DNA from: a virus
Strand: one strand, 5' to 3'
Virus record (IMG/VR): IMGVR_UViG_3300020202_000037
Coordinates: 1 to 43,370 of that record
DNA length: 43,370 nt
A model generated the notes under the pieces. That model saw nothing but the letters and a program-made list of their open reading frames with translations. It searched no databases and was not told where the DNA came from. A program made the position numbers and the translations under genes. Shown here piece by piece: positions 1-43,370 of the stretch (positions within the stretch are counted from its first letter, which is position 1; each line of letters starts with the position of its first letter).

Positions 1-127
1 GCTCCCTCATCCGTCTAGAGTAGTTGTACCGCATAGCTTTGGGCTGTGCAAGTTACAAAATGTTGCGAACATTTATGTTCGTCATTGACAACTATGCAGG
101 ATTGTGGTGGGGGAGTTTCTTTGCGGA
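1..127. repeat. Terminal direct repeat, left copy
   Basis: These 127 bases are identical to the last 127 bases of the window (43244-43370). An exact repeat of this size at both contig ends is what an assembler leaves when it closes a circular or circularly permuted molecule, 127 being a common k-mer size, so the genome unit is 43,243 bp. A true phage terminal repeat is less likely because the ends fall in an intergenic region away from the terminase genes. The repeat contains the palindrome CGAACATTTATGTTCG at 66-81. Confidence 0.95.
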
Positions 128-151
128 GAATACCGCCCATAATCTCCGCAA
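121..151. other. 9-bp perfect inverted repeat
   Basis: TTGCGGAGA at 121-129 is the exact reverse complement of TCTCCGCAA at 143-151, with a 13-base loop. It lies just beyond the late-operon terminator, read on the minus strand. It may be a second, back-up hairpin or a protein-binding site in the junction between integrase and late genes. Function is not known. Confidence 0.5.
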
Positions 152-182
152 CAAAAAAGCCCCCACCAATTAAGGTGAGGGC
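150..182 (-). terminator. Rho-independent terminator of the late operon
   Basis: Read on the minus strand, a 9-bp stem (GCCCTCACC pairing with GGTGGGGGC, one G-T pair) with a 6-base loop is followed directly by TTTTTTG. It sits about 90 bases after the last minus-strand late gene and is the natural end of the 22-kb late transcript. Confidence 0.85.
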
Positions 183-270
183 ACTTGTATAATTTAGATT
201 AGTATAATTTGGATTATATTGTAAATCTAAAGTAAACCTTTAAGTTTACAATCCAACTCATTTTGTCAAC

Positions 271-645
271 TTAACCGTTAACTTCGTTGACAAAATAGTT
301 GACAATGGCCTGGTTCAATAGGGCCTCAATCTGCAACAGCAACCCTTTTTCGAACAAAAGTTCGTTTTCTCCTTCAACAAAAGGAAGGTCAAGGGGTTTG
401 AGAACCTTGGAGTCAACCAAGCTGGTAATGATGGGAACCAGGTTTGAAGCCAAGGCTTTGAGTTCGCTATGCTCCCGAAGAGGGACAGCCTTTCCTTCTG
501 CTGGGTCAAATACCAAATCGGTTGCTTTATCCAAACCAAACTTAAGAGCATTCTTAATGGCACCATCTGCAGGCAAAAGGCTAATGACAGCACCGCCAAC
601 AAGATCAATTCCTTCATTTAAAAACCTTTTTGTCTCTTCCTTCAT
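271..645 (-). CDS. Hypothetical protein, 124 aa, last gene of late operon
   Basis: Not recognised. The protein is a mix of hydrophobic and charged helices, with a moderately hydrophobic stretch near residues 14-26 (GIDLVGGAVISLL) and leucine-rich helices at the C-terminus (residues 95-118). The ATG at 645 is preceded by GAGAGGGGAAG, a good SD. It lies 14 bases after its upstream neighbour, is the final cistron before the terminator at 150-182, and follows fibre and small tail-region genes. That slot often holds lysis or host-interaction genes, but no hallmark of a holin or endolysin is present, so no function is assigned. Confidence 0.75.
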   Translation of the reverse strand: MKEETKRFLNEGIDLVGGAVISLLPADGAIKNALKFGLDKATDLVFDPAEGKAVPLREHSELKALASNLVPIITSLVDSKVLKPLDLPFVEGENELLFEKGLLLQIEALLNQAIVNYFVNEVNG

Positions 646-659
646 TGGTCTTCCCCTCT

Positions 660-962
660 CTACTCATAAAGAACGTCGAATAATTGATATGCACAGACAG
701 CAGCGTACAAAGCTTCCTCTAAGCGTTGGGCCGGGTAATTCTTTCTCATCTCCAGGGGCAGTTGGTAATAGGCAGCCCGTGCGATTTGCCCAACATCTTT
801 TCGCGCCATCCCTTTGTACTTATGCATGTTTTTATGTACGTCATGAATCTCCTGGGCAACCACCATCCACAAGTTGAGGCGTTTGTCTCCAAGGTTAACC
901 CATTTCTTCTTTTGCCATCGGATAAGCCGCTTGGCATTATCCATAAAGGAACGTTTTGCCAT
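660..962 (-). CDS. Hypothetical basic protein, 100 aa
   Basis: Not recognised. It is a lysine/arginine-rich, mainly helical small protein (for example the KRLIRWQKKKW stretch at residues 11-21) with a hydrophobic, tyrosine-containing C-terminus. Its start codon overlaps the stop of the upstream 111-aa gene, so the two are likely translationally coupled. Position at the distal end of the late operon suggests a late, possibly virion- or lysis-associated role, but nothing in the sequence proves this. Confidence 0.75.
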   Translation of the reverse strand: MAKRSFMDNAKRLIRWQKKKWVNLGDKRLNLWMVVAQEIHDVHKNMHKYKGMARKDVGQIARAAYYQLPLEMRKNYPAQRLEEALYAAVCAYQLFDVLYE

Positions 963-1297
963 TATGCGAGGTCCTCAACTTCTATGCCTGCGAGTCTTGC
1001 TTTGATTGGGTGTTCAAGAAGCCAATCTGTTGCAACGTGATTCATTAGGGCTCTAAACTGGAGAATGTCCAAGCTTTGAACCTGACTAAGGACTTCTGGT
1101 CTAGGTTTTGGACGTCTAGGACGCCAATCATGAGAAGTAACCGTCGTGTTGTAATCCGTCTGTTCCTGGGCAGTTGGTGGGGTTCGCCATGTCGCTATGA
1201 TACTATTTGGATTTACGTATCTGAAGCTTGAGAATCTGCCTGGGAACTGCCTTTGTAGCTTTTCCACCAGGTCAAGATAGCGTTTATTTATCAGCAT
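962..1297 (-). CDS. Hypothetical protein, 111 aa
   Basis: Not recognised. Features visible are a charged N-terminal helix, a central proline/arginine-rich segment (RPRRPKPRPEV, about residues 59-69) and a helical C-terminus ending in acidic residues. It overlaps both neighbours by one base (TAATG-type junctions), the packing seen throughout the late operon. It lies immediately downstream of the distal fibre gene, where chaperones or attachment factors can occur, but there is no direct evidence for such a role. Confidence 0.75.
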   Translation of the reverse strand: MLINKRYLDLVEKLQRQFPGRFSSFRYVNPNSIIATWRTPPTAQEQTDYNTTVTSHDWRPRRPKPRPEVLSQVQSLDILQFRALMNHVATDWLLEHPIKARLAGIEVEDLA

Positions 1298-2667
1298 TAA
1301 GCAATCCTCACCCAGGTTAAGCTGCTGTACCCATAAGTTGAAGAGCTTGTGATTATTGATTGCGTCCAGGTAACCCCTGAAAAACGCTTGGCTTCAAGCC
1401 TGATAGTTTTTGAAGCCGCAACTGTTACGATAATTTGACCGGTTGCTGTTGGAATATTGGCAAGAGTCCCGGTGTTGTAAGCAATAATCAGATCTGAATT
1501 GGCAACTGCGGCAGCATCTGTTTGGTTGTAAAGTCTTGCAACAATCAATCCGTCTATGTCAGAGGTTTGGATAATGGTTGACGTGATATAGCTTATCAGA
1601 TAGGTCCCTGATGCGGGCAGGGTAATATTTAAGCCGGTATCTTCCCATGTGTCATCGGCGGTAATTGTATAATCAGCCGCAAGAACAGTTCTGCCGTTAG
1701 AGGCTCCAATCCAATCTACAAATGATAGGGCATCTGTCCGGCGCGCTAAAACCCTTTCGTTGGCCCCTGCTGCTATATCTGCAGGATCTCCTGTAGAATT
1801 GGCACTTCTGCCAATTACGGAAAGCGCAGCGGAGTCTCGGAGCTTGGCGTCTGTTACAGCGTTGCTTGCAATGGTAGTTGCATTATTTCCGGCTGGAGCC
1901 GTTACGTCCCCAGTTAAGGCTGATCGTTGTATTCCGCCTGAACCAGTAAACTCTACCCCGCCGCCAACAGTAAGTTCTTCAACGTCACCTGCGCCTGCGG
2001 TGTCTCTGCCAAGCAGGCGGTCTGTTGCAGACACGTTCTGTATTTTGGCGTACGTAACCGCATCATTATCAATATCCCCAGTCGCAATTGTGCTTTTTGT
2101 AGCAAGACTCCCAAGCCCTAAAGTTGTTCTTTGCGCTGAGGCGTCTGCATCATCCAGTAATGCTCTTCCGGCAGAAGTGCAGGCAATCTCTTCAACATCG
2201 CCTGCGCCACTGGAAGAACGCCCTAAAACCTTATCAGTTGCAGAGACATTTTGAATCTTAGCGTAGGTAACAGCGTCATTTGTAATCTGGGATGTTCCGA
2301 TACTCCCACCCATGCTACCGAGGCTTAGATTGGCTTCCACAACGTTGATATCGACTGTTTTGTTGGCAGCGTTATCCGTAATAGATATCTTGTTTGACCC
2401 GGCATCAATGGCTTTAAATGGAAGATCGACGCCAACCTTTGGAAGGACGATGCCGACGCCAGATAAACCTGCATTGCTGGACGTGTTCGATTCCCCAAAG
2501 GATAACCCCGTAGCTGCAATCGTTACATTAGCTCGGTTGTTTGAGGAGTCATCTGCAACCGTTGTTGTAATGTTTGCCCCATCAATAAAGTTTATTTCAG
2601 GACGTGTTGTTGCAAGCGTACCGGCTTTAGAGAACTTTAGAATTCCAAGCAGGGTATTAAAGGGCAT
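1297..2667 (-). CDS. Tail fibre / tail-tip protein with internal repeats
   Basis: A 456-aa low-complexity, Ala/Ser/Thr/Gly-rich protein typical of phage fibres. A block beginning NDAVTYAKIQNVSATD and continuing LGR..GAGDVEE occurs at residues 130-160 and 201-231, with a degenerate third copy at about 268-305. Such repeats are common in fibre shafts that trimerise as beta-structure. The C-terminal ~130 residues (from about 320) lose the repeat and would be the receptor-facing head. The ATG at 2667 has AAAGGGAT upstream. It follows two other structural genes in the tail region. Host-receptor binding is inferred from family resemblance. Confidence 0.75.
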   Translation of the reverse strand: MPFNTLLGILKFSKAGTLATTRPEINFIDGANITTTVADDSSNNRANVTIAATGLSFGESNTSSNAGLSGVGIVLPKVGVDLPFKAIDAGSNKISITDNAANKTVDINVVEANLSLGSMGGSIGTSQITNDAVTYAKIQNVSATDKVLGRSSSGAGDVEEIACTSAGRALLDDADASAQRTTLGLGSLATKSTIATGDIDNDAVTYAKIQNVSATDRLLGRDTAGAGDVEELTVGGGVEFTGSGGIQRSALTGDVTAPAGNNATTIASNAVTDAKLRDSAALSVIGRSANSTGDPADIAAGANERVLARRTDALSFVDWIGASNGRTVLAADYTITADDTWEDTGLNITLPASGTYLISYITSTIIQTSDIDGLIVARLYNQTDAAAVANSDLIIAYNTGTLANIPTATGQIIVTVAASKTIRLEAKRFSGVTWTQSIITSSSTYGYSSLTWVRIA

Positions 2668-2670
2668 GGG

Positions 2671-3114
2671 TTATCCCTTTTTAGCGTTGCTTTCATCGTA
2701 GTAAATGCTAATGGTTCCAGCAGAGATAGACGATAGCTGCAAAAAGATGGCATCTGCACCTGGCATATCAATGTAGTCGATGGTATCGCCTGTGTAGTTG
2801 ACGGAGGCGTTATTTTTAGGTTTTGACCAGGTGTTGCTGACGGCGTTGTACATCCAGATTGTGACAGTATACGTTACTGCGGCGCCGTTTGATGGAATAA
2901 AGTGAACCTTGATTTGAACGTCCCCGCTACCATCTTTTGCACCAATAGGGAATAAAGCTGGTTTAGCTTGCGTAGTCCATGCAGCTGACGGTGTAATAGG
3001 TGGCGGCGTACTTTTTGCCGTTGCAGCTGAATAAGGTGCTTTTGTACCAAGCGAGTTTGGATCCGGATTACTGGTCGCGTCAAGCCCAGTACCCAAGGTA
3101 CCTGTTAATGGCAT
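2671..3114 (-). CDS. Probable virion/tail-associated protein, 147 aa
   Basis: Not assigned to a named family. It has a Pro/Thr/Ala-rich N-terminus (residues 1-45) and a beta-rich C-terminal domain with alternating hydrophobics (residues 65-140), consistent with a small structural or carbohydrate-binding module. The start at 3114 follows GAGGGGAAGAAGAGA. It sits between two fibre-type genes separated by only a few bases, so a fibre accessory or tail-tip role is the best inference. Confidence 0.65.
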   Translation of the reverse strand: MPLTGTLGTGLDATSNPDPNSLGTKAPYSAATAKSTPPPITPSAAWTTQAKPALFPIGAKDGSGDVQIKVHFIPSNGAAVTYTVTIWMYNAVSNTWSKPKNNASVNYTGDTIDYIDMPGADAIFLQLSSISAGTISIYYDESNAKKG

Positions 3115-3129
3115 TCTCTTCTTCCCCTC

Positions 3130-3342
3130 TTATTTTGCTAAAGAGATTTTCAACTCTTTAATAAGCTCTTTAATTTCGTCTACCGAATCTCTCAACTCGA
3201 CCTTTGTGGCGTAGTTCATAGCCACTCTGGTTTCAAGCTGGGCAAGATCTCCTTTAGTAGCAAACAAACCGGTCTGTAGAAGTGCATAGATTACTAGGCC
3301 TACTGTGCCGCCAATTGCAATGTTTGGAATGTGCTCTTTCAT
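3130..3342 (-). CDS. Small membrane-anchored coiled-coil protein (spanin- or holin-like candidate)
   Basis: A 70-aa protein with one hydrophobic segment at about residues 8-26 (IAIGGTVGLVIYALLQTG) followed by a charged heptad-like helix to the end (about residues 33-68). An N-terminal anchor plus coiled coil is the layout of inner-membrane spanins such as T7 gp18.5/Rz, although those are longer. It is the only clear single-pass membrane protein in the late operon and overlaps the upstream fibre gene by one base (TAATG). A lysis role is inferred from layout and location only; a small holin is the alternative. Confidence 0.6.
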   Translation of the reverse strand: MKEHIPNIAIGGTVGLVIYALLQTGLFATKGDLAQLETRVAMNYATKVELRDSVDEIKELIKELKISLAK

Positions 3343-4712
3343 TAGCTTACCTCTGTTACATAGAAGCCTAAAATGTCGACATACAAGGAAATACCAGCAG
3401 CTGAAATCTTGTAATCAAACTGCTGTGAGCTATTGGTTTCCATATCAAACGTGGCTATCGGAATAGGATTGGTGTTTGTGGCCCGAATGCTGTGTTGCAG
3501 CAGAGATGATCCTGTCGGGCGGATGTAAGCGCTTTGGTTGGAGGAGGCATACACACCAGTCATCATAAATCTGCCTACCGTGGAAATTGGCGGAATTAAA
3601 ACGTTGCCACTAACTGCTGCATAGGTTGTGGAAGTCCCTGCCGATATCGCCGTTAGCGTGCCAGCAGTAGGGCCACTCATATCAGATGTGTTTGCCGTAT
3701 AACCTATGTAAGGCCTTGTCCAGGCGCCAACCATAAAGAATGGCACAATGTTGTTTGATGCATCATTCTTTACACAAAACGGCAACAGGCGCTTCAAGTC
3801 ATACCCACTTGGCATGGTCGGGCTGACAGATGATGCTGAAAACAACCCGGCAGTTGTACCATCACTGGATTTTTTAATGGCCCAAAGGTAATAATATCCA
3901 GAACCTTCTGAGCCGGTATCTAGCCCGTTTGCGCCAGATGCGTTTAAAACAACGTTCTGGCTTGCGGTAAACCGGATACATTCAACACCGCTAGAGTCTC
4001 TGATGCTTGTGCCCGCCTGGATTTGGACTGTATTTGCATCGACGTACTTGATCATATTGCCCGTAATTAGCCCGCTGATGTCGTTACTATCAGGGATTAA
4101 TACGGTTGCCCCCCGGCGTCGCATCTTCAGCGTGTTGTCAAACCACAAATCGCCTTCTGCCAATGTGGTTGGGGTGCCGATGATGTGACGAGTGCCTGCC
4201 CCAGCATTGGTAATATCAACTTTGTTAGTATTCCCAGTTGCATCAGCAGCGGTTGGGTGAAGGGTGATTGTGGTGGTTGTTAAAACACGGGCATAATAAA
4301 TGTTGCTTGCGCTCAGCCCAGTAGGAATGGTGCCGCTTGGGACGGCTCTTACCCTTACAGCGTCCCCAGTAGACAGGCCATGGGTGTCGGTTGTAATAAC
4401 GTCTGTAGTTGTATCAATAGAACTGATGGTTGCTCGAATGGATGGCACGTTGACGTAGCCATCTTGGGCTTTCATACCATCAATAGTAACACCAGAACCT
4501 GCAGTACGCTCGCTAATCCCATTTGTCTGCAGGTTATTCGATGTAATCAGCGTGCCGGACTGAGTAAAAGTCCCAGACTCAATAGTTGTAATGCGGGTGT
4601 CCTGACTATTTGACTCGTTTACGAGCTGGTTATATTCCGAGTCCAGGTCATCCGCGTTAATAACATTACCATTTGAAATTTCAGGGTCTTTTAACCGAGA
4701 AATTTGTGCCAC
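3342..4712 (-). CDS. Tail fibre protein
   Basis: A 456-aa fibre-like protein, Thr/Ser/Gly/Ala rich with many short beta-strands. Residues 1-45 contain an attachment-type segment with a short coiled coil (NSQDTRITTIESGTFT). The centre (about 90-200) and C-terminus (about 290-456) carry long beta-rich repeats of the kind seen in trimeric fibres. Translation starts at a GTG (4712) with GGGGTAGGGG upstream. It lies directly after the tail nozzle gene, the usual place for the fibre that docks on the nozzle. It shares no obvious repeat with the second 456-aa fibre at 1297-2667. Confidence 0.72.
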   Translation of the reverse strand: MAQISRLKDPEISNGNVINADDLDSEYNQLVNESNSQDTRITTIESGTFTQSGTLITSNNLQTNGISERTAGSGVTIDGMKAQDGYVNVPSIRATISSIDTTTDVITTDTHGLSTGDAVRVRAVPSGTIPTGLSASNIYYARVLTTTTITLHPTAADATGNTNKVDITNAGAGTRHIIGTPTTLAEGDLWFDNTLKMRRRGATVLIPDSNDISGLITGNMIKYVDANTVQIQAGTSIRDSSGVECIRFTASQNVVLNASGANGLDTGSEGSGYYYLWAIKKSSDGTTAGLFSASSVSPTMPSGYDLKRLLPFCVKNDASNNIVPFFMVGAWTRPYIGYTANTSDMSGPTAGTLTAISAGTSTTYAAVSGNVLIPPISTVGRFMMTGVYASSNQSAYIRPTGSSLLQHSIRATNTNPIPIATFDMETNSSQQFDYKISAAGISLYVDILGFYVTEVS

Positions 4713-4723
4713 ACCCCTACCCC

Positions 4724-6337
4724 CTACTTATAGCTTCGTGAAAACTCCATATACTCCACCAACCCAGAAAGGCCTAGGAAAATAGGCCCGGTACTGCCAG
4801 TCGTTCCCGTTACGGTAAACTGCAACTGCTCCCCATTTCCGATAACCGGGATTTTTATTTTCTTTAAAATGGCACTGCCGCCATAAACTGAAGTTCCAAA
4901 AACAGCTGCTGGTGGGGTCACCGTTCCATAGACCGAGCCAGAACCGTCTGTAATTGAAATCGTCTTTGAGATTGTCTTTTGAATGTTGTTGCCGCCACCC
5001 CGCCATTCGGTCTTAAACGTGATGGTTTCTGATCCAATCAGCAGGAACCAGGCATAGCACTCCAACACGCGTTTGTTTTGGTACTGGGTTCCAAAATTGA
5101 AGAATGGGTACTTGTAAATCCAGCTAATGCCGGTGCTTCCATACTTAGAAGAGTTGAACCATTTTCGGATGTACCCAGTGCTGCTGCCTGTAAAAACCGT
5201 TTTATTCAGGAGCAATGCACAGGTTTCAGTCGTCCCTTTGCGGATGCTCCACATATTAACTGGGCCCTGATCCGTCTGGTTGTAGTAGTAAACGATGATA
5301 GTGTCGGGTTCGGTATTAGAGCCAGTTGGAATGGCAAACCAGACTTCCCGACGATCTGGATAATGGATCGCCCAAGCCTTGTCTTTTGCGCTTAGGTTTA
5401 GTGTTGCCAGTGTATCAATGACGCGTTCAGAACCAATGGCTTTCGGCTGAATGGTTCCGCTTTCGGTTGCAGTGCTTAAGCTGTTGATGTTGTACACATC
5501 CAGGAAAAGCAGGTCTTGCCCAACCTGAACAACGCAGCGGTTGTTTAAAGCGCCAAACTTCGAGGATATTCTAGTAACGACAAAAGTGGATGGGGTGGTA
5601 CCAGACAGCGAATAAACGGAGCGATCTTTAAACAGGATTAAAACGTTAGTATCCTGATTTGGGATATAAAGGTTTCGCATGGCAACCAGGTTTTGGCCGT
5701 CCCCAGGATTGACTTGAATGACGGCACCGTCCGTTGCAGAAGCTCCCAACGTAAATGTTTCTGGGGCGAGATTGTCGCTTATGACAATATGAGAGGGGTA
5801 TTTTGTTGCCCCATTGAAGTTGGCAAAGGTGAGGCGGTTCGCGTAGGCTTCAACCAAAGAGGGTTTGTCATAGGAATCTGAACCGCTGGTAACAGGCCAT
5901 CCACTTGCAGCAGACATGCTGCCTGAACCTGCCCATTTTTGTGGGCTGATACTTTTTTCTACGGCGTAAAGGGTTCCTTTGAAGGTTTCAAAATCCACTG
6001 GATTACCACCGGTAAAACCAGTAGAAATTTCGCTAGTAACAGCACCCGTTGACGTATTGATATTCTTGATTTTGCCGTTAATGGCTTCAAGAAGATAATC
6101 AGTTCCACTTGCATCGGTGTACCACCCCAACGAATCAACGCGTGCTCCAGACTCCAATTGCGCAGTAAAGTTGTCATAGCCTTGTTTGTAAGCAGACCAT
6201 TGCCCAATTGCATCGACGTGCATGTTCTCGATTTGGACAGCAGCATCCGGTTGAATGAACATCGTACCGGTGTACTCATCCAACCCCTTGGTGTTGAAAA
6301 AGAAACCAAAGGGTTTGATTCTACGTTTTGATGCCAC
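4724..6337 (-). CDS. Tail nozzle / stabilisation protein (P22 gp10-like)
   Basis: A 537-aa beta-rich protein. The N-terminus (KPFGFFFNTKGLDEYTG, QIENMHVDAIGQWSAYKQGYDN) reads like the opening of podovirus tail-hub proteins, where short strands precede a beta-propeller (SLGWYTDASGTDYLLEA, then FETFKGTLYAVE). Family knowledge: P22 gp10 and T7 gp12 close the portal channel and form the nozzle to which fibres bind. It starts at GTG 6337, overlapping no neighbour but with only one base between it and the adaptor stop. Its place between adaptor and fibre gene supports the call. Confidence 0.7.
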   Translation of the reverse strand: MASKRRIKPFGFFFNTKGLDEYTGTMFIQPDAAVQIENMHVDAIGQWSAYKQGYDNFTAQLESGARVDSLGWYTDASGTDYLLEAINGKIKNINTSTGAVTSEISTGFTGGNPVDFETFKGTLYAVEKSISPQKWAGSGSMSAASGWPVTSGSDSYDKPSLVEAYANRLTFANFNGATKYPSHIVISDNLAPETFTLGASATDGAVIQVNPGDGQNLVAMRNLYIPNQDTNVLILFKDRSVYSLSGTTPSTFVVTRISSKFGALNNRCVVQVGQDLLFLDVYNINSLSTATESGTIQPKAIGSERVIDTLATLNLSAKDKAWAIHYPDRREVWFAIPTGSNTEPDTIIVYYYNQTDQGPVNMWSIRKGTTETCALLLNKTVFTGSSTGYIRKWFNSSKYGSTGISWIYKYPFFNFGTQYQNKRVLECYAWFLLIGSETITFKTEWRGGGNNIQKTISKTISITDGSGSVYGTVTPPAAVFGTSVYGGSAILKKIKIPVIGNGEQLQFTVTGTTGSTGPIFLGLSGLVEYMEFSRSYK

Positions 6338-7000
6338 TTACGCAAGCCCCTCTTCAAAGAAACAGGTTGGGTTGGTTGACCAGGCTTCAACCATAATTTC
6401 GGAAAACAGATTGAAGGCTTCTGCAGATGTCGCATCTGGATCTGCAAAGCCTTTTCTTCGCTCGTACATCTCTTGCGCCCGTTTCTCTATAAAACGAACC
6501 CAACGGTCAGGTATAATAAACGTGTCGCTTGTCGCGCTTATGCGAGTAGCCACCGTCTTTCCATATTGGTAGTTAACCGTTCTGGTACCATCTGGAATTG
6601 GGTAAAACCCAACCTGGTTGTTTCCCTCCGGATAAACGTACTTGGGCTTACCAGTCGTCTCGTTCCACAAACTATCCAAGGCTTTAACATAGTCTTTGGT
6701 GACGACTTGCAACTTGTCGTCATTGTCAGTTTCGTTTTCAAAGCTCCAAGTATAGAGGTCAAACACCATGGCATCAGATGCCAGGCTATAAACCCGGGTC
6801 CCGTTAGACAGCGTTAATGCGCCTGATGCATTCAAAAATGGGGTTTCAGGGGGAAGCGCCATTAACAAGTCTTCATAGGCTTCCACGATGTCCTGAACAA
6901 GATCGTTCGTTTCATCGTTATTTGAAAAGCTGGTAATTGTTGGGTCTAACCCGACCTTCCGGCTTACTCGTTGAACAGCCTGTAAAAGCGTAACAGCCAT
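6338..7000 (-). CDS. Head-to-tail adaptor protein
   Basis: A 220-aa mainly helical protein with the pattern of podovirus adaptors (T7 gp11 / P22 gp4 type). An N-terminal helix (TLLQAVQRVSRKVGL) is followed by repeated amphipathic helices, a beta insertion (TRVYSLASDAMVFDLY; PDGTRTVNYQYGKTV) and C-terminal helices (RWVRFIEKRAQEMYERRKG). Adaptors bind below the portal and form the first ring of the tail. The ATG at 7000 has AGGGGGAAG upstream. Position immediately upstream of the nozzle gene fits. Assignment rests on pattern and context, not an alignment. Confidence 0.65.
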   Translation of the reverse strand: MAVTLLQAVQRVSRKVGLDPTITSFSNNDETNDLVQDIVEAYEDLLMALPPETPFLNASGALTLSNGTRVYSLASDAMVFDLYTWSFENETDNDDKLQVVTKDYVKALDSLWNETTGKPKYVYPEGNNQVGFYPIPDGTRTVNYQYGKTVATRISATSDTFIIPDRWVRFIEKRAQEMYERRKGFADPDATSAEAFNLFSEIMVEAWSTNPTCFFEEGLA

Positions 7001-7020
7001 CTTCCCCCTAACTCCCTAAG

Positions 7021-7482
7021 TTATTGCTTTACAAAAGCAAACTTGTTCCGAATGATTGTGGTAGCAACCGTCCCAGTCCAACCAGGAGAGGTACCACCCA
7101 AATCAACCTGCCAGCGCATAAACGCTGGGAAACCTTGCAAGGTTTTCTGTTGGGTATCAACCGCATGTAAAACGGTTGTTCCACCGCCAGCTGAAGAGAT
7201 GGACTGGGCTCCTGTAGAAATATCGTTGCCCCCATCATCTTTCAAGGTAAACCAGTTGGTTCCATCATTGGAACCTTGCAAGATCAGGTTAACAGTTGGC
7301 GAAGTACCTGTTTTATCGGTAGCTGCGATATGACCGAACACGGCAGAAACCATACCATCCCGGTTATCGATGGTTTTACCGTTTACCGGGTCAGTGGTGT
7401 CGTTTGATGTAGCGGTAATATATGCAGAGATTACCTGTGCTTTATCAATGGTCGTTCCGACCTGATCATGGGTAATTGCCAT
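7021..7482 (-). CDS. Probable minor virion protein, beta-sandwich-like, 153 aa
   Basis: Not firmly recognised. It is small and beta-rich, with a motif common in phage structural proteins (NLILQGSNDGTNWFTL, about residues 65-80) and a matching later strand pair (FMRWQVDLGG). Such sequences occur in small jelly-roll/beta-sandwich decoration or tail proteins. The gene lies between a 146-aa gene after the capsid and the adaptor, so head decoration or connector completion is plausible. The SD is AGAGGGAAG. Confidence 0.6.
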   Translation of the reverse strand: MAITHDQVGTTIDKAQVISAYITATSNDTTDPVNGKTIDNRDGMVSAVFGHIAATDKTGTSPTVNLILQGSNDGTNWFTLKDDGGNDISTGAQSISSAGGGTTVLHAVDTQQKTLQGFPAFMRWQVDLGGTSPGWTGTVATTIIRNKFAFVKQ

Positions 7483-7496
7483 TTTTTACTTCCCTC

Positions 7497-7937
7497 TTAG
7501 CTCACAAGCTCTTCTTGTGAAGCAGGTTCACTCTCTTCCTCTTCTTCCAGCCTAAAAATGCCTTGTTGTTCGTCAGCCACCCGCCGACCATATGCAAGGT
7601 CTTTTTCTTGGCGTTCCAAGAGCTTAATAACCCGTTTGTACATTTCCTTTTGTTCTTTGGTTTTAGGCTGTACGTTCGGGCTTAAGTACGGATGGATAAA
7701 GTCACGATGAAGGCCTAGGTACTCAATGTCGTAGTAATCATCGACTATGAGCTCCTGAATAACATGGCCGAGCACAAACGTACCGTGTGGTGTGTCCATG
7801 TCTCGGTTTCTGATGTGAAAGAGGTGCTGTTTTTGCTTTGCCGCATCTTGTGGCCAGCTTCGACCGTCTGCGTCCAATCCGCCTGTAATATGGGCGAACT
7901 TTTGCAGCAAGCGTGTAACTCGCGGTGATTGCTTCAT
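7497..7937 (-). CDS. Hypothetical structural-region protein, 146 aa
   Basis: Not recognised. The N-terminal part is basic (KQSPRVTRLLQKF), the middle is rich in His/Asp/Tyr, and the last 30 residues are a strongly acidic helix (RLEEEEESEPASQEELVS). It is the first gene after the capsid terminator and has a very strong SD (TTTGGAGGA) of its own, which would help it to be expressed from read-through transcripts. A head-completion role is possible from position alone. Confidence 0.65.
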   Translation of the reverse strand: MKQSPRVTRLLQKFAHITGGLDADGRSWPQDAAKQKQHLFHIRNRDMDTPHGTFVLGHVIQELIVDDYYDIEYLGLHRDFIHPYLSPNVQPKTKEQKEMYKRVIKLLERQEKDLAYGRRVADEQQGIFRLEEEEESEPASQEELVS

Positions 7938-7946
7938 ATATCCTCC

Positions 7947-7978
7947 AAAATAAAGAGGCAGGGGCCGAAGCCCCTACC
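7947..7978 (-). terminator. Rho-independent terminator after the capsid gene (UUCG tetraloop)
   Basis: On the minus strand GGTAGGGGC pairs with GCCCCTGCC (one G-T pair) around a TTCG loop, followed by TCTTTATTTT. It begins 2 bases after the capsid stop codon. A partial terminator here would keep capsid mRNA high relative to downstream tail genes, as is known for T7 (T-phi after gene 10). Confidence 0.88.
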
Positions 7979-7979
7979 G

Positions 7980-8834
7980 TTAGTTAGCTTTGTACAATAC
8001 AACCCCTGCATCATCGTTGAATACTTTAGACCCGTAGAAAGCCAAACCTTTCACACCGGTACCAAATTGTTTTTCCGGCTTGTAGGTTTCAAACTTATCC
8101 GGGGTAATCCGCATTGCAAACGAGATGAAGTCCTTTGTAAAGAACATCAACGGCAAGGTGTTGGATACTGCTGTAATCCGGTTAGAGACCACAACACGAA
8201 ACCCAGCCAAATGACCGATGGTTGCCTTACGAACAACAGAGTCCCCCTCGGAAGTCTGTTGGACGAAACGTGGCGACTTTAAGATCAGCGCCTCTGTTCC
8301 GACATCAACAACAGCAACAGGATCGTCATCCAACCCCTCTAAAGCATTCTTCGCCTTCAACAACCGACGCGCTTCAATAAAGTAGTGATACACGTTGTCA
8401 ATCGTTAAAGAGATCGGGTTGGTGGTTGTACCAATGACGTTTGCGGCATCGGTATCTGCATAGTGGGTAAACAACCGGTCATCGATGGTTTGTGCCATAG
8501 TGACCATAGCCCGCTTGGAAAACCCTTTTACCAGGTCCAAATGAGCGGTTGCTTGTTCAATACTATCGATAACAAACTGGAAGTATTTCTTTTGGTTCAG
8601 TACCAAGGTTGCATCGGTCAAGGAAACCGTTTGAACCGTGTTATCCGAACCTTCCGTGTAGTTACTAACAGATACGTTCCCATACTTTTGAACGTGTACG
8701 GTATCACCAGCGCTTGCCAAATCCCCTTCAACGCTTCGGTTGACCAAAGGAACCATAACAGAGGCAGCATCAAAGGTCTTAGCAAGGTACTTTGACCAAA
8801 CCGCTGGTACCGCACCCGAAATCGAGTTCGGCAT
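7980..8834 (-). CDS. Major capsid protein
   Basis: A 284-aa protein with the make-up of HK97-fold coat proteins of the short podovirus type. An N-terminal arm (FDAASVMVPLVNRSVEGDLASAGDTVHV) is followed by a strand-rich section (NVSVSNYTEG..TVSLTDATLVLNQ), a long spine-like helical region (residues about 95-130 and 145-165), and a C-terminal beta region ending in VFNDDAGVVLYKAN. The order portal, scaffold, capsid and the terminator directly after the gene both support the call. About 8 bases upstream of the ATG lies AGAGAGTAAG. Confidence 0.88.
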   Translation of the reverse strand: MPNSISGAVPAVWSKYLAKTFDAASVMVPLVNRSVEGDLASAGDTVHVQKYGNVSVSNYTEGSDNTVQTVSLTDATLVLNQKKYFQFVIDSIEQATAHLDLVKGFSKRAMVTMAQTIDDRLFTHYADTDAANVIGTTTNPISLTIDNVYHYFIEARRLLKAKNALEGLDDDPVAVVDVGTEALILKSPRFVQQTSEGDSVVRKATIGHLAGFRVVVSNRITAVSNTLPLMFFTKDFISFAMRITPDKFETYKPEKQFGTGVKGLAFYGSKVFNDDAGVVLYKAN

Positions 8835-8873
8835 TTCTTACTCTCTCCTCAAAAACTTATTTAATCGGTACCC

Positions 8874-9926
8874 TTAGCGGCCCTTAAGCATTTGACTCAT
8901 GGAATCTGCAAGCAACTTATCTAGTTCATCTTCAGGAAGCTTGTTAAAAGCTGCCTGGTTCATTGCTGCGACATCCTCTTGCCTATAGGTGCTGCTACCC
9001 GTTTGTTGTCCTTTGACCTTCTTGCTTGCCAGACGGGCATCTGGTGCCGAAGGTTGTTTAATTGTTGCGTTTGTGGCTTGCTTTCGCAGCCGTTCTAAAA
9101 TTCCGAGTTGTTGTAAAGCCTCAATCCCTTTTTGGAGCTTACCGGCTTTGTTGGTGATGGCAGCTGCGTAGAGACTGTCCTTTGCTGCCATAGCATCAAT
9201 AAATTGACCAACTTTTATAAAGTCGTCTTGGGTAAGTTCTGGTAAGTTCTTTTGAACTTCTTCTTTTACCTCAACCCACTCCACATAGTCCTGGGCTTCG
9301 GCAACCTGCTGTTTGTAGGTTTGGAAGGTGTCAAAGTCTTTTTTGTACTTCTTAGCGTTTTCAATCGCGTTTGTATACGCTGTCTGAACGTATCCCGCCT
9401 CAAGTTCGCGGCCATTGTCTCGAAGTTCCAGAAGGTAGTCGTTCATCTCCTTCTGGTTCAGTTCATAGATAGGCCGACCGTCTTTTTCGTAGACCCCACC
9501 TTGTGGCAACCCATCTAAAAAGTTGGTTGACTCTAAGCGACTAGCAACCTCTTTTAATTGGTCTTCCATCCGCTTCAACTGGCCACGCAAAGAGGCATCT
9601 TCCTCTTGTTTGGCCTTGGCCTCAACTTCTTGAAGGCGCTCTTCTAAGGTTTTTTCTTCTTCCTTAAATTCGGTCTGATCGGGATCAGATTCCTCATCCG
9701 GACTCGTTATATTTTCATCAGAAGGGGCCTCTTTTTCCTCTTGGGTATCAGAAGTACCCTCCTCATTTTCAGGGGCCTGCTCGCCCTCTATTTCTTGTGC
9801 AATTCCAAGTAACTTATCTAGCTCTTGCTGCAAAAGTTGATCTTCGGTAGTTTCTGATTGACTGGTCTGTTCTGGTTGCTGCTCGTTGCTTGCGTCCAGA
9901 TTAAGATTTTCAGTCCTCACTTTCAT
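8874..9926 (-). CDS. Scaffolding protein
   Basis: A 350-aa, strongly acidic, Glu/Gln-rich protein immediately upstream of the capsid gene, the expected place. Residues 10-100 are low complexity and acidic. A coiled coil spans about residues 90-135 (LEERLQEVEAKAKQEEDASL). The C-terminus is helical with a small basic patch near residue 305 (SKKVKGQQ). Scaffolds line the prohead interior and leave before or during packaging; no protease gene was seen. The SD is CAAAGGGGAG. Its start overlaps the 88-aa gene upstream by 17 bases. Confidence 0.85.
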   Translation of the reverse strand: MKVRTENLNLDASNEQQPEQTSQSETTEDQLLQQELDKLLGIAQEIEGEQAPENEEGTSDTQEEKEAPSDENITSPDEESDPDQTEFKEEEKTLEERLQEVEAKAKQEEDASLRGQLKRMEDQLKEVASRLESTNFLDGLPQGGVYEKDGRPIYELNQKEMNDYLLELRDNGRELEAGYVQTAYTNAIENAKKYKKDFDTFQTYKQQVAEAQDYVEWVEVKEEVQKNLPELTQDDFIKVGQFIDAMAAKDSLYAAAITNKAGKLQKGIEALQQLGILERLRKQATNATIKQPSAPDARLASKKVKGQQTGSSTYRQEDVAAMNQAAFNKLPEDELDKLLADSMSQMLKGR

Positions 9927-10176
9927 ATATCTCCCCTTTGTTTAGTAACTCTTCGACGGTGGCATCGACTTCATAGAAGACAGAATCGACGCCGGCTTTC
10001 ATAAAGGCGTAACGTTTGGCCTCGGTTTCTAGCTCTTGTCCCTTCAAGTTAGTATTGAGGTGCTGTTGCTCCTGCATTCGGTAACGGAGCGCCAGGAAGG
10101 CCGGGTGCTCCTTGAGCTGCAGGAGGTAGCGGTCCACCTCCGCCGGTGACATTCGGAGGTAATCCTGGTAATCCAT
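9910..10176 (-). CDS. 88-aa protein overlapping the portal 3' end out of frame
   Basis: Function unknown. A helical, charged protein (MDYQDYLRMSPAEVDRYLLQL at the start) whose first 128 bases lie inside the portal gene in another reading frame. The start is supported by an SD, AAGGAG at 10188-10183, six bases before the ATG. Its product reads like an ordinary folded helical protein, while the portal frame across the overlap encodes a Gly/Pro/Ala-rich tail, so the portal tail looks adapted to the overlap. It ends inside the start of the scaffold gene, with which it may be coupled. Possible roles are portal/scaffold assembly factor; this is inference. Confidence 0.7.
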   Translation of the reverse strand: MDYQDYLRMSPAEVDRYLLQLKEHPAFLALRYRMQEQQHLNTNLKGQELETEAKRYAFMKAGVDSVFYEVDATVEELLNKGEIYESED

Positions 10177-11980
10177 TCATGGCTCCTTGCATTGGTATCA
10201 ACTTGATAATTTCGTTTGCGTTGGGCAATCCACCCAGAACCAGCATGTCGTTCAGAGCGACATAGGGATCTACTTCGATACCTTGTGGTTTTAACGAAAC
10301 TAATCCGCTTTGCAGCATTGGCGGTATAATCTCCAAAAGAAGGGAACGAATGTTGGCCAACCGCTTTCCTCTGGAATTGGCAGCTTGGGCAGAGGTGATC
10401 AACCATTTAAAGTCCATCTGCTTAATCAGTTCTGGGGTAAGCGTTTTGGTTATATCGCCAACAGCAACGTACTCGTCTTTGGTCTTAAACTGTTTGTCAT
10501 TTTCAAAGCTCATGTAAAGCAGTGGCTCCAAAACAGAGTTGGTGAAGTTGTTCATAATGGACTGGAACCGGCTGTTTGCCCCTTGGATGTGTTGGTCCAC
10601 TTGGAAAGCAGTAATATTTGACGGGCTGTTTGCAAAGTCATCCCCAGTAAAGACAGGGCTTGCGCCTGTGACCTCTCGAATATTGTCCTCTGCCTTTTGG
10701 ATGACAGCCTCCAATAAACTGAGGTTGGTGACGTTGACTTGAATTTGCTGGATGGAACCAAGGCGTTTAACTGGGATTGTCATCCCTGGTTCAACCTCTT
10801 TTGATTCCCGCCAAGCGGGCTCTGTATTCAGAACTTCAAAAACAGGTTTTGCTGCCCAAGACCCAATCTTTAGCACCCGGTCAACTGCTGTATCCACGAC
10901 AGCTGCGCTTGGAATTGCGTGTTTAATCAGAGACAGCCCGTAAATCTGATTGGGAATCGGCATCAAGGAATGGACGATATAAGGCACCCGACCATGGTTA
11001 TATGGGTTTGGTCCAAACCAAATCAATTCCTGGCCATTTAACGTAACAGCAACGTGATTCTCGTAGACTTTGCCTTTGATTACAAAGTCGTCATAACAAA
11101 TCATTAATAACGCTTGTTGCTTTCCTTCCTCTTCCTCATCAAAAGGAATGGGGGCAGTTAGGCCTGACGCCAACCGTTTTTGATTGCCATCTACGTCGTC
11201 ATCCCACAGATAGGAGGTGTGATAGGGTTTAACGTTCTTGAGGTCATAGTCTCGTTCAACCTGCCAAGTTGGGGCGTACCAACGACGAATAAACCAGCTG
11301 TCTTCTATGGATCTAGCATTTGGATCCACCCGCCAGTCATTAAAGTCTAGACATTCAACAACGGTGCCTTCAAACTCAACAAAGTCGTTGATGGTTTTCT
11401 CTTTGACACCAAGAACAGGCAGCGGGATTTCGATGCCACCAAAACTGATGGAGGGAGCCTCATAAACAGTCTTTTTGCGCTTCTTAACTTTCCACGGCAC
11501 CGCTAAGCAAGCAGCTGGGTCTAGTTCCAAGGTTAGCAGGAACCGACGAAGTTCTTCTGTGGCGTTTGATTCTGCAAAGTTGTCTGCGCGGTACTGCTCA
11601 TATAATTCTTGGTAACGCAAGGCTACATCGTTTTTTGGCGTACCACGGAAAAAACGTTCATCCGAAGGAAAAATAGAATTGTGTAAGATTGACAAAACAG
11701 AATCGACGGAGCGGGGGATCAGCCCTAGGCGAAGCCCCTTTTTGGAGCGGTTGATATTCGCTGTTCCAAGGCGTCTACCCGTCTGGCCTGCTAAGTGCTG
11801 GGCTTGTGGATGGTTTCGTAAATAAAAATCCCATGCCTCTTTTGAATCCGAGATCAACTCCTGAATCTCAGAAGTTGTCCTAGAAAAGCGCTCAGAGATC
11901 ATCTGAGCAACATCGTTTCCTTTGCTGCCAAAAGACTTTGCTACATTGACGGCATCGTCAAATGCATATGAATCGGGCAT
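10049..11980 (-). CDS. Portal (head-tail connector) protein
   Basis: A 643-aa protein downstream of the terminase genes and upstream of scaffold, typical of podovirus portals. The N-terminal helical region (residues 1-110) is followed by the clip/stem region, with the sequence FGPNPYNHGRVPYIVHSLMP about midway and a characteristic IYGLSLIKHAIP helix. The crown region contains ITAFQVDQHIQGANSRF. Portals form the dodecameric ring through which DNA enters and leaves. The last ~45 residues are Gly/Pro/Ala-rich and share DNA with the 88-aa gene at 9910-10176. The SD is GTAGGGGGAG. Confidence 0.88.
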   Translation of the reverse strand: MPDSYAFDDAVNVAKSFGSKGNDVAQMISERFSRTTSEIQELISDSKEAWDFYLRNHPQAQHLAGQTGRRLGTANINRSKKGLRLGLIPRSVDSVLSILHNSIFPSDERFFRGTPKNDVALRYQELYEQYRADNFAESNATEELRRFLLTLELDPAACLAVPWKVKKRKKTVYEAPSISFGGIEIPLPVLGVKEKTINDFVEFEGTVVECLDFNDWRVDPNARSIEDSWFIRRWYAPTWQVERDYDLKNVKPYHTSYLWDDDVDGNQKRLASGLTAPIPFDEEEEGKQQALLMICYDDFVIKGKVYENHVAVTLNGQELIWFGPNPYNHGRVPYIVHSLMPIPNQIYGLSLIKHAIPSAAVVDTAVDRVLKIGSWAAKPVFEVLNTEPAWRESKEVEPGMTIPVKRLGSIQQIQVNVTNLSLLEAVIQKAEDNIREVTGASPVFTGDDFANSPSNITAFQVDQHIQGANSRFQSIMNNFTNSVLEPLLYMSFENDKQFKTKDEYVAVGDITKTLTPELIKQMDFKWLITSAQAANSRGKRLANIRSLLLEIIPPMLQSGLVSLKPQGIEVDPYVALNDMLVLGGLPNANEIIKLIPMQGAMNGLPGLPPNVTGGGGPLPPAAQGAPGLPGAPLPNAGATAPQY

Positions 11981-11989
11981 TTTCTCCCC

Positions 11990-12844
11990 CTACATATCCG
12001 TATAAGGATTTACAAAATCGGATGAATATATTGGTTGGTAATTGGCTGTCGGTACCCCTGCATACCCTTCAGTCTCCAGGTAGAGATAGAGAAGACAATC
12101 AATGACGTCTTCATAGGGGTGATTAGGCTCTTTAATTTTATCGGTTAAGTTACCGTTGGCATCTTTTTTGTAACAGTACCCCCCTTGAAACGCTTTCTTT
12201 AGCGTAGGACAACCCGCATCCCCGTTTGGAGACACATAAATTGAGAAAGCTTCTTGGCCGCCTGGTGTTTCTTGGAGGTCTTTGAGAATCAACTCTCTTC
12301 CACGATGCTTACGCTCACGAACTGGTAAAGACAAAATACGGTCGTACATCGGAAAGATGCCTTCTTCTTGAAGGACTTCTATCTCTGTTCTAGAACCTCG
12401 ATGATCCTCAAATGAGCCAGACGGGTCGCAGATATCGACAAAATGGGCATCGGGAAATAAGGTTGCTGAGTCGCTAAGCGCTACCCTTAATTGCTCGATT
12501 GTGTTACTAGCGTTGTCAAAATCTGTAACAAGGCCTTTTGCACCGAGCACTCGTTCATGCAGGATTCGTTTCCGATGATATGAATCGATTTGAGCGTATA
12601 GCGTCGCATTGGTTCGTCCAAAGTCCCATATTCGATAGATAGGCTTAGAGGGATTATAGGCAAACGAGTTTGTAACATGGCGATGCTCCTTAAACGGATT
12701 AAAGACCTTGCCAGAAACCGACAAAGCGTAATTAATGTCCAACTCCCTTGCAACAGCGTCCTCAGTCCGACGCTTGCACTCGTTCTCATACCACACTTGA
12801 TCCTTCTCTGGATGAAGCGCCCAATGCAATGTATACTTGCGCAT
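11990..12844 (-). CDS. Large terminase, nuclease half (separate cistron)
   Basis: A 284-aa protein corresponding to the C-terminal RNase H-like nuclease of TerL, which cuts concatemeric DNA. Visible acidic metal ligands are D74 (IWDFG), D140 (VDICDPSG) and D246/D249 (HPYEDVIDCLLY). The N-terminus (MRKYTLHWALHPEKDQVWYE) is the linker region that normally follows the ATPase domain within one chain. Its ATG overlaps the stop of the ATPase cistron (TAATG), so the enzyme is made as two translationally coupled polypeptides unless there is a sequencing error. Confidence 0.85.
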   Translation of the reverse strand: MRKYTLHWALHPEKDQVWYENECKRRTEDAVARELDINYALSVSGKVFNPFKEHRHVTNSFAYNPSKPIYRIWDFGRTNATLYAQIDSYHRKRILHERVLGAKGLVTDFDNASNTIEQLRVALSDSATLFPDAHFVDICDPSGSFEDHRGSRTEIEVLQEEGIFPMYDRILSLPVRERKHRGRELILKDLQETPGGQEAFSIYVSPNGDAGCPTLKKAFQGGYCYKKDANGNLTDKIKEPNHPYEDVIDCLLYLYLETEGYAGVPTANYQPIYSSDFVNPYTDM

Positions 12845-13587
12845 TATGCTGCAATTAACCCCTTATCACGTAAACAATCTTCATTGCCGGGATAAATCCG
12901 AACCTCGTTATGTTGACTGTGCATCAACTGGAAAAAATAGTTCCCTTCCCCATAGGGGGTAGAGGTAATAATCCGGCAATTGGTTGTGTCAGCACACCCT
13001 TCGTATGCAGCTTCTGAGTTCTCCCAGAACGCGAATTCGTCAAAAAAGATGGCGCGGTACCGACGGGAGCGTCCAAACGCTGGATTCGCAGATTCGCCAG
13101 TCAGGATGTTGTTATTTTGCATGTTGAGAATGGACAGCTTTTTGTCGTTATACTCAGGACGCATCCAACGCGGCATCTTTTGAAGCGCATATCGAAACTT
13201 CCCAAACAGGGTAGAGTCTGGATCCACAATGGCGTTACAGACCTCTTGTTCCCGCTTGGAACCACAATGGAAGTTCCAACCATCTTTGAACAGCCAACCC
13301 CAGAGGAAGATCATCATGATCATCCAAGTAACGCCCATATCCCTGGATTTCTCAATCCCAAAGTCATGTTGTTCTTCAATGTTTTTAACCCACTCTTGGA
13401 TGCACCACTCTTGGAAGGGGTACAGGTTAAAGGGAAGATCCCTGCCGTTTTTCCGTGGGTTTGTTGTCCAAGCAAAGGCATTCATCCAGTACACAGGATC
13501 TTTAGAACATAGTTCCAAAAGGGCGGCCTGAAGCCCCTTATCCTTCTCTGCTTTTTGCAGGAGGATAACGCGATCAATTAAGTCCAT
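12844..13587 (-). CDS. Large terminase, ATPase half (separate cistron)
   Basis: A 247-aa protein with the TerL packaging ATPase motifs: a Walker A variant KSRDMGVTW at residues 80-88, Walker B AIFFDE at 179-184 (D183, catalytic E184) and the coupling motif TSTP at 208-211. Full-length TerL proteins carry a nuclease domain in the same chain; here the reading frame stops about 18 codons after HNEVR (226-230), ending DKGLIAA. The neighbouring cistron supplies the nuclease. The tail between residue 230 and the stop has no counterpart I recognise in intact terminases. Confidence 0.87.
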   Translation of the reverse strand: MDLIDRVILLQKAEKDKGLQAALLELCSKDPVYWMNAFAWTTNPRKNGRDLPFNLYPFQEWCIQEWVKNIEEQHDFGIEKSRDMGVTWMIMMIFLWGWLFKDGWNFHCGSKREQEVCNAIVDPDSTLFGKFRYALQKMPRWMRPEYNDKKLSILNMQNNNILTGESANPAFGRSRRYRAIFFDEFAFWENSEAAYEGCADTTNCRIITSTPYGEGNYFFQLMHSQHNEVRIYPGNEDCLRDKGLIAA

Positions 13588-13589
13588 CG

Positions 13590-15077
13590 TTATTCCGGCT
13601 CGTTTAGTAACTTTGTTTTCTTTGCAAATTCGGTAAGTACTTCTGTCGGTTCTGCATCCACTTCCCCTGCAGCAACCTCTGCTAGGACGTCTACAAACCG
13701 CTTAGACGTCAAGTTAACCCCTGGAATGGTTCCCAGTTGTCCAGCTGCAAACGTTGCTTGCAAAATTCTGGCTCCTGCTTCGGTAAGGTTCCCTTCCTGG
13801 AGTGCTTCGGAGCCTTTAACCAAAGCCCTGCCAGTTCCTTTGATGTCTTCAGAAGCGATGTTTAAACCAGCCCCTAGAATGGGTAAGCCAAGGGGCTGTA
13901 CTTGTTTTGTGTAGTCGGTGCCTAAGAAATGCTTTGTGATGTTAAGTCCAGTTGCGTCATCAAACTCTGCAATTTGTTCTTTGATATCGTCTGGTAGTAT
14001 CGCATAGATAGGGGCGGGGATAGCAGAAGCTCCCCCTGTTTGAATGGCGTTCATTGCAGAGAACGCTGTCAAAGCGGCCATTGATCCAACGTTACCCTTA
14101 CGAATCCCATCCAACATCCGAAGGTACATCTTGGTTGAAGCCAAACTGTAGCGCATCAAGGCAAGCGTATCAGTTCCAGTATGATCCAGAAAGATAAGTG
14201 GTTCATTCCCCAGCTTTGACACGAAAGCTATACGTTCCAATGCTTCCATGCCCTTACCAGGTTGAATGGCTTCCCCAACGTAGTAAGAAAGGCCCCTTAA
14301 TGGGTTTTCTGTAAGGTTCAATAAGTTGACCCGAGACATAACGCTATCGTCTGTATTGAACCCGTAGACCCCTAACTTTTCTAGCTCAGGAATACGCTTC
14401 CAGAACTGACCACCTGTTTTGCTGAAATAAGTTGCCATCCCTTTTAAGACAGCTGCAGGATTGCCGCTTTCAAACGCATAAGCTAAAGCTTTGGGCGTGA
14501 ATTCAAAAGCATTCAGGGCGGTAATCAAAGGGTTCCAGGATACGAGATTACCGACAGCTTGACGGGCAACCTTGCTAAACGGATTAGAAGGCGTAATCAA
14601 TCCCTCAATCTGTCCACCAGAGGCATGCTTTTCGAAGTACCTCGCTGCATAGTCTTTAAACAAGTCCGGAATATTCTGCGAAACTTCTTCCTCAATCGCT
14701 CGGATCTGAGGTTTATATTGCGCCTTCCAGATCTCACGATTGCCCTTACCATGCTTGGTAACGTAGTCCATATACAAAGCGTTAACGCGATCAACAACTT
14801 CCTTGCCAAGGTAAGCTTCAGGACTCGCTGTATAGGCGAAGATCTCAACCGGATGAAACCCAAACTTATCCGCGTACTTTAGCCAAGGTGAGACATTCTG
14901 GTTCATAGCAGCTTGGGCTGCTGCTTCTTCTGCCCTGGTTGCAGCCCTGGCATAAATCGCTTTGGCATGGGGCGTCTTTAACGATTTAGCCAGTGCGTCT
15001 TCATCGATGATGGTACCAGACTTCTTTGCGTAAGCGGCAAAAAGGCCAAGGGCACATTGCGCATTTTCACTTGGCAT
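13590..15077 (-). CDS. Large ejection/internal virion-type protein, 495 aa
   Basis: No firm family. A mostly helical protein with Ala/Leu-rich amphipathic segments and several weakly hydrophobic stretches (for example near residues 335-355, AALTAFSAMNAIQTGGASAIPAP). Sequences such as ENPLRGLSYYVGEAI resemble the C-terminal parts of very large internal virion or polyvalent proteins of podophages. It overlaps the 998-aa gene by the TAATG junction at 15077-15079; an in-frame TTG two codons upstream is less likely than this ATG, which has GTAGGGGG upstream. Its place at the end of the ejection module suggests a DNA-ejection channel component. Confidence 0.7.
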   Translation of the reverse strand: MPSENAQCALGLFAAYAKKSGTIIDEDALAKSLKTPHAKAIYARAATRAEEAAAQAAMNQNVSPWLKYADKFGFHPVEIFAYTASPEAYLGKEVVDRVNALYMDYVTKHGKGNREIWKAQYKPQIRAIEEEVSQNIPDLFKDYAARYFEKHASGGQIEGLITPSNPFSKVARQAVGNLVSWNPLITALNAFEFTPKALAYAFESGNPAAVLKGMATYFSKTGGQFWKRIPELEKLGVYGFNTDDSVMSRVNLLNLTENPLRGLSYYVGEAIQPGKGMEALERIAFVSKLGNEPLIFLDHTGTDTLALMRYSLASTKMYLRMLDGIRKGNVGSMAALTAFSAMNAIQTGGASAIPAPIYAILPDDIKEQIAEFDDATGLNITKHFLGTDYTKQVQPLGLPILGAGLNIASEDIKGTGRALVKGSEALQEGNLTEAGARILQATFAAGQLGTIPGVNLTSKRFVDVLAEVAAGEVDAEPTEVLTEFAKKTKLLNEPE

Positions 15078-18073
15078 TAGCAACCCCCTACTTCGTCTTG
15101 CATCATCTTGATGAACTGATCCAACTCGCCTGATTTCTCCATCCGCTCGATCTCATCCAAGGCAAACCGAAAGTCTTTGATTCGTTTTCCAGGAGCAAGT
15201 TGCTTTGCTAAACGTTGAATCTTTTTGTTATCCGGCGCTAGTTCCGCAATGCTTTTTGTCTTACCTTGGACTTCTTCCAGGACACTTGATTTGATCTTCT
15301 CTTGACGGAACCCTTCAGTAGCAATGTCAAACCTGGGCTGTGCCCCTTTGTACTTCTTTGGAACGCTTAAGAAGCCACTTCCTGAATTCGCAAAGTCATC
15401 AACGTACCAGGTAATTGGTTTGCCTTGCGCGTTGATGCCTTCTACCGCTAATCCGTTACGGCCAATAAGAAACCGGCTTGGCGTAATCAACTTATCCTCA
15501 AATGTCGAGGTGTTTCCTTTAGCCTCTGCCCGATACTTAGCAGCGAGGACAACCCCTGTCTTTGGATCCTTGGCTTTGTTTGCCTCAATGGCTTCGGCTA
15601 AGATTTCAATCGTTTTCTTTGGATTAACATCGTATGTACGACCACCAAAGCTTTCTTGCCGATTTCCATCAAAAGATTCATAGACCCCGACTTGGTTTTT
15701 CCTTAGATCATTGAAGTCCCCAACATGCTCAAACCCGCTTGGTACTTTTGGGGTATCTATTTGGGTACCTTCAGGAACCGCTCCAGGCACGTCTATTTTG
15801 GGCGTTAAAGGGGTTGTTTTCGTGCTAGAGGGTTCAACACTAATATACTGCGTTGGACGCCCAGAAGCATCGCGGGTTGTAACCAAGAATGAGTTTGAGC
15901 CCCAAGGATTACCTTTAGAGTCAACTAATGCTCCCATGCGGTCTACCGAGACAACTGGTACACGCTTGCGTCCCAAATCAGTAACCAACGTTACCTTATC
16001 GCCGCGTTGTAAAGCCTGCTCAACCTGCTCAACTACATGTTTGGTAATTAATTTGGATTCTAAATGCTGGCCATCCGGTTTGAACTTTGGGTTGTTTTCA
16101 AACGTGTCTATATCAATCCTAAATGCCGTTGGTTGTGGAGTCTTTGGTTGGGGTAAAACAGAACTAGGTTTTGTGGTTAAATTTTTACCAGCTGCTGGTT
16201 GAATTTCTAACAACGAGTTGTCATGAAGCATCCATTGCTTATTACCCACTTTAACCGGTTCAACAACTTTAGGACTTAAACCTAACCCCTTTAAACCACG
16301 CTTCGCAGCACTTTTGCTTACAAAAGTAGTATCTGAAGCTGGGTTTATAGTTGCTCTGTCAATGTACCCTGTAGGTCCGATTTTAGGCACCATTCTAGCG
16401 GGCCCTTGTACAGAAGCAGCACCTTTTCCAAGCCCTCCAAACATTTCATCAGTGAATGATTGAAAGGACTTCGGAATAACAGTACCATTGCCTCCCTTCC
16501 TTGCAAGAGGAACAACAACTTCGTCTCGAACCCGTTGGGCCAGATTAATAATCTCGTTCTTCTGTAAAGTTGGAAACGTTTCTTGTAGGAACCCAAGGAA
16601 CTTATCATCGGCTAAACTAAGCGTCCCGGCGTCCTCACGCTTAGCAATGATATAAAGCGCTCGATCAATATCCGATTCAAACTTGGGTACGATGCTGCCC
16701 ACACGAGGTTTAGGATCGCCATGAACAAAACGTTCAAAAGACTTTTCAACAACTCTAAATGGAGCACGATTCTCTGATGGTAAAAACATCTGCGTTTCAT
16801 CAAGAGAACCAATAATATCGTCAACAGACTGAGCAGATGCTGGCAAACGTCTAGAGCCAATACCATCAGTCCGACCAAAGTCTGGAATGGGCCTCCCAAG
16901 CGGTTTATTAAGAACACCTTCAACAGTTTCGCCTTCCGGCAACAAAGCGTTCAATCGCTTCTGAACAGAAGAAGGAATTTTCGTTTCCGACAATCGAGGC
17001 TTAAACAAAGCCGCACTTAGAATCCCAGCAGTTGCGCCAGAGATGCCAGCATCTTTTAGCAGTTGACCAATATCGATTTTTCCCGTCTCTTGGCCCTGGG
17101 TAACGGCTGACGCACCAGCTCCTAAAGCGCTGGCTACACCAGCATTTCGAAGCCCTGTGCTTAGCATTGTAGGCCCGCGTAAAGCAGGGATGGCTACCCC
17201 AGCCGTATTAATCAACGCCTGCGTCCCAATTTTCATAGGATCAGGTTGTAGGTTATTTCGGAGTTCTCGGTTGTACTCGGCCAAGCCTCCAGTTCCAAAA
17301 GCGGCAGCCCCTGCAGCAAATGGGCCGCCTAAAGCTCCTGCAGCTAGCGCTGGACCAACCAGCCCTGCAGTCTGACCAATCATGGTACCTAGACCGCCTG
17401 CGCCGGGTTGGACATCTTTGCTATAGACGCTACCGAAGCCCCCTCCGATGTCCGAGAAGAAGTTGGTTTGAGGAGGCCTCATTGCATCCCTAGCCAACCC
17501 CTGTTGAACAGCGGAAAAGAGATCCACCGGTGCCATCTCAACAGATGGCGTCGATGTATCAATCGAGATCTGCCCAAATGGGTTTTGGAGGTTTACAGGA
17601 GTGCCACCAAGCCCAATCGTCTGAACGCCTGCAAAGGGATCAGCCAATTGGACTGGGCTTGGTCCTTCAACATTATTGGCAACCTTGCCAGCAGCTTTTT
17701 TACCGCCAGCAGCTGCCTTAGAGCTAGAACCAACAAAATCGAAGTGCCAGGGGTCGTTCTTATAATTACCCCATTTAAAACCAACAGCCTCTAAATACGG
17801 TTTAGCCTCTTCATAGTTTTGAATGTCGAGAGCCATTCCCTTCTCATGGAGAGAGGTCCCTGGCTTTGCAACAGCTTGTCTGCCTGCTAGTTTGCGATAA
17901 AGATCGGCTTGTTCTGCAAAACTTCGTAGGGCAGAGTTGATAACAATATGTTGGCCAGGATGGTCAGCCTGAAAGGCATGATTGGCAAGCTCAAATCGTT
18001 CAGCAGCGTCAGCTAGTAAGAACAAGTCCTTATTAGAGGCATGCCTTACAGATAGTTTCTTTGTTTCAGACAT
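15077..18073 (-). CDS. Giant internal virion protein with N-terminal M15 peptidase
   Basis: A 998-aa protein. Residues about 8-115 form a peptidase M15 (VanY/endolysin-type) domain: an R50 in the SALRS motif, zinc ligands H76 and D83 in SLHEKGMALD, H110 in PWHFDF, and D107 three residues earlier, where T5-type enzymes carry the catalytic acid. This domain would cut peptide cross-links as the genome is injected. Residues 115-350 are Gly/Ala/Pro-rich with weakly hydrophobic segments (LVGPALAAGALGG); the rest is mixed alpha/beta without a recognised domain. It follows an SLT transglycosylase, so the virion carries two different wall-cutting activities. Confidence 0.82.
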   Translation of the reverse strand: MSETKKLSVRHASNKDLFLLADAAERFELANHAFQADHPGQHIVINSALRSFAEQADLYRKLAGRQAVAKPGTSLHEKGMALDIQNYEEAKPYLEAVGFKWGNYKNDPWHFDFVGSSSKAAAGGKKAAGKVANNVEGPSPVQLADPFAGVQTIGLGGTPVNLQNPFGQISIDTSTPSVEMAPVDLFSAVQQGLARDAMRPPQTNFFSDIGGGFGSVYSKDVQPGAGGLGTMIGQTAGLVGPALAAGALGGPFAAGAAAFGTGGLAEYNRELRNNLQPDPMKIGTQALINTAGVAIPALRGPTMLSTGLRNAGVASALGAGASAVTQGQETGKIDIGQLLKDAGISGATAGILSAALFKPRLSETKIPSSVQKRLNALLPEGETVEGVLNKPLGRPIPDFGRTDGIGSRRLPASAQSVDDIIGSLDETQMFLPSENRAPFRVVEKSFERFVHGDPKPRVGSIVPKFESDIDRALYIIAKREDAGTLSLADDKFLGFLQETFPTLQKNEIINLAQRVRDEVVVPLARKGGNGTVIPKSFQSFTDEMFGGLGKGAASVQGPARMVPKIGPTGYIDRATINPASDTTFVSKSAAKRGLKGLGLSPKVVEPVKVGNKQWMLHDNSLLEIQPAAGKNLTTKPSSVLPQPKTPQPTAFRIDIDTFENNPKFKPDGQHLESKLITKHVVEQVEQALQRGDKVTLVTDLGRKRVPVVSVDRMGALVDSKGNPWGSNSFLVTTRDASGRPTQYISVEPSSTKTTPLTPKIDVPGAVPEGTQIDTPKVPSGFEHVGDFNDLRKNQVGVYESFDGNRQESFGGRTYDVNPKKTIEILAEAIEANKAKDPKTGVVLAAKYRAEAKGNTSTFEDKLITPSRFLIGRNGLAVEGINAQGKPITWYVDDFANSGSGFLSVPKKYKGAQPRFDIATEGFRQEKIKSSVLEEVQGKTKSIAELAPDNKKIQRLAKQLAPGKRIKDFRFALDEIERMEKSGELDQFIKMMQDEVGGC

Positions 18074-18088
18074 CTTTATTCGTTCAAC

Positions 18089-18661
18089 CTATGGAAACAA
18101 CTGCTTCAACTGCTTGTAAATCGTAAATGCACCAGGCCTTCTGTCTTCGATATCCACTCTCTTGCGCCCACCCCTCCCGTCTGGAATGGTTCCACGCAAA
18201 CGCATTGGGTAGTGCGCCTCATCGAACCCGTTCATCACATACGGGCTTTTGTCTGCACTGCCGTAAGCCCTGCCGTTGTATCCCCACAGGGCATCCTTGA
18301 CGAGTTCATCAGGGGCATCTAAAGACAGTCTTCCACCAACCTTCGATTGTAAATGACATGCCGCAAACACGCCCCCAGCTTCAAAATCATTAATACCTTT
18401 CACCGTGTACTGTTTTTTTTGGTCAGGCGATAAGGTGGTATACTTGTTCAGATAGTAAGTCAACTTACTTAGTGGAGGCACAGGGTCAAACTGCCAAGGG
18501 CCACCAGGGGTTTTAGGCGGTGTAACAGAGAAGCTTTCCCGGTACCATATGGCGGCCAGCACCTGCCATGGCACTTGAGTGTATCCTTGAATTCGTTTTA
18601 GGATAGGGTATACCCCCTGAATCCGTTTTATTTGGAAATCGCTTAAGCCTTTTAAAGGCAT
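18089..18661 (-). CDS. Lytic transglycosylase / lysozyme-like virion protein
   Basis: A 190-aa protein of the SLT/lysozyme superfamily: a helix with VPWQVLAAIWYRESF contains the likely catalytic E42 followed by Ser, then GGPWQF (54-58, the GxxQ-type motif), and WGYNGRAYG at 126-134, equivalent to the AYNAG motif. It would cleave the glycan strands of peptidoglycan. T7 carries such a domain in gp16; here it is a separate gene between the ejection proteins. It could serve as virion hydrolase, endolysin, or both, since no other stand-alone endolysin was found. It has no signal peptide. Confidence 0.8.
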   Translation of the reverse strand: MPLKGLSDFQIKRIQGVYPILKRIQGYTQVPWQVLAAIWYRESFSVTPPKTPGGPWQFDPVPPLSKLTYYLNKYTTLSPDQKKQYTVKGINDFEAGGVFAACHLQSKVGGRLSLDAPDELVKDALWGYNGRAYGSADKSPYVMNGFDEAHYPMRLRGTIPDGRGGRKRVDIEDRRPGAFTIYKQLKQLFP

Positions 18662-18665
18662 TTAC

Positions 18666-20027
18666 CTACCACCTCACTGTCCAACCTGTATTCGGATTTA
18701 ACTGTTGATTAAACATCCCAAAACCAGGTGTAAACGCTGGTGCTGGAATCCCCAACAGGTTTGACAGCGCTTGAGCGTTTTGAACTGATGAACGCCCACT
18801 GTCTCGAAGATAGTTAGTCAGCCCACCAAAACCAGATTGAAGGCTTGAGCCAATATTGTTCAACGTTTGCTGTCTCAGCTGAGCGCCTTGTTCAGGGGTA
18901 ATCCCTTGAAACGAGTTCAACAAATTGCCGGCAGTCTGCATCATATTGCCAACGTTAACAGAGGGCATAGCCAATCCTGCAGCTGTTTGGACGCCTTGTT
19001 GAGCCGCTTGCATGGGTGAAAAACCTAGCTCGTTCAGAGTTCCTTTCTTCAACCCTTTAAACATCTCTTCATTGCCAGTAATTGTGTTCACGTCACCAAT
19101 AGGGTTGGTAGAGAAACCAAGAGAACCTCTAACAAAATCATCCAAACCAATCTGCCGGGCAGCGAGGGCTTGGCCCAAGTTAATCTTTCCCTGGAGTACC
19201 CCCAACATAAGATTATCGTTAGTGTTCTTAATCTCCTGATTAGCGTTAGAGAGAACTTTACCTTCGTTGGCAAGATTTTGACCAGTCAACCCGGCTTGTG
19301 CTGTAGGAGCAGCATATTCGCCAGCGACATAAGCCTGCTTAGCCTTACCTCTGCGTTCAGATTCAGAGACTGTATCTGCAAAAGGAATGCCATAAGCACC
19401 AAAACCAACCTGCAGTGATGGGCCACCGGCGTTTGTATCAAGTTGCCCCAACCCTTTACCACCAAGCAGTTTGTTATTTACGGCATCAAGCAACAAGCCG
19501 CCTTTATTAACAGCGGCCAAGCCTGAAGTCGCTGGATTACCACGTTGTCCGTAGAACTGTTCGTTCGTAAAAGCTCGCGCCATAGCAACTTGGCGAGGGT
19601 CCTCCCAAGACCACCCATTGGCAACCATAACAGAATTAAGGGTGTCTTCATAAGCCGAGTTTTGCTGTTGAAGCAGCCGTTGCGCTTCTATGTCCTTAGC
19701 GTTAATATCAAGGACTTTATTGATAGTGGAGGCGTCGGCCCCGGCTAAGCTGGGGTCAAGCCCAAGCTTTTGAAGCCGTTGCTGCTCTGCCATAGCCTGG
19801 GCTTCGAGCCCAGCTTGTTCCTGGGCCAAGAGGTTATCCAGCATTGCTTGATTCTGTGCTTGGGACTTTCGCTGCAAAAGAGCATTGACAATGTTGCCTA
19901 CGCCCTGAGCAATTCCACCGCCAACGTCTTGGACAGGCTCAGTTCGCAGCCTAGGGGGCTCCGCTTGAGCAAGGAGCATCCGCATCAATTGCAGCTGACT
20001 TTTGTTGATTCCGGTATTTGCTGACAT
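18666..20027 (-). CDS. Internal virion (ejection) protein, 453 aa
   Basis: A Gln/Ala/Gly/Asn-rich, mainly helical protein, the composition typical of podovirus ejection proteins such as T7 gp14-gp16 and P22 gp16/gp20. Residues 30-115 form a long Gln-rich coiled region; further Gly/Asn-rich stretches follow (about 165-215 and 330-400). Close packing with a Gln-rich neighbour upstream and peptidoglycan hydrolase genes downstream supports an ejectosome role. No catalytic motif is visible. It starts at ATG 20027 about 12 bases after the upstream stop, with AAGGAGC as SD. Confidence 0.7.
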   Translation of the reverse strand: MSANTGINKSQLQLMRMLLAQAEPPRLRTEPVQDVGGGIAQGVGNIVNALLQRKSQAQNQAMLDNLLAQEQAGLEAQAMAEQQRLQKLGLDPSLAGADASTINKVLDINAKDIEAQRLLQQQNSAYEDTLNSVMVANGWSWEDPRQVAMARAFTNEQFYGQRGNPATSGLAAVNKGGLLLDAVNNKLLGGKGLGQLDTNAGGPSLQVGFGAYGIPFADTVSESERRGKAKQAYVAGEYAAPTAQAGLTGQNLANEGKVLSNANQEIKNTNDNLMLGVLQGKINLGQALAARQIGLDDFVRGSLGFSTNPIGDVNTITGNEEMFKGLKKGTLNELGFSPMQAAQQGVQTAAGLAMPSVNVGNMMQTAGNLLNSFQGITPEQGAQLRQQTLNNIGSSLQSGFGGLTNYLRDSGRSSVQNAQALSNLLGIPAPAFTPGFGMFNQQLNPNTGWTVRW

Positions 20028-20039
20028 GCTGCTTGCTCC

Positions 20040-20948
20040 TTAGTACCTTCGACCTGTAAAACTTGGTGTAATCAGACTGCCGGTAAACGGCGAAATGAAC
20101 GACCCTGATCCTGCCCCAAAGACCCCACCTAAACCTCCTAGTCCAGCTGTTGCTCCGCCACCTACGCCTCTGGCCAAAGCGCTTCCAATGGCTGCACCAG
20201 GGCCAAAAGCCCCTGCAAGTGGGATAGCCGCTAACGATAAACCAGCCCCTAGAATGTTTCCAAGAAGGGCAGAGCGTCTTTGAGCCGCTGCTTGCCTTGC
20301 TTGTTCTGCCAACTGAGCGTTTTGCATCGCAACTTGGTTCATTTGTTGGGCATTAAACATGGACGTCTGATCCACGTTGCCAAAGCCCTGGAAGAGGTTC
20401 TGGTTGGCAAGTTCTAAGGGTACCTGCTGATAAGCTGCCAACTGGGAAAGAACGTCCCCACCAAAGCCAGCGTTTTGCAGGGCGCGTTGGTTCAGAAAAT
20501 CAAGGGACTGTTGGCGGGTTGCTAAATCTAGTAAGTTGGCATCCCGCGCTTGTTGACCTGCAAATGCGCCAAGAACGGAGCTGTTTTCAAGCCCACTTTG
20601 AGACATCCGAGCTTGAAGTTCGTTGTAACCCTCCAACGCATTTTGTCGGTTAATTTCAGCTTGATAGTTGTAAAACGGATTCTGGCCTGCTGACAACTCT
20701 TGCAGCTGTTGGGTTGGGGTTCTGTTGAGGTAACCCAAGTTTCCAGACAGGCCTTCAATGGCTTGGCCACGAATCCTTTGCAAGTCAGGATTCAACATGG
20801 AACTAGAGCTGATGGTGTCCCCAACTTTTCTGGATTGGGCTGAGCCGAATCCACCCAAATCGATTGTATAGTTGTTAATCCCGCTAAACTGGGACTCTGC
20901 TTTCTGTGGGACCACTGGTGGTGGTGCTGCTGCCTTTTTTCTCCCCAT
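20040..20948 (-). CDS. Internal virion (ejection) protein with hydrophobic C-terminus, 302 aa
   Basis: The protein has a Pro/Ala-rich N-terminus, a central Gln/Asn/Ala-rich helical region (residues 60-220) and a Gly/Ala-rich hydrophobic region at about 228-262 (NILGAGLSLAAIPLAGAFGPG) that could insert in a membrane, followed by a Gly/Ser/Phe-rich tail. T7 gp14, which forms the outer-membrane pore, has comparable features. Its first 65 bases overlap the end of the upstream acetyltransferase-like gene, suggesting coupling. Assignment is by composition and position. Confidence 0.7.
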   Translation of the reverse strand: MGRKKAAAPPPVVPQKAESQFSGINNYTIDLGGFGSAQSRKVGDTISSSSMLNPDLQRIRGQAIEGLSGNLGYLNRTPTQQLQELSAGQNPFYNYQAEINRQNALEGYNELQARMSQSGLENSSVLGAFAGQQARDANLLDLATRQQSLDFLNQRALQNAGFGGDVLSQLAAYQQVPLELANQNLFQGFGNVDQTSMFNAQQMNQVAMQNAQLAEQARQAAAQRRSALLGNILGAGLSLAAIPLAGAFGPGAAIGSALARGVGGGATAGLGGLGGVFGAGSGSFISPFTGSLITPSFTGRRY

Positions 20949-21432
20949 TCCCCTCTATCCTTTTCCGATAAGCTTCCTTCTCAAGCTTCCAGACACATCG
21001 GCCCTTGTCCATATTCTGAAGCTTGGTAAATCCCCACATGATGGCGAACCCGCGCACACCTTTGTTGTCGGGTTCAGCCTTAATAATCACCCTTTGTTTG
21101 TCTAGGCCTGTGAAAACTTCGTCCAAAATGATTCGATAGATATGCAGCTTCACCCGGTTTGCCTGTGGAACCAGATCATAAATGTCTGGACGACAGATCC
21201 CATGGAGTTCGACGCTACGCTTGTAAATGTCTAGAATAAAGCAACCAATTGGGATGCTGTTAGCGTAGACTAGCGTAGTATGGGGACAGGCGCTTTCAAC
21301 GACGTCAAAGAACTCTGGTAACGACAAGTCATAGGGGAAGAAGTGATAAAAGAGTTCGAACTCCTTCCGATACTGCCGCAACTCCTCTTGGGTGTTGGGG
21401 GTGATGAACGTGATTTGGACTTGGTTTAGCAT
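20884..21432 (-). CDS. GNAT-like / internal virion protein A-like protein
   Basis: A 182-aa alpha/beta protein that reads like a GNAT acetyltransferase fold: an N-terminal helix-strand section, a central strand pair (TTLVYANSIPIGCFILDIYKR), a helix (ANRVKLHIYRIILDEVF) and the C-terminal strand-helix (GFAIMWGFTKLQN). The canonical acetyl-CoA loop is not obvious. In T7-like phages a protein of this type occupies the gp13 slot just before the ejection genes, as here. I prefer ATG 21432 (AAAAAAGG upstream) over a TTG at 21468. The last 65 bases overlap the next gene and encode a Ser/Thr-rich tail. Confidence 0.6.
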   Translation of the reverse strand: MLNQVQITFITPNTQEELRQYRKEFELFYHFFPYDLSLPEFFDVVESACPHTTLVYANSIPIGCFILDIYKRSVELHGICRPDIYDLVPQANRVKLHIYRIILDEVFTGLDKQRVIIKAEPDNKGVRGFAIMWGFTKLQNMDKGRCVWKLEKEAYRKRIEGNGEKKGSSTTTSGPTESRVPV

Positions 21433-21640
21433 AAGGCCTTTTTTCTTGTTAACGCTGCAGATAACCAACCGGGTCCCTCGCTACCCCGGGGGTGCCATTT
21501 TGGGGGGTCACCCGTACACCCCTAGGGTGGGGGGAGGGGTGTTCATAAACCCTCCCAAAAACCAGGGGCTGAAACCCTGATGCAGTCAAGCTACAAAAAG
21601 TAAAGTAAGCCCGTACAAAAAGGAGTTCCTTTATGAACAC
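21433..21640. other. GC-rich intergenic region with long inverted repeats
   Basis: This 208-bp stretch separates the small terminase gene from the ejection genes. It holds a perfect 12-bp inverted repeat, GGTGTTCATAAA at 21538-21549 against TTTATGAACACC at 21630-21641, the latter touching the terminase stop codon. Between 21480 and 21545 are runs of G and C with several short hairpins (for example CACCCCTAGGGTG). A packaging (pac) site, an RNA processing/attenuation element or a promoter are possible. No convincing gene was found in it. Confidence 0.6.
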
Positions 21641-22102
21641 CTAGTTCGCCGCCTTCTCCTCAGTCAACAAGCGAATACGCTCTTTCAGGTCAGCAGGATC
21701 AAGGTTCTGTAGCTTCTTCCTGTCCTCGATATTTAGGTTGACGTTGGTAGACTCAACGGTCTTCTTGTCCTCGTAGTTGTGGTGGTTCTTGAGGAGGAAG
21801 ATCGTAAAAACAGGGTTGATTTTCTGCTTAGCAGCAAGCCGAACAAGCCTGAACTCCTGCAATTCCTTGGCCTTTTTTACGATTCGTGCGAATTCAGGGT
21901 AGTACCCGGATAAATCGGCAACTAAGTCCCGATACAAACCCTTCTTAGTAACTAAGAACTCTTGGAAGAATAGGTTGTCTTCAGACGCTTCCATCCACTC
22001 TAACAGCTCATATCCAACCTTTAAGGCCTCTTCCTCAGTCCATTTCCAAGGACCTTTAGGACCTGGTTTCTTGTGTAATTCTTTCGGTTTCGGTTTAGTC
22101 AT
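21641..22102 (-). CDS. terS: Small terminase (DNA-packaging) subunit
   Basis: A 153-aa protein with a basic N-terminus (KPKELHKKPGPKGPWKW), a helical DNA-binding region (residues 24-75) and the sequence TIFLLKNHHNYEDKKTVES at about 109-127, which resembles the LKN.(F/H).Y.DK.EVE signature common in phage small terminases. TerS recognises the packaging site and stimulates TerL. It is the first gene of the late operon, next to the GC-rich region at 21433-21640, but separated from TerL by the ejection genes. The ATG at 22102 has no strong SD. Confidence 0.75.
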   Translation of the reverse strand: MTKPKPKELHKKPGPKGPWKWTEEEALKVGYELLEWMEASEDNLFFQEFLVTKKGLYRDLVADLSGYYPEFARIVKKAKELQEFRLVRLAAKQKINPVFTIFLLKNHHNYEDKKTVESTNVNLNIEDRKKLQNLDPADLKERIRLLTEEKAAN

Positions 22103-22115
22103 GACTAGGATTCCC

Positions 22116-22183
22116 TAAGTTAAATTAAGTAAATTTCTAAGTAAGTACTTGACTTGGTAAGTTAAACCGTGTACTATTAAAGT
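22116..22183. promoter_or_regulatory. Divergent control region with TAAGT repeats
   Basis: Between the late operon (minus) and the plus-strand genes, TAAGT occurs at 22116, 22126, 22138, 22142 and 22158. TAAGTTAAA is repeated exactly at 22116-22124 and 22158-22166, the second copy lying inside the plus-strand promoter spacer. This looks like a repressor or activator binding array controlling both directions. No clear minus-strand -35/-10 pair was found. Confidence 0.45.
22149..22177 (+). promoter_or_regulatory. Sigma70-type promoter, plus strand
   Basis: TTGACT at 22149-22154, a 17-base spacer and TACTAT at 22172-22177. The predicted start of transcription is near 22184, so the gene at 22217 would have a leader of about 30 bases. 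A TAAGTTAAA repeat lies in the spacer and may be an operator. Confidence 0.7.
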
Positions 22184-22216
22184 GTGAAAGTTAAGCAACG
22201 AGAAGGAAACAGACTA

Positions 22217-22711
22217 ATGGATTCTGCAACATCTGAGAAACAAGAAAAGCTAAGAAACTTTGTTAACAGAGAAGTCTTGCACTGTGTAACGTCATGGGTT
22301 GAAGACTCTTTTAAAGCCGGTTTACTGAGTTATGACGATATCGAGAATAGCTACTCATTGCCCGATGATATATACGTCCAGTGGTTTGATAATACACCAC
22401 ACCTAGAGACAGGTTATTACACCTACAGCGCCCAACACAGAAGTCTCCCTGCTGGTGACCAAATCGGTCCATTTGATACAGAGGGTGAGGCGTGGGAGGA
22501 GGCAAGAAATCGTTGGGAAGAACCACAAGAAATATATGAATGGTGGCTTGTCACAAGCTTTATGTACAAAGATTTGCTTGAATTCGGTGAACCTGTAATG
22601 GAAACCGATTACGGGTATCTATGGGGTAGAACTTGCACAGGACAAGCAATCTACTGTGACGGTGTGATTGAAAGAATTTATGACAGTTTAGGAGATAAAA
22701 ACAATGATTAA
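22217..22711 (+). CDS. Conserved phage/plasmid-type hypothetical protein, 164 aa
   Basis: The sequence pattern EWWLVTSFMYKDLLEFGEPV followed by WGRTCTGQAIYCDGVIERI is one I associate with a widespread small protein of unknown function on phages and plasmids. No catalytic motif is evident; the protein is acidic with many Trp/Tyr residues. I start it at ATG 22217 rather than GTG 22184 because GAAGGA lies nine bases upstream and the promoter would place the RNA start at 22184. Its stop overlaps the next gene's start. Confidence 0.8.
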   Translation: MDSATSEKQEKLRNFVNREVLHCVTSWVEDSFKAGLLSYDDIENSYSLPDDIYVQWFDNTPHLETGYYTYSAQHRSLPAGDQIGPFDTEGEAWEEARNRWEEPQEIYEWWLVTSFMYKDLLEFGEPVMETDYGYLWGRTCTGQAIYCDGVIERIYDSLGDKNND

Positions 22712-22910
22712 CACACAACAGCAAGTAAAACACACACCCGGGCCTTGGACACACAATCAAGGTAGTCCAGTTGTCCATGCTGATGGAGTTTTTATTGCAC
22801 AGGTTGAACAATACAACAACCTACATTTGCCTAAAGAATACCAGGAGCGTGTTTTATATTACGGCGACAGAATTGGGCAGGCAATCGCCAAGGCAAAAGG
22901 CAACGCTTAA
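22704..22910 (+). CDS. Small phage protein with TPGPW motif, 68 aa
   Basis: The N-terminal HTPGPW motif (residues 10-15) and a C-terminal helix ending in AIAKAKGNA place it with a common class of very small phage proteins of unknown function. Its ATG lies within the end of the upstream gene (8-base overlap), indicating translational coupling in a two-gene operon driven by the promoter at 22149. An imperfect hairpin (TGGCCCAC / GTGGGTCA) follows at 22921-22945. Confidence 0.72.
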   Translation: MINTQQQVKHTPGPWTHNQGSPVVHADGVFIAQVEQYNNLHLPKEYQERVLYYGDRIGQAIAKAKGNA

Positions 22911-22920
22911 TTCCTTCACC

Positions 22921-22978
22921 TGGCCCACACCTTAAAACGTGGGTCAACTTGAGGGAATACCTCTGATTGAAATAGAAT
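22921..22978 (+). promoter_or_regulatory. Hairpin and weak promoter before the recombinase operon
   Basis: TGGCCCAC at 22921-22928 pairs with GTGGGTCA at 22939-22946 (one G-T) but no T run follows, so it is not a standard terminator. TTGAGG at 22949-22954, an 18-base spacer and TAGAAT at 22973-22978 form a possible promoter. Transcription would then begin close to the ATG at 22985, giving a nearly leaderless message, in line with the lack of an SD there. Confidence 0.35.
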
Positions 22979-22984
22979 AGAACT

Positions 22985-23158
22985 ATGACAGAACAAGACA
23001 AACCTAAGAAAAAACAAGGTAGGCCTCCCGGCATTACCAAGCACGGCGAGCCTACTACTATAAAGACAATACGGGCAACTCCTACTTTCTTTAAGGCGTG
23101 GCTTGATGAGGACTTTAGAGCAGTCTGTGAAAAATTAGCACGGGAGACCAAACCATGA
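22985..23158 (+). CDS. 57-aa basic protein coupled to the serine recombinase
   Basis: Starts MTEQDKPKKKQGRPPG. The N-terminus is Lys-rich with a GRPPG element resembling an AT-hook, followed by TIKTIRATPTFFKAWLDEDF, which could form a strand-helix unit of a ribbon-helix-helix DNA binder. Its TGA overlaps the recombinase ATG (ATGA), so the two are translationally coupled. It may regulate the recombinase or act as an accessory DNA-binding protein. It is too short to be sure of from coding statistics, but the exact overlap and the ordinary protein composition support it. Confidence 0.65.
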   Translation: MTEQDKPKKKQGRPPGITKHGEPTTIKTIRATPTFFKAWLDEDFRAVCEKLARETKP

Positions 23159-23739
23159 AACGAGTAGCCATCTATGCCAGGGTCTCAACAGAAGACCAAA
23201 CAACCGACAACCAATTACTTGTTCTAAGGGATTTGGTGGAGAAACGAGGATGGGTCGTTTCAAAAGAGTTTATTGACGTTGTATCGGGTTCCAAAACAAG
23301 CCGGAAAGAATACGATGCCCTTAAAGCCTCTATCCAACGTAACCAGGTTGATATTGTAGTCGTATGGGCTATCGATAGACTTGGCAGGAATACAGAGGAG
23401 GCTTTATCGTTTGTAAACCTTCTCAACCATTGCAACGTTGGTCTATATATCCATCAACAGAACATCGACGCCACTGGTCCTATGGGAAAGCTAATCTATA
23501 GCGTATTTGCTGCCTTTGCGGAATTTGAGAGGGCCATCCTCATAGACAGAATCAATGCAGGAATTGCAAGGGCCAGAATCAAAGGAACCAAATCAGGTAA
23601 ACCCATCGGGAGGCCTAAAGTTTCTGAGGATATCGTTCAGAAAATCAAAGCTGCAAAAGAGAATGGTGCAAGTATTCGTACCATTGCCCGTGAGGTGGGT
23701 GTGTCTGTTGGAAAGGTAGCTGGGGTATTGGCTAGTTAG
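23155..23739 (+). CDS. Serine recombinase (resolvase/invertase family)
   Basis: A 194-aa small serine recombinase. The catalytic Ser is S11 in YARVSTEDQ; R9 and the IDRLGR motif (73-78) supply active-site arginines; the long E helix region contains GPMGKLIYSVFAAFAEFERAI; the C-terminal GRPK element and helix-turn-helix (about 150-194, TIAREVGVSVGKV) bind the crossover site. Such enzymes invert or resolve DNA; none of the tail genes shows an obvious inverted cassette, so the target is unknown. A tyrosine integrase is also present at the right end. The start ATG overlaps the 57-aa gene. Confidence 0.92.
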   Translation: MKRVAIYARVSTEDQTTDNQLLVLRDLVEKRGWVVSKEFIDVVSGSKTSRKEYDALKASIQRNQVDIVVVWAIDRLGRNTEEALSFVNLLNHCNVGLYIHQQNIDATGPMGKLIYSVFAAFAEFERAILIDRINAGIARARIKGTKSGKPIGRPKVSEDIVQKIKAAKENGASIRTIAREVGVSVGKVAGVLAS

Positions 23740-23787
23740 TTCCCTTATGCTACCCTTGTCGATGACTTACATAACGGGAGGCCTGCT

Positions 23788-24156
23788 ATGAAAACTGCTT
23801 TCCTCGCAATTGCGTTTCTACTCTCGACCGTACCGGCCTACGCTGGTAACGTGTACTTTGAAGACGGTTCCGTCTGCAAACGTTGCAAAGCACACTACAC
23901 AAGTCCTGGTATTGTTGAGTACGTTGAAGACCGCAAGGGCAACAAGTACTATCTGAAGCCGGGCGAACAGATCATCGACGATAAACACCCAATCCTACGT
24001 GCATACGCTCAGGGACTCCCCTATGCAGCGATGCAATTCAACCAAATGCAGCAACAATCCTACCAACCACAACCAATTGCTCAACCTAGAAACCTTAGCT
24101 GCAGCACCCTAAGCCCCTCAGGTTTCTACTCGTCAACGTCCTGCTACGGCTGGTAG
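23788..24156 (+). CDS. Secreted Cys-containing hypothetical protein (moron-like)
   Basis: A 122-aa protein with a clear Sec signal peptide: a charged start, a hydrophobic core at residues 4-14 and a VPAYA|G cleavage site near residue 19. The mature part has two Cys pairs, C30/C33 (SVCKRCKA) and C105/C119 near the end, which could form disulfides in the periplasm, plus a Gln/Pro-rich linker (about 86-100). No family recognised. It is not part of a virion operon, has its own GGGAGG SD and lies next to the repressor gene, so a lysogenic-conversion role is a reasonable inference. Its last 13 bases overlap the convergent regulator gene. Confidence 0.75.
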   Translation: MKTAFLAIAFLLSTVPAYAGNVYFEDGSVCKRCKAHYTSPGIVEYVEDRKGNKYYLKPGEQIIDDKHPILRAYAQGLPYAAMQFNQMQQQSYQPQPIAQPRNLSCSTLSPSGFYSSTSCYGW

Positions 24157-24425
24157 TCCTCAACCGCAAGCTTTAACGCTTCAATCCCATAGTCGTCGAC
24201 GGCGCGCCAGCTACGCAGCTTATCAAGCGTCAGCTTAGCCTCTGGTACGCTTGCCATCTTCTCCAAAATCTCATCAGTTGGGCGTTTTCCCGACACCGTA
24301 AACTTGTACAGGTGATCCTTGTGTACCCCCATTAGATGGGCTAAGCGATACACACTCAAATCCACTTCTGAAGACGCAAGATGCGCCTTTAAACGCATAG
24401 AAAAATAAGACATCTCCAGAATCAT
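24144..24425 (-). CDS. XRE/Cro-like helix-turn-helix regulator
   Basis: A 93-aa protein whose residues about 8-55 read as a lambda-repressor-like HTH: SVYRLAHLMGVHKDHLYKF is the turn and recognition helix, followed by GKRPTDEILEKMASV, the usual next helix. It is divergent from the three-gene operon at 24527-25325 with an operator-like palindrome between them, the standard layout of a phage control switch. The weak SD leaves the start open: ATG 24425 is used, with in-frame ATGs at codons 5 and 10. It may be the lysogenic repressor or a Cro-type regulator; no protease or dimer domain is present. Confidence 0.75.
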   Translation of the reverse strand: MILEMSYFSMRLKAHLASSEVDLSVYRLAHLMGVHKDHLYKFTVSGKRPTDEILEKMASVPEAKLTLDKLRSWRAVDDYGIEALKLAVEDYQP

Positions 24426-24459
24426 AGGTAAACTCGTCCAAAAGTTGTAGCTAACACGA

Positions 24460-24502
24460 TTGACCCACTAGCCAACCCTATGCTATCATAGCTAGTTATA
24501 AT
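24460..24502 (+). promoter_or_regulatory. Promoter with overlapping operator palindrome
   Basis: TTGACC at 24460-24465, an 18-base spacer and TATCAT at 24484-24489. The perfect palindrome GCTATCATAGC (24482-24492) covers the -10 box and would occlude it when bound. A second imperfect palindrome with a TTATAA core lies at 24493-24506. It faces the plus-strand operon at 24527 and is divergent from the XRE gene, its likely controller. Confidence 0.6.
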
Positions 24503-24526
24503 CAGTTAGTTAGTTGAGTGCTACCA

Positions 24527-24709
24527 ATGACCCAGTTAGATAACGACAACCGTCCCCTGCCCCTCCGTGCTTCCCTCAATTCCACCCATTCCACTAAGAA
24601 CATCCGAAGCACAGGCTGGGCAGGCATCTCGCCTCACCAGTTAACCAGAAAACCAACCAACAAACCAAACTTAAAAACCCGCCTCATCATCCGAGGCAAC
24701 CCCCTATGA
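24527..24709 (+). CDS. Hypothetical basic protein, 60 aa
   Basis: Not recognised. A short Asn/Thr/Pro/Arg-rich protein (MTQLDNDNRPLPLRASLN at the start, KTRLIIRGNPL at the end). I prefer ATG 24527; a GTG three codons upstream is possible. No good SD is present. It is the first gene after the operator-controlled promoter, and its stop overlaps the next start (ATGA), so it may be chiefly a leader cistron or a small regulator of the lytic switch. Confidence 0.5.
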   Translation: MTQLDNDNRPLPLRASLNSTHSTKNIRSTGWAGISPHQLTRKPTNKPNLKTRLIIRGNPL

Positions 24710-25002
24710 TTCGAGAATTGAGCATTACCACAGACGGTTTTGTTCTGGAACTGAGACTTCAAACAGTGCTTATTACCAGACGTCAAAAAACCCCGATATA
24801 TCAAGGCTCGATACGGCTACTTGGATACATTGGGGGGCCTAGTCTACTTGAGTTTGATCGCTTTAGCCCATCAGGACCAGACTTAGTTGCCCATCAACTC
24901 GTAGAAGAATGCATTCAAGGCATCGTTAACAACTCTAACAAACGTCTAGCCGCCTGGTTAAAAGCAAATTGTACCAACCTAATGACAGGAGAAGCCTCAT
25001 GA
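24706..25002 (+). CDS. Hypothetical protein, 98 aa
   Basis: Not recognised. The protein has an N-terminal beta-hairpin-like region (ELSITTDGFVLELRLQTVLIT), a Gly/Pro turn and a C-terminal helix (residues 62-90) with one Cys. It overlaps both neighbours by ATGA junctions, forming a tight three-gene operon controlled by the XRE regulator's region. An early regulatory or anti-host role is conceivable but unsupported. Confidence 0.65.
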   Translation: MIRELSITTDGFVLELRLQTVLITRRQKTPIYQGSIRLLGYIGGPSLLEFDRFSPSGPDLVAHQLVEECIQGIVNNSNKRLAAWLKANCTNLMTGEAS

Positions 25003-25325
25003 CTTATACTAGTAAGCCTTACATAGACATCTGGACGGATGATGGCCATGTTATGACCATTAACCACTTTCAAGGGGGTAGTACAATGTCTTACTACCTC
25101 GCCATGGGTCCTGTACTCCATAACGCTGTTGAAGTCGCCTATCAGTACTTAACTCGACCTTGTTCCAGCACAGATGAGCGTAAATTAGTCTTGGATACGC
25201 TTAAGAAGGCCTTAGACTTAGCAAGTCCTGATCTCCCCCTAATGGCTCCTGAACACAAGACTAAAAACCTGGGTTTAATCTTGGCTATTAGCCACCAACT
25301 CAGAAAGCTTATTAACGCTAAGTAA
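24999..25325 (+). CDS. Hypothetical protein, 108 aa
   Basis: Not recognised. A mixed alpha/beta start (SKPYIDIWTDDGHVMTINHF) is followed by helices with one Cys and a basic C-terminus (LILAISHQLRKLINAK). The ATG at 24999 is chosen over an upstream TTG because AGGAG lies eight bases before it and it forms an ATGA overlap with the preceding gene. It is the last gene of the operon, followed by the terminator at 25360. Confidence 0.68.
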   Translation: MTYTSKPYIDIWTDDGHVMTINHFQGGSTMSYYLAMGPVLHNAVEVAYQYLTRPCSSTDERKLVLDTLKKALDLASPDLPLMAPEHKTKNLGLILAISHQLRKLINAK

Positions 25326-25359
25326 CCCCTGTACCTCAACCAGTTGTAATCTACTCCTC

Positions 25360-25395
25360 CGTCCTAAGATGTCGCATCTTGGGACGTTATTTTAG
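25360..25395 (+). terminator. Rho-independent terminator of the 24.5-25.3 kb operon
   Basis: CGTCCTAAGATG (25360-25371) pairs with CATCTTGGGACG (25375-25386), 12 bp with one G-T pair and a 3-base loop, followed by TTATTTTAG. It closes the plus-strand operon 35 bases after its last stop codon. Confidence 0.88.
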
Positions 25396-25455
25396 ACTTA
25401 ACACAGACTTAAGCTGCAAAAGAGACAGGGCACAGACTACTTAAGCTAAATAAGC

Positions 25456-25815
25456 TTAATAGCGGGAGTCTACGGGTCTGGAAATGCGCCTTGTATATTC
25501 GCCAACTATCGCTCCAAAACCGTAACTGGGGGACTCATATTCGTCCAATTTAGCTTTGAGAAACTCTCGTTCAGACACGATCTCTGAGTCTTCCCAGTTA
25601 TAGCCTAAGAAACGCTTTATTTCCCGGACATAGAACACAAACTTGCAGCTTTTGCAGTACCGGGTTAAATACCTGTACTTGCCGACTATAGCGCCCCGTT
25701 CTAAAGCGTCTTTAAAGCGTATAACAACGCTGTTATAAGGCTTAGCCTTAGTCCCACATTTAGGACATAGATAGACGTAGTTAAGCAAGGGTTGTAAAAA
25801 CCTTCTACCTTCCAA
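25456..25815 (-). CDS. Zinc-ribbon hypothetical protein, 119 aa
   Basis: Two CxxC pairs, CPKC at residues 17-20 and CKSC at 54-57, form a zinc ribbon; the spacing of 33 residues between them contains basic residues that could contact nucleic acid. The C-terminus is helical and tyrosine-rich. No ATG is available near the N-terminus; a TTG at 25815 with AAGAGGAAGG upstream is the best start. It is alone between its own strongly controlled promoter (25939-25967) and a 7-bp inverted repeat at its stop. Regulatory role inferred only from the ribbon and the unusual leader. Confidence 0.65.
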   Translation of the reverse strand: MEGRRFLQPLLNYVYLCPKCGTKAKPYNSVVIRFKDALERGAIVGKYRYLTRYCKSCKFVFYVREIKRFLGYNWEDSEIVSEREFLKAKLDEYESPSYGFGAIVGEYTRRISRPVDSRY

Positions 25816-25931
25816 CCTTCCTCTTAATATTTGAGCGCTGCCCCTTTGTGGTCCACTCCCGGGTAGTATTTCGCAGCGTGTCCTTACCCAAGGGACTATG
25901 TGGGTTGATTATAGGGGCAATCCTTCCCCCA
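25816..25931 (-). promoter_or_regulatory. Structured 5' leader with competing hairpins
   Basis: Transcription from the promoter at 25939-25967 would give a ~115-base leader. It can fold two ways: GGGGG (25930-25926) with GCCCC, or TGCCCCT (25919-25913) with AGGGGCA (25845-25839), a 7-bp helix closing an ~80-base domain just before the start codon. These pairings exclude each other, as in attenuators and riboswitches. No known riboswitch family recognised. Confidence 0.4.
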
Positions 25932-25936
25932 TAATA

Positions 25937-25967
25937 ATACTATACTTTTTATAGTATCGGATGTCAA
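25937..25967 (-). promoter_or_regulatory. Strong sigma70-type promoter with internal operator
   Basis: On the minus strand TTGACA (25967-25962), exactly 17 bases, then TATAGT (25944-25939). The spacer and -10 box are covered by a perfect palindrome, ATACTATA / TATAGTAT with a 5-base centre (25937-25957). This is a textbook repressor-controlled promoter for the zinc-ribbon gene at 25456-25815. Confidence 0.8.
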
Positions 25968-26048
25968 TACTTTTTCTTTAATTTGTCTTTAAATTGTTAC
26001 ATAACTTTACAAGTACTTTGAAAGTCAATAACTTAATCATTCGTAAGG

Positions 26049-26077
26049 TTGACATTCGGGAATTGCTTTATCATACT
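26049..26077 (+). promoter_or_regulatory. Sigma70-type promoter, plus strand
   Basis: TTGACA at 26049-26054, a 17-base spacer and CATACT at 26072-26077, giving a start near 26084. This leaves a short leader containing AGGAGG (26096-26101) before the ATG at 26108. It is divergent from the promoter at 25939-25967 across about 80 bases of AT-rich DNA. Confidence 0.7.
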
Positions 26078-26107
26078 TAGAATAGCAGTATGTCTAGGAG
26101 GAAAGTT

Positions 26108-26647
26108 ATGGTTTTTGAGTTCAGCATCAAAGCCGATTCAAAAGAAGAGGTGCTGGCCTTCTTTAAAGCGTTGTCGGTGAATGGGGGAGGCATCGTTAAG
26201 CAGGAGCAAGCAGTACCTTCTTTTATAGATGGGCGCAAAGCAAGAGCCAATAAAGAGCAAATGGCACCAGAAGGATTCCCAGAAGCTTGGAAAGCAATAA
26301 CAAGACAACTTGTACATACATTTCGTCCATTTTACCTCTCGGATGTTGTAGGGGAGGGGGCAAAGGTAAGGCATTACACCAGGTTGCACTACAAAGCTTG
26401 GGTTGAAAGTCAAGACTTTGATGGGCACGGTGTCCAAGTGGGTTATAAGCACAAGGACAGGCCCCAAGGTAAAGCGAATCCCTACGAGTTTGTTCCATAC
26501 TATTACGAAAACGGCAAAACAATCTATGCAACACCTAATCCAGATATAGAGAAACAGCGGATAAAAGGGGCGGGAATGCGGATCAAACCCTCCAAAAGAA
26601 AAGGGGCCGAGGACGACTTAGAACAGACCATGAGGGCTCTGTCTTAA
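26108..26647 (+). CDS. Hypothetical protein, 179 aa
   Basis: Not recognised. N-terminal strand (MVFEFSIKADSKEEVLAFFKAL), then a basic linker and a central region with many aromatic and His residues (YLSDVVGEGAKVRHYTRLHYKAW), ending in a basic, then acidic tail. The AGGAGG SD six bases before ATG 26108 decides this start over ATG 26090, which would include the SD in the coding sequence. It has its own promoter and is the only gene on this strand here, converging with the minus-strand replication operon (30-base overlap). This suggests early or lysogenic expression. Confidence 0.75.
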   Translation: MVFEFSIKADSKEEVLAFFKALSVNGGGIVKQEQAVPSFIDGRKARANKEQMAPEGFPEAWKAITRQLVHTFRPFYLSDVVGEGAKVRHYTRLHYKAWVESQDFDGHGVQVGYKHKDRPQGKANPYEFVPYYYENGKTIYATPNPDIEKQRIKGAGMRIKPSKRKGAEDDLEQTMRALS

Positions 26648-26830
26648 GCGCTCCAGTCGCTCCTGTTCTTGTACCTTTTGCAGCAAAAGTCCATTTGCAT
26701 ATTCCAATACGTCCAGATACTTCATTAGACGTTCGTTACGCTGTTTCTCGTACTCGTAGTTGTACCACCAGATAATAGCCTTGGTCCCTTCTACGGTTTC
26801 AGGCGGTGGAATCGCTGGCAAGTCTAACAT
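26618..26830 (-). CDS. Hypothetical protein, 70 aa
   Basis: Not recognised. A Pro-rich start (MLDLPAIPPPETVEG) is followed by a long charged helix (residues 28-65) likely to form a coiled coil. It overlaps the upstream deoxyribosyltransferase-like gene by seven bases and is the last gene of the 36.2-26.6 kb minus-strand operon. Its 3' end overlaps the convergent gene by 30 bases. Confidence 0.65.
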   Translation of the reverse strand: MLDLPAIPPPETVEGTKAIIWWYNYEYEKQRNERLMKYLDVLEYANGLLLQKVQEQERLERLRQSPHGLF

Positions 26831-27165
26831 TCCTCTACCCCCTCTGTTATAAAGCAGATCTCTGGACGATTATAAAGCTGCATCAAGTTAAACGCAGTAA
26901 CAACCTCTCGTTTCATCCCCTCGGATAACTCGCTTGGCTTACCATAGACCCACATCTCATCAACCAACTTAAGCAGCTCTAAACCTAGGCGGATCCCCTG
27001 TTCCCGTTCATCTGGGTTATCGTCATCCAGGAAGCTAGGAAAGTACAAATGCGGTGCGATGGGAAGGTGTCCCTGTTTAATAACGTCTTTACAGTACCGG
27101 ATAGCGTTTGCTATGTTTTCCCCGACATCGCCACGATATGGGCTGCAGATAAAGATTTTTTTCAT
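26824..27165 (-). CDS. Nucleoside 2-deoxyribosyltransferase-like protein (DUF4406/DUF7768 type)
   Basis: A 113-aa Rossmann-like protein. The start KKIFICSPYRGD, followed by a helix (NIANAIRYCKDVIKQGHLPIAPHLYF) and later DEMWVYG..SELSEGMKREV, is the pattern of the small phage branch of the nucleoside deoxyribosyltransferase superfamily. The catalytic Glu of true transferases is probably represented in the EGMK helix. A role in nucleotide salvage or base exchange is inferred. It lies in the replication operon directly after the Dam-type methylase (ATGA-type overlap). Confidence 0.75.
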   Translation of the reverse strand: MKKIFICSPYRGDVGENIANAIRYCKDVIKQGHLPIAPHLYFPSFLDDDNPDEREQGIRLGLELLKLVDEMWVYGKPSELSEGMKREVVTAFNLMQLYNRPEICFITEGVEEC

Positions 27166-27683
27166 ACACGCTTCCTTACCACCACAGTTCCTGTCAATGG
27201 AGAAACGCCAGTCATTGCTGCTCCTGTAACCTGGGCACCCTTAGCCCAGTAGACTAACGCTGTTGGGAATGGCGCTGTTCCATCAGCAACACCGTCTTTT
27301 AAAAACTTAAGACGGCCCTGCAAAAAGAACACAAAGCTATTATTTGTAAAAACGTAGTCATGCCAATACCTCGTATCAGGCCTAGCTGGTATCAGCCCCC
27401 ACACCTTAACGCCACGTAAAGACTCTTCATAAGCCTTCTTTACCCATAACTTTAATTGATTACCATACGGTGGATTCATATAAACCGTACCAAACCAAGG
27501 TTTAGACAAACCATCCTCTTCTTCAGTAAAGTGTGTATGTGCTGGAATATTGAATTGAGTGCAACAAGGATCTAAATCAAACTTATCTATACCAATAAAA
27601 TCAAGCAAGTTCTCTATAAAATCCGGTGGCGTCATCCAATCATGCGCATCAGATGAATATAGGCCTGCATTTATACGACTCAT
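27162..27683 (-). CDS. dam: Phage Dam-type DNA N6-adenine methyltransferase
   Basis: A 173-aa protein of the phage Dam family (PF05869 type). Visible motifs are WMTPPDFIENLL near the N-terminus, DLDPC at residues 36-40, and the catalytic MNPPYG at 69-74, followed by FPTALVYW near the C-terminus. It would methylate adenine, often in GATC; no cognate endonuclease is nearby, so it is an orphan enzyme, perhaps masking phage DNA from restriction or timing packaging. Its start overlaps the stop of the upstream 54-aa gene (ATGA). Confidence 0.88.
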   Translation of the reverse strand: MSRINAGLYSSDAHDWMTPPDFIENLLDFIGIDKFDLDPCCTQFNIPAHTHFTEEEDGLSKPWFGTVYMNPPYGNQLKLWVKKAYEESLRGVKVWGLIPARPDTRYWHDYVFTNNSFVFFLQGRLKFLKDGVADGTAPFPTALVYWAKGAQVTGAAMTGVSPLTGTVVVRKRV

Positions 27684-27844
27684 TTTTGACTAACCTCCCA
27701 GTAATAAATACAAACAGCTGTACCTTTGTCAAACGGCGGTGCAGCAAACCACGATTGCCGAAACTTATTAGGTTCTGCGAGGTGCCGATAACAACTTTCC
27801 TTAATAGAACAACCTGCCCCGCTGCACATGGTAATATCAGGCAT
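27680..27844 (-). CDS. 54-aa Cys-rich small phage protein
   Basis: Starts MPDITMCSGAGCSIKESCYR and ends CIYYWEVSQK. The pattern C-x4-C-x5-CYR, then RQSWF and PPF, and a last C near YYW matches a frequent tiny phage protein that probably binds zinc through its four Cys. Function unknown. Its TGA overlaps the methylase ATG and it has a strong SD, AGAGGGGTTAAAACA, so it is translated and coupled to the methylase. Confidence 0.8.
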   Translation of the reverse strand: MPDITMCSGAGCSIKESCYRHLAEPNKFRQSWFAAPPFDKGTAVCIYYWEVSQK

Positions 27845-27858
27845 TGTTTTAACCCCTC

Positions 27859-28191
27859 TTAGTCAACTATCCACTCCCCACGGTCTACCATCTGTTGCTT
27901 TGCTTCAATAAAAGCTTTTAAGATGATCAGCCTGTCCTTAGCCCGGCCTAAAGGGAAGTCACAATCAAGGATCTCTTCAATATAATCATCATTTCGTGTA
28001 TATTGACCGAATTGAGACCTAACATCTTCAGGAAGAGCCAACAACAGCAACTTCTTTAATCTTTTCCGCCGCTTTACATAAGGAGCATCAACTAAAGCGG
28101 CAGTCTGCTCGTTTAAGCGCTTTATACGGTTGGCTAGAATAACGATGCTAACGGACAAAAGCACAATTGAAATGAATGTAAACAAACTCAC
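27859..28191 (-). CDS. Membrane-anchored hypothetical protein, 110 aa
   Basis: One N-terminal transmembrane segment (about residues 3-20, LFTFISIVLLSVSIVILA) followed by a strongly basic stretch (KRRKRLKK) and a soluble helical domain rich in acidic residues. The positive charges after the segment suggest the C-terminal domain stays in the cytoplasm. It starts at GTG 28191, overlapping the stop of the upstream gene (GTGA). Not recognised; membrane tethering of replication or host takeover are possibilities. Confidence 0.7.
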   Translation of the reverse strand: MSLFTFISIVLLSVSIVILANRIKRLNEQTAALVDAPYVKRRKRLKKLLLLALPEDVRSQFGQYTRNDDYIEEILDCDFPLGRAKDRLIILKAFIEAKQQMVDRGEWIVD

Positions 28192-28625
28192 TTCTTAACC
28201 CTCTTCTTTACCTTCTTCTTAGGTTTGTTAGCCTTACTCAACGCGGTAACATGTCCTTGGTGCATCCTTTCAAGGTTTTTAACCGTAAGTTCGGCTGCCT
28301 GTAAAAATGCTTTTCGAAGGACGTTGGTTTTATCTTCCCTGGTAAGTCCCTGCTCCATTGCATCCCAGAACAGCTCGAATGGCGAATGAATGATGTGACA
28401 AATCTCATGCCGCACAATCCTTTCTAGTTCAGCCTCCCCATCTACTTTTGTATAATCCACGTTAATGGACGCCTGCTCATATTCAGGATAGGTATAGCAT
28501 TCCCCTGCTGTACCCCCTTGTAAAGTCGTCAAGTCAATCGAAACAAACCAGTGACTTAATCCATATTCATCAAGTAGTTTTGTAAAGTGCTTGTCAATCC
28601 AACGCTGTATCTCAGACTTATCCAT
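28188..28625 (-). CDS. Putative zinc metallopeptidase-like protein (HExxH)
   Basis: A 145-aa protein with HEICH at residues 73-77 within a helix (ERIVRHEICHIIH), the zincin signature, and a Lys-rich C-terminal tail (KKKVKKRVKK) that could bind DNA. The N-terminal part has the strand pattern WFVSIDLTTLQGG, seen in small phage HExxH proteins of unknown substrate. The ATG at 28625 is preferred over an upstream TTG because CGAGGGG lies six bases before it. It overlaps the small membrane gene upstream by eight bases. Confidence 0.7.
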   Translation of the reverse strand: MDKSEIQRWIDKHFTKLLDEYGLSHWFVSIDLTTLQGGTAGECYTYPEYEQASINVDYTKVDGEAELERIVRHEICHIIHSPFELFWDAMEQGLTREDKTNVLRKAFLQAAELTVKNLERMHQGHVTALSKANKPKKKVKKRVKK

Positions 28626-28797
28626 GGTTAACCCCTCGAACTGCAATATAACCTATAGTTAGAAAGGAGGTTGCAACAATGGTGAGTAGAAGACTCGGTA
28701 TAGCGTTTGTCCAGCCAACAGCCCACTCTAATATAAACAGTTTGATTGCCAATGCTAGGCTTACGTTGTAAACAAACATCCTGAAATAGTATGACAT
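28618..28797 (-). CDS. Small two-segment membrane protein, 59 aa
   Basis: Hydrophobic segments at about residues 8-25 and 33-52 are separated by a short WAVGWTN loop, giving a hairpin-like two-pass membrane protein. No family recognised; the size fits a small holin or antiholin but the location is the replication operon. Its ATG overlaps the stop of the RuvC-like gene (TGATG) and its last eight bases contain part of the SD region for the downstream HExxH gene. Confidence 0.68.
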   Translation of the reverse strand: MSYYFRMFVYNVSLALAIKLFILEWAVGWTNAIPSLLLTIVATSFLTIGYIAVRGVNHG

Positions 28798-29279
28798 CAA
28801 GCCGCCTCCCTCTCGTCTAAGTAATACGCGCCCAACAAAATAGCATCAGCAACGTTATGCTGGGACTTCTTTAGTTTGGTACCACTCGGCAGTATCGTCT
28901 CTGCCGCTTGAATCATCATAGGTTTGGTGGCCGCTCCGTTGTTTGTCGCATGCTTCTTGAGCCTCTTAGGGTTGACTTGGAAAATATCCATGCGTCTACG
29001 ATGGGCAGTAAGCGTTGCAAAGACATAAGTAATAACCACCCAAAGCAACGCCTTCCAATGTTTGATGCCGTAAGCTGCAGATAGGACATCTTCAACAACT
29101 AAGGTCGTTGGTTCGTACTTGCTAAACAAGACTTGGATCTGATCGTCAAGATGGGCAACCCGAGACCACAACGGTTTCTTGTTGTCTGTTCCAAGCTGGG
29201 TATAATAAACCAAAGCCCCCTCCTCATAGACAGCAACGCCAAGCGTTGAGCCTGGATCAATGCACAGAATGACGGACAT
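28797..29279 (-). CDS. RuvC-like Holliday junction resolvase
   Basis: A 160-aa protein with RuvC/RNase H-fold acidic residues: D8 in LCIDPGSTLGVAVYE, E63 in LVVEDVLSAAYG, and H141/D145 in QHNVADAILLG. Length and motif spacing fit RuvC-type resolvases, which cut four-way junctions during recombination and before packaging. It lies downstream of DNA polymerase in the same operon and overlaps the start region of the 83-aa neighbour by 23 bases. Confidence 0.85.
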   Translation of the reverse strand: MSVILCIDPGSTLGVAVYEEGALVYYTQLGTDNKKPLWSRVAHLDDQIQVLFSKYEPTTLVVEDVLSAAYGIKHWKALLWVVITYVFATLTAHRRRMDIFQVNPKRLKKHATNNGAATKPMMIQAAETILPSGTKLKKSQHNVADAILLGAYYLDEREAA

Positions 29280-29508
29280 AAGAATCCAACTGTACGCAGT
29301 GATTTAAGTACGCATAAGCAAGGACAGAGTACGGAAACATCTTTTGATGCTCTTCGCAGCCTGCTATAACGTCTACAATCGGTTGATTGTTCTTAAAACG
29401 CCTTTGGTTCCTGAGTATATTACAAAGCTTATTTCGAATAGAATTATTAAATGGGAAAGTTCTGTCCTTAAACGTCAGTTGAACCGTTTCTGTATCATCC
29501 ACCGCCAT
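29257..29508 (-). CDS. Hypothetical protein, 83 aa
   Basis: Not recognised. A small protein with a strand-rich start (ETVQLTFKDRTFPF), a basic helix (RNKLCNILRNQRRFKNN) and a C-terminal helix containing Cys, Tyr and His. It lies between polymerase and the RuvC-like resolvase with a 23-base overlap into the latter. Only a weak purine-rich SD is present. A nucleic-acid related accessory role is inferred from operon membership. Confidence 0.65.
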   Translation of the reverse strand: MAVDDTETVQLTFKDRTFPFNNSIRNKLCNILRNQRRFKNNQPIVDVIAGCEEHQKMFPYSVLAYAYLNHCVQLDSYVRHSVH

Positions 29509-29532
29509 CGTCTTCTACCTCATCTCGTAACC

Positions 29533-31578
29533 TTAGTCCTTAGCTTCGCCCCAATGACTTAAGATCAATGGTTCATAGCCCGTCTCTTCCGACCCTACTT
29601 CTATTTTAACATTGTTTAAATAATGTTTAAAGCCTTTTATAAGACTTTCTTTGACCAAGTTACAAGCTAAAATCAGAAGTTCTGGATCGTCTTTGACTTC
29701 TAAAAGAATTTCATCATGTACTACTGCAACTAGTTTCATATACATTGAATAAGGCTTAATAGTTTCATTCAGAATTAAAAGACTTCGCTTTAGTCCATCC
29801 GCAGCAGTCCCTTGAATAAGTGTATTAAAAGCTGCCCTCGAAGCATGAGAACGTAGTTTTTGGTCTTGGTGGTTGATGTCGGGTAAATGTCTACGCCTAC
29901 CACCTATGGTCGTTACATAACCAGAGTCCTTTGTCTGGCTAATACAATCGTCAATCGCTCGCTTTACCCCTGGATAGTTAAGGAAGTACCGATCAATAAA
30001 GCGCCTAGCTTTAAACTCCGTAATCCCCAACCCTCTTGCTAAGCCAAACTCGGTTTGCCCGTAGATGATGCCAAACTGAACGGTCTTAGCAGCGGTTCGT
30101 TGACTTTTAGTGACTTGATCCGCTTCGACACCAAAAACAGCAGCGGCAGCTCGCTTATGTACATCTTCCCCCAGTTCAAAAGCACTTAGCAGGGACCTCT
30201 CTTTTGATGTTTCCGCCAGTACCCGTAACTCAATTTGAGATGTATCACCATTCACAAACTTATAGCCTGGCCTTGGTACAATAAGCCGCCTAAACTTCGC
30301 CTCAGAAGGCAAGTTTTGGAGGTTCGGATTCTCGCTAGACATCCTTCCCGTGCCCGGGCCAATGGCGTTGAACTCCCCATAGATTCGTGTATGCCCTGGC
30401 TCTACTTCAACCGCTATCTCTTCGTATGGAGCAAGGTAGGTATTTAGCAACTTATAGGCTTCCCGATACTGCAACAGGGTTGCAATGATGGAGTCGTCCT
30501 CATGCTTCTTCAATGTCTTAAAATTGGTATCCTTAAGCTTAAACCCCTTCTCCAACAAAGCTTGATGTACCTTGGATGTGGAGTTTGGATTCTCCACTTC
30601 AAGCATTTCCTGAACCTTGAGCGAGAGTTCATTTACTAAGCCAACAACCCCCTTATCAGAAGGATCGGAAGGGTCGCCATCCTTAAGCTGTTTTAAGTAC
30701 GTTAAATCAACCCCCAACCCGTTCATTTCCATTTGAGCGATCACAGGAACAAGGTCACATTCTAACCGGAAGGTCTCCCATAGCCCCTGCTCTTTTAAGA
30801 GGCCTTCCTGGGCTTTATAGACGTGGTACAGATAGGAAACATCTTTGACTGCATATTCAATCATTTCCTCAGACCATTCATCTAACCAGTTGGCAACACG
30901 GACCTCCTTGTCCTTTGACAAGTCAATGTCAAGTCGTCTCTTAACCGTTGCCAATAAACTTGTTTTTAGAGGGACTTCCTTGCCATTCTTGTTGGGCTCC
31001 GTAAGTCCGTTGGTAAGGAGAAACTCAGCAATGCGAGTATCAAACAAGTTCCTGCAATGAAGCTCGATACCAAGATGCTGCTTAAGCTGTTTCCAGTCGA
31101 ATTGAGCATTATGCAGCAAAAGGAGGGGAGTGCAGTTTAAAAGATGCCCAAGTTCCTCTTCCAGCCACACTGTTAAAACAGCAGGTCTGATTAGGTACGC
31201 TTCTGTTTCTGAGGCAATTTGGATACAGCCTAGCCTATTCTCCCAGAAGTGAAGAGCCCCTTTATGGTCTTGTGCTTGCTTCAGGTACTTCTTATATTGA
31301 AGTTCAACGTCCTTGTATCGTGCTAAACACGGATCAACATTTTCCTGACGAAACGCTGCGTTTCCTCTTGGGTAAGTTGTTTTATAAGCTTCTACAGCGC
31401 ACTCATACTCTTCCATTGCAAGACGTAGATACTTTTGTAAGTGTTCAGCATCTTGAAACTTGCGGTAACTGTACAAACCGACCGTCTCTGTATCCAACTC
31501 CAGCACATCAGAAGCGGAGAGGCTATCAAGCATGACCTCAACATCATATGCTGTGTCTACAATGGTGTATGGTTTCAT
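29533..31578 (-). CDS. Family A DNA polymerase with 3'-5' exonuclease domain
   Basis: A 681-aa replicative polymerase. Exonuclease motifs: D29/E31 (LELDTETVGLY), HNAQFD at 156-160, and Y242/D246 (YAVKDVSYLY). Polymerase motifs: A with D445 (DTSQIELR), B RTAAKTVQFGIIYG at 494-507 including Y506, and C with H621-D622-E623 (VVHDEILLEV). An unusual ~80-residue charged helical insertion lies between exonuclease motif I and RLGCIQIASE (residues about 36-115). No 5'-3' exonuclease domain. No processivity factor is identified. It overlaps the upstream gene by four bases. Confidence 0.95.
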   Translation of the reverse strand: MKPYTIVDTAYDVEVMLDSLSASDVLELDTETVGLYSYRKFQDAEHLQKYLRLAMEEYECAVEAYKTTYPRGNAAFRQENVDPCLARYKDVELQYKKYLKQAQDHKGALHFWENRLGCIQIASETEAYLIRPAVLTVWLEEELGHLLNCTPLLLLHNAQFDWKQLKQHLGIELHCRNLFDTRIAEFLLTNGLTEPNKNGKEVPLKTSLLATVKRRLDIDLSKDKEVRVANWLDEWSEEMIEYAVKDVSYLYHVYKAQEGLLKEQGLWETFRLECDLVPVIAQMEMNGLGVDLTYLKQLKDGDPSDPSDKGVVGLVNELSLKVQEMLEVENPNSTSKVHQALLEKGFKLKDTNFKTLKKHEDDSIIATLLQYREAYKLLNTYLAPYEEIAVEVEPGHTRIYGEFNAIGPGTGRMSSENPNLQNLPSEAKFRRLIVPRPGYKFVNGDTSQIELRVLAETSKERSLLSAFELGEDVHKRAAAAVFGVEADQVTKSQRTAAKTVQFGIIYGQTEFGLARGLGITEFKARRFIDRYFLNYPGVKRAIDDCISQTKDSGYVTTIGGRRRHLPDINHQDQKLRSHASRAAFNTLIQGTAADGLKRSLLILNETIKPYSMYMKLVAVVHDEILLEVKDDPELLILACNLVKESLIKGFKHYLNNVKIEVGSEETGYEPLILSHWGEAKD

Positions 31579-31943
31579 TTAGAAACTTTCTTAAGCACCC
31601 TTTGAACGGTGCCTACGCCTACACCTACCTCTTTTGCAATTGCTATCATGCCTTTACCGTCTAAGCGTGCTCTAAGGATTTCTGTCTCAGTAGCTAAAGT
31701 GATTTTCGGTCGACCAGGGCCCTTCCCCTTGGCCTTTGCTACAGCCAAGCCTGTTTTAATCTGTTGACTATGCTTTTTCTTTTTTAGAAGGCCTAGTTCC
31801 TCTTTAAGTTCTTTGTTTTCGTTAAGGAGCTGAATGATCTTTGCTTGAAGCTCTATAATCTTATCTTTATCAGATGGTAGGCTCGCCCAACCAACAGGCG
31901 GATAGGTGTACATATGTTTATCAACGCGTGTATCAAAGTACAT
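31575..31943 (-). CDS. Coiled-coil protein with resolvase-type C-terminal HTH, no catalytic domain
   Basis: A 122-aa protein. Residues about 25-60 form a heptad coiled coil (KIIELQAKIIQLLNENKELKE). The C-terminal 45 residues (GPGRPKITLATETEILRARL, then MIAIAKEVGVGVGTVQRVL) match the GRPK-plus-HTH tail of the serine recombinase at 23155 (IGRPK..IAREVGVSVGKVAGVL). The catalytic resolvase domain is absent, so it should bind DNA without cutting it. AGGAGG four bases before ATG 31943 decides the start. It may regulate or compete with the recombinase, or act in replication next to polymerase. Confidence 0.75.
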   Translation of the reverse strand: MYFDTRVDKHMYTYPPVGWASLPSDKDKIIELQAKIIQLLNENKELKEELGLLKKKKHSQQIKTGLAVAKAKGKGPGRPKITLATETEILRARLDGKGMIAIAKEVGVGVGTVQRVLKKVSK

Positions 31944-31951
31944 GGTGCCTC

Positions 31952-32527
31952 CTAATCTCTCTGCAAAAGCTTGGGTAACATATGGTTCGGGGTCCATTCA
32001 TCTGGGCCCTGGTTGTACATTCTGTCGTACAAGTCGCTTTCGTTACCTTTGACTTCAAAAAAGGCAATCTGAGCAATCCGACAGCCGATGGGCAAAGCGA
32101 TAGTCCATGGAGTTGTATTAGTCAATTCCAAAGTCCACCGACCACAAAAGCCAGGGTCTCCAAACCCTGCTCCTTTGCAGACATCTACGCCCCATCTTGC
32201 TGGGGTGCTCCTTGTGTGGATCTTGGTTGTCAACCAAGGAACAGTAGTGCCAATAAACTCTTCTGTATGGGCCAGCACTGTATTGCTTGGCTCTAAATAG
32301 AAGTACGAGTTTGGATCCTCTACGACTACAGGCTGGTACCAAGGACCAGGCAAGTCTTTGTCGACAAGCCTTTCTGCTCCGTACCACGATACCTTTTGAA
32401 TCCAAAAATTATGGCCTAACCGAACATCAATCGAGGTCCCTTGAATTTGGTTTTCATCGGGTCTTGGCGTGCAGACAATAGCACCTGATTCTAAGTACTC
32501 TAAAATAGCATCTCGACCTAGGATCAT
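31952..32527 (-). CDS. dCTP deaminase / dUTPase-like protein
   Basis: A 191-aa protein of the Dcd/Dut fold: start MILGRDAILEYLESGAI, GTSIDVRLGHNFWI at 30-43, THTRST-type motif (TRSTPARWGV, 105-114), AGFGDPGFCGRWTLEL at 120-135 with E134 at the catalytic Glu position, and LPIGCRIAQIAFFEV at 145-159. These enzymes make dUMP or dUTP from dCTP or hydrolyse dUTP, feeding the thymidylate synthase ThyX also encoded here. ATG 32527 has AAGGGGG upstream and overlaps the preceding stop (ATGA). Confidence 0.88.
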   Translation of the reverse strand: MILGRDAILEYLESGAIVCTPRPDENQIQGTSIDVRLGHNFWIQKVSWYGAERLVDKDLPGPWYQPVVVEDPNSYFYLEPSNTVLAHTEEFIGTTVPWLTTKIHTRSTPARWGVDVCKGAGFGDPGFCGRWTLELTNTTPWTIALPIGCRIAQIAFFEVKGNESDLYDRMYNQGPDEWTPNHMLPKLLQRD

Positions 32528-32985
32528 AAGAGCCCCCTTAATAATTCCTTGCGAAGAGGTTTTTGCCTGTCCAACAAGGTTTGTACATATTGAGGTACAA
32601 AACACGTCTGCATCGTTTCCAACTTTGCATGCTGGATGCGACAGCTCGCACAGTCCTTATTTGTTGTCATGCAGTACCAGGTCAGAGGGGTCCAATGAAC
32701 ACCCTCTTCTGAACCTGCTTTAAGTGTTGGCAAACAAACCTCAACGTTTGACCATGCATCTTTATAACGTTGCGGAACTTCAAGGGAGGTTATCTTTGCA
32801 ACAGCAGCAGGTTGTTTTTTACGACCGCTCTGTTGTCGTTTACAGCCGCGACAACGTTTATCAAACCGTTGGGTTCGCTTGCTTGTGTACCTAAAGTTAG
32901 TCTCTGTCAAAGGCATCCGTTTCTGGCAACCGGTACAGGTTCTAAACGTCTCTTTGACTGGTCGAGACAGAATGGTGTGTACCAT
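32524..32985 (-). CDS. Zinc-finger hypothetical protein, 153 aa
   Basis: The N-terminus carries C17xxC20 and C45xxC48 with a basic, aromatic middle (TNFRYTSKRTQRFDKRCRGCK), a treble-clef-like zinc finger often found in phage HNH nucleases or stand-alone DNA binders. No HNH catalytic residues are visible. A second Cys cluster lies near residue 105-115 (WYCMTTNKDCASC). A DNA- or RNA-binding role is inferred. It has a GGAGGG SD and is coupled to the dCTP deaminase-like gene. Confidence 0.7.
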   Translation of the reverse strand: MVHTILSRPVKETFRTCTGCQKRMPLTETNFRYTSKRTQRFDKRCRGCKRQQSGRKKQPAAVAKITSLEVPQRYKDAWSNVEVCLPTLKAGSEEGVHWTPLTWYCMTTNKDCASCRIQHAKLETMQTCFVPQYVQTLLDRQKPLRKELLRGLL

Positions 32986-32997
32986 GGAGCCCTCCCT

Positions 32998-33408
32998 CTA
33001 TACCAAAGCTGGTTCTAGAAGGGCCTCTGTTTGCACAGGAGCTGTGTCGTCTATAACAGGAATATGTTCTTCTATAAGGGTCGCTAGTTCATCAAAGGTT
33101 TTGCCTGCTTCGTTATAACCGACAATTAGGATAAGGTCTCTACCTAAAGCAGGCAAACCGCTGGCACTTTCAAACATACCAGTTAATTTTGGTGAGCCGA
33201 TCCAAGCTCTAAATCCAGGATCAAGCAAAGGAAAATCAGCAAACATCTGTGCCGGAGACAGAACAACTTCTTTCCTGTACAACTTAAACAAGATACCTAC
33301 CGCGCAACAACAGCTAGGATCGTCAGGATCCTCCCACCATACTTTACATTGTCTATACTCCCCACTTCTAAGGGCAGCTACCCATTTATCTCGGACGCTT
33401 TTGTACAC
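32998..33408 (-). CDS. Conserved phage hypothetical protein, 136 aa
   Basis: The layout, an initial RDKWVAALRSGEYRQ helix, a Cys cluster (CCCAVGILFKLY) and a final GKTFDELATLIEEHI helix, matches a widespread phage/bacterial small protein family with unknown function that usually reads LRSG.Y.Q...CCLGVLC....FDEIADWIEE. It starts at GTG 33408 with AGGAGG eight bases upstream. It lies in the replication operon downstream of the primase. Confidence 0.75.
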   Translation of the reverse strand: MYKSVRDKWVAALRSGEYRQCKVWWEDPDDPSCCCAVGILFKLYRKEVVLSPAQMFADFPLLDPGFRAWIGSPKLTGMFESASGLPALGRDLILIVGYNEAGKTFDELATLIEEHIPVIDDTAPVQTEALLEPALV

Positions 33409-33419
33409 AATAGACCTCC

Positions 33420-34388
33420 TTAACTTCGTTCTTTAATGGCTTTTGCTTTTTGTAAGGTTAATGTCAAGTAACTTTCCCGAGCCCTCTTATTGGGCTTTTC
33501 TAACGTCTTAGAAGAGATTCTGTAACTAGGATTAAGAAGAACTCCAATCACTTCTTCATCGGATAAACCAAGGCTTAGGAGTTTGATGCAGACAGCTAGA
33601 TCCAACCGGCTTCTATCGCCTTGATAGGAATTTTCAATATCTGCCTCAAGACCATCTTTAATCAACCTTCGCCAATGGTCGCTTAGCTGGCCATTCAATT
33701 GATCGATAGCTGAGACAGAAACACAGTCAAAATCAAGATTGATTGCAGGAGAAATACGGGAATCAAGATAAGCCAAACCATCTTTTAATACCTCTTCAAA
33801 GCAGTTGATGCTGTACAAACCTGGGACAGATGATATCAGTTCACATGGAACTGGGTTGAACCTGTCTTTCCAATTGGTTGTTCCTGGGATGCGAAGTACT
33901 CTAGAGGCATCAAATACTCGATCTCCTCCAAAAACGCTAGCCAATCCTGCGTTAATCCCTTCGATAGTGCCAATGTCCGAAATGGGTTGGCTAAGAAGCC
34001 AATAGCCATGATAGCCGTTACCACTGTCCACCAGAAGAGAAGGCGGAAACGGAAATAGATGCCGCTGAGTAAGCCTGTTATATGCTTCATGTTTACCTCC
34101 AACATGTTTGCTATCTACGTCTACCCAGACTACCCTACTCTCTCTGACAGAATCTTTCGTACCTTTCCGTTCCTTCCGTGGAAGGACCCCGATGTACCAA
34201 TCAATCGGGACCTCCCATTCAGCTTCTACTTTCGCTAGGCTGCAAAAAACAGAGTCAATGGAGTCCACATATTCCCTAAAGAAAGGAGTCGGGGGAGCCC
34301 AACTCGGAGTCTTCCCCCGAATCTCCAGCCAACTAGGAGATATGTGTGAACCAAACAACCTATTTAAAAACAGCATGGGGTCTAGCAT
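33420..34388 (-). CDS. AEP-family primase (primase-polymerase type)
   Basis: A 322-aa protein with archaeo-eukaryotic primase motifs: D90xD92 in VVWVDVDSK, SGNGYH with H127, and a third acidic residue D160 in VFDASRVLRIPGT. These arrangements occur in plasmid and phage PrimPol/RepB'-type primases, which prime replication and may also extend DNA. The C-terminal ~120 residues are helical with a PriCT-like flavour (LDLAVCIKLLSLGLSDEEV). No helicase domain is fused and none was found elsewhere in the genome. It starts at ATG 34388 with little SD. Confidence 0.8.
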   Translation of the reverse strand: MLDPMLFLNRLFGSHISPSWLEIRGKTPSWAPPTPFFREYVDSIDSVFCSLAKVEAEWEVPIDWYIGVLPRKERKGTKDSVRESRVVWVDVDSKHVGGKHEAYNRLTQRHLFPFPPSLLVDSGNGYHGYWLLSQPISDIGTIEGINAGLASVFGGDRVFDASRVLRIPGTTNWKDRFNPVPCELISSVPGLYSINCFEEVLKDGLAYLDSRISPAINLDFDCVSVSAIDQLNGQLSDHWRRLIKDGLEADIENSYQGDRSRLDLAVCIKLLSLGLSDEEVIGVLLNPSYRISSKTLEKPNKRARESYLTLTLQKAKAIKERS

Positions 34389-34392
34389 TGTT

Positions 34393-34635
34393 TTAGTAAT
34401 CCGACCACGTTTGTGACTTTAGTTGTAGTTGAACCCCTAAGCCGTTTGCCAAAGTATAGCTAGCCGTCACATAATACGGTGTAACTTTATTGCCTGTTAT
34501 TGCCTCTTCAACCTTTTGTGCAGTGCTGAAAAGATAAGAAGCAACCTCCGTAAACTTATCAAAAGATGCTTGATCAATGTCTGTAGGCGGCTCTTGACCT
34601 CCGGTCATATCAACAGTAATGTGGTGTGTTTCCAT
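34393..34635 (-). CDS. Hypothetical protein, 80 aa
   Basis: Not recognised. An acidic N-terminus and a central helix (SFDKFTEVASYLFSTAQKVEEAI) precede a beta-rich C-terminus (YYVTASYTLANGLGVQLQLKS). It overlaps the upstream gene by one base (TAATG) and ends four bases before the primase start, so it is co-expressed with the replication proteins. Confidence 0.68.
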   Translation of the reverse strand: METHHITVDMTGGQEPPTDIDQASFDKFTEVASYLFSTAQKVEEAITGNKVTPYYVTASYTLANGLGVQLQLKSQTWSDY

Positions 34636-35126
34636 TAAGCAGCTCCTCCTAAAAATTCAGCTTTGTGATCCATATTAAATTCAAGATGTTTCGGGTTTCT
34701 AAGGGGCAAGACGCCTGCTGCTTTGACGTTAATAAAGGATTTGCCTTCGGCATTCTCCCGAATTGTGATCGGCCCCCGAATATAAAAACCCTTTAAAGCA
34801 GGCCAATTCAGGTCTTTAAACTTCTTCCCTTCAAGATCTTCTTTTTTAAAGCCTGCAGACGTCAGGACCTTGCCCACGTTAGAAAACTTCGTAGCCCCAG
34901 TCTTGTCTGTGTAAACCATAGAACCATCCCGAAGATCAAACATCCGGGCTCTATAAGGCTCGTTTTCTTGTTCTGGATTCTCGGTTCCCAGCAGGTCCAA
35001 AACGAGGTATACCTCATCCTTGACCGTCTTTTTATCAAACTGCAATTTGTCTTTTTGATAAACCACGTCAACGATTTGTAAGTCGTACATATCGATTGCG
35101 GGCAACGCTTGTGTCTCCGTTGTCAT
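34635..35126 (-). CDS. Putative ssDNA-binding-like replication protein, 163 aa
   Basis: Not assigned with certainty. The protein is beta-rich with alternating hydrophobics (YDLQIVDVVYQKDKLQF; EVYLVLDLLGT) and ends in an acidic/hydrophobic tail, features shared with phage single-strand binding or OB-fold proteins, and it lies between nuclease and primase genes. ATG 35126 with AGAGGGGTTGAAC is preferred; an ATG eight codons upstream overlaps the nuclease stop and is an alternative. The SSB role is inference. Confidence 0.6.
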   Translation of the reverse strand: MTTETQALPAIDMYDLQIVDVVYQKDKLQFDKKTVKDEVYLVLDLLGTENPEQENEPYRARMFDLRDGSMVYTDKTGATKFSNVGKVLTSAGFKKEDLEGKKFKDLNWPALKGFYIRGPITIRENAEGKSFINVKAAGVLPLRNPKHLEFNMDHKAEFLGGAA

Positions 35127-35142
35127 GTTCAACCCCTCTTTC

Positions 35143-36183
35143 TTACTCATCTACCAATTGTGCTAACTGGATCTCGCCCAAAGTCGTGTACCAAGGGCAC
35201 TTTATTTTGTATCCGTCTACCTCCGCTTCTTCAGATTCGTAGATCAAGTCACAAGGACAGCCACAACGAGGCCCCATCCCGACTGGAATCGGGAGTAATG
35301 ATTGATCGTACGCTTTAATATTCTCCTCAATTAACCCGACGTAGCGCATATTTTGCTGGAGACTGCCGAGAAACCGCTGTTCCATTTGATCAGTATATGG
35401 AACCTCAATCAAGCTCTTGTTCCACAGATCAAAGATTCCGATGGTTGTCGGCTGTAACTTTAGCAGCCTACCGGCACAATACGCATACCAAGTCAGCTGA
35501 GTATCATTTATGATTTCTTCCATCGTCCAATACTGTTTACGGGTCTTGTAGTCGTATATCCGAAGCTCTTTTGTATCTGGATTGACTTCTACCCGGTCAA
35601 TTCTTCCCCCTAACGGATAACCATGAACCTCAACAGGCGGGTCAATCACCATCTCTGTATCTATGGTATTAAGTGGTTGATGCCGTTTGATAAGGAAAGC
35701 AAAATTGTCCACGCACCGACGTGTATCAAAATATAGATCCACGATATGGCGATGAAACCGGATATGCTTAAAAGCAGACTCCACATAGCTAAAATCACCG
35801 GCCTTTCTTGTTTCAAACCATCCTTGGTATCTGTCTTTCCAGTACGTCGTCATGGTAGGGTGCTTGTAGACCCTAGGGCCGTTCTTTTGCACCTTATCAA
35901 TGCAGTCTTGATAGTCATCATAGAAGTGTGCCAAACGCTTAACAGTAACTTCGTCTAAGTAAGTCTTCCAACGATTGTTAACTAGAACAGGTAAGTCCTC
36001 AATGGACTTAAACTCTTTATAAAAGTCTTCAATGGTCTCATGTACGACTTTTCCAGTCGTAAACCAACTACTTTCAATGGACCTTTCAGCCCTAAGTTTG
36101 TATTGAACATAGTACTTATGTTGACAGGTTATCGCTGTACGTACCCGGTTATAGGAAACAACCTCTATTCCAGACGCAGCCAT
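35143..36183 (-). CDS. Cas4/AddB-like PD-(D/E)XK nuclease with Fe-S cysteines
   Basis: A 346-aa nuclease. Active-site features: H48 (GKVVHE), D196 in GGRIDRVEV, and D211-Y-K213 in IYDYKTRK, the RecB/Cas4-type order. Cysteines C20 near the start and C307, C309, C311 and C329 near the end fit the split Fe-S cluster known in Cas4 and AddB. No helicase domain. Probable exonuclease for recombination or host DNA breakdown. First gene of the early minus-strand operon, under the promoter at 36214-36242; start ATG 36183 follows CGAGGGGTTAAAATTG. Confidence 0.85.
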   Translation of the reverse strand: MAASGIEVVSYNRVRTAITCQHKYYVQYKLRAERSIESSWFTTGKVVHETIEDFYKEFKSIEDLPVLVNNRWKTYLDEVTVKRLAHFYDDYQDCIDKVQKNGPRVYKHPTMTTYWKDRYQGWFETRKAGDFSYVESAFKHIRFHRHIVDLYFDTRRCVDNFAFLIKRHQPLNTIDTEMVIDPPVEVHGYPLGGRIDRVEVNPDTKELRIYDYKTRKQYWTMEEIINDTQLTWYAYCAGRLLKLQPTTIGIFDLWNKSLIEVPYTDQMEQRFLGSLQQNMRYVGLIEENIKAYDQSLLPIPVGMGPRCGCPCDLIYESEEAEVDGYKIKCPWYTTLGEIQLAQLVDE

Positions 36184-36213
36184 CAATTTTAACCCCTCGA
36201 TTCGTTTTCTAAA

Positions 36214-36242
36214 ATTATATTAACACAAGTGTAATTCCAAAG
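36214..36242 (-). promoter_or_regulatory. Promoter of the early minus-strand operon
   Basis: Read on the minus strand, TTTGGA (36242-36237), a 17-base spacer and the consensus TATAAT (36219-36214). The spacer contains the small inverted repeat ACACTTGTGT. It would start the nuclease-primase-polymerase operon about 25 bases before the ATG at 36183. Confidence 0.6.
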
Positions 36243-36449
36243 TAAATACCTATTCAAAACTTAACCTAATGGTCAATGTTTTGACTTGGATGATTAGGGT
36301 AAAATTGTCAGATCATATTAGTCTTTATTAAGTCTATAAGTTTAGACTTTAGTCTACAAAAAAGAACCTAAGGTAATACTGTTTTAGAATGATCTAAGTA
36401 AGACTTAATTGATCTATAGTCAAAAATGAAAAATTTCAAGTTAAAAGGG

Positions 36450-36479
36450 TTGTATTGCAATTTACATTCGTGTTATTAT
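36450..36479 (+). promoter_or_regulatory. Promoter for the dNMP kinase operon
   Basis: TTGTAT at 36450-36455, an 18-base spacer and TATTAT at 36474-36479, about 32 bases before the ATG at 36512. An alternative -35, TTGCAA at 36455-36460, is also possible. The match is moderate. Confidence 0.5.
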
Positions 36480-36511
36480 TTAAACAGTGATAGGAACTGA
36501 GGACCCTTTAA

Positions 36512-37105
36512 ATGCTAATAGGCATAGGTATTTCAGGCAAACAATTTGCAGGTAAGGACACATTTGCGGACTTGCTTTTAGGGTACTTACCGTGGTACAA
36601 AAAAGTGTCTTTGGCTGGACCTTTGAAAGAGGAATATGCTGCTTCAAAAGGGTACAGCGTAACTGAGTTGGAAGAGTACAAAAGAACAATGCCTGAAGTT
36701 CGCAAGGATTTAATTGATCTTGGCATGAGCCGCCGATCAGAAGACCCTGAGTACTGGGTTAAAAAGGTATTGGCTCACCGTGGGAACATCGTTGTACCAG
36801 ACATTCGGTTCCAAAATGAAGTAGACGCTTTTAACCGAGCGTTTCAGAAGTTCTATCTGATTCGGTTGGAGTCACCGGAAAGCGTTCGCTCTTCCCGGGG
36901 ACGTCTGGCGCATACGGATGATGTGTCAGAGACTGAGTTGGATGACTACGATGGCTTTAGTTTTTATCTGACCAACGATTCCTCCTATGATGAGCTTATG
37001 AGCACGGCAAAGCAAGTGGCCAATATGGTCCTTAGCTTTCAAATCCAAGTGCTGATTAACCAAGTGGTTCAGAATTACAAGGTTTCTTTTTCTGCTGAAT
37101 CCTAG
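36512..37105 (+). CDS. Deoxynucleoside monophosphate kinase-like protein
   Basis: A 197-aa P-loop protein: GISGKQFAGKDTFAD at residues 6-20 is the Walker A loop (G14-K15) of the phage dNMP kinase group (T4 gp1-like). KVSLAGPLKEEYAAS and VVPDIRFQNEVDAF are the strand-helix segments typical of that family. It would phosphorylate dNMPs, including dTMP made by ThyX. Length is close to family members. It is the first gene of the plus-strand operon, with TGAGGA as SD. Confidence 0.82.
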   Translation: MLIGIGISGKQFAGKDTFADLLLGYLPWYKKVSLAGPLKEEYAASKGYSVTELEEYKRTMPEVRKDLIDLGMSRRSEDPEYWVKKVLAHRGNIVVPDIRFQNEVDAFNRAFQKFYLIRLESPESVRSSRGRLAHTDDVSETELDDYDGFSFYLTNDSSYDELMSTAKQVANMVLSFQIQVLINQVVQNYKVSFSAES

Positions 37106-37170
37106 GCCACTTAATGGCCCTGTACATTGACAATTGAATATTCCTTTTAGCACCAATCGAGGGGTTCTGA

Positions 37171-37524
37171 GTGGAAGAGTTAGAACTACATTGGTTGGCT
37201 GGGCTGTTGGAAGGCGAGGGTTATTTTGCAAAGCCCGCTCCTTCTAGACCAAATCAACCAAGGATTATTATCGAAATGGTGGATGAAGACGTTATTGCTA
37301 AGGTTTCTTCGCTGCTTGAAAGGAAGTACTGGTCTCGATCAGGACGAAGCGGAAATCAAGCAACGTACCTTACGCAAATCTCAGGACGTCCAGCGGTCCG
37401 ATTGATGACAGAGCTGTTCCCGCTAATGGGCCAGCGAAGACAGAAACGGATTGCAGAGATCATTGAGCTTCATCAGGCTAAAAACGTTATTCCCATCCAG
37501 CGTAAAAGGCATAAAACAGCATAG
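37171..37524 (+). CDS. LAGLIDADG-type homing endonuclease-like protein
   Basis: A 117-aa protein beginning with the single LAGLIDADG motif LHWLAGLLEGEGYF (residues 6-19), with the catalytic acid at E16. One motif per chain implies a homodimer. The rest is short and basic (QRRQKRIAEIIELHQ, QRKRHKTA), fitting a free-standing endonuclease of small size, though it may be too short to be active. It starts at GTG with CGAGGGG upstream. It sits between the kinase and a structured leader in front of thyX, a likely insertion site. Confidence 0.75.
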   Translation: MEELELHWLAGLLEGEGYFAKPAPSRPNQPRIIIEMVDEDVIAKVSSLLERKYWSRSGRSGNQATYLTQISGRPAVRLMTELFPLMGQRRQKRIAEIIELHQAKNVIPIQRKRHKTA

Positions 37525-37546
37525 TGACATGTGCGTTTTATCCTGT

Positions 37547-37574
37547 CCCGGAATGTTAGGTTCCGGGTTTTCTT
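37547..37574 (+). terminator. Rho-independent terminator before thyX
   Basis: CCCGGAA (37547-37553) pairs exactly with TTCCGGG (37561-37567) around a 7-base loop, followed by TTTTCTT. It ends the kinase/endonuclease transcript or attenuates transcription into thyX, whose start is 158 bases further on. Confidence 0.82.
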
Positions 37575-37731
37575 GGCGGTGCGAGTCTATGATGGTGCAA
37601 CTCCATCAACCGCCATTTCAGTTATTTTGCTTATTCTCACACAACCCATACGAATCACCGGTGGCCACGTTACAGCGCCTTGTGGCGTGGCTGCCATTCT
37701 TTTTTGCAGCTTACAGACTAAGGAGGTCTCT
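37575..37731 (+). promoter_or_regulatory. Structured leader of thyX
   Basis: Two further foldable elements lie between the terminator and the gene. TGGCGGT/ACCGCCA (about 37574-37615) encloses GATGG-TGCAACT-CCATC, a 5-bp stem with a 7-base loop similar to a tRNA T-arm on an acceptor-like stem. GCCACG (37664-37669) pairs with CGTGGC (37686-37691) around an inner CGCC/GGCG hairpin, followed by ATTCTTTTTT, again terminator-like. The SD AGGAGG lies in a small AGAC/GTCT loop. No known riboswitch recognised; an attenuator is plausible. Confidence 0.45.
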
Positions 37732-38469
37732 ATGAAAGTCGAGTTGATAGATCATATGGGCTCAGACCTTACGGTTGTTAATGCTGCAAGGGTGAGCTTT
37801 GATAAACAAAGTTGGTGGCTTCCTATTGAGGAGGGTTATGAGGCTTGTAGCGGTGGGGAAATAGCAAAAGTTGTTGGTGTAAAATTGCGAGCCTGCGATG
37901 CAAAACTGATCAATTATCTTGCAAAGCACAAGCACTGGACTCCATTTGGTCATTGTACCGCTCAATTCCGCGTTACAGCCCCCATTTTCGTAGCCAGACA
38001 ATTGGCAAAGCACCAGGTTGGTTTGGTCTGGAACGAGGTCAGTCGTCGTTACGTTGATAGTGAACCTGAGTTCTTTGTTCCAGAGGCTTGGCGTCTGAAA
38101 GCAGAGGATAAGAAGCAGGGGAGTAGTGAAGAAGTTTTGGGCGCCATTCCTGGAATTTTGTATGAGCATTCCGGGTTTGAGTTGTTACCCATTGATTATG
38201 ATGTCTTAATGGACGTTTGTAGAACGTTTTATAACCGGCTTTTAGAAGATAATGTCTGTCCAGAGCAAGCCCGCATGGTCTTGCCTCAAGCGATGTACAC
38301 GCAATGGTACTGGACTGGATCCCTGATGGCCTTTGCAAGGGTCTGCAAGCTAAGGCTTGATCCTCATGCCCAAAAGGAAACGCAGGTTATTGCAAAAGGC
38401 ATTGCTGGGCATATGGAGAAGCTTTTTCCCGTTAGTTGGCAAGCTTTGATGGATAAGGAGGTTGTTTAA
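37732..38469 (+). CDS. thyX: Flavin-dependent thymidylate synthase (ThyX)
   Basis: A 245-aa ThyX making dTMP from dUMP with FAD and methylene-tetrahydrofolate. Family features: VNAARVSF near the start, HWTPFGH..AQFRVTAPIFVARQ, and NEVSRRYVD with S104. The hallmark RHRx7S is not present as such: residues at the three positions are H94-Q95-V96 (KHQVGLVWNEVS), a variant I associate with phage ThyX proteins. The ATG at 37732 has an ideal AGGAGG; the frame is open upstream but that part looks noncoding. It works with the kinase and dCTP/dUTP enzyme. Confidence 0.92.
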   Translation: MKVELIDHMGSDLTVVNAARVSFDKQSWWLPIEEGYEACSGGEIAKVVGVKLRACDAKLINYLAKHKHWTPFGHCTAQFRVTAPIFVARQLAKHQVGLVWNEVSRRYVDSEPEFFVPEAWRLKAEDKKQGSSEEVLGAIPGILYEHSGFELLPIDYDVLMDVCRTFYNRLLEDNVCPEQARMVLPQAMYTQWYWTGSLMAFARVCKLRLDPHAQKETQVIAKGIAGHMEKLFPVSWQALMDKEVV

Positions 38470-38612
38470 TGGTTTTTATGGTTCCTAGGGCTGTTAAAGA
38501 TAAACCGAGTTACAGACTATCTCTTTTTATCATTGTTTTTGGTGGTTGTCTGTTCGTTGCGACCAGCTCTTTTGCTCTAGGGTTTTGCCTTGTTTGGATT
38601 TTACTACATTGA
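38469..38612 (+). CDS. Small membrane protein, 47 aa
   Basis: Begins MVFMVPRAVKDKPSYRL, then about 27 uninterrupted hydrophobic residues (LFIIVFGGCLFVATSSFALG onward), ending WILLH. Probably one long or two short membrane passes. Its ATG overlaps the thyX stop (TAATG), the usual coupling in this genome, and it fills the gap to the next gene. Not recognised; function unknown. Confidence 0.6.
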   Translation: MVFMVPRAVKDKPSYRLSLFIIVFGGCLFVATSSFALGFCLVWILLH

Positions 38613-38624
38613 AAGGCGGTCGTG

Positions 38625-38945
38625 ATGAGTAACCACCAACCCATAACCCCCGAAGAGCGCCAGCGGTGGCGGGATTTGCTTAGAGAGTATCCCAATGCCG
38701 GGGCTGAGCGTCATAATTTTATTATGGAGACTTTAGGAGCCCTTCCCCGGCTGATGGAGGAGAATCGGCGGCTGGCTGAAAGCCATAGACGATTAGTAGA
38801 GCTTAAGTTTGCCGCCATTCATCTAGGAGATGTTTATCACCATTCCTGGTGGTCTCTAATTCGGGAAGCCACCGAGGACTTGGAATGCCCTTGTGACTTA
38901 AACACAATGGGGTCTTGTAAACGCAAAGCCTTGGGGGTGGATTAA
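38625..38945 (+). CDS. Hypothetical protein, 106 aa
   Basis: Not recognised. Mostly helical with many Arg/Glu (EERQRWRDLLREYP; LMEENRRLAESHRRLVELKFAA, a likely coiled coil) and a C-terminal Cys-containing segment (LECPCDLNTMGSCK) that could bind a metal. ATG 38625 is chosen, with AAAGGCGG upstream, over GTG 38622. It belongs to a run of small early genes after thyX. Confidence 0.7.
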   Translation: MSNHQPITPEERQRWRDLLREYPNAGAERHNFIMETLGALPRLMEENRRLAESHRRLVELKFAAIHLGDVYHHSWWSLIREATEDLECPCDLNTMGSCKRKALGVD

Positions 38946-39020
38946 ACATGATAATTAATGCGCAAAAGTATCACATTTGGTGGCTTGTATCACATTTAGA
39001 ACACAAAAAAGGAGGACAAA

Positions 39021-39302
39021 GTGACTGATTGGCAGGATATTAGCACGGCACCAAGGGATGGCAGAGAGGTTAAGATAAAGGCCACCTCTTTTACTGGCCA
39101 TACTGTAGAGTATGACCGTTGTGTGTGGGTGCCGTCGAAAGACGTGGAAATGCTTTGCTGTGAGGAATGCGGGGAGACATATACTTATTCCCAAATAGAA
39201 GGCTGGTTTTCAAATGGAGTGCGGCTTCCGCCGTGGTCAATTTGTACCCACTGGCACCCCCTCCCAGAACCACCGCAGGAAGGAGACCGGGATGATGGCT
39301 GA
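39021..39302 (+). CDS. DUF551-like small phage protein, 93 aa
   Basis: The N-terminus DWQDISTAPRDG and the C-terminal THWHPLPEPP are the two marks of DUF551-type proteins, common in phages and of unknown function. Between them lies CCEECGETY, a possible metal-binding Cys cluster. The start is GTG 39021 with GGAGGA nine bases upstream. An 11-base direct repeat, GTATCACATTT, lies just before it at 38968 and 38987. Confidence 0.82.
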   Translation: MTDWQDISTAPRDGREVKIKATSFTGHTVEYDRCVWVPSKDVEMLCCEECGETYTYSQIEGWFSNGVRLPPWSICTHWHPLPEPPQEGDRDDG

Positions 39303-39435
39303 TTCTTACATAGCTGGGATTACGACAGGGCTTTTTGCAGCACTTTTAGTGAGATGGTTGACTGACGGTTATGCATCATTTCCATGGGTTGCTCTTATAG
39401 CGGTTTTACTTACACATCTAGCAGGATGGCTTTAA
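39292..39435 (+). CDS. Small two-pass membrane protein, 47 aa
   Basis: MMADSYIAGITTGLFAALLV is followed by a short WLTDGYASF loop and a second hydrophobic segment (WVALIAVLLTHLAGWL). AAGGAG six to seven bases upstream marks ATG 39292 as the start, inside the end of the preceding gene. Function unknown; the size and topology fit a pinholin-like or small host-membrane effector, but nothing else supports that. Confidence 0.62.
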   Translation: MMADSYIAGITTGLFAALLVRWLTDGYASFPWVALIAVLLTHLAGWL

Positions 39436-39452
39436 GGAAGGAGACCGGGCGA

Positions 39453-40091
39453 GTGAGTGATAGGCGCTTAAGCATAGAAGAGGCGGCACAAGAAATATAC
39501 GACAGGCATAAAAACCCAAGCTCACTGGAGTATTTAACCTGGAGAGATGCTTGTGAGATTGTTAGGACTGCGGTCGATACCGCTGTTGCCGCAAAAACCG
39601 CCGAGTGTGAGCAGTTGCAGGCAGAAGCGGCGGCGATGCGCCTAGGATTACAACATCTTTTGCTAGAAATAAAAGATGCGGGCTGTACTGTTGACTATTT
39701 CGTTTATATTATCGAAAGTGCTCTATCGATTGGTGGCTCCGCAGGCCAAGCCCTGTTGGAGCGGTTGCGGCTGGCGGAAGCGGTGTGTGAAAAAATACCG
39801 ATTTGCGCCGATATTCTCCCAAAGCCTATACTTGGTCCGGTTTATCAAGCCTGGCAGCAGGCCCGATCGAACTCTCCGGAAAAACCAGATAGTTCAATGG
39901 CTGATTCAAATAATTTGGAACTAATTCACGCTATAGAAGAGGAGGAAAAGGCTTACGAAAACGCTTGGAATAGGGTGGTGGAGGCGGCTATTGCTTTGGT
40001 AGCAACAGATATACACGATGGGGATAAACAATGGGCTTTGATTAAGGCTGTGGAAGCGTTGCAAGTGTTGGAGGGTAATGGTGATGAGTGA
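39453..40091 (+). CDS. Helical hypothetical protein, 212 aa
   Basis: Not recognised. Predominantly helical with a coiled-coil-like Ala/Glu-rich section (AAKTAECEQLQAEAAAMRLGL), a central Cys/Ile-rich part and a C-terminal helix pair. The AAGGAG SD nine bases upstream favours GTG 39453; an ATG at 39426 is in frame. The block GAAGGAGACCGGG before it repeats the one before 39292, a small duplication of a translation signal. It overlaps the next gene slightly. Confidence 0.68.
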   Translation: MSDRRLSIEEAAQEIYDRHKNPSSLEYLTWRDACEIVRTAVDTAVAAKTAECEQLQAEAAAMRLGLQHLLLEIKDAGCTVDYFVYIIESALSIGGSAGQALLERLRLAEAVCEKIPICADILPKPILGPVYQAWQQARSNSPEKPDSSMADSNNLELIHAIEEEEKAYENAWNRVVEAAIALVATDIHDGDKQWALIKAVEALQVLEGNGDE

Positions 40092-40302
40092 TGAGCTGAG
40101 AAAAATGGCCTATGAATGCTGGAGTGCGTGCCGGTCATGGGATTGGCGGCCTGGAGATGAAGTCGCTCTGGAATACCTCCTGGCTGCGTTTGAACTCGGG
40201 GTTCAGAAGCGAAACGAGGAAATAGAACGTCGGATAAAACACTCCTCTGCGTTTAAAGAGGGTTGGGATGCTCCTGGGATGGAGGCTTATGATGGTGAGT
40301 GA
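40084..40302 (+). CDS. Hypothetical protein, 72 aa
   Basis: Not recognised. A helical protein with MSDELRKMAYECWSACRSWD at the start and a long charged helix (FELGVQKRNEEIERRIKHS). GGAGG lies nine bases before ATG 40084; ATG 40078 is also in frame. It overlaps the ends of both neighbours. The opening MSDEL and the next gene's MVSDER share a similar start-region sequence, perhaps another small duplication. Confidence 0.65.
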   Translation: MSDELRKMAYECWSACRSWDWRPGDEVALEYLLAAFELGVQKRNEEIERRIKHSSAFKEGWDAPGMEAYDGE

Positions 40303-40507
40303 TGAGCGGTGTGAGAATTGCCGGTTTTGGATAGCAAACAAGTATATTTGTGAACAGCTTGGTGATTGCAAACGCTATCCGCCACTTAAAGGCTCTATGG
40401 GAGGAAACGATACTGCTTATTATGGCGCCGTACTTCTTACTCGAAGTTATGATTGGTGTGGGGAGTGGCAAGTAAATAGCCCTCCATCTACAACAAGTGA
40501 AGAGTAG
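40292..40507 (+). CDS. Zinc-binding small phage protein, 71 aa
   Basis: The pattern CENCRFW (C7, C10), C20 in YICEQLGDCKRYPP and WCGEW near the end matches a small Cys-rich protein family frequent in phages (C.NCR.W ... CR..PP ... WCGE), probably holding one zinc ion. GGAGG six bases upstream fixes the start at ATG 40292. Function unknown. It ends the first block of tiny genes; a 94-base spacer with the palindrome TGCCCGGGCA follows. Confidence 0.78.
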   Translation: MVSDERCENCRFWIANKYICEQLGDCKRYPPLKGSMGGNDTAYYGAVLLTRSYDWCGEWQVNSPPSTTSEE

Positions 40508-40601
40508 ACAGCTGGGCTAAATCTTCTATGCTAGTAGTGGTGTCAAGCCCTTGGTTGGATGCCCGGGCAGCGTTGAAGGTTTTGGAGGGTCAGAAATAAC
40601 C

Positions 40602-40850
40602 ATGGGTCTATATGATAACGTTCTATTCGAGATGGACTGTCCTAAATGTCAGTCCAAAATCTCTGGATTCCAAAGCAAGAATGGGCCTTGTTGGCTCCAT
40701 GATATTGACTTTAGGAGCGTAGATACCTTCTATAGTTGTTGTAATAAATGTCGTCTATGGATTGAGTACCGATATAAAGTTAAACCGGCCTTAGAACGTA
40801 CTATAGACGATTATGAATTAGTAATGGAGGACCTACCAAACGACAAGTGA
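40602..40850 (+). CDS. Zinc-ribbon small phage protein, 82 aa
   Basis: MGLYDNVLFEMDCPKCQSKI followed by GFQSKNGPC and CCNKCRLWIEY is the pattern of a common phage zinc-ribbon protein (CPxC ... FQSKDGPC ... FY..C..C). Two CxxC pairs (C13/C16 and about C48/C51) bind zinc. The ATG at 40602 is preferred over an ATG at 40551 because the conserved family start is MGLYD. Function unknown; nucleic-acid or protein binding likely. Confidence 0.8.
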   Translation: MGLYDNVLFEMDCPKCQSKISGFQSKNGPCWLHDIDFRSVDTFYSCCNKCRLWIEYRYKVKPALERTIDDYELVMEDLPNDK

Positions 40851-41216
40851 TTAAAAGATTGGTGCCCTGCGGCGTGGACAGTGACACGCACACGAGAATC
40901 GTTCGTACTAGGTGAAAGAATCTAGCGTGTAATACGGGAACGACGGAAGCCGGTGACGTAAGGGACAAAGGGGCTCATGCTCTTGTGGTTATTCAGTTAA
41001 CCCTACCTCAACAATTCCGGCCAGGGCACCTACTTATAAAAAGTTATAGTAAGTTCTAACCAGTTATAGCGTGTTTAGGTTAGTTTATGGCGAGCTTTGT
41101 AAACTAAGGAAAGCCAAAGAAAATGATCCCGATCGGGACAATTTAGACCAATTTGGGATCAAAACAGGTCAAATAATCCCGTACGGTAAATTTAGAAGAG
41201 AAGAGACGAATTGAGC
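40851..41216. other. 366-bp gene-free region
   Basis: No coding frame of note. It contains the candidate structured RNA at 40861-41030, then AT-rich DNA with the direct repeat AGTTATAG (about 41043 and 41063), the perfect 12-bp palindrome TCCCGATCGGGA (41127-41138) and the nested inverted pair GATCCC (41125) and GGGATC (41155). The second half may hold a promoter/operator for the genes from 41217. Confidence 0.7.
40861..41030 (+). ncRNA. Candidate structured noncoding RNA, about 170 nt
   Basis: GGTGCCCTG (40861-40869) pairs perfectly with CAGGGCACC (41022-41030), extended by CGG/CCG after a 2-base bulge, closing the domain. Inside are GCGTG/CACGC (40872-40889), ACGA/TCGT (40892-40902), CTAG/CTAG (40908-40925), TACG..CGG-AAG-CCG..CGTA (40933-40960) and AGGG/CCCT with inner ACAA/TTGT (40961-41004). 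No protein-coding frame explains it. It resembles no tRNA, tmRNA, RNase P or riboswitch I know. Strand is inferred from the neighbouring genes; the reverse strand folds equally. Confidence 0.55.
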
Positions 41217-41375
41217 ATGAACAACATGACTGATCCAATTCTGTACCGCCTAAACGCTCTTGAACGTGTTGTTGAAGAGTTGATTAAGGACGTTGAGACT
41301 ATAAGGCGTAGGCCCAGCATAACAGTGTGTCTAAAAGAGGTTCTTACAGATGTATTACGGAGGGCCAGAGTTTAA
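41217..41375 (+). CDS. Small coiled-coil protein, 52 aa
   Basis: Starts MNNMTDPILYRLNALERVVE and continues as one charged helix, then RRRPSITVCLKEVLTDVLRRA, likely a helical dimer. Its TAA is immediately followed by the ATG of the next gene, so the two are probably one operon. The SD is weak and the length short, so this is a moderate call. Not recognised. Confidence 0.55.
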   Translation: MNNMTDPILYRLNALERVVEELIKDVETIRRRPSITVCLKEVLTDVLRRARV

Positions 41376-41570
41376 ATGTACGTTAAAGAACTTATTGATC
41401 GCTTACAGAACTTCGCACCCAATGCTAACGTGTACGTTGCTATCCAGTTTCGAGACACGATCTTCTATGACCTCGTGCTTGATACTAGGAGCGACAATGA
41501 CGGCGATGTAGTCCTTGAACCAGTGCCTTATGACCTGGGAAAACTATCACACCCTAAAGAAGACAAGTAA
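41376..41570 (+). CDS. Small phage protein, 64 aa
   Basis: MYVKELIDRLQNFAPNANVY is the opening shared by many short phage proteins of the pattern M.V.ELIE.LQ..PPDA.V, followed by strands (YVAIQFRDTIFYDLVLD; DVVLEPV). Function unknown. GGAGG lies about 13 bases upstream. It abuts the 52-aa gene and is followed after one base by the next start. Confidence 0.75.
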   Translation: MYVKELIDRLQNFAPNANVYVAIQFRDTIFYDLVLDTRSDNDGDVVLEPVPYDLGKLSHPKEDK

Positions 41571-41571
41571 C

Positions 41572-41814
41572 ATGGCCCTATACGTCGTTCATTTTTGCCG
41601 CAACCGTTCATGCAACGTTGGTTGGATAGACGAAGATCTGACCAATGCAACGAGTCCGCCTAAGTGGAAGTACTGCCCTGAATGCGTTCAACAAGGTTTT
41701 GTCAATCCCGATCGTCCTCCTAAATCAGAGGCAGCTATCAGGAAAGCTATGCTCATGAATCAACGTCTAAAAGAACGACGGATCAACGTACATAATGCCC
41801 AGGAAGGGGCTTGA
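41572..41814 (+). CDS. Zinc-ribbon hypothetical protein, 80 aa
   Basis: CRNRSC near the start and CPEC in the middle (about residues 9-14 and 34-37) form a likely zinc ribbon; the C-terminus is a basic helix (AIRKAMLMNQRLKERRINV). ATG 41572 is chosen because the ribbon starts soon after; a TTG further upstream overlaps the previous gene. Not recognised otherwise. Last gene of the rightward block. Confidence 0.68.
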   Translation: MALYVVHFCRNRSCNVGWIDEDLTNATSPPKWKYCPECVQQGFVNPDRPPKSEAAIRKAMLMNQRLKERRINVHNAQEGA

Positions 41815-41977
41815 AATTTGTTTTAGGTGTTTTGGTACCTCCGAAAGAAACGGACCAGGTAGTGGCTCTGACCACTAATCGCAGTTCCTACCAGTCCTTA
41901 CATGCACTCCCGCCCGGGTCATATCCGGGGGTCTGCCGAATAACCAATAAGGCAGTTGTAAGGGCTGGTTTTTCTTT
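41815..41977. other. Gene-free stretch between rightward genes and integrase
   Basis: 163 bases holding CCCGG-GTCATAT-CCGGG (about 41913-41929), CTGCC/GGCAG (41934-41955) followed after ten bases by TTTTTCTTTTT (weak plus-strand terminator), and the perfect 10-bp inverted pair AGTTGTAAGG (41954-41963) and CCTTACAACT (41996-42005), the latter inside the integrase 3' end. It could hold a terminator for both directions or part of the attachment site. Confidence 0.45.
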
Positions 41978-43054
41978 TTACCAATTCTGCATTGACCTTA
42001 CAACTTGTCGCTCGCTGGTCATGTTGTACAACTCTGTTGTTGTCAGGTGCTTATGGCCAGCAGCCTTGCTTACTTCAGAAAGAGGTCTCCCCTTCTTCAA
42101 GCTGATGGTAACAAACGAACGCCTTAACCCGTGAGGGGTAATGTCTAAGCCAAGGTGCTTGCCAACCCGTTTAACCTTTTGTTGAATCTTAGCTCTGGTG
42201 AACCCTTTTCGATTCTGTCCTACAAAGAAATGCGGGTCCTCTGTCGTTGGGCGTATCTTTAGGTACTCCTTAAGGAAAGGTACTAGGCTTGATGGAATAC
42301 CTAGGGTTTGTCGCTCTCCGCCTTTCCGGACAAACGTCATGGTTTTCTCTGGGCTATCTAAGTCCACGTCTTCCAACAGCAGGCCGCATAGCTCCGAGTT
42401 TCGAAGCCCAGCAAAGTACATCGTTGCAACAATTGCGCGGTTTAAGATGCTTCGTTCCTGTCCGTACTCCCTGTTGTTTTGTAGGAAATCAAATATTTTC
42501 TGCGCTTCGTCCTCCTCTAAGACAGTCCGTTTAACATCCCGCTTCCTTTCTGGTTTGAACTGCTTCAACTCATCAAGTAGGATAGGACCTTCTATCTTTT
42601 TCATAACAAGAAAACGAGCATAGCAAAGAATGGCAAAGTACAGCATATAGCGGCGGCTCTTTGTAAGCGTTTGCCAAGCTTTTAATAGGGTGTCTGTTGA
42701 GATGCCTTTATATAGCTTAAAGAAGAGGGTAAGCGCCCCTGCATAATCGTTAATCGTTTCATTGGAAAAGCGTCGACCACCAGCCGATAAAAGAAACCCC
42801 TCCTCCATCCATGTTCGCCACTCTGTAAAGTAAATATCATGTGGTCTCACCCATACGACATTGGCCGTCTTGTCTCGTTTAGTACCTTTTCCCATTACCT
42901 CTTCTAAGCCGTCCAGCCACTCAACAAGCTGTTGGAACCTCCCTTCGTAAGTATCCCATACAGCGTTTAGAGTACCCGCTTTGATAAGACGGCGTACGTG
43001 TTGGGGCGTGTATCCCAGCTTATCTGCTACAACTTTTGTAGGATAAAATGCCAT
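41978..43054 (-). CDS. int: Tyrosine integrase with N-terminal excisionase-like HTH
   Basis: A 358-aa recombinase. Residues 1-50 are a MerR/excisionase-like helix-turn-helix (YPTKVVADKLGYTPQHVRRL) in place of a usual arm-binding domain. Residues about 65-165 are the core-binding domain. Catalytic residues: R218 (GLRNSELCGL), K244 (VRKGGER), H308 and R311 (TPHGLRRS), H334 (AAGHKH) and nucleophile Y343 (TTTELYNM). It integrates the phage at an attachment site. GGAGGA seven bases upstream fixes ATG 43054 over a start at 43099. Confidence 0.93.
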   Translation of the reverse strand: MAFYPTKVVADKLGYTPQHVRRLIKAGTLNAVWDTYEGRFQQLVEWLDGLEEVMGKGTKRDKTANVVWVRPHDIYFTEWRTWMEEGFLLSAGGRRFSNETINDYAGALTLFFKLYKGISTDTLLKAWQTLTKSRRYMLYFAILCYARFLVMKKIEGPILLDELKQFKPERKRDVKRTVLEEDEAQKIFDFLQNNREYGQERSILNRAIVATMYFAGLRNSELCGLLLEDVDLDSPEKTMTFVRKGGERQTLGIPSSLVPFLKEYLKIRPTTEDPHFFVGQNRKGFTRAKIQQKVKRVGKHLGLDITPHGLRRSFVTISLKKGRPLSEVSKAAGHKHLTTTELYNMTSERQVVRSMQNW

Positions 43055-43243
43055 TGGTGTTCTCCTCCATATGCAGTACCGGTTAAGGCCTGCGAACATG
43101 ACTGTAACTTAAGAATAGACGGAGGATTAGACCAATTTCATCCTTTATTTTGCGTGTTCCTGAACATGTTTTTCCATTCTTTAAAAATTGAAGAATTGTG
43201 TCTAGGAGCGGATTAAAGTGGGGTAACATTAACTCTCAATTCC
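43055..43243. other. Integrase upstream region, possible attachment/arm sites
   Basis: 189 bases before the terminal repeat. It carries GAACAT elements at 43093-43098 and 43163, the palindromes TGTTCCTGAACA (43155-43166) and AACATGTT (43163-43170), and GGAGCGGA (43206-43213) paired with TCCGCTCC (43241-43248), which reaches into the terminal repeat. Together with CGAACATTTATGTTCG at 66-81, these could be integrase or excisionase binding sites. No tRNA-like segment was seen, so the attachment core is not located. Confidence 0.45.
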
Positions 43244-43370
43244 GCTCCCTCATCCGTCTAGAGTAGTTGTACCGCATAGCTTTGGGCTGTGCAAGTTACA
43301 AAATGTTGCGAACATTTATGTTCGTCATTGACAACTATGCAGGATTGTGGTGGGGGAGTTTCTTTGCGGA
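43244..43370. repeat. Terminal direct repeat, right copy
   Basis: Identical to bases 1-127. It closes the contig into a circle of 43,243 bp and joins the integrase upstream region to the end of the late operon. Best read as an assembly overlap. Confidence 0.95.

Follow-up and report, generated by a model that had tools for sequence, protein, structure and literature searches.

The DNA analysed here (the window) is the whole of IMG/VR virus record IMGVR_UViG_3300020202_000037, 43,370 bases long. Its first 127 bases recur at its end (1-127 are identical to 43244-43370), meaning that the record is terminally redundant or a closed assembly. It encodes a portal of the head-tail-adaptor family, a terminase, a family-A DNA polymerase, an exonuclease and RuvC, together with a dCTP deaminase, ThyX, a Dam-type methylase, a resolvase and a tyrosine integrase; as part of our best, still tentative, explanation of the locus, we take the virus to be a temperate, podovirus-like phage. 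The gene list used has only plus-strand genes between 36512 and 41814, and two of them are separated by a 366-bp gap (40851-41216) that holds the 170-nt segment of interest, 40861-41030. The features of this region and its surroundings are as follows.

40602-40850, plus strand: upstream gene, 82 aa, Cys-rich; no family above cut-off.
40861-40869, plus strand: 5' arm of helix P1, GGTGCCCTG; from the MFE fold and pair probabilities.
40872-40889, plus strand: P2 hairpin, 5 bp, predicted from the MFE fold.
40899-40943, plus strand: P3 stem (40899-40904/40938-40943), closing a junction, predicted from the MFE fold.
40908-40925, plus strand: P3a hairpin within P3, predicted from the MFE fold.
40926-40936, plus strand: P3b hairpin within P3, predicted from the MFE fold.
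40949-41021, plus strand: P4 stem, GCCGG/CCGGC (40949-40953/41017-41021), predicted from the MFE fold.
40969-40984, plus strand: P4a hairpin within P4, predicted from the MFE fold.
40987-41002, plus strand: P4b hairpin within P4, predicted from the MFE fold.
41022-41030, plus strand: 3' arm of helix P1, CAGGGCACC; from the MFE fold and pair probabilities.
41031-41216, no strand: AT-rich rest of the gap, candidate promoter, operator or origin DNA; from GC content and a motif scan.
41071-41214, plus strand: possible gene, 47 aa, GTG start; codon score slightly positive, no convincing family.
41217-41375, plus strand: downstream small gene, the first in a cluster reaching 41814; from the gene list.
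41890-41979, plus strand: strong extended terminator-like structure after the downstream cluster (z -2.66).
41978-43099, minus strand: tyrosine integrase, with relatives common among Vampirovibrio-class genomes.

The terminator-like structure, between the early cluster and the integrase, consists of a 13-bp outer stem and an inner GC-rich hairpin, followed by a T-rich tract.

On our hand-made gene list, which gives a coding density of 94%, the 366-bp gap is the largest single gap in the genome. A preliminary description of this DNA had held that genes elsewhere overlap or abut, which is overstated. Divergent genes are separated by 274 bp (25816-26089) and 325 bp (36187-36511) and convergent genes by 163 bp (41815-41977), and placing the start of ThyX at its own ATG at 37732 rather than at 37531, from its N-terminus as read by eye, leaves a co-directional gap of ~207 bp (37525-37731). 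This last gap, ahead of the probable ThyX start, carries strong terminator-like hairpins and comes directly after a LAGLIDADG/HNH-type endonuclease ORF (37171-37524). The further statement that the 366 bp are free of genes holds on the hand-made list but ignores the 47-aa GTG ORF, whose stop lies 2 bp ahead of the ATG of the next gene; if this ORF is a gene, as it may be, the gap shrinks from 366 to 220 bp.

The segment itself has stops in all six frames and no usable reading frame, as had been described from the letters. We rejected a gene remnant, the stop-to-stop pieces having no PHROGs family match; the codon-usage score cannot discriminate here, with neighbouring small genes also scoring near zero. 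The predicted fold of the 170 nt is branched, with an MFE of -59.5 kcal/mol and 51 pairs. It confirmed the long-range helix proposed earlier, P1, in which the two 9-nt arms pair perfectly and close the segment, and contained several local hairpins, likewise in line with the earlier proposal; in this fold the 3' strand of P4 abuts P1 without a break. The closing helix is robust in silico: its outer eight pairs had pairing probabilities of 0.98-1.0, and the ninth 0.84, with plus-strand flanks of up to 774 nt, and the outer eight kept this range in all plus-strand contexts tried, including the segment alone. A third exact copy of the P1 9-mer is absent from the genome. The segment is also an island in composition, with 54.7% GC against 34.7% in the rest of the gap, a value reached by just 2.3% of genome windows.

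The fold exceeds chance only weakly. Since the segment was picked for its fold features, all p-values are after the fact and the statistics are to be read as moderate evidence only; within that reading, the closing helix, the GC contrast and the self-containment have modest statistical support. P1 is the only perfect 9-bp helix in the genome that spans 120-180 nt and has seven or more GC pairs (0.4 expected), and in shuffles of the 366-bp gap such a GC-rich 9-bp helix arose in 0.35%, against 14% for any 9-bp helix. Self-containment of the segment was 0.71, compared with 0.43 +/- 0.15 in shuffles, 5 of 70 of which were as high. The overall fold energy, however, is ordinary for this genome: z ranged from -1.9, a value that 10 of 200 shuffles matched or bettered, to -2.3 in a tiled genome scan, where 56 of 508 tiled 170-nt windows (11%) had z <= -1.9 and several reached -4 to -6. 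On both strands the scan gave its strongest structure at 91-260 (z ~ -5.8), a stretch that spans the end of the terminal repeat.

It is quite possible that the segment is part of a passive spacer, or of DNA inserted recently, and that its fold is due to chance: sequence rich in GC folds, and a single 9-bp helix would have arisen without selection. The window scan agrees with such an origin, as do the 12 perfect 9-bp helices of P1's span (120-180 nt) observed genome-wide against 8.3 expected and the lack of a homologue in any search; the rarity of the GC-rich helix among gap shuffles argues the other way, as does the rank of the gap as the genome's largest on the gene list used.

The AT-rich remainder (41031-41216) has a different character. 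GATC occurs at 41125, 41131 and 41157, within the genome's only cluster of at least three GATC in 50 bp (41125-41160), and two of the three genomic ATCCCGWWCG sites (41126, 41176 and 41705) fall in this part of the gap. The GATC cluster and the ATCCCGWWCG repeats suggest that the remainder is DNA control sequence; 41125-41185 together with 41705 might form a methylation-sensitive operator or origin. Because about half of the gap thus has the features expected of DNA control, the earlier argument that 366 bp kept free of genes implies function is weakened. Carried further, a promoter, operator or replication origin in 41031-41216 could by itself keep the gap, the adjoining fold being incidental. 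The motif clusters, the Dam-type methylase of the phage and the low GC (0.35) of this stretch are consistent with that account, which we nevertheless regard as rather unlikely: it explains the AT-rich half but leaves the GC-rich closed fold unaccounted for, the scan gave no sigma-70-like promoter in 41031-41216, and we know of no repressor binding site for this stretch.

Searches for homologues of the segment returned nothing beyond the virus itself. Rfam at gathering thresholds gave no match in 40861-41030, and at E <= 5 a single chance match to snoR9, outside the segment, that scored 17.3 bits where the gathering score is 90; ARAGORN called no tRNA or tmRNA. By blastn there was no related sequence among phages and plasmids, a run at E <= 10 adding two short chance matches. 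A DNA search of 382 class-level genomes found nothing, and a covariance model, built from one sequence and of low power, recovered only the segment itself in these genomes and the distant viral relatives; nhmmer at full sensitivity over the collected loci did not find the segment either. In IMG/VR, a 14-mer seed, GGTGCCCTGCGGCG, gave no nhmmer extension among the matches listed, and none of the 12 stretches found with a 16-mer seed matched the covariance model. Attachment-site or host-derived copies of the segment were sought with the same outcome, chance-level short matches only. Two IMG/VR fragments represent the same virus at 100% identity, neither of them extending to 40861-41030; a query with the DNA polymerase returned the same virus only, and queries with the integrase and small genes returned no relatives. 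No convincing relative of a neighbouring early gene was found. By sequence comparison, then, the segment is an orphan, without evidence of conservation in phages, plasmids, the 382 class-level genomes or distant relatives. Those distant relatives have mainly structural genes in common with the phage (~20-57% identity) and do not share its early region, so the missing homologues say little about function.

Several known RNAs invite comparison. HEARO/OMEGA RNA (RF02033) is of similar size, branched and closed by a terminal helix, as is the predicted fold of 40861-41030. The preliminary description had raised a remnant of such a mobile RNA. A branched RNA inside a terminal inverted helix is similar in outline to HEARO/OMEGA, intron or retron-like RNAs, and the phage has a LAGLIDADG/HNH-type endonuclease ORF. 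We consider such a remnant highly improbable: Rfam, HEARO and intron families included, gave no match, the endonuclease ORF is 3.3 kb distant, a Pfam and PHROGs scan found no IscB or TnpB among the neighbouring proteins, and reverse transcriptase was likewise absent from the scanned proteins. The pRNA of phi29-type phages is about 170 nt long with paired 5' and 3' ends; it was rejected here, as Rfam gave no match and the genome is not of phi29 type, having instead a family-A DNA polymerase, a head-tail-adaptor-type portal and a 127-bp terminal repeat. GOLLD and ROOL are structured noncoding RNAs, some of them phage-borne, and both are far larger than the 170-nt segment. These two (see PMC12286853), along with group I and II introns, tmRNA and tRNA, were dismissed for want of any match to Rfam models or in ARAGORN. 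Whereas established RNA families have many homologues and covariation, 40861-41030 is a single sequence; it does resemble the orphan intergenic structured RNA candidates recognized by GC contrast and folding, which likewise combine a GC-rich, self-contained fold with AT-rich surroundings and no reading frame.

Which strand would carry an RNA is addressed by the transcription signals. No sigma-70-like promoter was found at either edge of the segment, the consensus used being one that may not fit this host, and the scan gave no plus-strand terminator at its end; a free-standing plus-strand small RNA with its own promoter and intrinsic terminator was set aside, with the same proviso about the sigma-70 consensus. 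The minus strand folds almost as well (-54.3, z -2.0), the plus strand being slightly better, and a scanner called 40880-40863 on the minus strand as a weak terminator-like site, with the tail CCAATCTTTT. A minus-strand small RNA, starting in the AT-rich region, where TATAA-like words lie just upstream on that strand, and ending past P1 at AATCTTTT, would use these features; given the lack of a minus-strand promoter call there and the better plus-strand fold, we think it improbable.

The lack of an edge promoter or plus-strand terminator favours co-transcription over a free-standing RNA, and the common plus orientation of the genes at 36512-41814 favours a co-transcribed cis element. Our best explanation, held tentatively, is that 40861-41030 is a lineage-specific, structured intercistronic RNA element between two co-directional early genes. 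We infer that it would be transcribed on the plus strand within the early mRNA and fold as a closed domain, in which P1 encloses P2, a branched P3 and a branched P4 adjoining P1; it would then act in cis, at the 3' end of the upstream messages or as a spacer, governing how stable those messages are or how the genes that follow are expressed. The rare helix, the GC-rich island, the self-contained fold and a z of about -2 make the structured RNA of the preliminary description defensible as a candidate with a putative function. Against this RNA element count the ordinary fold energy, the lack of a homologue or Rfam family, the nearly equal folding of the minus strand and the post-hoc p-values, and we place it at about even odds with chance.

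The segment is a real sequence feature, unproven as an RNA; as a singleton candidate, it is indistinguishable from a lucky fold. Should it be genuine, it would add an RNA element of no known family to the phages of Vampirovibrionia, about which little is known. The bolder proposal of a new class of ~170-nt phage regulatory RNA, branched and closed by a terminal helix, controlling early or integration genes and so far represented in one temperate podovirus of Vampirovibrio-type hosts, we regard as doubtful.

The host assignment rests on the portal and the integrase. A degenerate portal motif search matched five genome contigs, four of them titled Vampirovibrio, and the phage portal is 53% identical to a portal in genome G063 and 36% identical to one in G003, both of which belong to the class searched around Vampirovibrio genome G002. 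Integrases of the phage's type are frequent in the Vampirovibrio class, at 27-37% identity. With relatives of both proteins in this class, we infer that the host is likely a member of Vampirovibrionia (Vampirovibrio-type bacteria), and the practical value of the analysis includes this probable assignment. The large terminase (11990-13587) is divided between two ORFs with an overlap at TAATG. The prophage of G003 likewise has it split, but in loci L186, L187 and L188 it is a single ORF.

One further observation concerns a database entry. MW495066.1 (loci L123, L220 and L221) is named Microcystis phage MaAM05 / PhiMa05, and PMC13157829 presents it as a jumbo cyanophage that has ribosomal proteins. 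The two stretches of it that we viewed, ~99 of 274 kb, read like a bacterial chromosome, with ispG, trpS, metG, proS, aspS, ftsH, lepA, purB, secE-nusG-rplK-rplA and tRNAs. Judged from these ~99 of 274 kb, MW495066.1 may not be a phage genome but a contig of a Vampirovibrio chromosome that carries the remnant of a prophage, although PMC13157829 argues otherwise; its portal lies within a run of hypothetical genes flanked by such chromosomal genes.
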